64,000 bases of DNA from Rhizobacter terrae. GTDB taxonomy: Bacteria > Pseudomonadota > Gammaproteobacteria > Burkholderiales > Burkholderiaceae_C. Below the pieces are notes generated by a model. The model saw only the letters and a list, made by a program, of their open reading frames with translations. It did not search any database and had not been told where the DNA came from. Below, piece after piece: positions 1 through 64,000 of this stretch. Within the stretch, counting starts at the first letter, position 1; each line of letters begins with the position of its first letter. The position numbers and the translations under genes were made by a program. The stretch lies in assembly GCF_003852895.1 (NCBI RefSeq), contig NZ_QUSW01000001.1, forward strand, positions 744,001 through 808,000, given 5' to 3'.

Positions 1-590
1 GCGAGGACATCGTGGCCGCGATCGACCGCTTCCAGCTTCAACGCGGCACGGCGATCGGCAGCGGCATCGTGCTCTCGCTGGCCACGCTGTTCCCCGAGGC
101 GGGCATCGACCTCTCGCAGATCACCGGCGCACGCAACATGCCCGTGGGCCCGAAGGACAAGCAGAAGAAGGAGCCTGAGCCGGTGGCGCCGGGCTCCTAC
201 GGCTCGGGCGCGATCATCCTGCTCACCGACGGCCAGCGCACCACCGGGCCCGACCCCATGGACGCCGCCAAGATGGCCGCCGACCGCGGCGTGAAGGTCT
301 ATGCGGTGGGCATCGGCACCAAGGACGGCGAAACCATCGGCTTCGAAGGCTGGAGCATGCGGGTGCGGCTGGACGAGGACGCGCTGAAGAACATCGCCAG
401 CGCCACGCGGGCGGAATACTTCTACGCCGGCACCGCAGCCGATTTGAAGAAGGTCTACCAGTCGCTGAGCACGCGGCTCGTGGTGGAGAAGAAGGAAACC
501 GAGATCAGCGGCTTGTTCGCAGCCGCCGCGGCGGTGCTGGTGGTGCTGGCCGCCGGGCTGTCGGTGGCGTGGTTCGGGCGGGTCATGTGA
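1..590 (+). CDS. VWA-domain membrane protein, C-terminal part (BatA/BatB-like)
   Basis: This is the C-terminal part of a gene that begins upstream of the window; the frame is open from base 3. It carries the second half of a von Willebrand factor A fold. The threonine of an RGTAIGSG segment and the aspartate of LLTDGQRTTG are the expected MIDAS metal ligands. A single hydrophobic helix of about 20 residues sits at the extreme C-terminus, so the VWA domain should be anchored in the inner membrane. Bat-type VWA proteins often work with MoxR ATPases, but that link is inference here. The gene overlaps the convergent Crp-family gene by 8 bases. Confidence 0.8.
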   Translation, partial: EDIVAAIDRFQLQRGTAIGSGIVLSLATLFPEAGIDLSQITGARNMPVGPKDKQKKEPEPVAPGSYGSGAIILLTDGQRTTGPDPMDAAKMAADRGVKVYAVGIGTKDGETIGFEGWSMRVRLDEDALKNIASATRAEYFYAGTAADLKKVYQSLSTRLVVEKKETEISGLFAAAAAVLVVLAAGLSVAWFGRVM

Positions 591-1236
591 CCTTGGCCAT
601 GGCCGCCGCATCCAGCAATTCGATGCGCCCATAGTGCAGCCGCACCAGCCCCTCGGCCTCCCATTGCCGCAACTGCCGGTTCACGCTCTGGCGTGACACG
701 CCCAGCATCGCGGCCAGGTCTTCCTGCGACACGCCGAGCATGGTGGTGCCGTCGTGCACGCGCGTCTCCAGCGAGAGCATGCGCTTGGCCAGGCGCGCGG
801 CCAGCGGCATGAGGATCACGTCGTCGATCCACGACAGCGCCACGCGCAGCCGCAGGCACACCAGCTTCGTGAAAGCCATGTGCACGTCAGGGCGCTCCTC
901 GATGAGCCGGTGGAAGTCCTCCGCATTGACGATGGCCACCTCGCCCGGCTCCACCGCGATGATGTCGTAGACCCGCTGCCGGCCGATCAGCAGCGACACC
1001 TCGCCGAACCAGTGGCCCGGCTCCAGCAGAGAAATCACCGCCTGCCGGCCGTTCTCGGCCGACACGCTCACGCGAAGGCAGCCGCTGACCACGCCGAACA
1101 GTGCATCGGGCATCGAGCCCTTGAGGAAGAGCGACTCGCCGGCCACCAGCGGCTTGAAGCGCGACTGCGCGAGCAGCAGTGACTGCACCTCGTCGGGCAG
1201 GCGCATCGGGTCGTTGGCTGTGGCGGCAGAAGTCAT
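583..1236 (-). CDS. Crp/Fnr family transcriptional regulator
   Basis: A 217-residue protein of normal family length. Residues about 25-120 form a cyclic-nucleotide-binding beta-barrel, with a GEVSLL segment typical of the fold. A Crp-type winged helix follows at about 165-210, with recognition helix near SRQSVNRQLRQWEAEGLV. The N-terminus lacks the cysteine cluster of Fnr, so it is not an Fe-S oxygen sensor; the effector is unknown. It is transcribed away from the NTF2-like/MBL pair, so it may control them from the 91-base shared gap, although no clear palindromic operator is visible there. Confidence 0.88.
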   Translation of the reverse strand: MTSAATANDPMRLPDEVQSLLLAQSRFKPLVAGESLFLKGSMPDALFGVVSGCLRVSVSAENGRQAVISLLEPGHWFGEVSLLIGRQRVYDIIAVEPGEVAIVNAEDFHRLIEERPDVHMAFTKLVCLRLRVALSWIDDVILMPLAARLAKRMLSLETRVHDGTTMLGVSQEDLAAMLGVSRQSVNRQLRQWEAEGLVRLHYGRIELLDAAAMAKVT

Positions 1237-1327
1237 GCGGGATTGTCCGGGGCTGCAAATGACAGAACGCGACAGTCAGCAGGAAAAGCGTTACCGATAG
1301 TAGGCGTCCGCACCACGCCACACCATC

Positions 1328-1837
1328 ATGAATCACACCGAGACGGAACAGACACAGCTCGTGCGCAGCACGCGCGAACGCATCGTGCGCGAGCACATGG
1401 AAAACGAGAACACCAAGCACTTCGAGCGGGTGCTCGGCACCTTCCCGCATCCGCACTACGAAATCATTCCAAGCGGCAAGACGCTGGATGGCACGCAGGC
1501 GGTCAACGGCTACTACATGAGCTCGCGGCGCATGTTCCCGGACCAGCGCAACGAGCTCATCGCGCTGCGGCATGCGGACGACGCGGTGATCGTGGAGTTC
1601 TGGCTGCGCGGCACGCACTCGGGCCATGACTCGGGCGTGAAGCCCACAGGCGCGTCGTTCGAGACGCGCATGACGGCCTTCTTCATCTTCGAGGGCACGG
1701 TGCTCCAATGCGAGCGGGTGTACTTCGACGCGATGGGCATCGCGCGCCAGCTCATGGGCAAGCCCAGCCTGTGGAAGCCGGGCAGCTGGCTGCGTGCGCT
1801 GCGCGTGCTGAAGCTGCTGCGGCAGCAGACGGCCTGA
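1328..1837 (+). CDS. NTF2-like/SnoaL-fold protein
   Basis: A 169-residue protein whose layout (N-terminal helix, aromatic-rich beta strands, a FxHPHYEIIP segment and a long strand ending FFIFEG) fits the nuclear-transport-factor-2/SnoaL fold used by ester cyclases and polyketide-modifying enzymes. No signal peptide or membrane helix is seen, so it should be cytoplasmic. The stop lies 4 bases before the start of the MBL-fold gene, so the two are surely co-transcribed and probably act on related substrates. The substrate is unknown; the fold also covers non-catalytic binding proteins. Confidence 0.65.
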   Translation: MNHTETEQTQLVRSTRERIVREHMENENTKHFERVLGTFPHPHYEIIPSGKTLDGTQAVNGYYMSSRRMFPDQRNELIALRHADDAVIVEFWLRGTHSGHDSGVKPTGASFETRMTAFFIFEGTVLQCERVYFDAMGIARQLMGKPSLWKPGSWLRALRVLKLLRQQTA

Positions 1838-1841
1838 CCCC

Positions 1842-2885
1842 ATGCAGGCCCTTGCCGACTTCGATGGCGCGCGCGACGCCGCATCGCCCCTGGACCGGCT
1901 GCGCGAGATCCGTCGCCGCAGTGCCGCCTTCCGCGAGCGCTTCCTGGACGAGCCCGTCATCACCGGCGCACGCAGCCTGGACCTGCTGCGGGTGCCCTAC
2001 CCGAGCTGGTACGCCTTCACCGGCGTCTATGCGCAGGCGGTGATCAAGCCGCTGATGGTGCACCTGCTCACGCGGATGACGGTGATCCGCTTCGTCGATT
2101 TCGAGGGCGAGGCGCGCACACTGCTGTTCGGCGCGAGCGACCATGAGCGCGGCCGGGCCACGCCCTTCTTCCAGCGGCTGGCGCAGAAGACACCCTCGTT
2201 CCTGCACGGCGCCATGGCACCCGTGTACGCCACGGTGCCTCAGGCCCTCACCGCCTGCGGCGTCTCGCCCACCGAGGTCGACTATCTCAGCTTTGATCAT
2301 CTCCACACGCAGGACCTGCGCCGCTGGCTGGGTGACGACGGGCTCTTTCCCAAGGCCAGGCTGCTGGTGCATCGCCAGGAGTGGGCCAGTGCCCGCGCGC
2401 TGCTGCCATTGCAGTCGGACTGGTACTGCCCTGGCGGGACCGAGGGCATCGACGCTTCGCGCGTGACCGCCTTCGACGGCAGCGTGCAGTTCGGCCACGG
2501 CATCGCGTTCGTGCACACGCCCGGGCACACCGGGGGCAACCACTCCCTGGTCATCCGCACACCGGACGGCATCCGCGTCAGCAGCGAGAACGGCGTGTCT
2601 GCCGACAGCTGGGCACCCGAGCATTCGCGCCAAAACGCCATCCGCCGCTACGCCAAGGCCACGGGCGCGGAGGTCATCCTCAACGGCAACACGCAGGAAA
2701 GCAGCATCGACCAGTACCTGTCGATGGTGCAGGAGAAGTGCATCGCCGGGCCATCAACCGACCACGGGTTCGCCAACTGTGTGCCGTCCAGCGAATGCAC
2801 GCCGCACTGGCTGTTCCCGGGCGCGCCGGCCAGCCACCTGTTCGGGCAGTGGTCCTGCGGCTCGCTTCACGGCACGAAGCGGTAG
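1842..2885 (+). CDS. MBL-fold metallohydrolase-like protein with atypical metal motif
   Basis: A 347-residue protein with features of the metallo-beta-lactamase fold. These are a first metal motif DHLHTQD at residues 152-158, a second histidine in HTPGHTGG (H229), and SSENGV (about 247-252) where the family places its bridging acid. The canonical motif is HxHxDH; here the fourth and fifth positions read Q-D rather than D-H, so metal coordination must differ. It has no signal peptide. It follows the NTF2-like gene by 4 bases and overlaps the 3' end of the convergent kdpE by 19 bases. Hydrolase or lactonase activity is possible; the substrate is unknown. Confidence 0.65.
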   Translation: MQALADFDGARDAASPLDRLREIRRRSAAFRERFLDEPVITGARSLDLLRVPYPSWYAFTGVYAQAVIKPLMVHLLTRMTVIRFVDFEGEARTLLFGASDHERGRATPFFQRLAQKTPSFLHGAMAPVYATVPQALTACGVSPTEVDYLSFDHLHTQDLRRWLGDDGLFPKARLLVHRQEWASARALLPLQSDWYCPGGTEGIDASRVTAFDGSVQFGHGIAFVHTPGHTGGNHSLVIRTPDGIRVSSENGVSADSWAPEHSRQNAIRRYAKATGAEVILNGNTQESSIDQYLSMVQEKCIAGPSTDHGFANCVPSSECTPHWLFPGAPASHLFGQWSCGSLHGTKR

Positions 2886-3562
2886 CCGATGCCCGTCTCC
2901 GTCAGCAGGTGCCTGGGCTGTGCGGGGTCGTCTTCGATCTTCTTGCGCAACTGTCCCATGTACACGCGCAGGTAGTGCGTGTCCTGCGCATGGTTGGGGC
3001 CCCACACGGCCTTCAGCAATTGCCGATGCGTGATGACGCATTGCGGGTGCGCGGTGAGATGAGTGAGCAGCCGGTACTCGTTGGGCGTGAGGTGCAGCGG
3101 CTGGCCGGCACGCTCCACGATGCGCCTGGCCAGGTCCAGCTTGACTTCGCCGAACTCGACCACCGAGTTGCCGTTGCGCGGGCCGCCCGCCTGCCGCCTG
3201 AGGTGGGCGCGCACCCGCGCCAGCAGTTCACCGGCACTGAAGGGCTTCACGAGGTAGTCATCGGCCCCCGCGTCCAGAGCCTCGATCTTGTCGTCCTCCG
3301 CGGTGCGGGCGGACAGCACCACCACCGGCGCGTCGGACCAGCCGCGCAGGTCGCGGATCAGGTCGACGCCATCGCCATCGGGCAGCCCGAGGTCGACGAT
3401 GAGCAGGTCCGGCCGCCGCGTGCCAGCCTCGATCAGTCCGCGTGCCACCGTATCGGCCTCGAACACCTCGAAGTCGCCCGCGCGCTCCAGCGACAGGCAC
3501 ACGAAGCGGCGGATTTCGGCCTCGTCTTCGACGACAAGGATCTTGGTCGGATTGCCGCTCAT
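2867..3562 (-). CDS. kdpE: KdpE, DNA-binding response regulator of the potassium system
   Basis: OmpR/PhoB-type response regulator of 231 residues: receiver domain 1-120 with phospho-acceptor D57 in LIVDLGLPDG, then a C-terminal winged helix containing THRQLLKAVWG. The chosen start MSGNPTK overlaps the kdpD stop as ATGA; an upstream in-frame ATG at 3625 lies inside kdpD and is rejected. KdpD phosphorylates KdpE under potassium limitation or osmotic stress, and KdpE activates the kdp promoter. It is the last gene of the operon, so the system should be autoregulated. Confidence 0.95.
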   Translation of the reverse strand: MSGNPTKILVVEDEAEIRRFVCLSLERAGDFEVFEADTVARGLIEAGTRRPDLLIVDLGLPDGDGVDLIRDLRGWSDAPVVVLSARTAEDDKIEALDAGADDYLVKPFSAGELLARVRAHLRRQAGGPRNGNSVVEFGEVKLDLARRIVERAGQPLHLTPNEYRLLTHLTAHPQCVITHRQLLKAVWGPNHAQDTHYLRVYMGQLRKKIEDDPAQPRHLLTETGIGYRFVP

Positions 3563-6255
3563 GCTGTTCCTTCTTCCTCCGCGCCAGGCATTGCGGGCGG
3601 TTCGCCGCGCGGCAGCTCGATGCAAAAACGCGCACCCTGGTTCGCGCGATTCTCGGCGCGAATGCGCCCGCCATGGGCCTGCACGATGGCGCGGCAGATG
3701 GCCAACCCGAGGCCCACGCCCGCGGTGGAGCTCTCCTTGCGGCCGCGCTCGAACATCTCGAAGATGGTTTCCTCGCGACCGCGCGGTAAACCCGGCCCAC
3801 GGTCATCGACCATGATGCGCACCTGCTGGCTGTCGGCCACCGCACTGATCTCGATCGGGCTGCCCGGCGGGGTGTACTTGTGTGCGTTCTCCAGCAGGTT
3901 GCAAAACACACGCTCCATCAGCACCGCATCCACCTGAACCAGCGGCAGGTCCGCCGCCAGCACCACCTTGACCCGCGACACGTCCAGCGACGGCGCCATC
4001 GCCTGGAGCGCGCTGCCCACCAGTTCCTCCAGTGGAAGCCATTGCCGGTTGAGCTGCACCGGCCCGGCCTGCAGCCGCGCCATGTCGAGCAGGTTGTTGA
4101 CCAGCGAGTTCATCCGCAGCGCCGCTTCCTTGATGGCCGTGGCCCGCTCCCCGGCTTGCGCTTGCGGCGTCAGCGGCAGTGACTCGGCCATGCCCACCAG
4201 CGCCGACAGCGGTGTGCGCAGGTCGTGCGAGATCGCGGCGAGCAGGGAATTGCGCAGGCGTTCGGATTCCATTTGAAGGGTGCTGCTCTGGGCCACGTCG
4301 ACGTAGTGGATGCGCTCCAGCGAAAGCGCCAGCAACGAGGCACAGGTGTCCAGCAGGCGCCGCTGCTCCGGCCCCGCCAGCCGCAGCGGATTGGCCGGGT
4401 CGATGGCGAGCACGCCGCGCAGGCGCATCGGCGCCTTCAGCGGCAGGTACAGCATGGGCGAGGCCGGCAGCGTGTTGGTGCCATGGCCGGCCGCTTCCGA
4501 GTGGTCGTAGGCCCATTGCGCCACGCCCTGGTCCACGCCCTTGGGGAGGTCCTGGGCGGCGACGGGCGGTTGCAGCTTGTCGTCCAGCCCGGCGATCATC
4601 AGTGCGGCGCGGGCCTCGAACTCCGAGCGCAGAAAGCGCGAGGCGATTTCCGCGACCTGTTCTGCCATCAAGGCGCCGGAGAGGTCGCGCGACATCTCGT
4701 ACAGCGAGCTGACCCGCTCCTCGCGCATCGTGGCCACGCGGGCCTGGAATTTCAGGCCCGCGGTGAGCTGGCCGATGACCAGTGCCACCACCAGCATCAC
4801 GCCGAAGGTCAGCAGGTATTGCACGTCTGTCACGCTGAAGGAGAAGCGCGGCGGCACGTACAGGAAGTCGAAGGCGCCCACGCTCAGGAAGGCCGCGAGC
4901 ACTGCCGGACCACGACCGTAGCGCGTGGCAACGAACACCACCGCCAGCAGGAACACCATGACGATGTTCGACAGGTCGAACACCGAATGCAGTGGCGCGG
5001 CCAGCAAGGCCACGGCGCCGCACACGGCCGCGCTCATCGCATAAGGCCGCCAGGCCCCGCCGGTGGATGGCGACGGCGCCGCGCCCGGTGCCGGCAAGCG
5101 CTGCATCCGCTCCCGTGGCGGCAGCGCGATCTGGATGACATCGAGATCCTGGCCCAGGGCCCCGACCGCTTCGGCCAGCGTCAAGCGCCACGGCCGGGGC
5201 CATCGCCCTGTGTCACGCCCCAGCACGACGCGCGACAGGTTGTGCTCATGCGCGTACTTCACCAACGTCGAGGCCAGCGTGTTCCCGGTGAGCGTGGCGG
5301 TGACCGCGCCGGCGTCCTGCGCCAGCTTGAGCACGCGCAGGATCTGCTGCCGCCTGGCCTCGGGCAGCCGCTGCAAACCGGGCGTCTCGACGTAGACGCA
5401 GCGCCACGGGACATCGAGCTGTGCCGCCATGCGGGCAGCGGCACGCACCAGCTTCTCGCTGCGCTCGTCCGGCCCGATGCACAACAGCAAGGCTTCGCGC
5501 GTCTGCCACACGGGCGCCACCGACAGCGTGCGACGGTACTGAAGCATCTCGTCGTCCACCCGGTCGGCCGTGCGCCGCAGGGCCAGCTCACGCAAGGCGA
5601 TGAGGTTGCCCTTGCGGAAGAAGTTGCGCACCGCGCGCTCGGCCTGGTGCGGCAGGTAGACCTTGCCCTCCTTCAGGCGTTGCAGCAGGTCGTCGGGCGG
5701 CAGATCGACGATGACGACTTCATCGGCCTCATCGAACACGCGATCAGGCACCGTCTCCCAGACGCGGACTCCGGTGATGCCGCTGACCACGTCGTTCAGG
5801 CTTTCGAGGTGCTGGACGTTCATGGTGGTCCACACATCGATGCCTGCGTCGAGCAGTTCCTCGACATCCTGCCAGCGCTTGGGGTGGCGCGAGCCGGGCA
5901 CGTTGGAGTGGGCCAGCTCGTCCACCAGCATGAGCTTCGGCTTGCGTTCGAGCGCCGCGTCGAGATCGAATTCCTTGAGCGTGCGATCGCGGTAGCTCAC
6001 GTCCTTCATCGGCAGGCGCTCGATACCCGCCACCAATGCTTCAGTCTCGGCGCGTCCGTGGGTCTCGATCACGCCGATCACCACATCCACGCCCTGCAGC
6101 TTCTGTGCGTGCGCGGACGAGAGCATCGCGAAGGTCTTGCCCACGCCTGCAGAAGCGCCGAAGAGCACCTTGAGCCTGCCACGCGCGGCCAGCGCCTCTT
6201 GCTGCTTGAGGCGCTGCAGCAATTCGTCGGGGTCAGGACGCGTGTGCTCGGTCAT
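3559..6255 (-). CDS. kdpD: KdpD, potassium/turgor-responsive sensor histidine kinase
   Basis: A full-length KdpD of 898 residues. The N-terminal KdpD domain has the Walker A segment GASAGVGKT at 33-41, followed by a universal-stress-protein-like domain around 250-370. Closely spaced transmembrane helices lie at about 400-500, then a GAF-like region. The HisKA domain has phospho-acceptor H677 in SHDLRTP, and the HATPase domain shows VDDRGPGLP and GVGLGLAI. It sits 23 bases after kdpC and overlaps kdpE by 4 bases. It acts in the inner membrane and controls KdpE phosphorylation. Confidence 0.96.
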   Translation of the reverse strand: MTEHTRPDPDELLQRLKQQEALAARGRLKVLFGASAGVGKTFAMLSSAHAQKLQGVDVVIGVIETHGRAETEALVAGIERLPMKDVSYRDRTLKEFDLDAALERKPKLMLVDELAHSNVPGSRHPKRWQDVEELLDAGIDVWTTMNVQHLESLNDVVSGITGVRVWETVPDRVFDEADEVVIVDLPPDDLLQRLKEGKVYLPHQAERAVRNFFRKGNLIALRELALRRTADRVDDEMLQYRRTLSVAPVWQTREALLLCIGPDERSEKLVRAAARMAAQLDVPWRCVYVETPGLQRLPEARRQQILRVLKLAQDAGAVTATLTGNTLASTLVKYAHEHNLSRVVLGRDTGRWPRPWRLTLAEAVGALGQDLDVIQIALPPRERMQRLPAPGAAPSPSTGGAWRPYAMSAAVCGAVALLAAPLHSVFDLSNIVMVFLLAVVFVATRYGRGPAVLAAFLSVGAFDFLYVPPRFSFSVTDVQYLLTFGVMLVVALVIGQLTAGLKFQARVATMREERVSSLYEMSRDLSGALMAEQVAEIASRFLRSEFEARAALMIAGLDDKLQPPVAAQDLPKGVDQGVAQWAYDHSEAAGHGTNTLPASPMLYLPLKAPMRLRGVLAIDPANPLRLAGPEQRRLLDTCASLLALSLERIHYVDVAQSSTLQMESERLRNSLLAAISHDLRTPLSALVGMAESLPLTPQAQAGERATAIKEAALRMNSLVNNLLDMARLQAGPVQLNRQWLPLEELVGSALQAMAPSLDVSRVKVVLAADLPLVQVDAVLMERVFCNLLENAHKYTPPGSPIEISAVADSQQVRIMVDDRGPGLPRGREETIFEMFERGRKESSTAGVGLGLAICRAIVQAHGGRIRAENRANQGARFCIELPRGEPPAMPGAEEEGTA

Positions 6256-6278
6256 TCGATGCCATTGTGATCCTTGGG

Positions 6279-6863
6279 TCAGGGCCTGCGTGGTGTGGCC
6301 TCGTCCAGTGCGAGGTTCAACGCCAGGACATTCACCCGCGGCTCGCCCAGCAGGCCGAAGAGCCGGTCTTCCGTGCTACGAGCGATCAGCAGGCCGACCG
6401 CATCCACCGGCATGCCGCGCAGGCGGGCCACGCGCGGCGCCTGGTAGGCCGCAGCAGCCGGGCTGATGTGAGGGTCCAGTCCGCTGGCGGATGCCGTGAC
6501 GAGATCCACCGGCACCGGCAGGGTGTTGCCCGGGTCGGCGTCGCGCAAGCCCTGCACACGGCCCTTGACCGCATCCACCAGCGCCGGGTTCAGCGGGCCC
6601 AGGTTCGATCCGCCGGACCCGGCACCGTTGTACGGCATGGGACTGGTGGCCGACGGGCGTCCCCAGAAGTACTTCGGGTCGCTGAAGTTCTGGCCGATGA
6701 GGGAGGAACCCACGGGCTTGCCGTCCCTGTAGACGAGGCTGCCTGCCGCCTGCGGCGCAAACACCGCCATGGCCACGCCGGTCACGGCCAGCGGATACGC
6801 CACACCGCAAACGATGCTCAAGACGACGAACAAGGTGATGGAGGGACGGATGAGTGTCTTCAT
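6279..6863 (-). CDS. kdpC: KdpC, potassium-transporting ATPase subunit C
   Basis: A 194-residue subunit with one N-terminal transmembrane helix (about 8-30) and a periplasmic domain carrying the family signatures [20 protein letters not shown] and [12 protein letters not shown]. It assists high-affinity ATP binding and assembly of the KdpFABC pump. The start MKTLIRP is preferred over an ATG 21 bases further upstream because it matches the usual KdpC N-terminus and leaves a 13-base gap after kdpB. Confidence 0.95.
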
Positions 6864-6876
6864 GATTTGATGGCCT

Positions 6877-8994
6877 TCACACAAGTCCTGCGCCGCTCAG
6901 CAGCAGGTCGATGAGCTTGATGCCGATGAACGGCACGACCACGCCGCCCACGCCGTAGACCAGCAGGTTGCGGCGCAGCAGCACCGCTGCGCCCAGCGGC
7001 TTGTAAGGCACGCCCTTCAAGGCCAGCGGGATGAGGAAGATGATGATCAGCGCATTGAAGATCACCGCCGACAGGATGGCCGAGTTCGGGCTTGCCAGGT
7101 GCATGACGTTCAGCGCCGACAGCTGCGGGTAGGTGGTGACGAAGGCCGCCGGAATGATGGCGAAGTACTTCGCCACATCGTTGGCGATGCTGAAGGTGGT
7201 CAGCGACCCGCGCGTCATCAGCATCTGCTTGCCGGTCTCCACCACCTCGATCAGCTTGGTGGGGTTGCTGTCCAGGTCGACCATGTTGCCGGCCTCCTTG
7301 GCGGCCTGCGTGCCGGAGTTCATGGCCACCGCCACATCGGCCTGGGCCAGCGCGGGTGCGTCGTTGGTGCCGTCGCCCGTCATGGCCACCAGCCGGCCTT
7401 CGGCCTGGTGCTGGCGGATGAGTGCCAGCTTCTGTTCCGGCGTGGCTTCGGCCAGGAAGTCGTCCACGCCCGCCTCCGCCGCGATCGCCGCCGCGGTCAG
7501 CCGGTTGTCGCCAGTCACCATCACCGTCTTGATGCCCATGCGGCGCAGCTCGGCAAACCGCTCCTTGATGCCGCCCTTGACGATGTCCTTGAGTTCGATG
7601 AGGCCCAGTACCTTGAGGCCGTCGGCGACCACCAGCGGCGTGCTGCCGCGGCGTGCCACGTCGTCGACCGTGGCCTGCACCTGCGCAGGGAAGCTGCCGC
7701 CCAGCGACTCGACGTGCTTGCGGATGGCTTCGGCCGCCCCCTTGCGCAGCTGCCGCACGCGCGCCGGCGTATGGCTGCCGCCCACGACCATCTGCTCCTG
7801 CACCGCCAGCGGCAGGTCCACCCCGCTCATGCGCGTCTGCGCCGAGAAGTGCACGAAGTGCGCCCCGAGGGATTGCAGGTCGCGCTCGCGCAGGTTGAAC
7901 CTGTGCTTGGCCAGCACGACGATGCTGCGGCCCTCGGGCGTCTCGTCGGCCAGCGAGGCGAGCTGCGCCGCATCGGCGAGGTCGCCCTCCTTGACGCCGG
8001 GCGCTGGCACGAAAGCCGACGCATGCCGGTTGCCCAGGGTGATCGTGCCGGTCTTGTCCAGCAGCAGCACATCCACGTCGCCCGCGGCTTCCACCGCGCG
8101 GCCGGATGTGGCGATCACGTTGGCCTCCATCATGCGGCTCATGCCGGCCACGCCGATGGCCGACAGCAGGCCCGCGATGGTGGTGGGAATGAGGCACACC
8201 AGCAGCGCGATCAGCACCGTCACGGTGATGGGCGAACCGGCCTTGGCGACATCGACGCTGTACATCGAATACGGCAGCAGCGTCACCGTGACGCCCAGGA
8301 ACACAATGGTCAGCGCCACCAGCAGGATGGTCAGCGCGATCTCGTTGGGCGTCTTCTGGCGCCTGGCGCCCTCGACCATGGCGATCATGCGGTCCACGAA
8401 GGTCTCGCCCGGATTCGCGGTGATGCGCACCACGATCCAGTCCGACAGCACCCGCGTGCCGCCGGTGACGGCGCTGAAATCACCGCCGCTCTCACGGATG
8501 ACGGGCGCGGATTCGCCGGTGATGGCACTTTCATCCACCGAGGCCACGCCCTCGATCACCTCGCCGTCAGCCGGAATCACGTCCTGCGCGGTCACCAGCA
8601 CCACATCGCCGCGGCGCAGGTCAGACGACTCGATGGGATGCCACTTGCCGCCGAAACGCGGCTCTTCCAGCTTCTTGGCCCAGGTCTGCTTCTTCAGACT
8701 GCGCAAGGATGCAGCCTGCGCCTTGCTGCGCCCCTCGGCCAGCGCCTCCGCGAAGTTGGCGAAGAGCACGGTGAACCACAACCACAGCGCAATGGCGAGG
8801 ATGAAACCGGCCGGCGCCTCGCCGCTGCCGCCCAGGGCCTGGAAGAACAGGATCGTGGTGATGATGCTGCCGGTGTAGACGACGAACATCACCGGGTTGC
8901 GCCACTGGACGCGCGGGTCCAGCTTCTTGAATGCATCGGCCACGGCGGGCCGGATCAGCGCAGGGTCAAAGAGTGTGAATGTCTTGCGGGTCAT
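6877..8994 (-). CDS. kdpB: KdpB, P-type ATPase catalytic subunit
   Basis: A 705-residue P-type ATPase. The phosphorylated aspartate is D313 in DKTGTIT, and the actuator motif TGES is at 159-162. The hinge region [16 protein letters not shown] is present, together with about seven membrane helices. S162, the inhibitory phosphorylation site known from E. coli KdpB, is conserved, so post-translational shut-off at high potassium is plausible. It energises uptake through KdpA. It is spaced 7 bases from kdpA, within one operon. Confidence 0.97.
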
Positions 8995-9001
8995 GGATGG
9001 A

Positions 9002-10792
9002 TCACTTCCAGAGCATCAGGTGCTCGATGACCGGGCCCAGCGCCAGCGCCGGCACGTAGTTCAGCAGGCCCACAAGCAACACGACGCCGATGAGCAGCGA
9101 CACGAAGAGCAGTCCGTGCGTAGGCATGGTTCCGGTGGTGGCCGCCAGGCGCTTCTTGGCTGCGAGCGAACCGGCCATGGCCAGCACCGGCACGATCACG
9201 CCGAATCGGCCGAACCACATCGCCACCGCCAGCAGCACGTTGTAGAACGGCGTGTTGGCCGAGATGCCGCCGAAGGCACTGCCGTTGTTATTGGCCGCCG
9301 ATGTCAAGGCATAGAGAACTTCAGAGAAGCCGTGTGCGCCGGGGTTGGCCACCCCTGCGCGGCCGGGTTCGGCCATCACTGCGACGGCCGCGCCCAGGAG
9401 CACCAGCAAGGGCGTGACCAGGATGGCGACGGAGCTCATCTTCATCTCGTAGGCCTCGATCTTCTTGCCGAGGTACTCGGGGGTGCGGCCGATCATCAGC
9501 CCCGCGATGAACACCGCGAGGATGGCGAACACCAGCATGCCGTACAGCCCCGTGCCCACGCCCCCGAATACCACTTCGCCCAGCTGCATGTTGACCAGCG
9601 GCACCATGCCGCCCAGTGGCGTGAAGGAGTCGTGCATGCCGTTGACCGCGCCGCACGACGCATCGGTGGTGATGGTGGCGAACAGCGCCGTCTCGGCGAT
9701 GCCAAAGCGCGTTTCCTTGCCTTCCATGTTGCCGCCTGCCTGGCTGGCAGTCGCGGATTGATCCACGCCCAGCGCAGCCAGCCGCGGATTGCCCTGCTGC
9801 TCGAAGGCCGTGGCGGCGATGGCTCCTGCCACGAACAGCACCGTCATGGCGATCAACAACGTCCACCCTTGCCTCGCATCGCCGACCATGCGGCCGAAGG
9901 TGAAGCACAGGCCCGCCGGGATCAGGAAGATCGACAGCATCTGGACGAAGTTGGCCAAGGCCGTCGGGTTCTCGTAGGGGTGCGCCGAATTGGCGTTCAA
10001 GAAACCGCCCCCGTTGGTGCCGAGCATCTTGATGGCTTCCTGCGAAGCGATCGGCCCCATCGCCAGGGTCTGCCGGCCGGTGGCCTTGTCTTCCATCACC
10101 GGCTCGCCCTTGTCGTTCTTCATGGGCTGGCCGTCGGCGGCCTGCCTGGGCTCCTGGTACTTCGTCACCTCCAGGGTCTGCACGTCCTTGTAGGCATCGA
10201 AGTTCTGCGGCGATCCCTGCTGAACGAGGAACAGGGCATAGACGAACGAGATTGGCAGCAGGATCCACAGCGTCACCCGGGTGAGGTCCACCCATGCGTT
10301 GCCCACGCTGGTGCTCGTGTGCCTGGCGAAGCCGCGGATCAGTGCGACCACGACCACGATGCCAGTGGCGGCAGAGAAGAAGTTCTGCACGGCCAGCCCC
10401 AGCATCTGCGTGAGGGTGCTCATGGTCTGCTCGCCGCTGTAGCCTTGCCAGTTCGTGTTGGTCACGAAGCTCACCGCGGTGTTGAACGACGAATCCGGCG
10501 ACACGTTGGCCAGGCCTTGCGGGTTCAGCGGCAGCCACAGCTGCAGCCGCTGCAAGGCATAGACGACGAGCACGCCCAGTCCGTTGAAGATCAGGATGGC
10601 CATGGCGTAGTGAAGCCAGCCCATCTCGGCCTCGGCCTTGATGCCTGCGATGCGGTAGAGCAGCCCCTCGATGCGGTTCGCGAAGGCCAGGCGGCCTTCC
10701 GCCACGTGGGCGATGTAGCGCCCCATGGGCACCGCGAGCACGAGCAGCACCACGGTGTACACCGCGAGCAATGTCCAGGCGTGCGCGGTCAC
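9002..10792 (-). CDS. kdpA: KdpA, potassium-translocating subunit
   Basis: A 596-residue, roughly ten-helix membrane protein of the superfamily of K+ transporters. Selectivity-filter-like segments are visible (for example [31 protein letters not shown] and NNNGSAF). It forms the potassium entry pore of the KdpFABC complex. Translation starts at a GTG that overlaps the kdpF stop (GTGA), which implies translational coupling. Confidence 0.97.
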
Positions 10793-10881
10793 GAGAACTT
10801 CTCCGGGCGCACCAGCGCGGCGACGAGATAGATCAGCAGGCCCACCGACACGGCACTGCCCAGCACATGGAGCCAGCTCAT
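10789..10881 (-). CDS. kdpF: KdpF, small stabilising subunit
   Basis: A 30-residue single-helix peptide, [20 protein letters not shown] followed by [10 protein letters not shown]. It ends with the RPE(K/R)F motif diagnostic of KdpF. The peptide packs on the KdpFABC complex in the inner membrane and stabilises it. The start overlaps the stop of the preceding small ORF as ATGA, and its stop overlaps the kdpA GTG start, so three consecutive genes are translationally linked. Confidence 0.92.
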
Positions 10882-10973
10882 GCCGCAGGCCCCTTCAAGG
10901 TGGCGCAGCCTGCGGCCATGCCGGCCATCAAAAGCCAGAACGCAGCAGCCAGCGCGAGATAAACGACATCCAT
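10878..10973 (-). CDS. Small membrane peptide upstream of kdpF, first gene of the kdp operon
   Basis: A 31-codon ORF beginning [20 protein letters not shown]. It has one hydrophobic helix and a cysteine in its second half. A strong Shine-Dalgarno AAAGGAGG lies at about 10981-10988, about 8 bases before the ATG, and is the best ribosome site of the operon. Its TGA overlaps the kdpF ATG. I recall comparable short ORFs ahead of kdpF in other proteobacteria, but no function is known to me. It may be a pump-associated micropeptide or simply an entry point for ribosomes that then translate kdpF and kdpA. Confidence 0.7.
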
Positions 10974-11000
10974 CCGGACGCCCTCCTTTCATGGAGAGTC

Positions 11001-11006
11001 ATCCTA
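11001..11006 (-). promoter_or_regulatory. kdp: Possible -10 element of the kdp promoter
   Basis: On the minus strand this reads TAGGAT, 28 bases upstream of the first kdp start codon. No good -35 hexamer lies at the normal distance, which would suit a promoter that needs an activator. The nearest of the ATCAAGA repeats falls about where a -35 box would be. Confidence 0.4.
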
Positions 11007-11013
11007 GGAAGAT

Positions 11014-11070
11014 GGGCATCAAGATGTCGGCAAGTTCCGCTCGGCGGGCATCAAGACGGTATCAAGACGG
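11014..11070. promoter_or_regulatory. Phased direct repeats, candidate KdpE operator
   Basis: On the plus strand, ATCAAGA occurs at 11018, 11050 and 11061. The first two copies share the longer GGGCATCAAGA (11014-11024 and 11046-11056). The last two are a tandem ATCAAGACGG with an 11-base period. Spacings of 32 and 11 bases put all copies on one helical face. OmpR-family regulators such as KdpE bind tandem direct repeats with about one-turn spacing next to the -35 region. Assignment to KdpE is inference from position. Confidence 0.5.
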
Positions 11071-11104
11071 CAGGCTCGGTCCGCCGCACCCACCTCGGCC
11101 ACGC

Positions 11105-11777
<673 letters not shown>

Positions 11778-11785
<8 letters not shown>

Positions 11786-13034
11786 AGCGCAGCGCCTCCG
11801 CGGGTTGGACGCGGCTGGCGCGCCAGCTCGGGTACAGCGTGGCCACGAAGGACAGCAGCAAGGAGATGAGGACGATGGGCACGATGTCGGCGCTCTGCGG
11901 GTCGCTGGGCATGCGGCTGATGAGGTAGACGCTGCCGGGCAGGAAGCTGGTGTTCAGCAGGCGCTCGATGGCCGGCACGATCACGTCGATGTTGAAGGCC
12001 ACCAGCAGCCCGAGCAACATGCCCGTCAGCGTGCCGATGACGCCCGAGGCCGCGCCCTGCACCATGAACACGCCCATGATGGAACGCGGCGTGGCGCCCA
12101 GCGTGCGCAGGATGGCGATGTCGGCCTGCTTGTCCGTCACCGTCATCACCAGCGTGGACACGAGGTTGAAGGCCGCCACCGCAACGATGAGCGTGAGGAT
12201 GATGAACATCAGCCGCTTCTCGATCTGCACCGCGTCGAACCAGTTGCGGTTGGTGCGCGTCCAGTCGCGGACCTCGACCTCCGGGCCCAGGATGCCGGCG
12301 AGCTGGTCGGCCACTTCGCGCGCGGCGTGCACGTCCTTCAGGCGCAGTTGCACGCCGGTCGGGCCGGCCACGCGAAAGAGCCTGGCGGCATCGTCCACGT
12401 GGATGAAGGCCAGGCCGCTGTCGTACTCGTAGTGGCCGGCATTGAAGATGCCCACCACCGTGAAGTGCTTGAGCCGCGGCACCACGCCGGCGGGCGTCAT
12501 CTGGCCGCCGGGGGCGACGATGGTGACCTGGTCGCCCTCGTGCACGCCCAGGTTGCGCGCCAGTTCGCCGCCGAGCACGATGTTCCAGGCGCCGGACTCC
12601 AGCTTGCCAAAGGTCGTGGAGCGGGTGGCGCGGACGAGGTCGGTGACGGTGGCCTCGTCATCGGGCGAGATGCCGCGGATGATGGAGCCGCGCATGTCGT
12701 CGCCGCGGGCGATCAGCGCCTGCGCGGCGATGAAGGGCGCCGCACCCACGACGGCCTTGTTCGTCCGTGCCTTGTCGGCCAGCGCGTGCCAGTCCTGCAG
12801 CGCATCGCCGTGGCCTTCGTAGACCTCGATGTGCGCCACCACCGACAGCATGCGGTCGCGCACCTCCTTCTGGAAGCCGTTCATCACCGACAGCACGATG
12901 ATCAGCGCCGCCACCCCGAGTGCGATGCCCAGCATCGACACGCCCGAGATGAAGGAGATGAAGCCATTGCGCCGCCCGGCGCGCCCGGCGCGGGTGTAGC
13001 GCCAGCCGATCTGGAGTTCGTAGGGCAGGTTCAT
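11778..13034 (-). CDS. lolC: LolC/LolE family lipoprotein-releasing permease
   Basis: A 418-residue permease. An N-terminal transmembrane helix (about 25-50, [21 protein letters not shown]) is followed by a large periplasmic MacB-like domain and three C-terminal helices in an FtsX fold. The N-terminus [15 protein letters not shown] is typical of LolC/E. Only one such gene is present next to lolD, so in this organism LolC and LolE roles may be merged in one LolF-type homodimer, as in many non-enteric proteobacteria; a second copy could lie elsewhere. Confidence 0.92.
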
Positions 13035-13079
13035 TGGGTGGGGATGCTAACTGACGCGGGCGGCAGCGAGCCTGGAATG

Positions 13080-13105
13080 GAAGAAGGCCCCGGAGGGCCT
13101 TCTTC
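13080..13105 (-). terminator. Stem-loop terminator after the small secreted protein
   Basis: Perfect 11-base stem (GAAGAAGGCCC at 13080-13090 pairing with 13095-13105) with a four-base loop, 12 bases past the stop of the minus-strand gene at 13118. On the minus strand the stem ends in CTTCTTC followed by a mixed CATTCC, so the U-tract is poor. It probably ends that transcript before lolC. Confidence 0.65.
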
Positions 13106-13117
13106 TGCCGCAAGCGA

Positions 13118-13426
13118 CTATGGATATGGGAACCACGCCGGCTTGGCGTCACCGCATTTGTCACCTGGCACCGTGTGGCTCCACGTGATCACCTTGTAGG
13201 TACTCCCGTGACCGCCTCTGTACATTTCCTTGATGTCAACGGACAGGGTCGTGGTGTCTACCCCCTTCAACGCGAAATAGGACTGGTAGATTTCCTCTGT
13301 TTTCGGATCCATGGCCGCCCAGCAGGACCGCACCTGGACGGGGCGGGCCGTCTGTGCAGTACAGACATCAGTCCCGCACAGGCCCAAGCCCACAAAGGCA
13401 ACCGCCCATAAGATTGTTGTTTTCAT
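13118..13426 (-). CDS. Small secreted protein of unknown function
   Basis: A 102-residue protein starting MKTTILWAVAFVGLGLCGTD, with a clear signal peptide and cleavage probably after about residue 23 (VCTAQ). The mature part of about 80 residues has cysteines in SCWAAM and DKCGDAK that could form a periplasmic disulfide. I do not recognise a domain. It is followed by a good terminator and preceded by about 300 bases without genes, so it looks like a stand-alone transcription unit. An ATG 9 bases upstream is the alternative start. Confidence 0.6.
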   Translation of the reverse strand: MKTTILWAVAFVGLGLCGTDVCTAQTARPVQVRSCWAAMDPKTEEIYQSYFALKGVDTTTLSVDIKEMYRGGHGSTYKVITWSHTVPGDKCGDAKPAWFPYP

Positions 13427-13728
13427 TTTCAGCATCCTTCAACGAAACTCCCGCTCCGCGGGCAAGGTTCGAATGCCTCTTGACTCACCCTCACTGCACG
13501 CCTCTTGACGAAGCGCTCATGAGAGCGAGGACTCTCACGAGTCAAGCATCCAAAGACCCGCGGCTGGGTTTCGCCTCGTGAAGGCTCGTCGGTTTGGCTT
13601 GAGGGGCACACTGGCGCGAACCCCATCTCAAGCCTAGGACCGGCCAGGAATGGTGTCGCGTCTGAAATGGCCGCAATGCCCGCCATTTGTCCCGGTCAGC
13701 CACTCGCGTGGCTCATTCCCCTGAACGG
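13427..13728. other. Intergenic region, about 300 bases
   Basis: No convincing gene. An open minus-strand frame (13429-13686) has no ribosome site, no recognisable domain and atypical composition. Short inverted repeats are present, such as CGCTC-ATGA-GAGCG and GACT-CTCAC-GAGTC near 13515-13545. The region should hold the promoter of the small secreted protein. Confidence 0.5.
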
Positions 13729-14496
13729 CTACCGCACACCGTCCAGCAGCAGCTTCTCCAGCTCACCCACCTCCGCAATGCCGTTCCTGCGACGCACGGG
13801 CTGGCCGTCCTTGTAGGTGAGGAAGACCGGCAGCCCGTTGACCTGGAGCTTCTCGCCAAAGTGATCCTGCGTGACGGAGGTCCAGGGCCGGTACATGACG
13901 CGCAGGTACTTCACCTTGGCGTCGCCGGATGCCGTCCGCTGCGCGAGCGACTCGAACAGCGGATTGGCTTTCATGCAGAAGACGCACTGGGTCTCGAAGG
14001 ACGAGAGCATCACCACCACCACGCCGCTCGACTTCGCCACGGCCTGCTCGGCCTTGGTCGGGTCCACCTGCTCGATCGAGCCGGTGACGTTCAGCGGGCT
14101 GGGCTTGGGAGGAGGAGGCGGCTCGCCGATCATCTTCCCTTCGAACTTGCCGTCCTGGAACACCAGGCGTGCCGGCACGCCGGGGATGCCGTACTGCTTC
14201 AGGAAGGGTTGGATCTCCGTCGGAAATCGCGACCAAGGCTGCCAGGCCACTTGGACAAAGCGCGCCTTGCCGCCCATCTCCTTCGCGACCCGCTGGAACT
14301 CCGTGTTGGCGCGGATGCACGGACGGCAATTGCTGTCCAGCGAGGTGATCGACACGACGAGCATGCCGGTCTTGTGCGATTGAACCAGCGCCTCGATCGC
14401 GCCAGGCTCGACCGACTCGATCGGTTCTCCCGCCGCCCACACCTGCATCGAGGCCAGCATCAAGACGGCCAACGCCGACAGCCAGCGAACAAACAT
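13729..14496 (-). CDS. Exported protein with two thioredoxin-like domains
   Basis: A 255-residue protein with a signal peptide (about 1-22, ending QVWAAG) and two thioredoxin-like modules. Module one has CRPC (C57, C60) and cis-proline GVP (P108). A proline-rich linker runs from about 125 to 134. Module two has CVFC (C171, C174) and cis-proline GLP (P223). Both active sites look intact, suggesting a periplasmic thiol-disulfide oxidoreductase. The start MFVRWLS is chosen because it begins the signal peptide; the open frame extends 46 codons further into the polA 3' end. It lies 32 bases after the polA stop. Confidence 0.75.
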   Translation of the reverse strand: MFVRWLSALAVLMLASMQVWAAGEPIESVEPGAIEALVQSHKTGMLVVSITSLDSNCRPCIRANTEFQRVAKEMGGKARFVQVAWQPWSRFPTEIQPFLKQYGIPGVPARLVFQDGKFEGKMIGEPPPPPKPSPLNVTGSIEQVDPTKAEQAVAKSSGVVVVMLSSFETQCVFCMKANPLFESLAQRTASGDAKVKYLRVMYRPWTSVTQDHFGEKLQVNGLPVFLTYKDGQPVRRRNGIAEVGELEKLLLDGVR

Positions 14497-14528
14497 CACC
14501 AATCCTCCCTTGCCTGGAATGCCAGGTC

Positions 14529-17312
14529 TCAATGTGCTTCGTCCCAGTTCGGCCCCACGCCGACTTCCGCCACCAGTGGCACCTTCATTGCCGCCACGTC
14601 GGACATGATCTTCGGGATGGCCGCACGCGCCCACTCGACCTCCGCATCCGGCACCTCGAACACCAGTTCGTCGTGCACCTGCATCACCATCTTGGTCGCG
14701 CGGCGCTCCTCATCGAGCACCTTCTGCACGGCGATCATCGACAGCTTGATGAGGTCGGCCGCCGTGCCCTGCATCGGCGCATTGATGGCCTGCCGTTCCG
14801 CGCCCGACTTGCGCGGGCCATTGGGGCTGTTGATCTCCGGCAGCCACAGGCGCCGGCCGAACACCGTCTCCACGAAGCCCTGCGCCTTGGCCGAAGCCTT
14901 GGTCTCGTCCATGTAGCGCTTCACGCCGGGGTATCGGGCGAAGTAGCGCTCGATGTAGGCCGACGCGGCGCTGCGCTCGATGCCCAGGCTGGACGCGAGG
15001 CCGAAGGCGCTCATGCCGTAGATGAGGCCGAAGTTGATGGTCTTGGCATAGCGGCGCTGCTCGCTCGTCACCTCCTCGGGCTTGACGCCGAACACCTCGC
15101 TCGCGGTCGCGCGGTGCACGTCCATGCCTTCGACGAAGGCCTTCACGAGGTTCACGTCTTCGCTGATGTGCGCCATCAGCCGCAGCTCGATCTGCGAGTA
15201 GTCCGCACTCAGCACCACGTGCCCCGGCGGCGCGATGAAGGCCTCGCGAATGCGCCGGCCTTCCGCCGTGCGGATGGGAATGTTCTGCAAGTTGGGGTCG
15301 TTGCTGGACAGCCGCCCCGTCACCGCCACCGCCTGCGCGTAGTTGGTATGCACGCGGCCGGTGGCCGGGTTGACCATCAGCGGCAGCTTGTCGGTGTAGG
15401 TGCCCTTGAGCTTGGACAGGCTGCGATGCTCCAGGATCTTGGCCGGCAGCGGGTAGTCCTCGGCCAGCTTCTCCAGCACTTCTTCGTCGGTGCTGGGCGC
15501 GCCGCTGGCGGTGCGCTTGAGCACGGGCATGGCCAGCTTGGTGTACAGCACCTCGCCAATCTGCTTGGGCGAGCCGATGTTGAAAGGCTGGCCGGCCATG
15601 TCATAGGCCTCGCGTTCGAGCTGCATCATGCGCTCGCCCAGCTGCTGGCTCTGCGCCTGCAAGACGGCAGCGTCGATGAGCACGCCGTTGCGCTCGATGC
15701 GCTTGAGCACCTGCGACACGGGCATCTCGATCTCTTCGTAGATGCGGCGCAGGCCCGCATCGCTTTCGATGCGCGGCCACAGCGTCTGGTGCACGTGCAG
15801 CGTCATGTCGCTGTCTTCGCAGGAGTATTCCGCCGCACGGTTCACCTCGACCTGCGCGAAGGGAATCTGGTTCGCGCCCTTGCCGCACACGTCCTCGTAG
15901 CTCAGGCCGTGGCGCCCCAGGTGGCGGTCGGCCAGGCTTTCCAGGCTGTGCGGCTTGTGCGCCTCGAAGACGTAGCTCTGCAGCATGGTGTCGTGCGCAT
16001 AGCCTTGCACGTCGATGCCGGCGTTGGCGAACACGTGCGTGTCGTACTTGATGTTCTGGCCGAGCTTGAGCTTCGCGGGATTCTCCAGCCAGGGCTTGAA
16101 TCGTGCGAGCACTTCATCCGCAGGCAGTTGGTCCGGTGCGCCGGCGTAGTTGTGGCGCAGCGGAATGTAGGCCGCCTCGCCGGGCGCCACACTCAGCGAG
16201 ATGCCCACGATGCGCGCGACCATGCCATCCAGCGAGTCGGTCTCGGTGTCGATGGCCGTGAGCGGCGCGGTCTCGATCTTCGCCATCCACGCGTCCAGCG
16301 CCTCGCGCGAGACCACCGTCTCGTAGTGCTTGTTGAGCGGTTCAGCAGCAGCCGCAGCAGCAGGCTGTTCCGAGAAAAGGTCGCCACTCGCAATGGCTGC
16401 ATCGCCCGCCAGCTCGGCTTCCAGCTCCTTGCGCATGGTCTTGAAGCCGTAGCGCTGGTAGAACTCCAGCAGCGCCTCGCGCTTCACGTCGCCGAAGGCG
16501 AGCGACTGGAACTCGGGCCAGTCCATCACATGGCCCGCGAGATCGCAGTCGGTCACTACCGTCACCAAGCGACGCCCTTGCGGCAGCCAGTCGAGCGCAC
16601 GCCGCAGGTTGTCGCCCACCACGCCCTTGATGCCCGCCGCATTGGCGATGACGCCATCCAGCGAACCGTGCTCGGCAATCCATTTCACCGCGGTCTTGGG
16701 GCCGACCTTGTCGACCCCGGGCACGTTGTCCACGGTGTCGCCGATGAGCGTGAGGTAGTCGATGATGCGGTCCGGCGGCACGCCGAACTTGGCGATCACG
16801 CCGTCCACGTCCAGCACTTCGGGCGGCTTGCTCATGGTGTTGATGAGCGACACCTTCGGCGTGACGAGCTGGGCCAAGTCCTTGTCGCCGGTGGAGATCA
16901 CGACCTTGTGCCCGCCGCGAGCCGCGGCGCAGGCCAGCGTCCCGATGACATCGTCCGCCTCGACCCCGGGCACCTGCAGCACCGGCCAGCCCAGCAGCTT
17001 GACCACCTCATGGATGGGTTCCACCTGCAAGGCCAGGTCTTCGGGCATGGCGGCCCGGTTGGCCTTGTACTCGGCATACCAATCGTCGCGGAAGGTCTTG
17101 CCCTTGGCATCGAACACACAGGCTGCGTGCTCGCAGGGAATCTTGTCGCGCAGCCACTTGAGCATCGCCACCATGCCGTGGATCGCACCGGTCGGAAACC
17201 CATCGGGGCTGCGCAGGTCCGGCAGCGCGTGGAAGGCACGGTAGAGGTAGCTGGAGCCATCGACCAGCAGCAATGTGCCGGGGTCGGATTCTGTGGTGAT
17301 TTCGGCGGTCAT
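14529..17312 (-). CDS. polA: DNA polymerase I
   Basis: A 927-residue protein, the same length as E. coli Pol I. The 5'-3' exonuclease domain covers about 10-300. The 3'-5' exonuclease has an intact DxE motif (D355, E357 in AIDTETDSLDG), so proofreading should be active. The polymerase domain has motif A DYSQIELR, the O-helix region RRYAKTINFGLIYGMSAFGL and motif C QVHDELVFE. It acts in Okazaki fragment maturation and excision repair. The upstream gap holds the inverted-repeat cluster. Confidence 0.98.
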   Translation of the reverse strand: MTAEITTESDPGTLLLVDGSSYLYRAFHALPDLRSPDGFPTGAIHGMVAMLKWLRDKIPCEHAACVFDAKGKTFRDDWYAEYKANRAAMPEDLALQVEPIHEVVKLLGWPVLQVPGVEADDVIGTLACAAARGGHKVVISTGDKDLAQLVTPKVSLINTMSKPPEVLDVDGVIAKFGVPPDRIIDYLTLIGDTVDNVPGVDKVGPKTAVKWIAEHGSLDGVIANAAGIKGVVGDNLRRALDWLPQGRRLVTVVTDCDLAGHVMDWPEFQSLAFGDVKREALLEFYQRYGFKTMRKELEAELAGDAAIASGDLFSEQPAAAAAAEPLNKHYETVVSREALDAWMAKIETAPLTAIDTETDSLDGMVARIVGISLSVAPGEAAYIPLRHNYAGAPDQLPADEVLARFKPWLENPAKLKLGQNIKYDTHVFANAGIDVQGYAHDTMLQSYVFEAHKPHSLESLADRHLGRHGLSYEDVCGKGANQIPFAQVEVNRAAEYSCEDSDMTLHVHQTLWPRIESDAGLRRIYEEIEMPVSQVLKRIERNGVLIDAAVLQAQSQQLGERMMQLEREAYDMAGQPFNIGSPKQIGEVLYTKLAMPVLKRTASGAPSTDEEVLEKLAEDYPLPAKILEHRSLSKLKGTYTDKLPLMVNPATGRVHTNYAQAVAVTGRLSSNDPNLQNIPIRTAEGRRIREAFIAPPGHVVLSADYSQIELRLMAHISEDVNLVKAFVEGMDVHRATASEVFGVKPEEVTSEQRRYAKTINFGLIYGMSAFGLASSLGIERSAASAYIERYFARYPGVKRYMDETKASAKAQGFVETVFGRRLWLPEINSPNGPRKSGAERQAINAPMQGTAADLIKLSMIAVQKVLDEERRATKMVMQVHDELVFEVPDAEVEWARAAIPKIMSDVAAMKVPLVAEVGVGPNWDEAH

Positions 17313-17356
17313 CGGGCGATTGTCTGCGAAGGCTGATGGCTGTGGTTTCGGGTGGG

Positions 17357-17464
17357 TTGCCGAGGCCGATGGGGTGGCCGACTCCGCTCATGTCCCCCGG
17401 CCTGGGCTGCGCCCAGTCCTCCTCCTTTACTTCGCTACGTCAGCCACCCCATCGGCCTCGGCAA
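17357..17464. repeat. Compact element bounded by 22-base inverted repeats
   Basis: A 108-base segment whose ends are perfect inverted repeats of 22 bases (17357-17378 and 17443-17464; the left arm begins TTGCCGAGGCCGATGG). Inside, read on the minus strand, are the sequence CGTAGCGAAGTAAAGGAGGA, a GC-rich hairpin and CCGGGGGACATGAGCGGA. It has no coding capacity and no clear target-site duplication. It resembles a MITE- or REP-like dispersed intergenic repeat; whether it is multicopy cannot be judged here. Confidence 0.7.
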
Positions 17465-17528
17465 ACACCGCCGTGCCGCACCCTCGCCGCGAAAACCCAG
17501 TGCAGGATCGAGTGGGCTGGGCGCATTG

Positions 17529-17696
17529 CGTAGCGAAGTAAAGGAGGAGGGCCGGACGAAGCCCGGTCCGGGGGAGAGAGCCCGGACACAAACAGTCCAG
17601 TGGACTGTTTGTGCCTGGCGAGCGCCCGACGCCTTGGCGTCGGGCATGAGCGGAGCAGCACACACAGCCCGCTCTCCCGATCCCGCGAAAAACGAA
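17529..17696. repeat. Second, oppositely oriented repeat copy with palindromic insert
   Basis: Starts with a 22-base perfect inverted match (17529-17550) to 17418-17439 of the neighbouring element and continues with the same order: GC-rich hairpin, then CCGGGGGA and, about 80 bases later, CATGAGCGGAG. The extra bases hold two palindromes: 17587-17613 (13-base arms, odd centre, CACAAACAGTCCA) and 17624-17645 (10-base arms GCCCGACGCC). The two copies face each other across about 90 bases. No gene is present between polA and the kinase. Confidence 0.65.
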
Positions 17697-20282
17697 TCAG
17701 GCTCCCTCGGCCTGACGCGAAATCGCCCGTCGCACCTCGCCCATGAAGCGGCCCCTGTCGAAGCCCACCTTGTCCACGATGTCGTGGATGTGGCCATTGA
17801 GCCGCTTGCGGGTGGCCGGCGTCACCTGCCGCGCCGTCACGATCACAATGGGAATGCCCGATGTGCCTGGATGGCCGCTCAGGGCCTCCACCACGTCGAA
17901 GCCGCTCACCTCGGGCATCTCCAGGTCCAGCGCGATCAGGTCGGGGCGGTAGCGGCGGGCCAGCTCGATGCCCTCGGCGCCGCCCGTGGCGCGCAGCACC
18001 GTGTAGCCCGACTGGCGCAAGTGCGTGGCCATGATCTCCACCGCGTTGGCATCGTCGTCCACCACCAGCACCGTCGAATCGCCGCCTGGCTTCAGGCCGA
18101 TGCGCGCCAGGCCGCGTGACAGCACGTGGCGGCCCACCGGCTTTTGCAGCACCAGCGAGGCGCCCAGCGAGAAGCCGCGGCGGTGGTCGGCCATCACCGA
18201 GACCACCACCACGGGAATGTCCGCCCAGGCCGGCACGTCGCGCAGCCGCTCGATGAACTCCCAGCCGTCCATGCCCGGCAAGAGGATGTCGACCGTGATC
18301 ACGTCCGGCGTGATGCTGCCCGTCAGTGCGAGGGCCGCCTCCGCCGAAGTCACGGCGCGCACCTCGAAGCCCTCGGTGCGCAACTGCAGCATCATCAGCG
18401 CGGCGGCCTCGTCGTCGTCTTCGATGATGAGGGCCAGCGGCGTTGGGTTCGCGGTGGCCCGCGCGGCGGCTGGTGCGGGCACGGTGTCCACTGCCACGGG
18501 AGCTTCGGCCTCGCGCCACGGCAGCCACACGGTGAAGCAACTGCCCCGGCCGGTCTCGCTGGTCACCGCCACGGTGCCGCCATGCAGCTCGGCCAGGCGC
18601 TTGACCATCGCCAGGCCGAGCCCGGTGCCCTCGATGCGTTTCGTCAGCTGGTTGGCGATCTGCGTGAACGGCATGAACAGGCGTCGTGCATCCTCGGGCG
18701 TGATGCCGATGCCGGTGTCCACCACCGACAGTTCCACGAAGCGCTGGAACGCGTTGTCCGGCAAGGTCATGCGCACGCCCAGGCCGAAGCCGGGCAAGGC
18801 GCTGTCGGCGGTGGCGCGGTCCACCAGCCGTGCATGCAGGCTCACCTGCCCGTGAGCCGGCGTGAACTTGATGGCGTTGGACAGGAGGTTCAGCACGATC
18901 TGCCGCAGGCGCCGCTTGTCGGCCATGAAGCTGCCCAGCGTGTGCGTGGCCTCCAGGCGCAGCCGCACCTGGGTGGAGGCAGCCTTGTCCGACAGCAGGG
19001 CCACGCTGTCGGCGAGCATGGCGTCCAGGTCGACCGCGGAGAACTCGATCTCCACCTTGTCGGCCTCGATCTTCGACAGGTCCAGCACGTCGTTGATGAG
19101 CGACAACAGGTGCTGGCCGCTCTCGAAGATGTGGCCCACGTAGCCGCCTTGCTGCGGCGTGAGCTCGCCGGCCAGGCCGTCCTTCATCACCTCGGAAAAG
19201 CCGATCACTGCATTCAGCGGCGTGCGCAGCTCGTGCGACATGTTCGACAGGAACTGCGACTTCAGCCGGCTGGCCTCTTCCAGTTGCCGGTTCTGCTCGC
19301 CCAGCGTCAGGTTGACCGCCTCCAGCTGCAGGCTCAGTTCGCGCGCGTCGGCGGCCTTGTGCTGCTCCCGCTCATGGGCCCGGGCCAGGCGGGCATACAG
19401 CGTGCCGTTCTCCGCCGCCAGCATGACGAGCACGAAGCTCGCTGCCAGCAGGCCGTAGATGCGGCCGGCGTAGAAGCCCAGGTCGAAGCGGCCTGCGTTC
19501 AGCACCGCCGACAAGGCGATGTCGAACACCCAGGCGCACATCACCACCAGCAGCCACAGGTCGAGGATGGAGTGCGGCTTGCGCCGCCACAGCACCACGA
19601 TGGCCGCCAGGCTCGCCATCCACACCGACCCCACCACCACACGCATGGCCGGCGAATAGTGGTTGCCCACCATGATGGCCGGCAGCATGGGCGCCCCGGC
19701 GGTGGCCAGCATCACGCACAGCGCCGCGGCCACGAAGGCAAACACCACCACGCCGGCGCCCGGCGGGCGGCCGGCTGCAGCCGGCGGGGCCGAGTCCGCA
19801 CCGCGGGCGGGCAAGGCATAGGCAAGCACGAACACCGGGAAGCCCGTGTGCCAGAACATGTAGATCCACGCCGTGCTCTGGGGTGTGGCGCCCAGCAGGC
19901 CCGTGGGCGCGAACAGCCCCGGGAAGGTGAGCATGTGCATCGCCGCGATGAACGCGGTGAAGAAGTAGCCGCACGACAGCACCTGCAGGCCGGGGCTGCG
20001 TGCGATGCGCGCCTGGCCCAGCAGCAGCAGGGCCGTCATCAGGTCGCCGAAGATGAGCGCGGTCTGGTAGATCGGGATGAACGACCACACCGGCGTGAGC
20101 GGCGTGGTGGCCAGCGGCGCCAGGCCGGTGAAGACCAGCACCGAAGCCACGACCACGCCGAGCGCCACCCGGCGCTCGACGGGGCCGGCCGGGGCGGTGG
20201 ACAACACCGGCGCGGCAGCGGGCAGTGATGACTGCGGCTGCGCCGGAGGTGGGTCGTCGCGCAGCGTGCCCGACATTCCCAT
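17697..20282 (-). CDS. MASE4-type hybrid sensor histidine kinase with two receivers
   Basis: An 861-residue membrane kinase. After a proline-rich N-terminus, a MASE4-like sensor with about seven helices covers 40-290 (IYQTALIFGDL and GLFAPTGLLGATPQSTAW are typical). A coiled coil (300-340) leads to HisKA with phospho-acceptor H350 in SHELRTP. HATPase motifs are DTGIGI and GTGLGLAM. Two receivers follow, with acceptor aspartates D665 and D786. Multi-step phosphorelay is expected, probably ending on the next gene's receiver or a distant partner. No output domain is fused. The signal is unknown. Confidence 0.9.
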   Translation of the reverse strand: MGMSGTLRDDPPPAQPQSSLPAAAPVLSTAPAGPVERRVALGVVVASVLVFTGLAPLATTPLTPVWSFIPIYQTALIFGDLMTALLLLGQARIARSPGLQVLSCGYFFTAFIAAMHMLTFPGLFAPTGLLGATPQSTAWIYMFWHTGFPVFVLAYALPARGADSAPPAAAGRPPGAGVVVFAFVAAALCVMLATAGAPMLPAIMVGNHYSPAMRVVVGSVWMASLAAIVVLWRRKPHSILDLWLLVVMCAWVFDIALSAVLNAGRFDLGFYAGRIYGLLAASFVLVMLAAENGTLYARLARAHEREQHKAADARELSLQLEAVNLTLGEQNRQLEEASRLKSQFLSNMSHELRTPLNAVIGFSEVMKDGLAGELTPQQGGYVGHIFESGQHLLSLINDVLDLSKIEADKVEIEFSAVDLDAMLADSVALLSDKAASTQVRLRLEATHTLGSFMADKRRLRQIVLNLLSNAIKFTPAHGQVSLHARLVDRATADSALPGFGLGVRMTLPDNAFQRFVELSVVDTGIGITPEDARRLFMPFTQIANQLTKRIEGTGLGLAMVKRLAELHGGTVAVTSETGRGSCFTVWLPWREAEAPVAVDTVPAPAAARATANPTPLALIIEDDDEAAALMMLQLRTEGFEVRAVTSAEAALALTGSITPDVITVDILLPGMDGWEFIERLRDVPAWADIPVVVVSVMADHRRGFSLGASLVLQKPVGRHVLSRGLARIGLKPGGDSTVLVVDDDANAVEIMATHLRQSGYTVLRATGGAEGIELARRYRPDLIALDLEMPEVSGFDVVEALSGHPGTSGIPIVIVTARQVTPATRKRLNGHIHDIVDKVGFDRGRFMGEVRRAISRQAEGA

Positions 20283-20290
20283 CCCGGCCC

Positions 20291-20677
20291 TCAGCGTTGT
20301 GCCGCCTCGGCGCGCCGTTTCATCACGGCATTCACCTCCGCCAGGAATTCCTTGTAGCGGATGGGCTTGGTCACGTAGCCGTCACAGCCGGCCTTGCGCG
20401 TCTCGTCTTCGTCGCCCTTCATGGCAAAGGCGGTGAGCGCGATGACCGGGAGCTGGGCGGTGCGCGGGTCGGCCTTCAGCCGCCGGGTGGCGGCCAGTCC
20501 GTCGATGTCGGGCAGCTGGATGTCCATGAGGACCAGGTCCGGCTGCTCTCGCCGCGCGATTTCGATGCCCTCGGCCGCATGGTCGGCCTGGAGAATGGAA
20601 TGGCCTGCACTTTCGAGGATCGCCACGGTGAGCGCCATGTTCACCGGCGAATCCTCGATCACGAGTATTCGAAGCAT
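20291..20677 (-). CDS. Single-domain response regulator (DivK/CheY-like)
   Basis: A 128-residue lone receiver starting MLRILVIEDSPVN, with acceptor aspartate in LVLMDIQLPDIDG, the switch threonine in ALTAFAMKG and the lysine in YVTKPI. It has no output domain. It precedes the hybrid kinase by 8 bases on the same transcript, so it is the natural phosphate partner or competitor of that kinase. The start is chosen for the receiver's first strand; an open frame 41 codons longer has no support. Confidence 0.88.
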   Translation of the reverse strand: MLRILVIEDSPVNMALTVAILESAGHSILQADHAAEGIEIARREQPDLVLMDIQLPDIDGLAATRRLKADPRTAQLPVIALTAFAMKGDEDETRKAGCDGYVTKPIRYKEFLAEVNAVMKRRAEAAQR

Positions 20678-21172
20678 CTGTAATTCTCTTTTCCCTGTTT
20701 GCCGGCCTTTGAACGCCGGCTGGCAACGACCGTCCCAGGGTACTCCCGAGGCAGTCCCAGCCATTGTGTACAACCGTAAACCTTCGCGCCACCCCGTCAA
20801 CCTGTAAAGGCTGACAGTTGTGACGCAGTGCGCCCTCTTGATACGGTTACACCTGCTCGAAGACGCGCTGCGGCTGGTTTACCCCTCGGACTCCCCTCGC
20901 CCGCCGCAAACCTGCTGGTCCCGTGTCCACCGGTTAAAGGCAGGGCGTTTTCGAGCACCCCTCTCTCCACGTTTCACACCCAATTTCCCTGGGGCGCCCG
21001 TCGTGGGGCCGTTCGTGTCCACCTTGCGGCAGTTTCCGGTCCTCTGCGGCGTCGCCCCGGCAGTCCTTGGCTCCTCCTTGGCTTCCACAACGGGCGCCGT
21101 CGGCAGATGCGGCGGGCGCCTCGTCCTTTCGTCCTACGGCGCGCGGGGGCTTGCGGGCCTAAAATGACCTGC
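20678..21172. other. Intergenic region between divergent operons, about 495 bases
   Basis: No gene is supported; open frames here have no domains or ribosome sites. The region must contain the divergent promoters for the receiver/kinase pair (minus) and the DUF2782-thrB operon (plus). At the right end TAAAAT (21160-21165) would be a -10 box placing transcription start at or next to the ATG at 21173. I see no terminator or strong palindrome. Confidence 0.5.
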
Positions 21173-21502
21173 ATGAGCACCCTCGCCCGTCACCTTGCCG
21201 CCGCTGCCGGCGCCTTCCTCGCCCTGACGCTGTCCGCCGGCACCGTCCGTGCGGCCGAAGCCGAGGCCGACCGGCCGGCGAAGGATGGCGAGCCGAAGGT
21301 GCAGCGCACGGTGATCGAAGACGATGCCACCCGCATCGAAGAACTGAAGGTACGCGGCCAAACGCAGCGCATCACGGTCACCCCCAAGGGACTGAAGAGC
21401 TACGAGATTCTTCCGGCCGACCAGGGTCGCGACATGTCCGACAGTGCAAGCTCGCAGCGGGGCGCCGCCGGCAAGCGCGTCTGGCACGTCATGTCTTTCT
21501 AG
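21173..21502 (+). CDS. DUF2782 family exported protein
   Basis: A 109-residue protein with a signal peptide (about 1-25, LSAGTVRAAEAE) and the short DUF2782 core RIEELKVRGQTQRITVTPKG followed by SYEILPADQGR. Members of this family sit beside homoserine kinase or polA in many betaproteobacteria; the function is unknown. The gene lies 16 bases before thrB. An in-frame ATG at 21164 is an alternative start. No Shine-Dalgarno is seen before either, while a -10-like TAAAAT ends at 21165, so a leaderless transcript is possible. Confidence 0.8.
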   Translation: MSTLARHLAAAAGAFLALTLSAGTVRAAEAEADRPAKDGEPKVQRTVIEDDATRIEELKVRGQTQRITVTPKGLKSYEILPADQGRDMSDSASSQRGAAGKRVWHVMSF

Positions 21503-21518
21503 AACTTTTCCAGTCCTC

Positions 21519-22478
21519 ATGGCCGTCTTCACCGAGGTCTCGTTCGGCGAGGCCGCATCGCTCGTGTCCCGGCTTCGCATCGGCGAGCTGACCACCCTCA
21601 CCGGCATCACCGCCGGCATCGAGAACACCAACTACTTCGCCGACACCACCGAGGGCCGCTATGTGCTCACGGTGTTCGAACGGCTGACCTTCGAGCAGTT
21701 GCCCTTCTACCTGCACCTGATGAAGCACCTGGCCCGCAAGGGCATCGCGGTGCCCGACCCGAAAGCCGACGAGACAGGCAGCATCCTGCACACCGTGCAG
21801 GGCAAGCCCGCCGCGGTGGTCGACCGGCTGCGCGGCAAGCACCACATGGCGCCTGACGTGGCCCACTGCGCGAGCGTGGGTGACATGCTCGCCCGAATGC
21901 ACATCGCGGGACAGGATTTCGCCATGCACCAGCCCAACCTGCGCGGCCTGCCCTGGTGGGAAGAGACGGTGCCGGTGGTGCTGCCCCACCTGGATGCCGC
22001 GCAAGCCGAACTCATCAGCGCGGAGCTGGTTTTCCAGCAGCACGTGGCGGCCTCGGCGCAATACCTGTCGCTGCCGCGCGGCCCCATCCACGCCGACCTC
22101 TTCCGCGACAACGTCATGTTCGAGGACGACGAGCTCACCGGCTTCTTCGATTTCTATTTCGCCGGCATGGACACCCTGCTCTTCGACATCGCGGTGTGCC
22201 TGAACGACTGGTGCATCGACCTCGAATCGGGCCGGCTCGAAGACGAGCGGGCCCATGCCTTCGTGGCCGCCTACGATGCGGTGCGCCCGCTGGGCGGCGC
22301 CGAGCTGCGCCTGCTGCCGGCCATGCTGCGCGCCGGCGCCCTGCGCTTCTGGATCTCGCGGCTGTGGGACTTCCACCTGCCGCGCGACGCCAGCATGCTC
22401 AAGCCACACGACCCCACGCACTTCGAGCGTGTCCTGCGCGAGCGCGTGGACACGCCCTGGCACTACGCACGCGCATGA
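21519..22478 (+). CDS. thrB: Homoserine kinase, type II (APH/choline-kinase-like fold)
   Basis: A 319-residue ThrB of the phosphotransferase type found in Pseudomonas and Burkholderia rather than the GHMP type of E. coli. The start MAVFTEVSF and the segment [20 protein letters not shown] are characteristic. The catalytic loop is [27 protein letters not shown], with the Brenner-type H-x-D...N arrangement. It phosphorylates homoserine for threonine synthesis. It overlaps the next gene as ATGA. Confidence 0.95.
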
Positions 22479-23269
22479 AACTCAAGCTGGTTCCGCCGCA
22501 GCAAGGCCTGCTCTGGGTGCGCCATGGCCTGAAGGTGTTCTTCAAGCGGCCCATGTCCTTCACCATGCTGCTGCTCATCTTCATGCTGGTGGCGCCGTCG
22601 GTGGTGCTGGCCATCGCGCCGCTGGCCACCATCGCCTTCATGCTGGCCACGCAGCACACGCTGCTGGGCCGCGTGCCCACGCCGGCGGTGTACGTGCAGC
22701 CGCTGCAGGTCGACAAGGCGCGGACCTGGGCGCACGTCCGCCTGGGCCTGGCCTACGCGGCCTGCGCCGTGGTCGTGTACCTGGCCGCTGGCGCCGCTGC
22801 CGGCGACTCGCTGGCCAACCTGCGAGAAGCGCTGATCGCCAACAAGTCCCCCGAGGAAGTGGCCGCGCTGATGGCCGACCCGCGGGTGCAGTACTGGTAC
22901 CTCGTCATCATGGGCGGCCTGGGCCTGGCCTCCGTGCCTTTCTGGTACGCGCCGCCCCTCATCCACTGGGGCGGCATGGGGGCAGCCAAGGCGGTGTTCT
23001 TCAGCACCGTGGCCTGCTGGCGCAACAAGGGCGCGCTGGCCTTGTTTTCCCTTGCGTGGTTCGGCGTGGTGATGGCGATGGCCTTCGTCTCGCTGACCGT
23101 CTTCACGCTGATGGGGCTGCCGCAGATGGCGCTGGCCGCGATGGTCCTCGGCGGCCTGATGCTTTCGGCCGCCTTCTACGCGTCGCTCTTCTTCACCTTC
23201 GCCGATTGTTTCGAGCCGGCCGACACGCGGGACCTGCCGCTCGATCTGCCGCCACAGGAGCCGACATGA
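22475..23269 (+). CDS. BPSS1780-like membrane protein
   Basis: A 264-residue inner-membrane protein with five or six helices, beginning [20 protein letters not shown], the conserved N-terminus of the BPSS1780 family. Helices lie at about 28-60, 88-108, 145-165, 185-220 and 225-245. The function of the family is unknown. Start and stop codons overlap thrB and the SDR gene (ATGA on both sides), so the three are translationally coupled. Confidence 0.8.
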
Positions 23270-24015
23270 ACAAGGTCGCCATCGTCACGGGCGCCGGCAG
23301 CGGCATCGGCCGCGCCACCGCCATCGCCTTGCTGCAAGCCGGCTGGCAGGTGGCCCTGGCGGGTCGGCGCGAAGACGCCCTGCTCGCCTCGGTGCAGGAA
23401 GCTGGCGATGCCGGCTCTCGCACCCTGGCCGTTTCCACCGACGTGCGCGACCCGGCCTCGGTGAAGGCCTTGTTCGACAAGACCCGCGACACCTTCGGCC
23501 GGCTGGACCTGCTGTTCAACAACGCCGGCACCGGCACGCCGCCCGTGCCGCTGGAAGACCTCACGGTCGAGCAGTGGAAGAACACGGTGGACATCAACCT
23601 CACCGGCGCCTTCCTGTGCACTCAGGAGGCCTTCCGGCTGATGAAAGCGCAGACGCCGCGCGGCGGTCGCATCATCAACAACGGGTCCATCTCCGCGCAT
23701 GCGCCGCGGCCCTTCACCGCGCCCTACACCGCCACCAAGCACGCCATCACCGGCCTCACCAAAGCCACCTCGCTGGACGGCCGCGCCTACGACATCGCCT
23801 GCGGGCAGATCGACATCGGCAACGCCGCCACCGACATGACCGAACGCATGGCGCAGGGCATCCTGCAGCCGCGCGGCGACATGATGGTCGAGCCGCGCAT
23901 GGATGTGCGCCACGTGGCCGATGCGATCGTGCAGATGGCGTCGCTGCCGCTGGAAGCGAACGTGCAGTTCATGACGATCATGGCGACGAAGATGCCCTAC
24001 ATCGGGCGCGGCTGA
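23266..24015 (+). CDS. Short-chain dehydrogenase/reductase
   Basis: A 249-residue classical SDR: nucleotide motif TGAGSGIG at residues 8-15, NNAG, catalytic serine in NNGSISAH, and YTATKHA providing Tyr and Lys. No signal peptide or membrane segment is present. The cofactor choice is not obvious (GRRED after strand two would suit NADP). It is the third gene of the thrB operon. The substrate is unknown; the position does not tie it to threonine synthesis. Confidence 0.85.
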
Positions 24016-24137
24016 ACGAGCGCTGCCCCCCGAATGGGGGTCTCCGTCTCGTCAGTTACATCGAGGTTACTCATCCAGAATCCCCGGCACCGCACGCTCG
24101 TGCGGACAAGCACGGCTCCAGGACCGAGGGGGATTCC

Positions 24138-25313
24138 ATGACATTCATCGCAAGGCTGCGTTGCGCAGCCGCCCAGGCCGCGGCCGTCTTCTTGGTTGCC
24201 GGCTGCGGCGGTGGTGGCGGCGGCTCCGACGGTTCGCTTCCGACCGCCCACTCGGTCTCGGTCACCAACGTGCAGGTGCCGGCAGTCAAGCACGAGGTCT
24301 TCGAGGGCTACGATGGCATTCCCAAGTTCCAGGTCGTCGCCGACCTGACCGGCGACCTGTCCCAGCTCAACGGCAAGACGATCTTCGTCAACGTCGAGGA
24401 TCCGGACCATCTCGTGGCCCAGGCCTACGTGATCCTTTCCGGAGGCGCCTCGGGGAACACGCTGGTCATCGAACCCTGGAACTTCAACGCGACGGTGGGA
24501 CACCTCAAGGGCGCCTTGCGAATCTTCCTGTGCCTGGACGCGGCGTGCACCACGCCACTGGGCAACACGCCGATCTCCGTGCCCTACGACATCACGGTGC
24601 TCCCGGGGCTGAAGGTGTCTGCCGGCGAGTCGATCGACATGCAGGCAGCCTTCGGCGGCACGACCCAGACGACTGTGGGCGTCACCCTGCCGCCTGGCAC
24701 GCAGTCCTGGGAAGCGCACATCTGGAATTCGCAGTCGCTGGGCTTCCCGACGACGGACGCCGTCACGCTCGAGACGACGAATGCGCCGTCGCCTGCGGTC
24801 ACGCTCAAGGCCGGTCTCACGCGCGTCGGAAAGTTCCAGCCGTTCCTGGCCCTGACCGCGACGGCGGTGACTTCCACAGGCCGGCAAGTCCTGCTGCAGC
24901 AGACGACGCCGATCAACTACACCATCACCGCCACCGGTAGCGGGGCCGTGGCACAGCCGGCCAGTTCGACCTTCACCATGCCCGTGTCCAGCCGCGTGGA
25001 CGTCGCGACTGTCCGCGTCCTGGAAGCCAGCGGCGTCCACCCCATCAACCTGGTCGACCACATCGAGTACCTGCCGCCCGGCGCGTCGGGCAATGCCAAC
25101 GCCGGTGGCTTCGAGTGGCTGGTCGCCAGTTCGACCATGGATGCGCAAGACTTCGACACCCTGTCGCTGGCGGCGCACGCCTGCCCGCTGAGCGGCACCG
25201 GCGGTTGCCTGGCCCCTGGCCGCTATGACGCCATCGTCTACATGACGAACGTCGCCGCGAACGGAAGCGTCACGCTCATGCCCTATCCCGTGAGCCTGAC
25301 CGTCACGCCCTGA
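24138..25313 (+). CDS. Lipoprotein of unknown function
   Basis: A 391-residue protein with a lipoprotein signal (lipobox LVAGC, C23) followed by a glycine-rich tether. The remainder is rich in beta-strand, Thr, Val and Gly, with patterns such as NTLVIEPWNFNATVG and QSWEAHIWNSQSLGF that suggest repeated immunoglobulin-like sandwich domains, possibly three of 90-110 residues. The residue after the cysteine is glycine, so outer-membrane sorting by the neighbouring-type Lol system is expected. I recognise no named family. It is monocistronic, with 122 bases before it, and ends 10 bases from the convergent metE. Confidence 0.65.
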   Translation: MTFIARLRCAAAQAAAVFLVAGCGGGGGGSDGSLPTAHSVSVTNVQVPAVKHEVFEGYDGIPKFQVVADLTGDLSQLNGKTIFVNVEDPDHLVAQAYVILSGGASGNTLVIEPWNFNATVGHLKGALRIFLCLDAACTTPLGNTPISVPYDITVLPGLKVSAGESIDMQAAFGGTTQTTVGVTLPPGTQSWEAHIWNSQSLGFPTTDAVTLETTNAPSPAVTLKAGLTRVGKFQPFLALTATAVTSTGRQVLLQQTTPINYTITATGSGAVAQPASSTFTMPVSSRVDVATVRVLEASGVHPINLVDHIEYLPPGASGNANAGGFEWLVASSTMDAQDFDTLSLAAHACPLSGTGGCLAPGRYDAIVYMTNVAANGSVTLMPYPVSLTVTP

Positions 25314-25323
25314 ACGCGCTGGC

Positions 25324-27642
25324 TCAGCCGGCTTGCCGCATCTGCTTGGCCGCCTGAACCATGTTGCGCAGCGCGGCCTCGGTCTCCGGCCAGCCGCGGG
25401 TCTTCAGCCCGCAGTCCGGGTTCACCCACAGGTTGCGAGCCGGCACGACCTCGGCGGCCTTGCGCATCAGGCGCACCATCTCGTCGACCTCGGGCACGCG
25501 CGGCGAGTGGATGTCATACACGCCCGGCCCGATCTCGTTGGGGTAGCGGAAGCTGCCGAATCCCGCGAGCAGTTCCATGTCGGAGCGGCTGGTCTCGATG
25601 GTGATGACGTCCGCATCCATCGCCGCGATCTCGGCCAGGATGTCGTTGAACTCCGAGTAGCACATGTGGGTGTGGATCTGCGTCTCGTCGTGCACGCCGC
25701 TGGCGCTCACGCGGAAGGCGTGCGTCGCCCAGGCGAGGTAGGCGGCACGGTCGGCGCGGCGAAGCGGCAGGCCTTCGCGGATGGCCGGCTCGTCGATCTG
25801 GATGATGCCGATGCCCGCGCGCTCCAGGTCGCACACCTCATCGCGGATGGCCAGCGCGATCTGCAAGGCAGTGGCCGAGCGCGGCTGGTCGTCGCGCACG
25901 AAGGACCACTGCAAGATGGTGATCGGCCCGGTGAGCATGCCCTTCATCGGCCGCTTCGTCAGGCTCTGCGCGTAGACCGTCCAGTCCACCGTCATGGCCT
26001 TGGGGCGCGACACGTCACCGAACAGCACAGGCGGCTTCACGCAGCGTGAGCCGTAGGACTGCACCCAGCCGTTGGCGGTGAAGGCGAAGCCCTCCAGTTG
26101 CTCGCCGAAATACTCCACCATGTCGTTGCGCTCGGCCTCGCCGTGCACGAGCACGTCGATGTCCAGCGACTCCTGCACCTTCACCGCATGGGCGATCTCG
26201 CGGTGCATCGCCTCGACGTAGTCCCCCTCGGCCAACTCGCCGCGGCGCAAGGCCGCCCGCGCCGCGCGGATCTCGGCGGTCTGCGGGAAGGAGCCGATGG
26301 TGGTGGTCGGGAAGGCCGGCAGCTTGAAGCGCTGCTGCTGGATGGCCTGGCGCCGGGTGAATGCCGCGTGGCGCTGGTCCACGTCGGCAGCAAGCGTCGC
26401 CGCGCGTTCGGCCACGGCCGGGTTCTTCACCCGCGGGCTGCTGCGGCGGGCGGCCTGCGCTGACCGTGCGGCGAAGAGTTCAGCACGCACGGCGGTCGGA
26501 CCATCCACCAGGGCCTGCTTGAGCACGCGGATCTCGTCGAGCTTCTCCTTGGCGCCCGCCAGCCAGCTTTGCAGCTCGGCGTCCAGCGCCTTGTCCTCGC
26601 GCAGGGTGGTGGGCACGTGCAGCAGCGAGCAGGAAGCGGCCACCCACAGACGGCCGTTGCGGTGCGCCAGCGTCGTGCGCAGCCGATCGAGCGCGAGGTC
26701 GAGGTCGCCGCGCCAGATGTTGCGGCCATCCACGATGCCCACCGACAGCTCGCGCTCCAGCGGTAGCTGGCGCGTCACGGTTTCGAGTTCATCGAGAGCG
26801 CGCACGGCATCCACATGCAGACCAGCGACCGGCAGCGAACAGGCCAGCGCGAGGTTGTCGCGCAGAGGCGCGAAGTAGGTGGCCAGCAGCACCGACACGT
26901 CGGCGCGCCTCAGCGCCTCGTAGGCCGGCGCGAAGGCATCGCGCCAGGCGGCAGGCAAGTCCACGCCGAGGATGGGCTCGTCGATCTGCACCCACTGGAT
27001 GCCGGCCGTGCCCAGGCGCTGGAGGATCTCCGCGTACGCCTTCAGCAACTGCGGCAGCAGGCTCAGGCGATCGAACCCTGCCGCTTTCTCCTTGCCCAGC
27101 CACAGGAAGCTCAGGGGCCCGAGCAGCACAGGCTTCACGCGGTGGCCAAGCTTGAGCGCCTCCTCCACCTCGCCGAAGAGGCGGCGTGACGACAGCTTGA
27201 ACTGCGTGTGGCTGTCGAACTCCGGCACCAGGTAGTGGTAGTTGGTGTCGAACCATTTCGTCATTTCCAGCGCGTGGCGGGCCTCGCCGTGCGAATGGCC
27301 GCAGGCGCATTCGGCCTGCGCTTCCTTCTCGGCGGCCACGCCGCGGGCCATGGTGAAGTAGCGCGCCAGCTCGCTCTCGTGCTCGACGAAGCCGAAGCGC
27401 GCCGGCTCGCAGCCCAGCAGCTGGATGTGGTTGGCGACCTGGTCGTAGAAGGCGAAGTCGCCCACCGTCACGAAGTCCAGGCCGGCATCGCGCTGCAGTT
27501 GCCAGTGGCGGGCACGCAATTCACGCCCCGCGGCTTCGAGCTGGTCGGCATCGATCTCGCCGCGCCAATGGCGCTCCAGGGCGAACTTCAGCTCGCGGTG
27601 TTCACCAATGCGCGGAAAGCCAAGGACGTGGGCGGAAATCAT
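25324..27642 (-). CDS. metE: Cobalamin-independent methionine synthase
   Basis: A 772-residue MetE with both barrels. The C-terminal catalytic barrel shows [32 protein letters not shown] and the zinc-ligand regions HMCYSEFND and [11 protein letters not shown]. It transfers the methyl group from methyltetrahydropteroyltriglutamate to homocysteine in the cytoplasm. A His/Cys stretch [12 protein letters not shown] near residue 113 is unusual for the family and may be an added metal site. It is divergent from metR, its usual regulator. Confidence 0.97.
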
Positions 27643-27726
27643 GTTCGTGACGACAGCAGTTGAATCGGTCTGGCATGTTCGGCCGCCCGCCTCTATGATT
27701 CAAGCGAAAGTTTTTTCGCACCATCA

Positions 27727-27739
27727 TGAATTCGTCTCA
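27727..27739. promoter_or_regulatory. Possible MetR-binding half palindrome
   Basis: TGAATTCGTCTCA matches the MetR consensus TGAA-N5-TTCA with one mismatch and abuts the metR start codon, a position suited to autorepression. A second feature in the same 96-base gap is a hairpin-forming inverted repeat GCGAAA-GTTT-TTTCGC (27704-27719). Binding is inferred from the metE/metR arrangement. Confidence 0.35.
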
Positions 27740-28665
27740 TGCAATCAATTCTTGAACTTCGGCACCTGCGCACGCTCGTGGCGCTGCGCGAGGCAGGCAA
27801 CCTCTCGCGTGCCTCGCAACTGCTGAACGTCACGCAGTCGGCGTTGTCACACCAGCTGCGCCTGATCGAAGACCACTACGCCACCAGCGTCTTCGAGCGC
27901 AAGTCCAACCCGGTGAGCTTCACCGCCACGGGCCGGCGGCTGCTGGCACTGGCCGATGCGGTGCTGCCTTCGGTGGACGAAGCGGAACGCGACGTGGCCA
28001 AGCTGGTGTCGGGCGCGAGCGGCGCCATGCGCATCGCCGTGGAATGCCACACCTGCTTCGACTGGCTCATGCCGGTGATGGACGCCTTCCGCACCCGCTG
28101 GCCCGAGGTGGAATTGGACATCGTGTCCGGCTTCCATGCCGACCCGGTGGGCCTGCTGCACCAGGACCGCGCCGAGATCGCCATCGTGTCCGAGCTCAAC
28201 GACACCGACGAGAAAGGCGTGGCCTACCACCCGCTGTTCAGCTTCGAGATCGTCGCGCTGCTGCCGCAAGGCCATGCGCTGCTGGCGAAGACCCACCTGC
28301 GGCCGAAGGACTTCGCCAACCAGACACTCATCACCTACCCGGTGCCCGACGACATGCTGGACCTGGTGCGGCGCGTGCTGATTCCCGCCGGCGTGTCGCC
28401 CGCGCGGCGCACGACCGAGTTGACCGTGGCCATCCTGCAGCTCGTCGCCAGCGGTCGTGGCATTGCTGCGCTGCCGCTGTGGGCGGTGAAGGGCTACCTG
28501 GACCGGGGCTACGTCGCGAGCGCTCGCATCGGCGCGAAGGGGTTGACGGGTCGCCTGTACGCCGCGGTACCGGAGCGTCTCAACGAACGCGCCTACGTGA
28601 AGGAGTTCGTGCAGCTCATGCGCGAGACATCGCTGCTCACGCTGGAGGGCGTGTCCCTGCTCTGA
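27739..28665 (+). CDS. metR: MetR, LysR-type regulator of methionine biosynthesis
   Basis: A 308-residue LysR-type protein. The N-terminal winged helix has NLSRASQLLNVTQSALSHQL, and the effector domain begins near residue 90 (MRIAVECHTCFDWLMPVMDAFR, typical of MetR). Homocysteine is the known coactivator. It is divergent from metE with a 96-base gap, the canonical arrangement. It ends 6 bases from the convergent AraC-family gene. Confidence 0.93.
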   Translation: MQSILELRHLRTLVALREAGNLSRASQLLNVTQSALSHQLRLIEDHYATSVFERKSNPVSFTATGRRLLALADAVLPSVDEAERDVAKLVSGASGAMRIAVECHTCFDWLMPVMDAFRTRWPEVELDIVSGFHADPVGLLHQDRAEIAIVSELNDTDEKGVAYHPLFSFEIVALLPQGHALLAKTHLRPKDFANQTLITYPVPDDMLDLVRRVLIPAGVSPARRTTELTVAILQLVASGRGIAALPLWAVKGYLDRGYVASARIGAKGLTGRLYAAVPERLNERAYVKEFVQLMRETSLLTLEGVSLL

Positions 28666-28671
28666 CCGGCC

Positions 28672-29607
28672 TCAATGCCGGGTCCCGAAGCGGATCTCGC
28701 CCTGCCTTCGGTAGTCCCGCGGCGTCATGCCCTTGATGTCCAGGAACCGCCGGTTGAAGTTCGCCACGTTGTTGAAGCCCACCATGAAGCAGATGTCGGT
28801 GATGAGGCTGTCGGACTCCAGCAGCAGCTGGCAGGCGCGGCTGATGCGCACGCGGTTGACGAAGTCGGTGAAGGTGTTGCCGGTGGCGCGGCGGAAGAAG
28901 CGGCTGAAGCGGCTTTCGGTCATGCCGAACTCGGCCGCGACCTCCGCGGCCGACAAGGGCTCCGACAGGTTCTCGGTGATGCGGCTGACCACCGCATCGA
29001 TCTGCGCGAGCGAGCGGTCGTCGTCCACGCCCTGCAGTTGCATGCTCGACAGCAGCCGGTAGTCGGTGCTGCTCGCCAGGTCGGCCATGAAGCTGCAGAA
29101 GGCCGCGAAACGGTGGGCGCCTCGCGTCTGCTTGACCTGCTCCCAATGGTCTCTCGCCTGCTCGGCCATGCCGAAGAACTCGATGCCGTGCTTGGCGCGT
29201 TCGAGCATGGGCATCACCGCGGCGAGTTCGGGCACCACGTCGGCCATGCGCGCAATGGGCTCATGCGGGAACTGGATGACCATGTCGCGCGTGGCCACGC
29301 CCTGCTCCGGCAAATCCATGGACACCCAGTTGTGCGGCAGACGCGGGCCGGTGAGCACCAGGTGCCCCGGCTGGAACTGGCCGATCCAATCGCCCACGAA
29401 AGCCTTGCCCGAGGTGGCCACGATGAGGTGCAGCTCGTACTCGTCGTGGTAGTGCCAGCGCGCCAACGGCGTGGGAAAGCCGTGCTTGAGGCAGCGGATG
29501 ATGCCGGTCTCGTCAGCCGGCTCGTAGCCCAGCGACGGACTGCGTGAGAGTTCCAGTTCGAGAACGGGCTTGATCTGTCGAGGAAGCTGCCGGGGTCTGG
29601 ATCGCAT
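28672..29607 (-). CDS. AraC family regulator of the polyol operon
   Basis: A 311-residue protein with an N-terminal cupin-like sensing domain (HYHDEYELHLIVATSGKAFVGDW) and C-terminal AraC HTH pair: first helix-turn-helix LSAAEVAAEFGMTESRFSRFF, second ITDICFMVGFNNVANFNRRF. It is the last gene of the ABC transporter/DalD operon, 18 bases after the dehydrogenase stop, so it is very likely the polyol-responsive activator of that operon. The cognate sugar alcohol is not shown by the sequence. Confidence 0.9.
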   Translation of the reverse strand: MRSRPRQLPRQIKPVLELELSRSPSLGYEPADETGIIRCLKHGFPTPLARWHYHDEYELHLIVATSGKAFVGDWIGQFQPGHLVLTGPRLPHNWVSMDLPEQGVATRDMVIQFPHEPIARMADVVPELAAVMPMLERAKHGIEFFGMAEQARDHWEQVKQTRGAHRFAAFCSFMADLASSTDYRLLSSMQLQGVDDDRSLAQIDAVVSRITENLSEPLSAAEVAAEFGMTESRFSRFFRRATGNTFTDFVNRVRISRACQLLLESDSLITDICFMVGFNNVANFNRRFLDIKGMTPRDYRRQGEIRFGTRH

Positions 29608-29625
29608 CGAACCACTCCTTGGAGG

Positions 29626-30999
29626 TCACAGCATCGTACTCAGCTTTTGCGAGGCCTGGCGGACGGATGTCACGACACGTTCATCGCCTGCAAGTTCGCC
29701 CCACAGCGCCGCGTCCGCGCACAGGGCGGCCACCGGGTCGGCGGCATCGCAGATGGCGTGGGCCGCCGCGGGGTTCATGGCCTGGTCCTGGTAGTCGTAG
29801 GGCACCTGGCCGCGGTGCCAGCGCTGCAGGAAGGCCAGGAACAGCGCCGGCAGCATGGCCACGCTGGACACGCCCAGGCCGCGCTTGAGGCGATCGCGGA
29901 AGGTCGGCACGATGAAGCCCGGGATCTTCGAGAAGCCATCCATCGCCACGCGCTGGTTGGTGTCGAGGATGGCGGGGTTGCCGAATCGGTCCAGCACGGT
30001 GTCGCGGTAGGCGGCCAGGTCGATGGGGCTGGGCAGCAGCACCGGAATCACGTCGTCGGTGACGTAGTCGTAGGCCACCTGCCGCACCTGCGCATCGTGC
30101 GTGCCTTCATGGATGAACTCGTAGCCCTTGAGCGTGCCGAACCAGGCGATGGCGCTGTGCGTCGCGTTCAGCAGCCGGATCTTGGCTTCCTCGTACGGGT
30201 CCACCGAGGCCACCATCTCCACGCCCACCGATTCCCACTGCGGACGGCCGGCGATGAACTTGTCCTCGATGACCCACTGGATGAAGCTCTCGGCCATCAC
30301 CGGCGCGGCGTCCTCGCGGCCGGTGGCGGCCTGCACGCGCTGCGCCACCTCGGGCGTCGGGCGCGGCGTGATGCGGTCGACCATGCTGTTGGGGCAGCTC
30401 GTGTGGCGGTTCACCCAGTCCAGCAGTGCCTCGTCGCCCACGAGCTTCAGGAACTGCGTGAGGCCGTCGCGCGTGCGGTCGCCGTTGTGGCGCAGGTTGT
30501 CGCAGTTCAGGAGCGTCACCGGCCCGCCGCTGCGGCGCATGCGCTCGCGCAGGATGGCGGTGAGCGCGCCGTAGATGGTCACGCCCGGCTCATGCGAGCG
30601 GGCACGCCGCACGTCCTGCGCGAGGTCGTCGAAGCCGAGGTCCAGCTGGCCTTGCAGGTTGAAGTAGTAGCCCGCCTCGGTCACGGTGAAGGACACGACG
30701 CGGGTGTCGGCGCGCGCGCCGATGTCGATGAGGCCCGACAGCGATGCATCCCATGGCACCACGGTGCGGATGGCCTCGATGCGCTCATAGGCGCGCACGC
30801 CGGCCGGCGTCACCGTCTCGAGCGTGTAGGCACCGCCCTGGCGCGTGAGGGCGTCCATGGTGGCCGCGGCGTCGGGGCGGATGTTCCCGCCGGCGAGCAC
30901 CCAGGAATGGTCGCCCGACTCGATCAGGCGATGCACATACACCGCCTGGTGCGCGCGGTGGAAGGACCCCAGGCCGAGATGAAGAATGGTCAACTGCAT
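29626..30999 (-). CDS. dalD: Polyol long-chain dehydrogenase, D-arabinitol 4-dehydrogenase-like
   Basis: A 457-residue member of the polyol-specific long-chain dehydrogenases. N-terminal Rossmann segment HLGLGSFHRAHQAVY, then NCDN, VDRITPRP and the catalytic KxxxxNxxH motif (K273, N278, H281). The NIRPDAAATMDAL and GLGSFHRAHQA segments are closer to what I recall of DalD than of mannitol 2-dehydrogenase, so D-arabinitol to D-xylulose is the first choice; mannitol or sorbitol oxidation is possible. The start MQLTILHLG is chosen because it begins the Rossmann strand. No xylulokinase or fructokinase gene is adjacent. Confidence 0.82.
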   Translation of the reverse strand: MQLTILHLGLGSFHRAHQAVYVHRLIESGDHSWVLAGGNIRPDAAATMDALTRQGGAYTLETVTPAGVRAYERIEAIRTVVPWDASLSGLIDIGARADTRVVSFTVTEAGYYFNLQGQLDLGFDDLAQDVRRARSHEPGVTIYGALTAILRERMRRSGGPVTLLNCDNLRHNGDRTRDGLTQFLKLVGDEALLDWVNRHTSCPNSMVDRITPRPTPEVAQRVQAATGREDAAPVMAESFIQWVIEDKFIAGRPQWESVGVEMVASVDPYEEAKIRLLNATHSAIAWFGTLKGYEFIHEGTHDAQVRQVAYDYVTDDVIPVLLPSPIDLAAYRDTVLDRFGNPAILDTNQRVAMDGFSKIPGFIVPTFRDRLKRGLGVSSVAMLPALFLAFLQRWHRGQVPYDYQDQAMNPAAAHAICDAADPVAALCADAALWGELAGDERVVTSVRQASQKLSTML

Positions 31000-31033
31000 T
31001 GCAATACGGCTCTTGGCTTCTGGTGTTCCGGAA

Positions 31034-32089
<1,056 letters not shown>

Positions 32090-32104
32090 GGCAGGACTTC
32101 CTGA

Positions 32105-32941
32105 TTACTTGACGGCGCCGAAGGTCAGCCCCTGCACGAGCTGCTTCTGGCTGAACCAGCCGAAGACGACGATGGGCCCGATGGCCAGCAGCGACGCTGC
32201 CGACAACTTGGCCCAGAACAGGCCCTCGGGACTCGAATACGAAGCGATGAGCGTGGCCAGCGTGCCGGCCTTGGCCGAGCTGAGGTTGAGCGACCAGAAG
32301 GCCTCGTTCCAGCTCAGCACCAGGCACAGCAGCCCCGTGGATGCGAAGCCGCCCATGCCCAGCGGCAGGATGACGTGGCGGAATTCGCTCCACACCGAGG
32401 CGCCGTCCATGCGCGAGGCTTCGAGGATCTCGGGCGGGATGTCCTTGAAGTACGAGTACAGCATCCACACCATGATGGGCAGGTTGGACATCGTGAACAC
32501 GATGGTCAGCCCGGTGAGCGAGTCGAGGAAGCCCGAGGTCTGCGCGATCACGTAGATGGGCACCAGAGCGCCCACGGCCGGCATCATCTTGGTGGACAGC
32601 ATCCACATCAGCAGGTCGCGGGTACGGCGCGTGCGGAAGAAGGCCATCGAGTACGCCGCCGGTGCAGCGATGAGCAGGCCCAGCAGCGTGGAGCCCACGC
32701 TCGTGATGATGGAGTTGCGCGCATACAGCAGGTAGTCGCTGCGCTCCTGCACCTCGGCGAAGTTCTCCAGCGTGGGCTTGAAGAACAGCTCGGGCGGCAC
32801 CGCGATGGCCTGCAGCTCGGTCTTGAAGGCAGTGAGGAACAGCCACAGCAGCGGGAACACGAAGATGAGCGTGACCGTCCACGCCGCCACCGTGCGCACC
32901 GCCAGCGCGGCCATGGAGCCGGAGTTGCCGTCGCGTGTCAT
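32105..32941 (-). CDS. Polyol ABC transporter permease (MalG type)
   Basis: A 278-residue inner-membrane permease with about six helices and the EAA loop EASRMDGASVWSEFRHVILPLG. The start MTRDGNSGS overlaps the preceding permease stop as ATGA; the open frame runs much further upstream but only as a shadow of that gene. It pairs with the MalF-type subunit to form the translocation pore. Confidence 0.93.
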   Translation of the reverse strand: MTRDGNSGSMAALAVRTVAAWTVTLIFVFPLLWLFLTAFKTELQAIAVPPELFFKPTLENFAEVQERSDYLLYARNSIITSVGSTLLGLLIAAPAAYSMAFFRTRRTRDLLMWMLSTKMMPAVGALVPIYVIAQTSGFLDSLTGLTIVFTMSNLPIMVWMLYSYFKDIPPEILEASRMDGASVWSEFRHVILPLGMGGFASTGLLCLVLSWNEAFWSLNLSSAKAGTLATLIASYSSPEGLFWAKLSAASLLAIGPIVVFGWFSQKQLVQGLTFGAVK

Positions 32942-33906
32942 TTGTCGAGGTTCTTTCCGATGAGGCGGATGAGGAACACCGCTGCGATGTTGGCCAGCAC
33001 CACCGCGAACAGCGCGCCGGCGGAAGCCACGCCCACGTCGAAGTTCATGAGCGCCTGCTTGAAGATGAGGAAGGCGACGTTGGTGCTCTCGTTGCCCGGG
33101 CCGCCGCCGGTGGTCGTGAAGATCTCGGCAAACACGCTCATCAGGAAGATCATCTCGATCATGATGACCACCGCGATGGGCCGCGCCAGGTGCGGCAGCG
33201 TGAGGAACCAGAAGCGCTGCAAGGCGTTGGCGCCGTCCATGCGCGCGGCCTCCATCTGCTCGCGGTCCAGCGACTGCAGCGAGGTCATGAAGATCAGGCA
33301 GGCGAAAGGTAGCCACTGCCACGACACGATGACGATCACCGACAGCAGCGGGTGGTCGGTGAGCCAGTCCACCGGCGCCAGGCCGAAGAAGCCATTGACC
33401 TGTGCGAGCACGCCGTAGATGGGGTTCATCATCATGTGCTTCCACAGCAGCGCATTGGCCGTGGGCATGACGAAGAAGGGCGAGATCAGCAGCACGCGCA
33501 CGATGCCGCGGCCGGGGAACGGTTCATTCACCAGCAGGCCGAGCAGCACGCCCGCCACCACCGTGATCGCGATGACCGAGCCCAGCAGCACCAGCGTGTT
33601 GACGATGGCCGGACCGAAGTCGGGGTCGGTGAAGAAGTAGCTGAAGTTGGCCAGGCCCACGAACTCGGTGGGGCCGGGCTGCATGAGGTTGTAGCGGACG
33701 ACCGAGAAATACAGGCTCATCACCAGCGGCACGATCATCCACAGGAAGAGCGTGCCCACGGCGGGTGCGAGCAGGAAGGTGCGCAGCCAGCGGTGCGGCG
33801 GTTTCACCGCGTCGTCGTCGGTGGTGCTCGTCTCCATGCCGAGAGCATCGGCTTTGGAGGCGAGCAGGTCTGTACCGGCCATGATGGCATCTGTACTTTG
33901 TTGCAT
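32938..33906 (-). CDS. Polyol ABC transporter permease (MalF/SmoF type)
   Basis: A 322-residue permease with six helices and the EAA loop EAARMDGANALQRFWFLTLPHL. The start MQQSTDAI is tentative: ATGs at 33966 and further downstream (MAGTDL, METSTT) are alternatives, and none has a good ribosome site. The first helix begins about 45 residues in (FLLAPAVGTLFLWMIVPLVM). A strong hairpin lies between it and the binding-protein gene. Confidence 0.88.
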   Translation of the reverse strand: MQQSTDAIMAGTDLLASKADALGMETSTTDDDAVKPPHRWLRTFLLAPAVGTLFLWMIVPLVMSLYFSVVRYNLMQPGPTEFVGLANFSYFFTDPDFGPAIVNTLVLLGSVIAITVVAGVLLGLLVNEPFPGRGIVRVLLISPFFVMPTANALLWKHMMMNPIYGVLAQVNGFFGLAPVDWLTDHPLLSVIVIVSWQWLPFACLIFMTSLQSLDREQMEAARMDGANALQRFWFLTLPHLARPIAVVIMIEMIFLMSVFAEIFTTTGGGPGNESTNVAFLIFKQALMNFDVGVASAGALFAVVLANIAAVFLIRLIGKNLDK

Positions 33907-33961
33907 TGGAGTCTCGGGGATACCCTGAAGAACGATGTTCTTCGTACCGAGGGGGTGACGA

Positions 33962-33991
33962 ACCATCGCCGGCGTGCAGGCCGGCGATGGT
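33962..33991 (-). terminator. Intra-operon stem-loop after the binding-protein gene
   Basis: Perfect 12-base stem ACCATCGCCGGC with a six-base loop, 17 bases past the binding-protein stop. No U-tract follows, so it is probably an mRNA-stabilising or partial-attenuation element rather than a full terminator. This arrangement commonly gives excess binding protein over the permeases. Confidence 0.6.
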
Positions 33992-34007
33992 CCTCAGGCC
34001 CGGTGGC

Positions 34008-35312
34008 TTACTTGTAGTAGCCCGCCTTGCGCATCTCGCGGTCGGCGGCCGTCTGGCTGGCGGCCAGCGCGTCGGCCACGCTGGTCTTGCCGGCCAGTGC
34101 CGAGCTCATCTGCTGGCCCACGGCGATGCCGATGGATTGGAACTCCGGAATGGCGGCGAACTGCACGCCGACATACGGGCTCTTGGGCAACGTGCTGTCG
34201 TTCGGGTTCGCGCTGTCGATGGCCTTCTTCTCGGCCTCGGCGAAGCGCGCTGCCTTCAGGAATTCAGGCGTGGCGTAGGTCGACTTGCGCGTGCCGGTCG
34301 GAACGCTGGCCCAGCCCTTCTCCTTGGCGACGAGCTTGATGTAGTCCTTGGACGTCGCCCACGAGATGAACTTCTGCGCCGAGTCCGCGTTCTTGCTGCC
34401 CGCGGGAATGGCCAGCGCCCAGGCCCACAGCCAGTTCGCGCCCTTGGCCGTCACTGCCGTCGGTGCCTGCGCGAAGGCCACCTTGTCGGCCACCTTGCTC
34501 TGCTTGGGGTCCGACACGAACGAGGCGGCGATGGTCGCGTCCACCCACATCGCGCACTTGCCGGCGTTGAACAGCGCCAGGATTTCATTGAAGCTGTTGG
34601 CCGACGATCCCGGCGGGCCGTAGTTCTTCAGCAGGTCGACGTAGAAGGTGATCGCGTCATTCCAGGGCTTGCTCTGCAGCTGCGGCTTCCAGCTGGTGTC
34701 GAACCACTGGCCGCCGTAGGCATTCACCACCGTCGTGATGAAGGCCATGTTGTCGCCCCAGCCCGGCTTGCCGCGCAGGCAGATGCCGTAGGTGCCGTTC
34801 TTCGGGTCATGCACCTTGGCGGCGAAGTCCTTCACCTGCGCCCAGGTGGGCTGGTCGGGCATGGTCACGCCCACCTTGTCGGCGAGGTCCTTGCGGTACA
34901 TGAGCATGGAGCTTTCGCCGTAGAAGGGCGCGGCGAACAGCTTGTTGTCCACCGACAGGCCCTGGCGCATGGCAGGCAGCAGGTCGTCCACGTCGTAGGC
35001 TGCGTCGGGCTTGAGTTCCTGCAGCCAGCCCTTCTTGCCCCAGATGGGCGTTTCGTACATGCCGATGGTCATGACGTCGAACTGACCGCCCTTGGTGGCG
35101 ATGTCGGTCGTGACGCGCTGGCGCAGCACGCCTTCTTCCAGCGTGACCCACTTCAGCTTGATGTCGGGATGGGCGCTCTCGAAATGCTTGCTCAGCTTCT
35201 GCATCTCGATCATGTGGCCGTTGTTGACGGTGGCGATCACCAGCTCCGTGGCTTGCGCTGCGCCGGCCAGCGCCAGGGATGCAGCGAGCGCGAGGGTGGC
35301 TTTCAGTTTCAT
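34008..35312 (-). CDS. Polyol ABC transporter substrate-binding protein
   Basis: A 434-residue periplasmic binding protein of the family-1 sugar type, with signal peptide MKLKATLALAASLALAGAAQ and cleavage near ATELVIA. The segments QFDVMTIGMYETPIWGKKGWL and RGKPGWGDNMAFI fit the sorbitol/mannitol binding proteins (SmoE/MtlE). It delivers polyols to the permeases. It is the first gene of the operon; the promoter lies in the 294-base gap shared with the aminotransferase. Confidence 0.92.
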   Translation of the reverse strand: MKLKATLALAASLALAGAAQATELVIATVNNGHMIEMQKLSKHFESAHPDIKLKWVTLEEGVLRQRVTTDIATKGGQFDVMTIGMYETPIWGKKGWLQELKPDAAYDVDDLLPAMRQGLSVDNKLFAAPFYGESSMLMYRKDLADKVGVTMPDQPTWAQVKDFAAKVHDPKNGTYGICLRGKPGWGDNMAFITTVVNAYGGQWFDTSWKPQLQSKPWNDAITFYVDLLKNYGPPGSSANSFNEILALFNAGKCAMWVDATIAASFVSDPKQSKVADKVAFAQAPTAVTAKGANWLWAWALAIPAGSKNADSAQKFISWATSKDYIKLVAKEKGWASVPTGTRKSTYATPEFLKAARFAEAEKKAIDSANPNDSTLPKSPYVGVQFAAIPEFQSIGIAVGQQMSSALAGKTSVADALAASQTAADREMRKAGYYK

Positions 35313-35407
35313 CGATGTCTCCTGTGCGGACTTGAGGTCTTGTCATCCTGCACCTGCATGGATGTGCCGGTGGGGATGCTGCGAACTTTAGGGACCGAAA
35401 CCGATGC

Positions 35408-35440
35408 GAACGATACAGATTTGTCTGTTCCTGTACGTTC
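35408..35440. promoter_or_regulatory. Imperfect inverted repeat upstream of the polyol operon
   Basis: GAACGATACAG (35408-35418) and CTGTACGTTC (35431-35440) form an inverted repeat with a one-base bulge. Within it, ACAGA-TTTG-TCTGT is a perfect small palindrome. It lies about 100 bases upstream of the binding-protein start and could be an operator for the AraC regulator; this is inference from position. Confidence 0.3.
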
Positions 35441-35517
35441 TTTCGCCAGCCTATCAGGACTTGCCCAGGGGAACGCTGGCCCGGCATCCATGAGGTAATC
35501 GTGGTTTCTGCACGGTC

Positions 35518-35564
35518 GTGTTGCGCCGCAACACTTCAGAAATCGTTATCTAAAAATCGTCATC
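35518..35564. promoter_or_regulatory. Palindrome and direct repeat upstream of the aminotransferase
   Basis: 35518-35534 is a perfect palindrome with 8-base arms and one central base (GTGTTGCG-C-CGCAACAC). It is followed by an 11-base near-exact direct repeat, AAATCGTTATC (35540) and AAATCGTCATC (35554), 14 bases apart. All lie 43-89 bases before the aminotransferase ATG, where an operator and promoter are expected. The binding protein is unknown. Confidence 0.5.
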
Positions 35565-35606
35565 AGTAAAGTTCACTGACCATAAACTGCGCCGCTTCCG
35601 AACCCG

Positions 35607-36902
35607 ATGGACGTGCAGCCCATGCAGATGAACAACCTCCGGCAGGTCGCGAAGTCGCAGACCCTCTTGCTCAACGAACAGTCGCGCAACATCGAAGTCA
35701 GCGGCCGCGAGATCTTCAAGTTCGGCTTCGGCCAATCGCCGTTTCCGCCGCTTCCAGCCGCCGTCGATGCCTTGCGGGTGCATGCCGCGGCCAAGGACTA
35801 CACGCCGGTGCAGGGTCTGCTGGATCTGCGCGCACGCGTCGCTGCCTTCCATGTCGACGCGTTCGGGCTTCGTGCACGCGCCGAGCAGGTGCTCGTCGCG
35901 CCGGGATCCAAGATTTTGCTCTACACGGTGATGGCCGCGTTCGAGCGCGCCGACGTGCTCATTCCCGCACCGGCCTGGGTGTCTTATGCACCACAGGCGA
36001 AGCTGCTCGGACACACGCCGATCCGGGTGGCGACGAGCTTCGAGCAGCGCTGGCGCGCCACGCCCGAAGCCATCGCAGACGCCCTGCGCCGCAAGTCCGA
36101 TGCGGGCGTGCCCAGCCTGCTCGTGCTCAACCACCCCGGCAACCCTGACGGCCTGTCCTACACCAGCAGCGAACTCGAAGCCATCGCCCGCGTGTGCAAC
36201 CGGCACGAGGTGCTCGTGATCTCCGACGAGATCTACGGCCTGCTCGACCACCGCGGCGAGCACGTGAGCCTCGCGGCCTACTACCCCGAGCGGACCATCG
36301 TCACCGGCGGCCTGTCGAAATGGTGCGGCGCGGGCGGCTGGCGCTTGGGCGTGGCCGTGCTTCCCCACGAGTTGCTCGGTGACTTCAGCGAGACACTGGT
36401 GGGCATCGCGTCGGAAACCTATTCCTGCGCGCCGCTGCCCGTCCAGATGGCGGCCTGCGAGGCCTACCAGTGGAACTCGGCCACGCGCGACTACCTGGCC
36501 CACCAGCGCCGCGTGCTCGACCACATCGGCCAGATCACGGCGCGGCAGCTCATCAAGGCCGGCGTGAACCTGCACCTGCCCACGGGCGGCTTCTATCTCT
36601 TCCCCGACTTCACGCCCTTCGCCGACCGCCTGCACCGGGCGGGCATCCACAGCTCGCAGGCCTTGTGCGAACGGCTGCTGGCCGACACCGGCGTCGCACT
36701 GCTGCCCGGCGACGCCTTCGGCATGGCGCCCGACCACCTGTGCGCACGGCTGGCCTACGTCGAGTTCGACGGCGCGCATGCCCTCGCCGTGTCGCGGGAG
36801 CTGCGCCTGGACCGGCCGTTCGACGACGCCGCCAGCCACGTCCTCTTCGCCAAGACCGTGCGCGGCACGCTGCGCCTCACGCAATGGCTCGCCACGCTCT
36901 GA
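35607..36902 (+). CDS. PLP-dependent class I/II aminotransferase
   Basis: A 431-residue fold-type I aminotransferase of the AspC-like group. Residue K238 in GGLSKWCGAGGWRLG is the PLP Schiff-base lysine. NHPGNPDG (about 175-182) and SDEIYG (D207) are the other cofactor contacts. The protein is about 30 residues longer than typical at the N-terminus, and no strong ribosome site precedes the ATG; MQMNNLRQ at 35622 is an alternative start. The amino donor is unknown. The next gene follows after 31 bases and encodes a KamA-like enzyme, so a shared beta-amino acid pathway is plausible. Confidence 0.85.
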   Translation: MDVQPMQMNNLRQVAKSQTLLLNEQSRNIEVSGREIFKFGFGQSPFPPLPAAVDALRVHAAAKDYTPVQGLLDLRARVAAFHVDAFGLRARAEQVLVAPGSKILLYTVMAAFERADVLIPAPAWVSYAPQAKLLGHTPIRVATSFEQRWRATPEAIADALRRKSDAGVPSLLVLNHPGNPDGLSYTSSELEAIARVCNRHEVLVISDEIYGLLDHRGEHVSLAAYYPERTIVTGGLSKWCGAGGWRLGVAVLPHELLGDFSETLVGIASETYSCAPLPVQMAACEAYQWNSATRDYLAHQRRVLDHIGQITARQLIKAGVNLHLPTGGFYLFPDFTPFADRLHRAGIHSSQALCERLLADTGVALLPGDAFGMAPDHLCARLAYVEFDGAHALAVSRELRLDRPFDDAASHVLFAKTVRGTLRLTQWLATL

Positions 36903-36933
36903 ATCCACGCATCCACTTCAAGGAGAACGCCGC

Positions 36934-38370
36934 ATGACTCTCATCGAATCGCCGGACGACTTGCCCGAGACCGCGCTGCCCGACGTGAAGCCCGCGCGCG
37001 GCCGCTTCAACAGCAACAACGTGGTGCCGTTGCTGCAGCGCTTCTACCCGCCTGAACAGATCCAGACCATGCGCGACCACGGCGTGGACCAGCGCATGAT
37101 GTTCGGCATCAACCCGTACTACATGGCGCTGGTGCGCGGCGAGGAATACCGCGGCCCCGGCGGTGAAGTGCTGCTGCCGGCCATGCCGCCCAGCAAGCCG
37201 CTGGAAGCGCTGGTCGTGCCCATCCTCGCCGAGGCTGCGGACATGAGCGGCGAGAAGGACCCGTCCAACCAGATCCGCTACAGCCCGGACAGCCTGAAGG
37301 GCAAGATCCTGCACAAGTACGACGAGATCGTGCTGGGCTATTCGGCGCTCGCCTGCTCGGCGCACTGCCGCTATTGCTACCGGCTGGACATCTTCAACGG
37401 CTCCACCGGCAAGGGGCTGGTCAAGCCCGATGAACTGCGGGAATACATCCTCGACTACAACGCCACGCTCGCGCTGAACGGCGGCAAGGACAAGGCCACC
37501 GGCGAGACGCGCTACCCGATCCGCGAGGTGCTGCTGTCCGGCGGCGACCCGATGGTGCTGTCCAACCGCAACCTCTACAAGTACATGGCCGCCGCGGCCG
37601 ATGCCGGCGTGCACCTGGTACGCATTGGGACCAAGGAGATGGCCTTCCGGCCGCAGCGCTTTGACCGCAACCTGGCCGTGATGCTGGAGTTCTTCCATCG
37701 CCGCTACCCCGAGGTGCACGTGAACTTCGTCGTGCACTTCACGCACCCCGACGAGATGCTCGAACGCGACGCCAGCAACCAGTACATCCGCGACAGCATG
37801 GGCTACCACCGTTGGCTGGCCCCGGTGGCCGCCGCGCTCGATGCCGTGCGCGGCTTCGGCTTCGTGAGCCTGGAGAACCAGACGCCCATCATCGCCCGCG
37901 TGAACGACGAGGCCCAGGCGCTGCGGCTGCTGCACGAGGAACTGCGCCGCCACAACATCAAGCCCAAGTACCTCTTCCAGTGCCGCGAGATCGAGGGCCA
38001 CACCGCCTTCGCAGTGCCGGTGGAAAAAGCCTGGGCCCTGCACAACGACGCGCAGAAGGGCGTGTCGGACACGGCACGCTCGCGATTCACCATGTCCACC
38101 GAGGCGGGCAAGCTGGAGGTGGTGTCGGTCATCGACGGCCCGACGGTGGACTCATGGACACCCGCTGTCGGCCGCATCTTCGGCGGCGGTGTGATCGTGA
38201 TGAAGGTACACCGCTCGCCGAACTCGGCGGGCACGCAGGGTGACCTCATCATCGCGCGGCGCAACCCGGACGCGCTGTGGCTGTCCGACTACGAAGACCG
38301 CATCATCTACGACGGCCGGCTGGAGGCATCGCAGAAGTACGGCGCCGAGCGCATCGCGCTGCGCGCCTGA
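36934..38370 (+). CDS. KamA-like radical SAM protein (lysine 2,3-aminomutase family)
   Basis: A 478-residue radical SAM protein, longer than clostridial KamA (about 416). The iron-sulfur motif is CSAHCRYC (C141, C145, C148), followed by LLSGGDPMVLS. The KamA segment FQCREIEGHTAFAVPVEKAW is clear. Where KamA has the glycine-rich GGGGK carrying the PLP lysine, this protein reads STEAGK (K393), so the lysine appears kept but the glycine run is lost. The C-terminus (about 400-478) differs from KamA, without its zinc-binding cysteines. AAGGAG lies 8 bases before the ATG. An aminomutase on lysine or another amino acid is likely, not proven. Confidence 0.78.
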   Translation: MTLIESPDDLPETALPDVKPARGRFNSNNVVPLLQRFYPPEQIQTMRDHGVDQRMMFGINPYYMALVRGEEYRGPGGEVLLPAMPPSKPLEALVVPILAEAADMSGEKDPSNQIRYSPDSLKGKILHKYDEIVLGYSALACSAHCRYCYRLDIFNGSTGKGLVKPDELREYILDYNATLALNGGKDKATGETRYPIREVLLSGGDPMVLSNRNLYKYMAAAADAGVHLVRIGTKEMAFRPQRFDRNLAVMLEFFHRRYPEVHVNFVVHFTHPDEMLERDASNQYIRDSMGYHRWLAPVAAALDAVRGFGFVSLENQTPIIARVNDEAQALRLLHEELRRHNIKPKYLFQCREIEGHTAFAVPVEKAWALHNDAQKGVSDTARSRFTMSTEAGKLEVVSVIDGPTVDSWTPAVGRIFGGGVIVMKVHRSPNSAGTQGDLIIARRNPDALWLSDYEDRIIYDGRLEASQKYGAERIALRA

Positions 38371-38387
38371 GAAGCGACGCTGCCACC

Positions 38388-39317
38388 CTACTTGGGCAGC
38401 AGCGTCTTCATGTACTTCGGCGCCTGCGCGTGCATGAACTGCTTGAATGCCTGCGCCGCGGGGCTGAGCTGGCGCGTGGCGCGGTGGAGCACGTACCAGT
38501 CGCGCATCACCGGCAGGCCGCGCAGGTCCAGCAGCACGAGGTGGCCGGTGCGGTGCTCCAGGTTCACCGTGTGCAGCGAGATGAAGGCGAGCCCCATGCC
38601 GCCCATCACCGCCTGCTTGATGGACTCGTTGCTGGGCATCTCCTGCGCAATGGGAGGATCGAGCGCGTGCTCGGCGAAGTACTGGTCCATCGCCGCGCGC
38701 GTGCCTGAGCCGTGCTCGCGGGCGATGAAGGGTTCATCGGCGATGCGTCCGGGCGCGAGCCTCTTCTTGCCGGCCAGCGGGTGGTCGGGCGGTGCGATCA
38801 CGCCGTGCGGATGGCGAGCGAACACCTCGGCGACGACCGGCAGGTTCGCTGGCGGCCGGCCCATGATGGCCAGGTCGGCATGGTTGCTCTCCAGCTGCGC
38901 GATCACGCCTTCGCGGCCGAGGATGTTCACCTCCAGCTCGATCTGCGGATGCTCCTGCCGGAACATGGCCAGGAGGCGTGGGGCGAAGTAGCGGGTGGTG
39001 GCCACCACCGCGATGCGCAGCTTGCCGTGGCGCAGGCCCTGCAGCGCATCCAGCGCGTCACCCGCCTCGCGCAGCGTCTGCGCCACCCGTTCGGCATAGG
39101 GCACCAGCGTCTGCCCCGCCTGCGTCAACACGATCTTGCGGCCCTGGCGTTCGAAGAGGGCGCTGCCCACCACGTCCGCCAGCTGCGACATCTGCATGGA
39201 CACCGCCGGCTGCGTGAGGTGCAGCAGCTGCGCCGCGCGGGCGAAGCTGGAATGCTCCGCCGCGGCAAGGAATATCTGGATCTGGCGCAGCGTGATGTGG
39301 CGGAGGGCGTCGGGCAT
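38388..39317 (-). CDS. LysR family regulator (CbbR-like)
   Basis: A 309-residue LysR-type regulator with N-terminal winged helix SSFARAAQLLHLTQPAVSMQM and an effector domain starting near residue 95 (GKLRIAVVATTRYFAPRLLAMF). The overall pattern resembles CbbR/CysB-like members, but no carbon-fixation genes are nearby. It lies 27 bases after the histidine-rich protein gene, in the phosphatase strand, and 17 bases from the convergent KamA-like gene. It could regulate either set. Confidence 0.88.
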   Translation of the reverse strand: MPDALRHITLRQIQIFLAAAEHSSFARAAQLLHLTQPAVSMQMSQLADVVGSALFERQGRKIVLTQAGQTLVPYAERVAQTLREAGDALDALQGLRHGKLRIAVVATTRYFAPRLLAMFRQEHPQIELEVNILGREGVIAQLESNHADLAIMGRPPANLPVVAEVFARHPHGVIAPPDHPLAGKKRLAPGRIADEPFIAREHGSGTRAAMDQYFAEHALDPPIAQEMPSNESIKQAVMGGMGLAFISLHTVNLEHRTGHLVLLDLRGLPVMRDWYVLHRATRQLSPAAQAFKQFMHAQAPKYMKTLLPK

Positions 39318-39344
39318 GGCCTGCGCATTCTGCCGTGGCCGCGC

Positions 39345-40121
39345 TCAATCCATGAAGTCGTCGTATTCCTTCTGGACGTAAGTGGCGAGACCGTCCCACG
39401 GCAAGGCCCCTGCCGGCGCCACCGGCTCGACCGTGACGACGCGCCTGAAGCCGCCATCCAGGCGCTCGGACTCGATGCGCAGCGCCACCTGCTTCTGCGT
39501 GGACCACAGCACGCGGTGCGACCATTCGCCGTTCTTCTCCACGTGCCACACCGCCGACGCATCCCTGGACGCGCTGGCCAGCACCGGCATGCGCTCGATC
39601 ACCGACGGCGGCACGATGTGCGCCGCTGCATCGAAGCGGCCGTCGAAGCCCACCGCCTCGTACTCCGACTTCGGCACGCTCACCACCATGCGATGCGCCC
39701 GGTCGACGAAGCGCAGCACCGTTTGCCCCTTCGCATCGAGCTGCACCCAGCGCGCGGCGGCCTCGGCATCGAAATGCTTGTGGCCGGCGTGCTCCTGCCT
39801 GCTCTCGTGCCGGTGTGCATCCCTGGCCTGCGGCGGCAGGATGCGTTCGGTCCACACCGTGTCGCCGCGGCGCACCACCTTCTCCTGCCAGACCTCGGTG
39901 CGCATCACGCCGGCGGCGGTGACGACCCTGGTTTCGGTGGTCACCACCGCATCGAGCGCCGGAGAAACCGCCAAAGCGGCCGGGGCCGCCTGCATCACGC
40001 CCGCGGCCGCCAGGCACAGCGCCGTGGCCAGGACGGCAGCCCGGCCCCAGGCACGGTGCAGCACCTGCCCCAGCGTGGGCGCAGGGCCCACGCGGTGAGG
40101 CTTCAAGCCACGTACTTTCAT
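39345..40121 (-). CDS. Exported histidine-rich protein of unknown function
   Basis: A 258-residue protein with a long N-terminal signal region (hydrophobic core about 30-50, ending APAALA). A histidine-rich stretch RDAHRHESRQEHAGHKHF lies at about residues 100-118, and the C-terminus is acidic (YVQKEYDDFMD). I recognise no domain. Its ATG overlaps the upstream phosphatase stop by one base (TGATG), so translation is coupled. The histidine cluster would suit metal handling for the zinc/magnesium phosphatases; that is inference. Confidence 0.65.
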   Translation of the reverse strand: MKVRGLKPHRVGPAPTLGQVLHRAWGRAAVLATALCLAAAGVMQAAPAALAVSPALDAVVTTETRVVTAAGVMRTEVWQEKVVRRGDTVWTERILPPQARDAHRHESRQEHAGHKHFDAEAAARWVQLDAKGQTVLRFVDRAHRMVVSVPKSEYEAVGFDGRFDAAAHIVPPSVIERMPVLASASRDASAVWHVEKNGEWSHRVLWSTQKQVALRIESERLDGGFRRVVTVEPVAPAGALPWDGLATYVQKEYDDFMD

Positions 40122-41548
40122 CAGTACCCCGCTGCGTTCTTCACCAGGGTGAAGACCTTGGTGTTGTCGATGGTGCCCTTGAAGGTCTTGGACGCCGCGC
40201 CGGTGGCGAACAGCATCACGTCGCCGCCACCGTGGGTCTCCGAGCCGGGCGTGCCGCGGCGCACCGCGACTTCCTGCAGGTAGTCCTTGTTGGTGACGGT
40301 GGCCGCATCCAGCGGCGCCCGCGTGGCGACGCGGTTGGAGCCGTTGCCGAACACCAGCGTGGTGTAGCTGTTGCCGTTCACGTCGGTGTTGGGCGCGCCG
40401 TTGGCGTAGTTGATGCTCAGGCCCAGCGGATCGCTGCCGCGCTTGCCGTAGCCGTTGAAGGCCATCGTGTGGTCATGGTCGGCGGTGACCACGATCAGCG
40501 TGTTGGCCAGGCCCGGGTCGATGGTGTTCATCTTGTCCAGCGCCGCCTTGATGGCATCGTCGAACGCGATGGTGTCGGCCAGCGCGCGGGCGGCATTGGT
40601 GCCGTGCAGCGCGTGGTCGATGCGGCCGCCTTCGACCATCAGGAAGAAGCCGTTGGCGTTCTTGGACAGGATGTCGATGCTCTTGCTCGCCATCTGCGCG
40701 AGGCTCGGCTCCTTCGTCGGGTCGCGGTCCAGCTCGTAGGACATGTGGCCTTGCGCGATGGCGAAGTCGTACAGGCCGATGACCTTGGTGCCCCCCGTGG
40801 TGGGCAGCGAGTTGAAGCCCGACAGGTCGCTCACGAAGTTGTAGCCCTTGGCCTGCAGCTCGGCCACGAGGTCGCGGCCGTCCGGGCGGCCCTTGGGACG
40901 CGTGGTCGCATCGAAGGGGCGCCAGTAGTTGCTCACGCCACCCATCATCACGTCCACGCCGTTGCCCAGCGCCGCGTTGGCGCCGGCGCCGCCGGGCACC
41001 GCCTGGCGGGCGATGTTGTATTCGGCGTCGCGGTGGCAGCTGTGCGCATAGGTCGCGCCCGGCGTGGCGTGCGTGAGGCGCGCAGTCGAGATCACGCCCG
41101 TGGCCTTGCCCTTGGCGATGGCCAGCTCCAGCAGCGTGGTCGACGGGCCGCCGTTGCCGGTGGCCGGGCAGTTGTCCACCGCGGCGCTCACGCCGGTGGT
41201 GGCGTCCTTGCCCGGTGCCTTGGCGAAGGTGTTGCCGTCCATCGAAAGGACGTCGTTGCGCGTCTTCACGCCGGTCATGTAGGCCGCCATCGAGGGCGCG
41301 CTGTCGGTGGTCTGCGCGTCCAGCGAATAGGTCTTGACGCGGGCGGTGTACGGCAGCGTCTCCATGGCCAGCTGGCCTTCTTCCTTGTACTTCCAGATGC
41401 GCGACGCGGTGATGGTCACCGGGCCCATGCCGTCGCCGAGGAAGAAGATGACGTTCTTGGCTTCGCCCGCGGCGAAGGCCTGCGGTGCCAGGGTCGCGGC
41501 AAGGGTCGTGGTCAATGCCGCTGCGATGAGGGAATGCTTGATGTTCAT
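40121..41548 (-). CDS. Alkaline phosphatase, secreted
   Basis: A 475-residue PhoA-superfamily enzyme with a signal peptide (MNIKHSLIAAALTTTLAATL, cleaved near AFAAGEA). Visible metal and active-site segments are FFLGDGMG, nucleophile serine in TTDSAPSMAAYMTG, VEGGRIDHALH, VTADHDH and ETHGGGDV. It hydrolyses phosphomonoesters in the periplasm for phosphate scavenging. It is the second of two tandem paralogues, 47 bases after the first. An upstream in-frame ATG at 41599 is rejected because the signal peptide starts at MNIKH. Confidence 0.93.
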   Translation of the reverse strand: MNIKHSLIAAALTTTLAATLAPQAFAAGEAKNVIFFLGDGMGPVTITASRIWKYKEEGQLAMETLPYTARVKTYSLDAQTTDSAPSMAAYMTGVKTRNDVLSMDGNTFAKAPGKDATTGVSAAVDNCPATGNGGPSTTLLELAIAKGKATGVISTARLTHATPGATYAHSCHRDAEYNIARQAVPGGAGANAALGNGVDVMMGGVSNYWRPFDATTRPKGRPDGRDLVAELQAKGYNFVSDLSGFNSLPTTGGTKVIGLYDFAIAQGHMSYELDRDPTKEPSLAQMASKSIDILSKNANGFFLMVEGGRIDHALHGTNAARALADTIAFDDAIKAALDKMNTIDPGLANTLIVVTADHDHTMAFNGYGKRGSDPLGLSINYANGAPNTDVNGNSYTTLVFGNGSNRVATRAPLDAATVTNKDYLQEVAVRRGTPGSETHGGGDVMLFATGAASKTFKGTIDNTKVFTLVKNAAGY

Positions 41549-41595
41549 CGTGATCTCAAATGTCGGGAGGGTGGATGGCGGTTTTGTGACAGGGC

Positions 41596-43047
41596 TCACA
41601 ACCCCACTGCCGCCTTCACCAGCGAAAACACCTTGGTGTTGTCCATGACGCCGTGGAAGGTGTCCGCGCCCAGGCCCATGGCCCCGAGGAACACGTCCGC
41701 GCCGCCGTGCGTTTCGCCGCCCGTGGGCATCTGCACCACCGCTTCCTGGTGGTAGTTCTTGTCGTACACCGCGGCATCGGTCAGCACCGTCATCGCGCTG
41801 CGGGCGGTGTTGACGCGGTTCTCGCCGTTACCGAACACCAGCGTGGTGAAGGGCATGCCGTCGGCATCGACCGCCGGCTTGCTGGGGTCGGTGAAGTCGC
41901 GCATCAGGCCGAGGATGCCGGGGTTGGCATCGGTGGTCTTGCCGGTGCGGGCGGCGTAGCCGTTCATCACCATCGTGTGGTCATGGTCGGCCGTGACCAC
42001 GATGAGCGTGTTCTTCAGCTCGGGGTCGACCGCCTTGACCTTGGCGATGGCCGCGGCGATCGCCTCGTCGAACGCCTTCGCGTCCTGCAGCGCCTTGCGG
42101 GCGAGCGTCGGGTGCAGCGCCTGGTCGATGCGGCCGCCTTCCACCATCAGGAAATAGCCCTTCTTGTTGTTGGCCAGCAGGTCGATGGCCTTGGTCGTCA
42201 TCTCCGCGAGGCTGGGCTCCTTGGCCGGATCGCGGTCGATGTCGAAGTTCATGTGGCTCTTGTTGAACAGGCCCAGCAGCTTGGTGGTCGAGGCCGGCAC
42301 GGCCGACAGGGCGGCAGGGTCGGTGACATAGCTGTAGCCCTTGGCCCTCATCTCGGCCACGAGGTCGCGCGCGTCAGTGCGCACCGAGCCCTTCGCATCA
42401 CCCTGGGCCAGGAAGTGCTGCCAGCCGCCGCCCAGCACCACATCCACGCCGTCGGTGCCCAGCGCGGTGTTGTAGCCCGCGCCGCCGGGCACGAGCTGCG
42501 CGGCGATGGTGTTCTCGCCATCGCGGTGGCAGAGGTGCGCGTAGGTGGCCGCAGGCGTCGCGTGCGTCACACGGGTGGTGGTCACCACGCCGGTGCCGCG
42601 GCCGGCGGCCTTGGCCAGCTCCAGCAGCGTGGTCACCGCCGTGCCGTTGCCCGTGGCCGGGCAGGTGCTGTCCACACCGCTGATGTACGACGCGCCCGCC
42701 GGGCTGCGGGCCTGGGTATCGGCGGACATGGAGATGACTTCGTTGTTCATCTTCACGCCAGTCATGTAGGCCGACATCGACGGCGCGCTGTCGGTGACCT
42801 GGGCGTCGTTCGAATAGGTCTTGATGAACGCGGTCTCGGGGAAGGTGTCGATCGTCAGCTCGCCGTCTTCGCCGGCGGTGTAGATGCGGGCAGCGGTCAT
42901 CGGCACCATGCCGTAGCCGTCGCCGAGGAAGAAGATGACGTTCTTCGGGGTGGGGGCCGCCGGGGCGGGATCGTTGTTGCTGGTGGTGATGCACCCAGCC
43001 ATGGCCAAAGCGGACAGCAGGGCTGCCGCAAGGGTCGCGCGTCGCAT
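41596..43047 (-). CDS. Alkaline phosphatase, lipoprotein form
   Basis: A 483-residue paralogue of the downstream phosphatase with the same motifs: FFLGDGYG, TDSAPSMSAYMTG, VEGGRIDQALH, VTADHDH and ETHGGADV. Unlike that protein it has a lipobox (LAMAGC, C19), so it should be membrane-anchored. GGAG precedes the ATG. A Pho box lies 68-96 bases upstream, so phosphate starvation control is expected for both phosphatase genes and probably the histidine-rich gene. Duplication with one soluble and one tethered copy is the notable point. Confidence 0.92.
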   Translation of the reverse strand: MRRATLAAALLSALAMAGCITTSNNDPAPAAPTPKNVIFFLGDGYGMVPMTAARIYTAGEDGELTIDTFPETAFIKTYSNDAQVTDSAPSMSAYMTGVKMNNEVISMSADTQARSPAGASYISGVDSTCPATGNGTAVTTLLELAKAAGRGTGVVTTTRVTHATPAATYAHLCHRDGENTIAAQLVPGGAGYNTALGTDGVDVVLGGGWQHFLAQGDAKGSVRTDARDLVAEMRAKGYSYVTDPAALSAVPASTTKLLGLFNKSHMNFDIDRDPAKEPSLAEMTTKAIDLLANNKKGYFLMVEGGRIDQALHPTLARKALQDAKAFDEAIAAAIAKVKAVDPELKNTLIVVTADHDHTMVMNGYAARTGKTTDANPGILGLMRDFTDPSKPAVDADGMPFTTLVFGNGENRVNTARSAMTVLTDAAVYDKNYHQEAVVQMPTGGETHGGADVFLGAMGLGADTFHGVMDNTKVFSLVKAAVGL

Positions 43048-43114
43048 TCGGACTCTCCGTTGAAAAAACAGCGCGCAGGGTAGGAACAGGCCGTGAAGGT
43101 CGCGTTACGTCTGC

Positions 43115-43143
43115 GTGACGGTTTCATGAAAGACGATTGACAG
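43115..43143 (-). promoter_or_regulatory. Pho box (three phased repeats) upstream of the phosphatases
   Basis: On the minus strand the site reads CTGTCAA-TCGT-CTTTCAT-GAAA-CCGTCAC: three heptamers resembling CTGTCAT, each separated by four bases, giving the 11-base period of PhoB sites. It is 68 bases before the lipoprotein phosphatase ATG, and the orientation fits activation of that operon. Confidence 0.75.
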
Positions 43144-43247
43144 CAGGACCATGGCACCCGGTAAAGTCGCCCTTTTCGCGTCCCTGACAAGGGGCCCGAC
43201 AATCGCACCCTCGTGACACGGCGAACCAGCAGACCAACGGAGACGGC

Positions 43248-43943
43248 ATGGCCAACATTCACTTCATCGGCGGAGAAAAAGGCGGCGTGGGCAAGTCGGT
43301 GGTCGCGCGCTGCGTGGCCCAGTACCTGATCGACCACAACCTGCCCTTCCTCGGCTTCGACACCGACCGCTCCCACGGCGCGCTGATGCGCTTCTACTCA
43401 GGCTACGCGTCGCCGGTGCTGGTGGACCGCTACGAGTCGCTGGACGCGATCATGGAAGCCGCGGTCGAGCAGCCCGAGCGTCGCATCCTGGTGGACCTGG
43501 CGGCGCAGACCCACGAACCGCTGGTGCGCTGGATGGACGAGTCCGGCGTGCTGAACCTGGCCGACGAGATGGGCATCCCCATCTTCTACTGGCACGTGAT
43601 GGACTCCGGCAAGGACTCCGTGGACCTGCTCAAGAAACTGCTCGACCGCTTCGGCGGCCAGCTGCGCTTCGTGCTGGTGCGCAACCAGGTGCGCGGCATG
43701 GACTTCTCGGTGCTGGAGGAATCCGGCGAGCAGGCCCGGGCGATGGAACTGGGTGCGCAAGTGGTGTCGGTGCGGCACCTGCACGATTCGGTGATGAACC
43801 GGATCGATGCCACCAACAGCAGCTTCTGGGCGGCCAAGAACATCGGCGGGCTGGAAACGGCGGAGCTGGGGCTGATGGATCGGCAGCGGGTGAAGATGTG
43901 GTTGAGGGACGTGTATCGGGAGTTTGATACGGTCGGGATTTGA
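43248..43943 (+). CDS. ParA/MinD-like P-loop ATPase
   Basis: A 231-residue protein with a deviant Walker A motif GEKGGVGKS (residues 9-17, signature lysine K11), the hallmark of the ParA/MinD/Soj family, and a DTDRSHGA segment. It has no DNA-binding extension and no ParB partner nearby, so it is not a standard partition protein. Related sequences in Burkholderiales are often called mobilisation proteins, without mobility functions. It is divergent from the phosphatases and 120 bases before the RDD-SpoIIM operon. The cargo is unknown. Confidence 0.75.
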   Translation: MANIHFIGGEKGGVGKSVVARCVAQYLIDHNLPFLGFDTDRSHGALMRFYSGYASPVLVDRYESLDAIMEAAVEQPERRILVDLAAQTHEPLVRWMDESGVLNLADEMGIPIFYWHVMDSGKDSVDLLKKLLDRFGGQLRFVLVRNQVRGMDFSVLEESGEQARAMELGAQVVSVRHLHDSVMNRIDATNSSFWAAKNIGGLETAELGLMDRQRVKMWLRDVYREFDTVGI

Positions 43944-44022
43944 TCCCCGCCGCGGCCTCGAGCGCTCGCCCGGCCTTCAGCTACCATCCATCCAAACCGA
44001 ACTGCTTCACCACGGAGGACGG

Positions 44023-44067
44023 ATGGGCAGCGTTCCAGTCGACGCAAGGGGCACGCCTGCCGCATGA
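44023..44067 (+). CDS. Possible 14-codon leader peptide coupled to the RDD gene
   Basis: An ORF MGSVPVDARGTPAA preceded by GGAGG (about 44014-44018) ends in a TGA that overlaps the RDD ATG. The RDD gene itself has only a weak, distant ribosome site, so ribosomes finishing this peptide could restart there. A real leader peptide is one reading; a mis-assigned RDD start is another. No regulatory codon run is visible in the peptide. Confidence 0.4.
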   Translation: MGSVPVDARGTPAA

Positions 44068-44774
44068 GGCCTTCCTCGCTCGACACCAGCTTCACCGCTG
44101 AGACCCCCGAGGGCATCGCCCTCGCATTGCGCCCCGCTGGCGTGGTGCCGCGCTTCTACGCCTTCTCCATCGACGCCTTCATCCGCCTCGTGCTGCTCAT
44201 CGTGGTGTCCATGGCACTGCAGGGCCTGGGCGGGTTCGGTGGCGGCGTGATGCTCATCGTCCTCTTCCTCATCGAGTGGTTCTACCCCGTGGTCTTCGAG
44301 TTGATGCTCTCGGGCGCCACGCCCGGCAAGCGCTCGATGGGCATCAAGGTGGTGATGGACTCGGGCCTGCCCGTCACGCCCGGTGCTTCGCTGGTGCGCA
44401 ACCTGCTGCGCTCGGCGGACTTCCTGCCTTTCCTCTACGGATTCGGCTTCGCCTCCATGCTCATGCGTGGCGACTTCAAGCGCCTGGGCGACATCGCCGC
44501 GGGCACGCTGGTCGTCTATGCCAAGCCCGTCACCCTGCACGGCGCGATGCCGGATGCACCGCCGCAGGCACCGGCCCGTCCGCTGTCCCCGCGTGAACAA
44601 GCCGCCGTGATCGCCTGGGCCGCGCGCAGCAGCCGCATCACCGAGGCGCGCCTGGCGGAACTCGCCACCATCGCTGCGCCCGGATTGGGCCTGGTGGCCG
44701 AGGGCCAGACCGCCACCGCGCGCATGCTGGGCATCGCCCAATGGCTGCTGGGCAAGCGGGAGACGACCACATGA
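44064..44774 (+). CDS. RDD family membrane protein
   Basis: A 236-residue protein with three membrane helices and the RDD signatures RFYAFSIDAFIR (about 30-42) and SGATPGKRSMGIKV with the following DFKRLGDIAAGTLVVY. The C-terminal tail of about 80 residues is cytoplasmic and helical. RDD proteins are small transporter-like or accessory membrane proteins. The stop overlaps the next start as ATGA. It is the first long gene of the RDD-to-DUF58 operon. Confidence 0.88.
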   Translation: MRPSSLDTSFTAETPEGIALALRPAGVVPRFYAFSIDAFIRLVLLIVVSMALQGLGGFGGGVMLIVLFLIEWFYPVVFELMLSGATPGKRSMGIKVVMDSGLPVTPGASLVRNLLRSADFLPFLYGFGFASMLMRGDFKRLGDIAAGTLVVYAKPVTLHGAMPDAPPQAPARPLSPREQAAVIAWAARSSRITEARLAELATIAAPGLGLVAEGQTATARMLGIAQWLLGKRETTT

Positions 44775-45799
44775 CCCCGCTGCAATTCGAGAACACTTAT
44801 CGGCCGATCTGGGACGAGCTGGACCAGGCGCTGGAGCATCTGGAAGGCGCACCGCGCACGAAGAAGGACGACAAGGGCAAGCGCCGCGTCGACAAGGCCA
44901 GCAAGCGCCCGGCCACGCGCATCGCCGCGCTGTACCGCGCCACCTGCGAGCACCTCGCCCTGGCCCGCTCGCGCGACTACCCGACGCACCTCACCGTCCG
45001 CCTGGAAGCACTGACCGAGCGCGCCCACCAGGCCGTGTACCGCGCCGGCGACAACAGCCTCGCCCGGCTGGGCCAGCTGGTGCTGGTCGACATGCCGCAG
45101 GCCGTGCGTGCGCACCGGCTGTACATGTGGACGGCACTCGCGCTGTTCGGCCTGCCGCTGGTCATCATCGCGCTGCTGTGCTACTTCGACCCGGGCTTCG
45201 TGCTGTCGGTGCAGGACATCAACACCGTGCGCGAGTTCGATGCGATGTACGGGCCGTCCAGCAACCCGGTGGGCCGCACGCGCAGCGCCGGCGGCGACTG
45301 GTCGGCCTTCGGCTTCTACATCATGAACAACATCGGCATTGCCTTCAAATGCTTTGCCGGCGGCGTGTTCTTCGGGCTGGGCAGCCTCTTCTTCCTGGCC
45401 TTCAACGGCGCGGTCATCGGCGCGGTGGCCGGCTACCTCACCTACAAGGGCTACACGCAGACCTTCTATTCCTTCGTGGTCACGCATGGCGCGTTCGAGC
45501 TCACGGCCATCGTCATCTCCGGTGCCGCGGGCCTGGCCATCGGGCACGCGCTGGTGGCGCCGCGCCGGCTGAGCCGACCGCAAGCCTTGAGGAAGGCCTC
45601 GGCCGATGCAGTCCCGCTGATGTACCTCGCGACCGCCATGCTGTTCATCGCAGCGGCCATCGAGGCCTTCTGGTCGTCGTCGCGCTGGATCGCGCCCGAG
45701 GTCAAGTACGGCGTGGGCGGCTTGTGCTGGGTGATGGTGCTGGCCTACCTCGGCTGGCAGGGCCGCCCGCGCACGGTGGAGGCCGCGCATGCAGGTTGA
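44771..45799 (+). CDS. SpoIIM family membrane protein
   Basis: A 342-residue protein with a soluble N-terminal region (charged segment TKKDDKGKRRVDKASKRPATR, about 31-50) followed by about seven helices from residue 115. The fold-defining segments NNIGIAFKCFAGGVFFGLGS and THGAFELTAIVISGAAGL match the SpoIIM/DUF95 family. In spore formers it aids engulfment; in non-sporulating bacteria the role is unknown. The start at 44771 is chosen for the ATGA overlap with RDD. It overlaps the next gene by 11 bases. Confidence 0.87.
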   Translation: MTPLQFENTYRPIWDELDQALEHLEGAPRTKKDDKGKRRVDKASKRPATRIAALYRATCEHLALARSRDYPTHLTVRLEALTERAHQAVYRAGDNSLARLGQLVLVDMPQAVRAHRLYMWTALALFGLPLVIIALLCYFDPGFVLSVQDINTVREFDAMYGPSSNPVGRTRSAGGDWSAFGFYIMNNIGIAFKCFAGGVFFGLGSLFFLAFNGAVIGAVAGYLTYKGYTQTFYSFVVTHGAFELTAIVISGAAGLAIGHALVAPRRLSRPQALRKASADAVPLMYLATAMLFIAAAIEAFWSSSRWIAPEVKYGVGGLCWVMVLAYLGWQGRPRTVEAAHAG

Positions 45800-46523
45800 T
45801 GCCCTCGCCGTGAACCTGCGCCCGCGCGGCATGATGGAAGCCGGCGACCTGGGCGTGCGCCTCGTGCAGCAGCACGCACGCGACGTCTGGACCTGCTTCA
45901 CCCCGGTGCTGCTGGTGGTGCTGCTGCTGGCCTTGTCCACGGTGGAGATCGCGCCCTGGCTGCCGGCCACGGTCATCTTCTGCCTCAAGCCCTGGATGGA
46001 CCGCACGCTGCTGTTCGTGATGTCGCGCGCCGTCTTTGGCGAACGCACGCGCCTGTCCGACCTGTGGGATGCGCAGCGCAGCGTCTGGTGGGGTCAGCTC
46101 ATCGGCACGCTCACGCTGCGCCGCCTGTCGCCGTGGCGCGCGATGACGCAGCCGGTCTACCAGCTCGAAGGCCAGCGCGGCGCGGCCCTGGGCAAGCGCC
46201 GCCGCCAGCTCATGAAGGGCAAGCACGGCAGCGGCATGGCGCTGCAGGGAGCCTTCAACCAGCTGGAGATGATCTTCATCCTGTCGCTGGTGGTGCTGGG
46301 CGTGCTGTTCAATCCATCCGAGCACGGCAACTTCATCTGGCAATGGATGGAAGACGGCGGCACGCTGGCCGAGAGCCTCTTCTCCGCCACCGGCTATGCG
46401 CTGGTGGTGCTGGCAGTCGAACCGTTCTACGTGGCCGCGGGATTCGCCATGTACCTCAACCGCCGGGTCGAGCTGGAGGCCTGGGACATCGAGCAGGAGT
46501 TTCGGCGTGCCTTCCAGGCTTGA
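45789..46523 (+). CDS. Membrane protein of unknown function in MoxR operon
   Basis: A 244-residue protein with three or four helices (about 38-68, 160-178 and 195-225). The middle segment (about 125-150, KRRRQLMKGKHGSG) is strongly basic, probably cytoplasmic. I recognise no named domain. Its position between SpoIIM and DUF4129 genes is typical of these operons. It overlaps both neighbours, so co-translation is likely. Confidence 0.7.
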   Translation: MQVDALAVNLRPRGMMEAGDLGVRLVQQHARDVWTCFTPVLLVVLLLALSTVEIAPWLPATVIFCLKPWMDRTLLFVMSRAVFGERTRLSDLWDAQRSVWWGQLIGTLTLRRLSPWRAMTQPVYQLEGQRGAALGKRRRQLMKGKHGSGMALQGAFNQLEMIFILSLVVLGVLFNPSEHGNFIWQWMEDGGTLAESLFSATGYALVVLAVEPFYVAAGFAMYLNRRVELEAWDIEQEFRRAFQA

Positions 46524-47256
46524 TGCGCTGCTGCTGGGCCTGCTGCTCGCGCTGCTGACGCCGGCCGCGGCCACGCAGGCCGCGCCGCTGACGGTCGAGC
46601 AGGTGAGCCGCGCCGCAAGCGCGGTGCAGAAGGATCCGCTGCTGGGCGGCAGCCACACCGAGCGCACGCTCAAGTTCAAGTCCGACGACAAGAAGGACGA
46701 CGAAGAAGAAGCGCCCACACCGAAGGCCGACCGCTCGTGGCTGGTCGACCTCGGCATCTGGCTGGCCGAGTCCGGCCGCCTGCTGGTCTGGCTGCTCGGC
46801 GCCCTGGCCCTGGCGATGCTGGTCGTCGGCGCGCGCCGCTGGTTCTTCGTGCATGGCGGGCTGGCCTCTCGCACCAAGGTCGTGTTGCCCAGCCACGTGC
46901 GAGACCTCGACATCCGCCCCGAGAGCCTGCCCGAGGACATCGCCGGCACGGCACGCGCGCTGTGGCAGCGCGGGGAGCACCGGGCGGCGCTGTCGCTGCT
47001 GTACCGCGGTGCGCTGTCGCGGCTGGTGCACGAGCATGCAGTGCCCATCCGCGCCGCCAACACCGAGGGCGACTGCGTGGTGCTGGCCTCACGTTCACTG
47101 TCCGGCGAGGCGAGCGGCTTCTTCCAGGGCCTGGTGCAGGCCTGGCTGCTCACGGTCTACGGCGCACGCACGCCGGACGATGCGCAGGTGATGTCGCTGT
47201 GCGACCGCTTCGACGCGCAGTTGCCGCGCAAGGCCCGCACGGAGGCCGCCGCATGA
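46507..47256 (+). CDS. DUF4129 domain protein
   Basis: A 249-residue protein starting at GTG, preceded by AGGAG at about 46495. It has an N-terminal signal or anchor (ALLLGLLLALLTPAAATQAA), a charged linker with DDKKDDEEE at about 58-67, a membrane helix (about 80-110) and a C-terminal DUF4129 region with RGEHRAALSLLYRGALSRLV. DUF4129 is often linked to transglutaminase-like and MoxR modules. It overlaps the preceding gene by 17 bases and the next as ATGA. Confidence 0.82.
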   Translation: MPSRLDALLLGLLLALLTPAAATQAAPLTVEQVSRAASAVQKDPLLGGSHTERTLKFKSDDKKDDEEEAPTPKADRSWLVDLGIWLAESGRLLVWLLGALALAMLVVGARRWFFVHGGLASRTKVVLPSHVRDLDIRPESLPEDIAGTARALWQRGEHRAALSLLYRGALSRLVHEHAVPIRAANTEGDCVVLASRSLSGEASGFFQGLVQAWLLTVYGARTPDDAQVMSLCDRFDAQLPRKARTEAAA

Positions 47257-48452
47257 CGCTGCATCGCGACCTGGTCTGGAACATCGCCTTCGTCGTGGCG
47301 CTGGCGCTGGGTGGCCTCTGGTTCGTCAACAACACCTACTGGGCCGACGAGCGCGTGCCCGACCCGGCCAAGGGCGAAGCCGCCAAGGACATGCACTACG
47401 CCGCCAAGAAGCTCGTGCGCGAGCTGGGCGGCAAGGTGGTGTCGCCGGACAACCTCGACCGCCTGCCGCCCACCAGCGCGACGCTGGTGCTCAACTCCTG
47501 GGACTACGACTTCTTTCCCGAGCGCGACAAGCGCCTGCAGGCCTGGGTGCAGGCCGGCGGGCACCTGGTGTCGGAGCAATGGAAGCGGCCGAAGTGGATC
47601 GGCATCGACAACGATGAAGCGGACAAGCGCACCGCGCGGCGCGGCGGCGCGGCCAGTGCACCGCCACCGCCGCCACCCCCGCGCCGCCCTCGCCGCTTGC
47701 TGCCCGACCCCACGCCGACGCCATGCTTCGGCGGCAACGAATCCACCGCGCGCCCTGGCGCCTACGACGAACCGCGCAGCTACAAGATGTGCACGGGCAT
47801 GGAGCGGGTCTTCCTGGTCAGCAAGTCGCCGCTGCTGTGGTCGGTGGATTCCTCCTTCGGCCCCGCGATCGCGCGCGTGGCCGTGGGCCAGGGCCAGGCC
47901 ACGGTCATCCTCGGCAGCATGAGCTTCAACCACGAACTCTTCGCCGGCGACCACGCGCTGGCCTACGTCGCCGCGCTGAACCTGAAGGAGCGGCCTGAGG
48001 TCTGGTTTGTCGACTCCGAAACGCGCGAGCCGCTGCTCAAGCTCATCTGGCACAAGGCCGCGCCGGTCGTTCTGATCGCGGCGGGCCTCATCGTGCTCGC
48101 CCTGTGGCGCGCCATCCTGCGCTTCGGGCCGAGGGCGCCGGTGCCGCCGCTGTCGCGCCGCTCGGTGGCCGAGCAGGTGCGTGGCACATCGAGTTTCATT
48201 TTCAAGGGCGACAGCCAGGCCCTGCACAGGGCACAGTTGCGCTCTCTGGAGCAGGCGGCGCGCCGCAGCATCCGCGACCATGACAAGCTGGATCGCCGCT
48301 CGCGCGCCGAGGCCATCGCCCGGGCCACCGCCGTCGATGCCGACTCGCTGGCGCGTGCAATGGACACCACGCTCAACCGGCCCCGCCGCGACCTGGTCAC
48401 CGCCCTGGCCCTGCTGGAAACCGCCACGCGGCGACTGACCCTGAACCGCTGA
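47253..48452 (+). CDS. DUF4350 domain protein
   Basis: A 399-residue protein with an N-terminal helix (about 10-25), a periplasmic DUF4350 domain (about 40-250, LVLNSWDYDFFPERDKRL and GQATVILGSMSFNHELFAGD), a second helix (about 270-290) and a cytoplasmic tail. Residues about 133-155 form a proline/arginine-rich insertion (APPPPPPPRRPRR) that is unusual for the family and probably disordered. DUF4350 usually stands beside DUF4129 and MoxR genes. ATGA overlap with the preceding gene. Confidence 0.8.
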   Translation: MTLHRDLVWNIAFVVALALGGLWFVNNTYWADERVPDPAKGEAAKDMHYAAKKLVRELGGKVVSPDNLDRLPPTSATLVLNSWDYDFFPERDKRLQAWVQAGGHLVSEQWKRPKWIGIDNDEADKRTARRGGAASAPPPPPPPRRPRRLLPDPTPTPCFGGNESTARPGAYDEPRSYKMCTGMERVFLVSKSPLLWSVDSSFGPAIARVAVGQGQATVILGSMSFNHELFAGDHALAYVAALNLKERPEVWFVDSETREPLLKLIWHKAAPVVLIAAGLIVLALWRAILRFGPRAPVPPLSRRSVAEQVRGTSSFIFKGDSQALHRAQLRSLEQAARRSIRDHDKLDRRSRAEAIARATAVDADSLARAMDTTLNRPRRDLVTALALLETATRRLTLNR

Positions 48453-48481
48453 TCCAGAAAAACGTTCACCGAGGAAACGAC

Positions 48482-49474
48482 ATGCAAATCAACCCTGCCG
48501 ACATCAGCCGTGCCGCCGAAGTCTTGTCCGCACTGCGCGACGAAGTGGGCAAGGCGGTGGTCGGCCAGCGCGAGGTGGTGGACCAGACGCTGATCGCACT
48601 GGTGGCCTCGGGGCACGTGCTCATCGAAGGCGTGCCGGGGCTGGGCAAGACGCTGCTGGCGCGCGCCTTCGCCAAGGCGCTGTCGCTGCAATATGCCCGT
48701 GTGCAGTTCACGCCCGACCTGATGCCTTCGGACATCACCGGCCACGCCGTGCTCGACGTGAAGGCCGGCTCCAGCGCCGATCTCGGTTCGCTGCGAGTCA
48801 TCAAGGGCCCGGTATTCACCAACCTGCTGCTGGCCGATGAAATCAACCGCGCGCCGGCCAAGACGCAAGCCTCGCTGCTGGAAGTGATGCAGGAGTACCA
48901 GGTCACGCTCGAAGGCCAGACGCTGCCGCTGTCGCGGCCCTTCATGGTGCTGGCCACGCAGAATCCGCTGGAGACCGAAGGCACCTACCCGCTGCCGGAA
49001 GCGCAGCTCGATCGCTTCCTCTTCAAGATCGAGGTCGGCTACCCGAGCCTGGCTGACGAGGCAGCCATCGTCGTGCGCACCACCACCGCGCAAAGCGGCG
49101 ACCAGCTGCCGCTGGCCGGCGTGCAGCCGCGCCTGGACGAGCGCAACGTGATGGCCTTGCAGAAGATGGCCAGCTTCATCCGCGTGGACGACAAGGTGGT
49201 GGACTACGCCGTGCGCATCGCACGCGCCACGCGCAACTGGCCGGGCATTGCCAACGGCTCGGGCTCGCGCGGCGCCATCGCGCTGGTGCGTGCCGCGCGC
49301 GCGGCGGCGCTTCTGGATGCCCGCGACTACGTGACGCCTGATGACGTCAAGAAACACGCGCTGCCCGTGCTGCGCCACCGCGTGCTGCTCTCGCCCGATG
49401 CGCAGCTGGAAGGCCGCAAGACCGACGAGCTGCTGGCGACCATGCTCGACAGCGTGGACGCGCCGCGCCTTTGA
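48482..49474 (+). CDS. MoxR family AAA+ ATPase
   Basis: A 330-residue AAA+ protein with Walker A GVPGLGKT (50-57), Walker B LLLADEINRAPAKTQ, sensor 1 ATQNPLETEGTYPLPEAQLDRF and an arginine finger region, then a C-terminal lid. MoxR ATPases act as chaperones for protein complexes with VWA partners. The next gene encodes a DUF58 protein, the usual partner. It starts 29 bases after DUF4350. Confidence 0.93.
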   Translation: MQINPADISRAAEVLSALRDEVGKAVVGQREVVDQTLIALVASGHVLIEGVPGLGKTLLARAFAKALSLQYARVQFTPDLMPSDITGHAVLDVKAGSSADLGSLRVIKGPVFTNLLLADEINRAPAKTQASLLEVMQEYQVTLEGQTLPLSRPFMVLATQNPLETEGTYPLPEAQLDRFLFKIEVGYPSLADEAAIVVRTTTAQSGDQLPLAGVQPRLDERNVMALQKMASFIRVDDKVVDYAVRIARATRNWPGIANGSGSRGAIALVRAARAAALLDARDYVTPDDVKKHALPVLRHRVLLSPDAQLEGRKTDELLATMLDSVDAPRL

Positions 49475-49493
49475 CGGACCGGGACCGACCAAC

Positions 49494-50852
49494 GTGCGTC
49501 TTCCCCTGATCCCCAGCCGCGCCACCTTGTGGACGGTGGCCGCTGCCGGTGGCGCCGCCATCGTCGCGCTGGTTGCGGGCGTGCCGTACGACACTGTCGT
49601 GAAGGCCGCCATTGCCGCGGCCATCGTCGGCACGCTGTGGGCGCTGGTGGACATCATGCGCAGCATGGTGGCCTGGCGGCACATGCCGCTGGTGTGGAAG
49701 CGGCGCATGCCCGCGGCGCTGGCGCTGGGCGTGCAGCACAACCTGGCCTGCGCGCTCGTCAACGAAGGCCCGAACACCTGGCAAGTGGAGCTGTTCGACC
49801 ACGTCGATCCCTCGCTGGATTTCGAGGGCCTGCCGCTGAAGGTACTGGTGCCGGCCCAGGCCCGCACCGAGGTGCACTACCTCATCGTGCCGCGCATGCG
49901 CGGGCCGGTGAGCTTCGAGCCGGCGGAGCTGCGCGTGCGCACGCTGCACGGCACCTTCGAGTGGGTGCGGCGCGTGGGCGAGAAGGAATCGCTGCGGGTG
50001 TATCCGAACTTCGCGGCGGTATCGCGCTATGCCTGGCTGGCGAGCGACCGGCGGCTGGCAGACATCGGCATCAAGAGCTACGCGCAGCGCGGCGCCGGCA
50101 CCGACTTCAAGCAGTTGGCCGACTACCAGGTGGGAGATGCCATCCGCCACATCGACTGGAAGGCCACGCTCAAGCACAGCCGGCCCATCGTGAGGCAGTT
50201 CCAGGACGAACGCGACCAGTGCGTGATGTTCCTGCTGGATTGCGGCCGCCGCATGCGCGCGGACGAAGGCCCGGCCTCACGCAACGGCAGCCACTTCGAC
50301 GAAGCGCTGAACGCGATGATGCTGCTGGCCTACGTCGCGCTGAAGGAAGGCGACGAAGTGGGCGCCATGACCTTCGGCACCGATGCGTCGGACATGCGGC
50401 GCTTCGCTCCTCGCAAAGGCAATGCCGCGCTGAATGGCTTGATGGCCACGCTGTACGACGTGCAGCCCAAGGCCACGCATTCGGACTACCTGCTCGCGGC
50501 CCGCGACCTGATGCGGGTGCAGCACAAGCGCGCGCTCATCGTGGTGCTGACGAACTTCCGCGACGAGGATGCGCGTGAACTGGAGCCTGCCTTGCAACTG
50601 CTGCGCTCACGGCACCTGGTGCTGCTGGCCAGCCTGCGCGAACGGGTGCTGCGCGAGATGGCCGAGCAGCCGCTGGACACGCATCGACAGGTCGTGGAAG
50701 TCGCTGGCGCCCACCTCTTTGCGCAGACACGCAGCGATGCGTTCCAGAAGCTGGCGGGGCGCGATGGCTTGCTGATCGACGTGGAGCCGGCGCACTTGCC
50801 GGCGGAGCTGGTGAACCGCTATCGAGCCGTCAAGCGGGCAGGCCTTTTGTAG
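49494..50852 (+). CDS. DUF58 domain protein
   Basis: A 452-residue protein with two N-terminal helices (about 12-55) and a C-terminal DUF58 module showing DFKQLADYQVGDAIRHIDWK and MFLLDCGRRMRAD, within a VWA-like region. It starts at GTG, 19 bases after the moxR stop. DUF58 proteins are thought to be MoxR substrates or partners. Last gene of the operon, ending 8 bases from the convergent uvrD. Confidence 0.9.
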   Translation: MRLPLIPSRATLWTVAAAGGAAIVALVAGVPYDTVVKAAIAAAIVGTLWALVDIMRSMVAWRHMPLVWKRRMPAALALGVQHNLACALVNEGPNTWQVELFDHVDPSLDFEGLPLKVLVPAQARTEVHYLIVPRMRGPVSFEPAELRVRTLHGTFEWVRRVGEKESLRVYPNFAAVSRYAWLASDRRLADIGIKSYAQRGAGTDFKQLADYQVGDAIRHIDWKATLKHSRPIVRQFQDERDQCVMFLLDCGRRMRADEGPASRNGSHFDEALNAMMLLAYVALKEGDEVGAMTFGTDASDMRRFAPRKGNAALNGLMATLYDVQPKATHSDYLLAARDLMRVQHKRALIVVLTNFRDEDARELEPALQLLRSRHLVLLASLRERVLREMAEQPLDTHRQVVEVAGAHLFAQTRSDAFQKLAGRDGLLIDVEPAHLPAELVNRYRAVKRAGLL

Positions 50853-50860
50853 ACCCCACC

Positions 50861-53188
<2,328 letters not shown>

Positions 53189-53291
53189 CCGGCCATTCTA
53201 GGGAGGCACGATGGCGCCCCGCCGATCCGCCCCGGCCCGGCGTTGTGGTACTGGGCGGGACCGGCCTACATCACGTACATGGCTCGACCGC

Positions 53292-54458
53292 CTACGCCCG
53301 GAAGATGCCGTCCACCGGCGACTTGTACAGGAAGCTCACGTGGCGGTAGCCCACCTGCTTGTCGTCGAAGGCGATGCGCATGCCGCCCAGGTCGTGCGGG
53401 CGGCTGCGCAACGAACGCGCCAGTGCCTCGCGCGTGGGCGTGCTCTTCACCGCCACCAGGTTGCGCGCCACCAGGCTGCCGGCAATGAAGCCTTCGAAGG
53501 CGGAGTAGGAGCGATCGGCGTGGTCCAGGCCGATGTCGGCCATGGCATCGCGAAAGCGCCCCGCCACGTCGGTGCGCGCGGTGTACGGGTTCTGGTAGGG
53601 GCAGGTCACGGCGAAGGCGCGGTACACCGGGTCGCGCGCCACGGCGAGCTTGTTGCACAGCACGTGCGACAAGCCGCTGACCGGTGCGAGGAAAGGGCTC
53701 TTGCGCAGGCGCAGCTCGGTCATCACCGGCGCGAGGGATTCGACGGGCGCGAGAACGATCAGGGCCTGGACCCCCTCGGCGGACACCACCTCGCGCGCGG
53801 CCTGTGCCATCTCGGCCGCACCACCGTTGACCGATGAGGCCTTCACGATCTTGGCCCGCGGATTCGACTGAAGCAGCTGCAGGCAAGTCTTGCCGTACTC
53901 ATCGTGCCCCTTGAGCACGCCGAAGCGGGTGAAGCCGGCACCGCCCATCACATCGACCATGGAGCTGACTTCTTCCTCGTAGCCCGGTCGAAGATGGAAG
54001 AGCATTGAATGCTTGCCGCTGCGCAAGTCCGGCGCGCCGCTGCGCAGACCCACTGCGGGCAGCGACGCCGCCTTGAGCACCGGCAGCGCGGCGCGGGCCG
54101 CCTCCGTCGTCCACAGGCCGCTGATGGCCACGACACCCTGCTTCTCCAGCGCCTCGACATTGGCCTTCGCCAGCTCGGGCTTGAACATGTCGTCCAGGGC
54201 GACCGTCTCGATGTTCATGCCGTGGCGCTCGGCATCGATGCCGGCGCGAAAACCCGCAAGGTAGTCCAGGCCGATGTCGGGAACGATGTTGGTGGACGAG
54301 ACCGCATCCGCGGTGCTCGTGGCCGTGAGCGGCAGGCTCAGCCCCACCTTCACCACTGGCTCGGCGGCGCGCGCGGCCATCGACGGCCATGCCAATGCGG
54401 CGGTTGTGCCGACCGCCTGCGCCAGCCATTGCCGGCGCGACCCGTTCACCTGCGTCAT
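53292..54458 (-). CDS. Leu/Ile/Val-type periplasmic binding protein
   Basis: A 388-residue substrate-binding protein of the branched-chain amino acid type (Peripla_BP_6), with a signal containing SRRQWLA that could be a twin-arginine motif, and cleavage near AARAAEP. The two-lobe fold is shown by YLAGFRAGIDAERHGMNIE and LKGHDEYGKTCLQLLQSN. No permease or ATPase gene is adjacent, so it is an orphan that may serve a distant importer. Other amino acids or aromatic acids are possible ligands. The open frame continues 34 codons upstream without support. Confidence 0.85.
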   Translation of the reverse strand: MTQVNGSRRQWLAQAVGTTAALAWPSMAARAAEPVVKVGLSLPLTATSTADAVSSTNIVPDIGLDYLAGFRAGIDAERHGMNIETVALDDMFKPELAKANVEALEKQGVVAISGLWTTEAARAALPVLKAASLPAVGLRSGAPDLRSGKHSMLFHLRPGYEEEVSSMVDVMGGAGFTRFGVLKGHDEYGKTCLQLLQSNPRAKIVKASSVNGGAAEMAQAAREVVSAEGVQALIVLAPVESLAPVMTELRLRKSPFLAPVSGLSHVLCNKLAVARDPVYRAFAVTCPYQNPYTARTDVAGRFRDAMADIGLDHADRSYSAFEGFIAGSLVARNLVAVKSTPTREALARSLRSRPHDLGGMRIAFDDKQVGYRHVSFLYKSPVDGIFRA

Positions 54459-54563
54459 GGGTTGTCTCCTACTTCTGGTACCGCATTCAGAAAACGGTTT
54501 CAAAAAGTGTAGGGAGGCATGTCCGAGGCGGCATCGGGGTTGCCCCGGAGAGTAGTGCACCTG

Positions 54564-54581
54564 ACGTGACCTGGATCACGT
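54564..54581. promoter_or_regulatory. Crp-like palindrome upstream of guaC
   Basis: ACGTGA-CCTGGA-TCACGT is a perfect palindrome with a six-base spacer and matches the GTGA-N6-TCAC core of Crp/Fnr-family sites. It lies in the 326-base gap between the binding-protein gene and guaC. Either gene, or the orphan transcript inferred below, could be its target. Confidence 0.5.
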
Positions 54582-54637
54582 GGGCCCGTCGAATCGCAAT
54601 CCGCGCTAGCAAAAAATGCGGCGCGTAGAATGCGTCA

Positions 54638-54668
54638 CCGGGCCCAAATTTTGTCGCCCGGTTTTTTT
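54638..54668 (+). terminator. Orphan rho-independent terminator before guaC
   Basis: Six-base GC stem CCGGGC (54638-54643) pairing with GCCCGG (54656-54661), 12-base loop, then seven T residues. It is oriented plus, but no plus-strand gene precedes it for about 3.8 kb, and guaC begins 117 bases later. It may end a small RNA made in the gap or act as an attenuator in the guaC leader. Confidence 0.6.
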
Positions 54669-54784
54669 GTGCCCGCACCGCCCACGCCGGCGGCCTTCGG
54701 GGGCACAGGCCGGACAGTCAAGTCAAGCGCTCGCAGCCTTCGACCAGACACTGCACAACGTCTGGCAACACAGGAAAGCGATGC

Positions 54785-55762
54785 ATGGAAATCTTCGACT
54801 ACGAAAACGTCCTCCTCCTGCCGCGCAAGTGCCGCGTGCAAAGCCGCAGCGAATGCGACAGCTCGGTGGAATTTGGCGGGCGGGTGTTCAACCTGCCGGT
54901 GGTGCCGGCCAACATGAAGACGGTGGTGGACGAGCCGATCACGGAATGGCTGGCGGCCAATGACTACTTCTACGTCATGCACAGGTTCGACCTGGACAGC
55001 GTGGCCTATGCGAAGCGCATGAACGACAAGGGGCTGTTCGTGTCGATCAGCTCGGGCGTGAAGGCGGAGGACTACAGCGTCATCGACCGGCTGGCGGCCG
55101 AGGGCGTGAAGGTGGACTACATCACCATCGACATCGCGCATGGGCATGCGGAGACAGTGCGGCGGATGATCGAGCACATCAAGCAGAAGCTGCCATCGAC
55201 CTTCGTGATCGCGGGCAACGTGGGCACGCCGGAGGCGGTGATCGACCTGGAGAACTGGGGCGCGGATGCGACCAAGGTGGGCATCGGTCCCGGGAAGGTC
55301 TGCATCACGCGCTTGAAGACGGGCTTCGGGACCGGCGGGTGGCAGCTGTCAGCGCTGAAGTGGTGTGCTCGGGTGGCGACCAAGCCGATCATTGCGGACG
55401 GCGGCATCCGCGATCACGGCGACATCGCCAAGAGCGTGCGCTTCGGGGCCTGCATGGTGATGATCGGGTCGCTGTTTGCGGGCCATGAGGAATCACCGGG
55501 CCGCACCGTGGAAGTCGACGGCAAGCTGTTCAAGGAGTACTACGGCAGCGCCAGCGACTTCAACAAGGGCGAGTACAAGCACGTGGAGGGCAAGCGCATC
55601 CTGGAGCCGGTGAAGGGCCGCCTGGCCGATACCCTGCGCGAGATGCGCGAGGATGTGCAGAGCTCGATCTCGTATGCCGGCGGGACGAAGCTGGCGGACA
55701 TCCGCAAGGTGAACTACGTGGTGCTGGGCGGGGACAACGCCGGGGAGCATCTGTTCATGTAG
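54785..55762 (+). CDS. guaC: GMP reductase
   Basis: A 325-residue IMPDH/GMPR barrel without the CBS domains of IMPDH. The catalytic loop is [21 protein letters not shown] with the nucleophilic cysteine, and the flap region is [20 protein letters not shown]. It converts GMP to IMP with NADPH, balancing purine pools. It is monocistronic, with an unusual leader holding a terminator and a Crp-like palindrome. Confidence 0.92.
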
Positions 55763-55856
55763 CCGCAGCGGCGCCGGTCATGGCGGCCTGCGTCATCAGG
55801 AAAGTCTGGCACTGGACCAGCCCACGCCAGGAGGCTCAGGTTCATGGGCGAGTCCG

Positions 55857-56360
55857 TCAAAGCACCGTCGACGGCGCGAGTGCCTGGGCGTAGCGCGCCA
55901 GCGATCGGTTGTACCGAGGCAGGTAGCGGGAAAGAGCAGCCAGGCTCAGAGCGACTGCTTCACGCTCTCGCCCCAGCTCCACCAGCGCAAGCGCCAGGAA
56001 GGCGCGGACGGCACCGTCGAGCTCGTCACTGGGTGCGTGCAGTTCCTCGGTCAGCAACCCGGCGGCTTCCTGGGCCTGGCCGAGGTTGCGCAAGGAGCTG
56101 GCCAGTTGGATGACCGCTCGGCGGCGACGCAGTCCCGTCAAGCCTGCCTCCAGGGCGAGGCGATAGAGCGGAACCGCCCGTTCCGGATGCCCCGTGGAGT
56201 CCTGCGCCGCACCACGCTCGAACAACCCGATGGCACTGCCGGGCGGCAGCTCGGCGACCAGGGTGTCAAGTCGCGCGACGAACGCTTCGGGTTCGTGCTG
56301 ATCGAGGGCCAGCCACAACTCGGCCAGGCGCTCTTCCCATGCTGCATTGGTGGTACTCAT
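55857..56360 (-). CDS. Tetratricopeptide-repeat protein
   Basis: A 167-residue all-helical protein with TPR-like repeats ([32 protein letters not shown] and [14 protein letters not shown]). It has no signal peptide. It begins with [16 protein letters not shown] and is divergent from valS. The function is unknown; such small TPR proteins are protein-interaction modules. Confidence 0.75.
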
Positions 56361-56509
56361 CCGTGCAGTCTAGGTCCGGCGGCGAAAGCCGCCGGCTCAC
56401 TCGACTCGAGGTGGCCGGAACCGCGATCGGCTCACTGGCAGCGCCCCTACAATCGACCCTCCCCCGTTTCAACCTCCGCCCGTCCAGGGTGGACAGCACC
56501 GTCTCCCCC

Positions 56510-59356
56510 ATGAGCGACCTAGCCAAATCCTTCGAACCCGCCGCCATCGAGGCCCATTGGGCGCCGCTGTGGGAGAAGAGTGGCGTATACGCGCCCACGC
56601 TCGACGAGAAGAAGCCCTCGTTCTCCATCCAGCTGCCGCCGCCCAACGTCACCGGCACGCTGCACATGGGGCACGCGTTCAACCAGACCATCATGGACTC
56701 GTTGACGCGCTACCACCGCATGCGTGGCTTCAACACGCTGTGGGTGCCGGGCACGGACCACGCCGGCATCGCCACGCAGATCGTGGTGGAGCGGCAGCTG
56801 CAGGACAAGGGCCAGTCGCGCTACGACCTGGGCCGCAAGAACTTCGTCGCCCGCGTGTGGGAATGGAAAGCCCACAGCGGCAACACCATCACGCAGCAGA
56901 TGCGCCGCCTGGGCGACAGCGTGAGCTGGCAGCATGAGTACTTCACACTGGACGACAAGCTCTCCGGCGTGGTGACCGACACCTTCGTCAAGCTGTACGA
57001 GGAAGGCCTCATCTACCGCGGCAAGCGCATGGTCAACTGGGACCCGGTGCTCAAGTCCGCCGTGTCCGACCTGGAGGTGACGAGCGAAGAAGAAGACGGC
57101 TCGCTCTGGCACATCCGCTACCCGCTGGCCGACGGCTCGGGCGAGATGGTGGTGGCCACCACGCGGCCCGAGACCATGCTGGGCGACACCGCCGTGATGG
57201 TGCATCCAGAGGACGAGCGCTACACCGCCTTCATTGGCAAGCAGGTGACGCTGCCGCTGTGCAACCGCACCATCCCCGTCATCGCCGACGACTACGTGGA
57301 CCGCGAGTTCGGCACGGGCGTGGTGAAGGTGACGCCCGCGCACGACGTGAACGACAACGCGGTGGGCCTGCGCCACAAGCTTCCGGTCATCGGCGTGCTC
57401 ACGCTGGACGCGAAGATCAACGAGAACGCACCCGAGGCCTACCAAGGCCTGGACCGCTTCGCCGCACGCAAGAAGATCGTTGCCGACCTCGAAGCGCAAG
57501 GCTTTCTCGTCGAAGTGAAGAAGCACAAGCTGATGGTGCCGCGCTGCGAGCGCACCGGCCAGGTCATCGAGCCCATGCTCACCGACCAGTGGTTCGTCGC
57601 CATGAGCAAGCCCGGCCGCGACGGCAAGTCCATCGCGGAGAAGGCCATCGAGGTGGTGCAGGACGGCCGCGTGCGATTCGTGCCGGAGCAATGGGTCAAT
57701 ACCTACAACCAGTGGATGAAGAACATCCAGGACTGGTGCATCTCGCGCCAGCTCTGGTGGGGACATCAGATTCCGGCGTGGTACGGCACCAATGGCGAAA
57801 TCTTCGTCGGCCGCAGCGAGGAAGAAGCTCGCGCCAAGGCACAGGCGGCAGGCTACGCGGGTGAACTGACGCGCGACGAAGACGTGCTCGACACCTGGTA
57901 CTCGTCCGCCCTCGTGCCCTTCTCCACGCTCGGCTGGCCCGCGCAGACCAAGGAGATGAGTCTCTTCCTGCCCTCCACCGTGCTGGTGACGGGCTTCGAC
58001 ATCATCTTCTTCTGGGTCGCCCGGATGATCATGATGACGGTGCACTTCACCGGCCAGGTGCCCTTCCGCGACGTGTACATCCACGGCCTCGTGCGCGACT
58101 CGCATGGCCAGAAGATGAGCAAGAGCGAAGGCAACGTGCTGGACCCGGTGGACCTGATCCAGGGCGTGGGGCTGGAAGAACTGGTGCGCAAATCCACCAG
58201 CGGCTTGCGCCGGCCCGAGACCGCGCCCAAGGTCGCCAAGCGCGTGGAGAAGGAATTCCCCGAAGGCATTCCCGCCTTCGGCTCCGATGCGCTGCGCCTG
58301 ACCATGGCCAGCTACGCGAGCCTGGGCCGCGACATCAACTTCGACACCAAGCGCTGCGAGGGCTACCGCAACTTCTGCAACAAGCTCTGGAACGCGACGA
58401 AGTTCGTGCTCTCGAATTGCGAGGGCTTCGACTGCGGGCTCAAGGAGCATTCGAAGGAAGAATGCGCGCCGGGCGGCCCCTTCCACGGCTACATGAACTT
58501 CTCGAACGCGGACCGCTGGATCACCAGCGAGTTGCAGCGCGTGGAAGCCGCGGTCGCGAAGGGCTTTGCGGAATACCGGCTCGACCTCGTGTCCAGCGCC
58601 ATCTACCAGTTCGTGTGGGAAGAGTATTGCGACTGGTACATCGAGATCGCCAAGGTGCAGATCCAGACCGGCGACGAGGCCCAGCAGCGCGCCACGCGGC
58701 GCACGCTGATCCGCGTGCTGGAGGCGGCGCTGCGGCTGCTGCATCCGGTGGCGCCGTTCATCACCGCCGAGCTGTGGGAGCGCGTGGCGCCGGTGGCCGG
58801 GCGCAAGGCGGCCGATGATCAGGTCGGCATCGTGGCGGCGCCGTATCCGCAATCGCAGCCGGATCGCATCGATGCGATTGCGGATGCCTGGATGACCCGC
58901 CTGAAGGATCTGGTGGGTGCCACCCGCAGCCTGCGCAGCGAGATGAACCTCGGGCCGCAAGAGCGTGTGCCGCTGTACGCCATTGGCGATGCGGCATTCC
59001 TCAACGCCGCGGCACCGGTCATCAAGACACTGGCCAAGGCCACTGAAGTGAGGCTCTTCACCGACGAAGCCGAGTTCGCAAAGGCCGCTGGCGTGTCACC
59101 CGTGGCCGTGTCCGGCGACGTGCGCCTGGCGCTGCACGTGGAAATCGACGTCGCCGCCGAGATCGAGCGCCTGAGCAAGGAAGCCACGCGCCTGGACGGC
59201 GAGATCGCCAAGGCCAACGCCAAGCTCTCGAACGAGAGCTTCGTCGCCCGGGCCAAGCCCGAGGTGGTGGCTCAGGAGAAGCAGCGCGTGGCCGAGTTCA
59301 CGGCGAAGCGGGACCGGCTGCTAGATCAAGTGAAACTCCTGGGCTCGTCGACTTGA
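56510..59356 (+). CDS. valS: Valyl-tRNA synthetase
   Basis: A 948-residue class I synthetase with HIGH-type motif [11 protein letters not shown] and KMSKS in [10 protein letters not shown]. The editing domain segment [20 protein letters not shown] and the C-terminal coiled coil (about 885-948) are present. It charges tRNA-Val. The start MSDLAKS is chosen for its match to the family; the frame extends 57 codons upstream without support. It overlaps the convergent dehydrogenase-like gene by 59 bases. Confidence 0.97.
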
Positions 59357-60275
59357 ATTCCGGCTGGGCTGCGGGCGTGAGGCTCAGCAGCTCATCGATG
59401 CGCTTGGCCACCGCCCAGGCGGCGCGCAGGCGCGACTCGCGGGTGGTGCTGGCCACGCGCGGCGTGATCTGGAGCGTGGGGCTGCCCGCCAGCGGGCGGC
59501 CTTCGTCCAGCCAGCCGGGCTCCATGCTGTCCAGCCACACGGCGGCCAGGCGACCGCTGTTGAGGGCCTGGGCCAGTGCATGCTCATCGAACAGGCCCGA
59601 GTGGGCAATGCTGACGATGACCTGATCAGGCTTGCAATAAGGCAGGAAGCGCTCGCCCAGCAAGCCGTGGTAGCGGCTGAAGTAATGCAGCTGCACGCAC
59701 ACCGCGTCGCAGGTTTCCAGCAGCTCGCGCAGGCCCAGCGGCTTGACGCGCCAGCGGTCCCACACGGGGTCGGTGGCGTGCAGCGAGGGGTCGTAGCCCA
59801 CCACCTTGGAGCCGAAGGCCGACAGCAGCTGCGACATCGAACGGGCCGACGGCGTCATGCCGACCATGCCCACGGTGGCTGCGCTCAGTTCGCGCCCCAC
59901 CTGAAGGCCGTCCGAGCCGATCACCGGCACGCGGCGCAGCAGTGACAGCAGCGCGCCGATCATGAACTCGGCCTCGGCCTGCGCCGTGGCGGTGACGCTG
60001 CGCACCACTTCGACGCCGGCACGGGAGCAGGCGTCCAGGTCGATGTTCTCCACCCCGGAGCTCACCCGGCCCACCACCCGAAGCACGGGAGCGTAGTGCA
60101 AGGCGTGCTGGTCCAGCGAGACGGATGGCGGGATGATCAGGGAACGCACGTTGTAGAGCGCCTTGCGGAACTCCCGGGGGTCGCGCGCCAGCTCAGGGGC
60201 GTAGCGCACCGTGTGGCGCGCACTCAGCCACTGCGTGACTTCATCCTCCAGGGGTTCGACGATCAGCAAGTCCAT
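59298..60275 (-). CDS. D-2-hydroxyacid dehydrogenase fold protein with degenerate active site
   Basis: A 325-residue protein of the D-2-hydroxyacid dehydrogenase fold. Several functional positions are altered. The nucleotide glycine motif reads GMVGMTPSA (136-144) in place of GxxGxGxxG. The catalytic arginine position, normally ARGG, reads AHSG (H225), and the catalytic histidine, normally TPH, reads TPRV (R273). E252 in SMEP is retained. Loss of cofactor binding or catalysis is likely, so it may be a regulatory or binding protein. It is divergent from galU, with 100 bases between starts. Confidence 0.75.
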
Positions 60276-60375
60276 GCGGGGTGTGCGTGAGGTGCGGAGG
60301 GGCAGGTCAGGTTTTTGCTCATGCCAGAATGGCTCAAGCACCCGAATTCACCTTTTCTGCGGAGATTGTAAGTAA

Positions 60376-61242
60376 ATGTTGGTCAACAAAGCGATCTTTC
60401 CCGTGGCTGGTCTTGGCACGCGTTTTCTCCCGGCCACCAAGGCTCAGCCGAAGGAAATGCTGCCTGTTGTCGACAAGCCTCTGATCCAGTACGCCGTGGA
60501 GGAAGCTTACGCCGCCGGCGTGCGGGAAATGATCTTCGTCACGGGCCGCCACAAGCGACCGATCGAGGATCACTTTGACATGACTTTCGAGTTGGAGGTA
60601 GCCCTTGAACAAGCGGGCAAGGCCGAGCTCCTCGAAGTGGTGCGCAGTGTCAAGCCGGACGACATGGAATGCATCTATGTGCGCCAGGCCCAGGCCCTGG
60701 GCCTGGGCCACGCGGTGCTGTGCGCACAGCGTCTGGTAGGCAACAACCCGTTTGCGGTGCTGCTGGCTGATGACCTGATGGTGGGCGAGCCGCCGGTGCT
60801 CAAGCAGATGGTCGATCAATTCGCCGATTGGCGCGCATCCATCCTCGCTGTTCAGGAAGTGCCGGCCGAGCACACCCGGCGCTACGGCATCGTGGCGGGC
60901 ACGCAGGTCAACGACAAGCTCATGGACGTGAGCCGCATTGTCGAAAAACCCGCACCGGAAGTGGCGCCTTCCCGACTGGGCGTGGCGGGCCGCTACATCC
61001 TCACGCCGGGCGTGTTCCATGAAATCGCCAACCAGCCGCGCGGCGTGGGCGGCGAGATCCAGCTCACCGACGGCATCGCCGGCCTGCTGCGCCGAGAGAA
61101 GGTCTTCGCCTACCGCTACGACGGCAAGCGCTACGACTGCGGCAGCAAGGAAGGCTTCCTGCAGGCCAATGTGGAACTGGCGATGCAGCACCCGCAGCTG
61201 GGTGCGGGCTTCAAGGAATACCTGAAGAGCCTGGAGATCTGA
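60376..61242 (+). CDS. galU: UTP-glucose-1-phosphate uridylyltransferase
   Basis: A 288-residue nucleotidyltransferase with the activation loop [20 protein letters not shown] and the substrate segment [13 protein letters not shown]. It makes UDP-glucose from glucose-1-phosphate for cell-wall, exopolysaccharide and trehalose precursors. GGAGA precedes the ATG. It is divergent from the degenerate dehydrogenase gene. Confidence 0.95.
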
Positions 61243-61257
61243 ACCCGTGCGGCGCGC

Positions 61258-61485
61258 TCAGCGCCGCCGCAGGTAGTGCACGAACTCGTCGTTGGCGGAA
61301 CTCTGCTCGACGAGTTCGTTGCCCGTCTGCCGCGCGAAGGCCTGGAAGTCGCGCACGGACCCGGGGTCGGTCGCCACCACCTTCAGCACCTCGCCGCTGG
61401 CCATCTCCGACAAGGCCTTCTTGGCCTTCAGGATGGGCAGCGGGCAGTTCAGGCCGCGGGTGTCGATTTCCTTGTTCGCTTCCAT
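61258..61485 (-). CDS. TusA/SirA family sulfurtransferase-like protein
   Basis: A 75-residue protein with the TusA signature DTRGLNCPLPILKAKKAL; the cysteine followed by P-x-P is the sulfur-carrying residue. TusA proteins relay persulfide sulfur to tRNA modification or other acceptors. The start MEANKEID is chosen for family length; it is 10 bases from the NUDIX stop. Which pathway it serves is unknown. Confidence 0.88.
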   Translation of the reverse strand: MEANKEIDTRGLNCPLPILKAKKALSEMASGEVLKVVATDPGSVRDFQAFARQTGNELVEQSSANDEFVHYLRRR

Positions 61486-61495
61486 CGTGGGGTCC

Positions 61496-62050
61496 TCAGT
61501 TCGACTGCGGCCTGGGCGGCAGCTCGATGAAGTCGGGCTCGATGCCTCGTGAGCGCAGCCAGTCGGCCAGGCCGTAGCCGGTCCCGGCAGGCCAGCACTT
61601 GAGCTCCTCGGGCTCGTACAGCCGGTACTCGGCCAGCTCCGGCGACAGCTTGATCTCGCCACGAGACAGCGCGTGGTACACGATGATCACCTGGTTCATT
61701 CGCTGGAAGTCGTACACGCCGATGAGCTTGAGCGCATCGACGCTGAGCGAGGTCTCTTCGGCCACCTCGCGGCGGATGCCGTCTTCCGGCGTCTCGCCCG
61801 CTTCCATGAAGCCGGTGATGAGTCCGAAGAATTTGCCGGGCCATGCGGCGTTGCGTGCGAGCAGCACCTGGCCGTTGCGGTCCGCCAGTTCGATCACCGC
61901 GGCCAGCACGGGCGTCGGGTTGTTCCAGTGCGTCCAATTGCAGGCCGGGCAGCGCAGGCGGCTCTTGGGTCCGCCGTCTTCATCCTGCGTCACATAGCGA
62001 AGCTCGGTGGCGCACTGCGGGCAGAACTTGTAGGGGACGGGTGCGGTCAT
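61496..62050 (-). CDS. NUDIX hydrolase with zinc ribbon (NADH-pyrophosphatase-like)
   Basis: A 184-residue protein. An N-terminal zinc ribbon (CPQC at 10-13 and CPAC at 34-37) precedes a NUDIX box GFMEAGETPEDGIRREVAEE. This combination is typical of NudC-like and nucleotide-sugar hydrolases. It lacks the long N-terminal domain of NudC, so another nucleotide diphosphate is likelier. It overlaps cysM as ATGA, suggesting co-translation. Confidence 0.88.
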   Translation of the reverse strand: MTAPVPYKFCPQCATELRYVTQDEDGGPKSRLRCPACNWTHWNNPTPVLAAVIELADRNGQVLLARNAAWPGKFFGLITGFMEAGETPEDGIRREVAEETSLSVDALKLIGVYDFQRMNQVIIVYHALSRGEIKLSPELAEYRLYEPEELKCWPAGTGYGLADWLRSRGIEPDFIELPPRPQSN

Positions 62051-62964
62051 GCCGGAAACACCCCCGTGGAGAGATAGCGATCGCCGCGATCACACACCAC
62101 GAACACGATGGTCGCGTTCTCCACCTTCTTGGCGATTTCCAGCGCCACCCAGCACGCACCCGCGGCCGAGATGCCGGCAAACAGGCCCTCTTCGCGAGCG
62201 AGCCGTCGCACCATGTTCTCCGCATCGCTTTGCGTCACGAGCACCTGCTCGTCGATCCACGTCGGATCGTAGATCTTGGGCATGTAGGCCTCGGGCCATT
62301 TGCGGATGCCCGGGATGCGCGAGCCTTCAGCCGGCTGCGCGCCGATCACGCGGATGTCCTGGCTCTTTTCCTTGAGGAAGCGCGAGGTGCCGGTGATGGT
62401 GCCCGTCGTGCCCATGGCACTCACGAAGTGCGTGATGCTGCCTTGCGTGTCGCGCCAGATCTCAGGCCCCGTGGTCTCGTAGTGGATGCGCGGGTTGTCG
62501 GCATTGGCGAACTGGTCGAGCACGCGGCCCTTGCCGTCGCGCTGCATCTGCTCGGCCAGGTCGCGTGCGTATTCCATGCCGCCCGAGCGCGGCGTGAGGA
62601 TGAGCTCCGCACCGAAGGCCTTCATCGTCTGCGCACGCTCGACGCTCAGGTCCTCCGGCATGATGAGCAGCATGCGGTAGCCGCGGATGGCCGCGGCCAT
62701 GGCCAACGCGATGCCGGTGTTGCCCGAGGTCGCCTCGATGAGCGTGTCGCCGGGCTTGATCTCGCCACGCTCCTCGGCGCGGCGGATCATGCTGATCGCG
62801 GGCCGGTCCTTCACCGAACCGGCGGGGTTGTTGCCTTCCAGCTTGCCGAGGATGACGTTGCCGCGCTGCTCGTTGTCGACGCCGGGAACGCGCACAAGGC
62901 GCACGAGCGGGGTATTGCCGATCACGTCCTCGACGGTCGGGTACTGGATGTTGCGTGAGCTCAT
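62047..62964 (-). CDS. cysM: Cysteine synthase B
   Basis: A 305-residue fold-type II PLP enzyme. The Schiff-base lysine lies in NNPAGSVKDRPA and the phosphate loop in EATSGNTG; FVSAMGTTGTITG and GISAAGA complete the site. The R-K composition and length fit CysM, which can use thiosulfate as well as sulfide. An upstream MDA extension (ATG at 62973) is a possible alternative start. The TusA-like and NUDIX genes follow on the same strand. Confidence 0.92.
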   Translation of the reverse strand: MSSRNIQYPTVEDVIGNTPLVRLVRVPGVDNEQRGNVILGKLEGNNPAGSVKDRPAISMIRRAEERGEIKPGDTLIEATSGNTGIALAMAAAIRGYRMLLIMPEDLSVERAQTMKAFGAELILTPRSGGMEYARDLAEQMQRDGKGRVLDQFANADNPRIHYETTGPEIWRDTQGSITHFVSAMGTTGTITGTSRFLKEKSQDIRVIGAQPAEGSRIPGIRKWPEAYMPKIYDPTWIDEQVLVTQSDAENMVRRLAREEGLFAGISAAGACWVALEIAKKVENATIVFVVCDRGDRYLSTGVFPA

Positions 62965-63049
62965 GGCGTCCATTGTGACCCAGGCGAATGACCCACGCTC
63001 CCATGCCATAATCCGGCCCCTCAAGCGCGTACCCACGCCCATCCCATTG

Positions 63050-63137
<88 letters not shown>

Positions 63138-63268
63138 AAGAGCATTTGCTTGCCTGCTGCGGCAGCCGATCTGGGCGCTGCGGTGCTCGCCGTACGGGAG
63201 CACGGCTTGTGGCGCCTCGGCACTGAAACCTAGTACGCTTGCGTTTCCGTTTTGACGAGGACCTTTGA

Positions 63269-63877
63269 ATGCCGCCGGTTCCAAAGATCACCAAGTGGTT
63301 CCTGATCGCACTGACGGCCGTCTTCTTTGTCGGCGACATCGGCCTCATGGCCACGGGAGTGGACATCCGCACCTGGCTGGCGCTGTATCCGCTGAGTTTC
63401 TCGTTCCAGCCCTGGCAGGTGTTCACCTATGTGCTGGTGCACGGCGACATCGTCCAGCTGCTGTTCAACCTGCTGGGCCTGTGGATCTTCGGCGCGCCGC
63501 TGGAGTACCTCTGGAACGAGAAGCGCTACCTGCAGTTCGTCACCGCCTGCGGGCTGACCGCCGCCATGATCGAACTGCTGCTGACCACGCTCACCGGCCG
63601 GCCGTCGATGATGGTCGGCGTCAACAGCATCATCTACGGCCTGCTGCTGGCGCAGGCCATGCTGTTTCCCAACAAGGTCATCACGCTGGTCATCCCGCCG
63701 GTGCAGATGACGATGAAGACCTACGTCATCGTCTTTGGCGTGCTGGAACTCTGGGTGGGCCTGCATGCGCAAGACCTCGTCGCCCACTTCGCCCACCTGG
63801 GCGGCATGCTGGGCGCCTTCCTGATGATCCGCTACTGGCGCGGCCAGCCGCCGTTCAAGGGCCGCCGGCGCTTCTGA
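63269..63877 (+). CDS. Rhomboid-fold protein lacking catalytic serine
   Basis: A 202-residue membrane protein with about six helices in the rhomboid order. The family's catalytic GxSG reads MVGVNSIIYG (N119 at the serine position, S120 next). The histidine of the first loop, normally HxLFN, reads QLLFN (Q63, N67 retained). H176 in AHLGG, the partner base, is present. The protein is therefore probably inactive as a protease and may bind membrane partners. It has a basic C-terminus (KGRRRF). It follows tRNA-Leu by 131 bases. Confidence 0.75.
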   Translation: MPPVPKITKWFLIALTAVFFVGDIGLMATGVDIRTWLALYPLSFSFQPWQVFTYVLVHGDIVQLLFNLLGLWIFGAPLEYLWNEKRYLQFVTACGLTAAMIELLLTTLTGRPSMMVGVNSIIYGLLLAQAMLFPNKVITLVIPPVQMTMKTYVIVFGVLELWVGLHAQDLVAHFAHLGGMLGAFLMIRYWRGQPPFKGRRRF

Positions 63878-63961
63878 GCACGGCGCGGCAACCGCCATGC
63901 CCCTGAGCTTCCGAGGGGCACGAAAAAGGATCATGCTGAAGACCTTCGCGTGGAGGTCGTC

Positions 63962-64000
63962 ATGCGCTGGTGGTCCAGGTCGTCGCATTTGCTCGGGCTG
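63962..64000 (+). CDS. Start of a further gene, cut by the window end
   Basis: ATG preceded by GGAGG at a spacing of 6-7 bases opens MRWWSRSSHLLGL, 13 codons to the window end. The basic-then-hydrophobic pattern could be a signal peptide or membrane anchor. A second open frame begins at 63932 with no ribosome site. Too short to identify. Confidence 0.35.
   Translation, partial: MRWWSRSSHLLGL

Follow-up and report, generated by a model that had tools for sequence, protein, structure and literature searches.

A Divergent Pair of Hairpin Repeats beside polA in Rhizobacter terrae Belongs to a Dispersed Family in Which the Fold of One Strand Is Kept While Stem Sequence Changes

Two face-to-face inverted repeats lie beside polA in the genome of Rhizobacter terrae, and the question they raise is whether they are mobile DNA, a structured RNA, or an accessory of the neighboring genes. 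The window that we analyzed is the whole 64,000-nucleotide stretch of contig NZ_QUSW01000001.1 (positions 744,001 to 808,000, forward strand). Within it, the repeats occupy the spacer between polA (14529-17312, minus strand) and an 861-codon ORF (17697-20282, minus strand) that reads by eye as a hybrid histidine kinase. The arm TTGCCGAGGCCGATGGGGTGGC at 17357-17378 returns as its exact reverse complement at 17443-17464, which gives a 108-base element at 17357-17464 (copy A); the first-pass annotation had described such an element with perfect 22-base terminal inverted repeats, and its coordinates and arms are exact. The perfect arms extend to 26 bases if one mismatch is allowed (inverted-repeat pair I2). 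Copy B (17501-17682) is inverted and longer relative to copy A. The core lies at 17439-17420 (minus strand) in copy A and at 17529-17548 (plus strand) in copy B, the order of internal blocks is identical in the two, as annotated, and the shared block CGTAGCGAAGTAAAGGAGGA has two matches in the window versus 0.00 expected from 100 shuffles. The features are collected in Table 1.

Table 1. Features of the divergent repeat pair in the polA/kinase spacer (positions in the window)
Feature	Position	Strand	Basis or remark
Copy A outer-stem 3' arm (P1)	17357-17382	-	reverse complement on plus strand; 96% complementary to 17439-17464
Copy A conserved 3' internal-loop strand GGGGGACATGAGCGGA	17383-17398	-	(nearly) invariant in 150 aligned copies
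Copy A variable inner hairpin (P3)	17399-17419	-	sequence, fold, P3 covariation
Copy A conserved 5' internal-loop strand GTAGCGAAGTAAAGGAGGA	17420-17438	-	core 12 times in genome; none expected by chance in window
Copy A outer-stem 5' arm (P1)	17439-17464	-	pairs with 17357-17382
Spacer separating the divergent copies, 36 nt	17465-17500	.	modal gap in relatives 37-48 nt
Copy B outer-stem 5' arm	17501-17529	+	pairing partly degraded
Copy B conserved 5' internal-loop strand GTAGCGAAGTAAAGGAGGA	17530-17548	+	identical to copy A
Copy B inner hairpin (P3)	17549-17569	+	sequence; alignment with other copies
Copy B GGGGGA, 3' internal-loop strand part one	17570-17575	+	sequence
Copy B long-form module, two added hairpins (CCCGGACACAAACAGTCC..GGACTGTTTGTGCCTGG; GCCCGACGCC..GGCGTCGGGC)	17576-17644	+	same module and position in L040, L054, and L063
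Copy B CATGAGCGGA, 3' internal-loop strand part two	17645-17654	+	sequence
Copy B outer-stem 3' arm	17655-17682	+	imperfect pairing with 17501-17529
Stretch missing from the orthologous polA/kinase spacer of G002	17335-17697 (approximate limits)	.	about 29 nt versus about 400

The second copy had been annotated as inverted and partial, with two extra palindromes. It is inverted, and the palindromes are present (17582-17618 and approximately 17624-17644); it is more than a partial copy, being a long form in which a module sits between GGGGGA and CATGAGCGGA, even though the outer stem is degraded. Arm extension yielded 20 weakly scoring pairs in copy B and 26-31 in the genome's other copies. Four genomes from different genera have the two-hairpin module (ACAAACAGTCC / GGACTGTTTGT and a further hairpin) at the same position of the 3' loop strand, which makes this a recurrent long form of the element. 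Elsewhere in the window, a terminator-like hairpin with a T-tract marks the end of the kinase gene (17716-17696, minus strand), outside the repeat unit, and 40121-42945 holds a tandem pair of paralogous stretches, 70-83% identical and spaced about 1.49 kb.

A single genomic copy had been named as the finding that would argue against a mobile repeat. The host genome (6.47 Mb) contains 12 core copies: the window pair, one more pair, and eight singles. A full-sensitivity search beside the single copies found no convincing degenerate partner halves. From ten copies we built a covariance model (R1), which recovered eleven at high score; the added module and the degraded stem of window copy B gave it a low score. 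R1 matched 114 of 251 genomes of the same bacterial family, in 76 of 141 genera; per-genome counts in these large searches are lower bounds, as the best 11-15 candidates were scored per genome. Carriers among the matches listed include Variovorax, Rhodoferax, Hydrogenophaga, Rubrivivax, Ramlibacter, Pseudorhodoferax, Xylophilus, and Acidovorax. Outside the family the repeat is sparse, with matches in two more families of an order-wide sample and in 2 of 40 genera of a third (f8). A search of genome contigs with an exact long pattern, which was over-strict, returned no matches. Viral contigs gave one match, close to a contig end, and carriage of the repeat by phages looks marginal. The sole Rfam match at the gathering threshold was a tRNA, and a permissive Rfam search returned only microRNA matches far below threshold. 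The copies are apparently members of a large and so far undescribed repeat family in bacterial intergenic DNA.

Each copy follows one plan: a long variable stem, GNAGCGAARUNAAGGRGGA, a variable hairpin, GGRGGACAUGAGCGGA, and the return of the stem. On the purine strand, the outer stem P1 leads through a three-by-three loop (G-N-A / G-G-A) to the short helix P2, then to a purine loop and the hairpin P3. In P2, GCGAA pairs with UUCGC or, as tandem G.A, with UGAGC, and the sides of the purine loop read R-U-N-A-A-GG-R-GG-A and GG-R-GG-A-C-A. Most loop positions are nearly invariant in 150 aligned copies. Between copies, the loops are 86% identical and the P1 arms 47%; the arms pair at 95% of positions within their own copy and at 59% when arms of different copies are cross-paired. 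Double changes were found at 37 of 39 pairs of the 150-copy alignment, with a covariation score of 0.713, against 0.180 after shuffling and no more than 0.129 for slid partners. Fitting that alignment to the structure inflates these counts somewhat, but the ungapped alignment A2, made without such fitting, agrees (0.738 versus 0.204). Covariation extends into the loops: columns 38/106 vary among A-U, G-C, and C-G (34 double changes), columns 46/100 exchange A.G for G.A (115 and 25 of 150 copies), and the tandem G.A form of P2 (UGAGC) occurs only alongside G at column 39 (69 of 69). The folds are 8-11 standard deviations below those of shuffled sequences, and copy A folds as RNA at -74.9 kcal/mol (z -8.45). 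Stem length in the main family is sharp, near 25 bp. In genus g239, the copies are single, with near-perfect, locus-specific stems of 25-58 bp whose arms have a faint common sequence.

The mispairs within the stems indicate which strand carries the fold. G.U and A.C would be equally common if the double-stranded arms were what mattered. P1 contains 325 G.U and 39 A.C (253 and 12 in the inner 16 bp), and G.U was in excess in 127 copies and A.C in 2, which indicates that the fold of one strand is maintained. The ratio is alike in the left and right halves of pairs (119:17 and 117:10), so that a simple replication-strand effect is cancelled. It is also similar in copies that are sense (84:12) and antisense (111:13) relative to both flanking genes; these gene contexts come from a simple codon-usage caller, and although single contexts may err, the aggregate is informative. 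The purine-strand fold is therefore selected, or needed for copying, outside the mRNA of the neighbors, and a function within the flanking mRNA is contradicted by the antisense copies. We conclude that the folded shape of one strand is kept while the sequence of the stem mostly changes freely. The RNA structure proposed in the first-pass annotation thus holds as a one-strand fold with strong covariation, though without dependence on transcription of the flanking genes.

Copies occur typically as divergent pairs. Among neighboring matches less than 1 kb apart, 66 of 68 were divergent (-,+), with gaps mostly of 37-48 nt; the 12 copies of G227 all fall into six pairs of this kind, and most of the 22 copies of G197 are paired. 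The arms of pair partners are 44% identical, and their P2 type is nearly always the same. The window pair, with its gap of 36 nt, is a typical unit. In L188 (6754-7397), a TumE-family toxin gene and an HVO_A0114/MarR-like regulator lie between divergent halves separated by 787 nt, and a small membrane-protein-like open frame lies between halves 643 nt apart in L193 (4668-5310). Carriage of cargo is only a lead, from the single case of L188.

Empty sites, which had been suggested as a check, were found at two loci. The congener G002 contains no copies, and its polA/kinase spacer lacks the unit (Table 1); at a second locus, the spacer is 16 nt in G888 and 6 nt in G016 versus about 330 nt in L183. 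These empty-site relatives are 12-20% diverged, and no base-exact junction or target-site duplication was definable from them. In the spacer that holds the element in L183 and L135, G895 has a different palindrome-rich insertion (L356, about 205-380) with AGACACAAACGGC..CGTTTGTGCCTGACGAAGG, which resembles the long-form module. Several loci are common to different genera with the pair in place and its stems still complementary, which indicates that many copies are old. In ortholog stem pairs, we counted 84 two-sided changes, 39 one-sided changes that still pair, 28 losses or gains of pairing, and 244 unchanged pairs; part of these changes did not happen in place, since the units at some of the ortholog loci compared are clearly different. 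L112 and L120 are orthologous spacers from two genera whose pairs have their two stem types in reversed order, as would follow from inversion of the unit or from independent insertions.

The reading that we favor, with about even confidence, is that the pair at 17357-17682 forms a single unit within a family of non-autonomous mobile repeats whose ends are recognized as folded single strands. A protein acting in trans would recognize the folded single strand of each half when replication or transfer exposes it. Recognition would depend on the conserved loop sequence together with the shape of the stem. The protein would copy or move the unit, mostly into spacers just past stop codons. After insertion, the stem would drift, and compensatory change or copying templated by the hairpin would bring back its complementarity; copying, and not selection alone, would keep the arms complementary. 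Quasipalindrome correction without selection could partly explain long stems that are perfect and yet changing. We infer, rather than observe, that the recognized strand is DNA and not an RNA made by the element, because single-stranded DNA and element-made RNA leave the same strand bias.

A structured RNA is a possible alternative, if a somewhat doubtful one. Each half would act as a small non-coding RNA or belong to a transcript made inside the unit, and its purine-rich internal loop would bind a protein, a ribosome, or a ligand; the copies would have spread by duplication. The covariation is of the RNA style, both in the double changes at 38/106 and in the UUCGC/UGAGC switch coupled to position 39 and the A.G to G.A swap; the depth of the folds relative to shuffles is consistent with it as well, and a Bordetella repeat, likened to ours by description only, lies in a detected sRNA region (PMC3110155). 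Set against this are the similar strand bias of copies antisense to the flanking genes, the lack of a promoter-like site in the window region, spacers that are by eye not visibly conserved across genomes, and the absence of an Rfam match.

We consider it very unlikely that the host keeps the unit as a bidirectional terminator or a stabilizer of mRNA 3' ends. Its position would suit such a role: units lie near stop codons, often 10-60 nt after them, and convergent spacers are favored over divergent ones (the spacers that hold pairs are 40 tandem, 12 convergent, and 5 divergent, versus a background of 160, 31, and 46). However, the window unit has no U-tract, the kinase gene ends in a terminator-like site of its own, outside the unit, the strand bias is independent of gene orientation, and relatives have empty sites.

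The matching transposase that had been proposed as a check was not found linked to the element, and this bears on a REPIN/BIME-type doublet moved by a RAYT (Y1 transposase), which we regard as highly improbable. The divergent palindrome doublets, dispersed in intergenic DNA, and the GNAG that opens the conserved loop strand recall such a system. However, the host genome has no Y1_Tnp (RAYT), nor do 11 others of the copy-rich genomes (12 of 50). Y1_Tnp was present in 38 of the 50 genomes rich in copies and in 14 of the 17 that have none, and an association of Y1/RAYT with the repeat was accordingly rejected. One copy-free relative, G020, has 20 Y1_Tnp matches, where most of its relatives have one or two. 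A scan for a recurrent transposase among the neighboring genes found ordinary metabolic and regulatory genes that do not recur. Neither the neighbor genes nor the Y1 survey thus revealed a mobilizing protein linked to or associated with the element.

To a classic MITE, with terminal inverted repeats read by the DDE transposase of a parent IS, we give almost no weight. The 108-base size, the perfect inverted arms, the intergenic position, and presence or absence at orthologous sites fit one; yet the copies do not have arm sequence in common, as the cross-pairing of their arms shows, the conserved part is internal to the element, and no parent IS was seen. Of the annotation's MITE/REP-like label, the REP-like half survives, as a non-autonomous, family-specific repeat (12 copies, presence/absence, intergenic, with a wide and patchy spread), and a strict MITE does not. 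Insertion into pre-existing terminator palindromes, or inverted target duplication, was set aside as less probable: the long, near-perfect, locus-specific stems of g239 suggest it, but the main-family stem length is sharp and the g239 arms share faint sequence.

Several known systems resemble the family in part. REP/BIME and REPIN/RAYT elements are likewise short dispersed intergenic palindromes, often in inverted doublets, and recognition of REP/REPIN as a folded single strand is established. In its working, REPIN/RAYT would be the nearest system, and some of the features of membership that we tested failed: a REP has about 20-25 nt and a stem conserved in sequence, whereas the halves here have 100-180 nt, stems of 25-30 bp whose sequence is free, and conservation in the internal loop, and the repeat is not associated with a Y1 transposase. 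ERIC, BOX, and NEMIS elements have about 100-150 bp, an imperfect long hairpin, positions near gene ends, and modular variants, and their sequence is conserved along the whole element. Our repeat is similar in size, hairpin, and position, and its long form recalls BOX modularity; unlike theirs, its stem is conserved as complementarity only. Integron attC sites, with a variable stem and a variable terminal hairpin, are recognized by the structure of the folded strand. The variable stem and hairpin here, and the fold recognition that we propose, are similar, whereas the copies are divergent pairs across the genome and not cassette arrays.

The beta-proteobacterial repeat element BRE (Hot et al., 2011; PMC3110155) may prove to be an earlier sighting of this family, in which its structure went unnoticed; the two were compared by description only. 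BRE is described as a GC-rich repeat, about 90 bp long and scattered through intergenic DNA. It is listed for Comamonadaceae (Polaromonas, Delftia, Acidovorax, Rhodoferax) and for Bordetella, where it measures 75-91 bp; it occurs in tandem, with up to 8 copies per locus, and is linked to a detected sRNA region (PMC3110155). An interval is given for B. pertussis (NC_002929, 3605317-3605401; PMC3110155). Host range, size, and intergenic dispersal overlap with those of our repeat, whereas the available text describes BRE as tandem and gives no paired structure or strand analysis. The gene lexA, taken as a clue to BRE neighborhoods, had no match among ten g239 neighbors. The features of a structured interspersed repeat, many dispersed intergenic copies with a conserved fold, were found, and we file the family as a distinct variant of that kind, unless BRE proves to be the same.

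Rather tentatively, the family could represent a new class of mobile element, in which the fold of one strand is read, a purine loop with a nearly invariant GG-R-GG on both sides and the A.G/G.A swap is borne on stems of any sequence, a candidate non-Y1 protein processes divergent hairpin ends, and cargo, such as the TumE toxin-antitoxin pair of L188, is perhaps carried. Among dispersed repeats it is an unusually clean case in which shape persists rather than stem sequence, and the comparison of G.U with A.C in sense and antisense copies separates structure intrinsic to an element from function in host mRNA. The family is common in a widespread family of environmental bacteria (114 of 251 genomes), yet it has no Rfam model and no known structural description in the literature searched. 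A protein that reads the fold, if found, would define a new route of mobilization or a new RNA-protein system.
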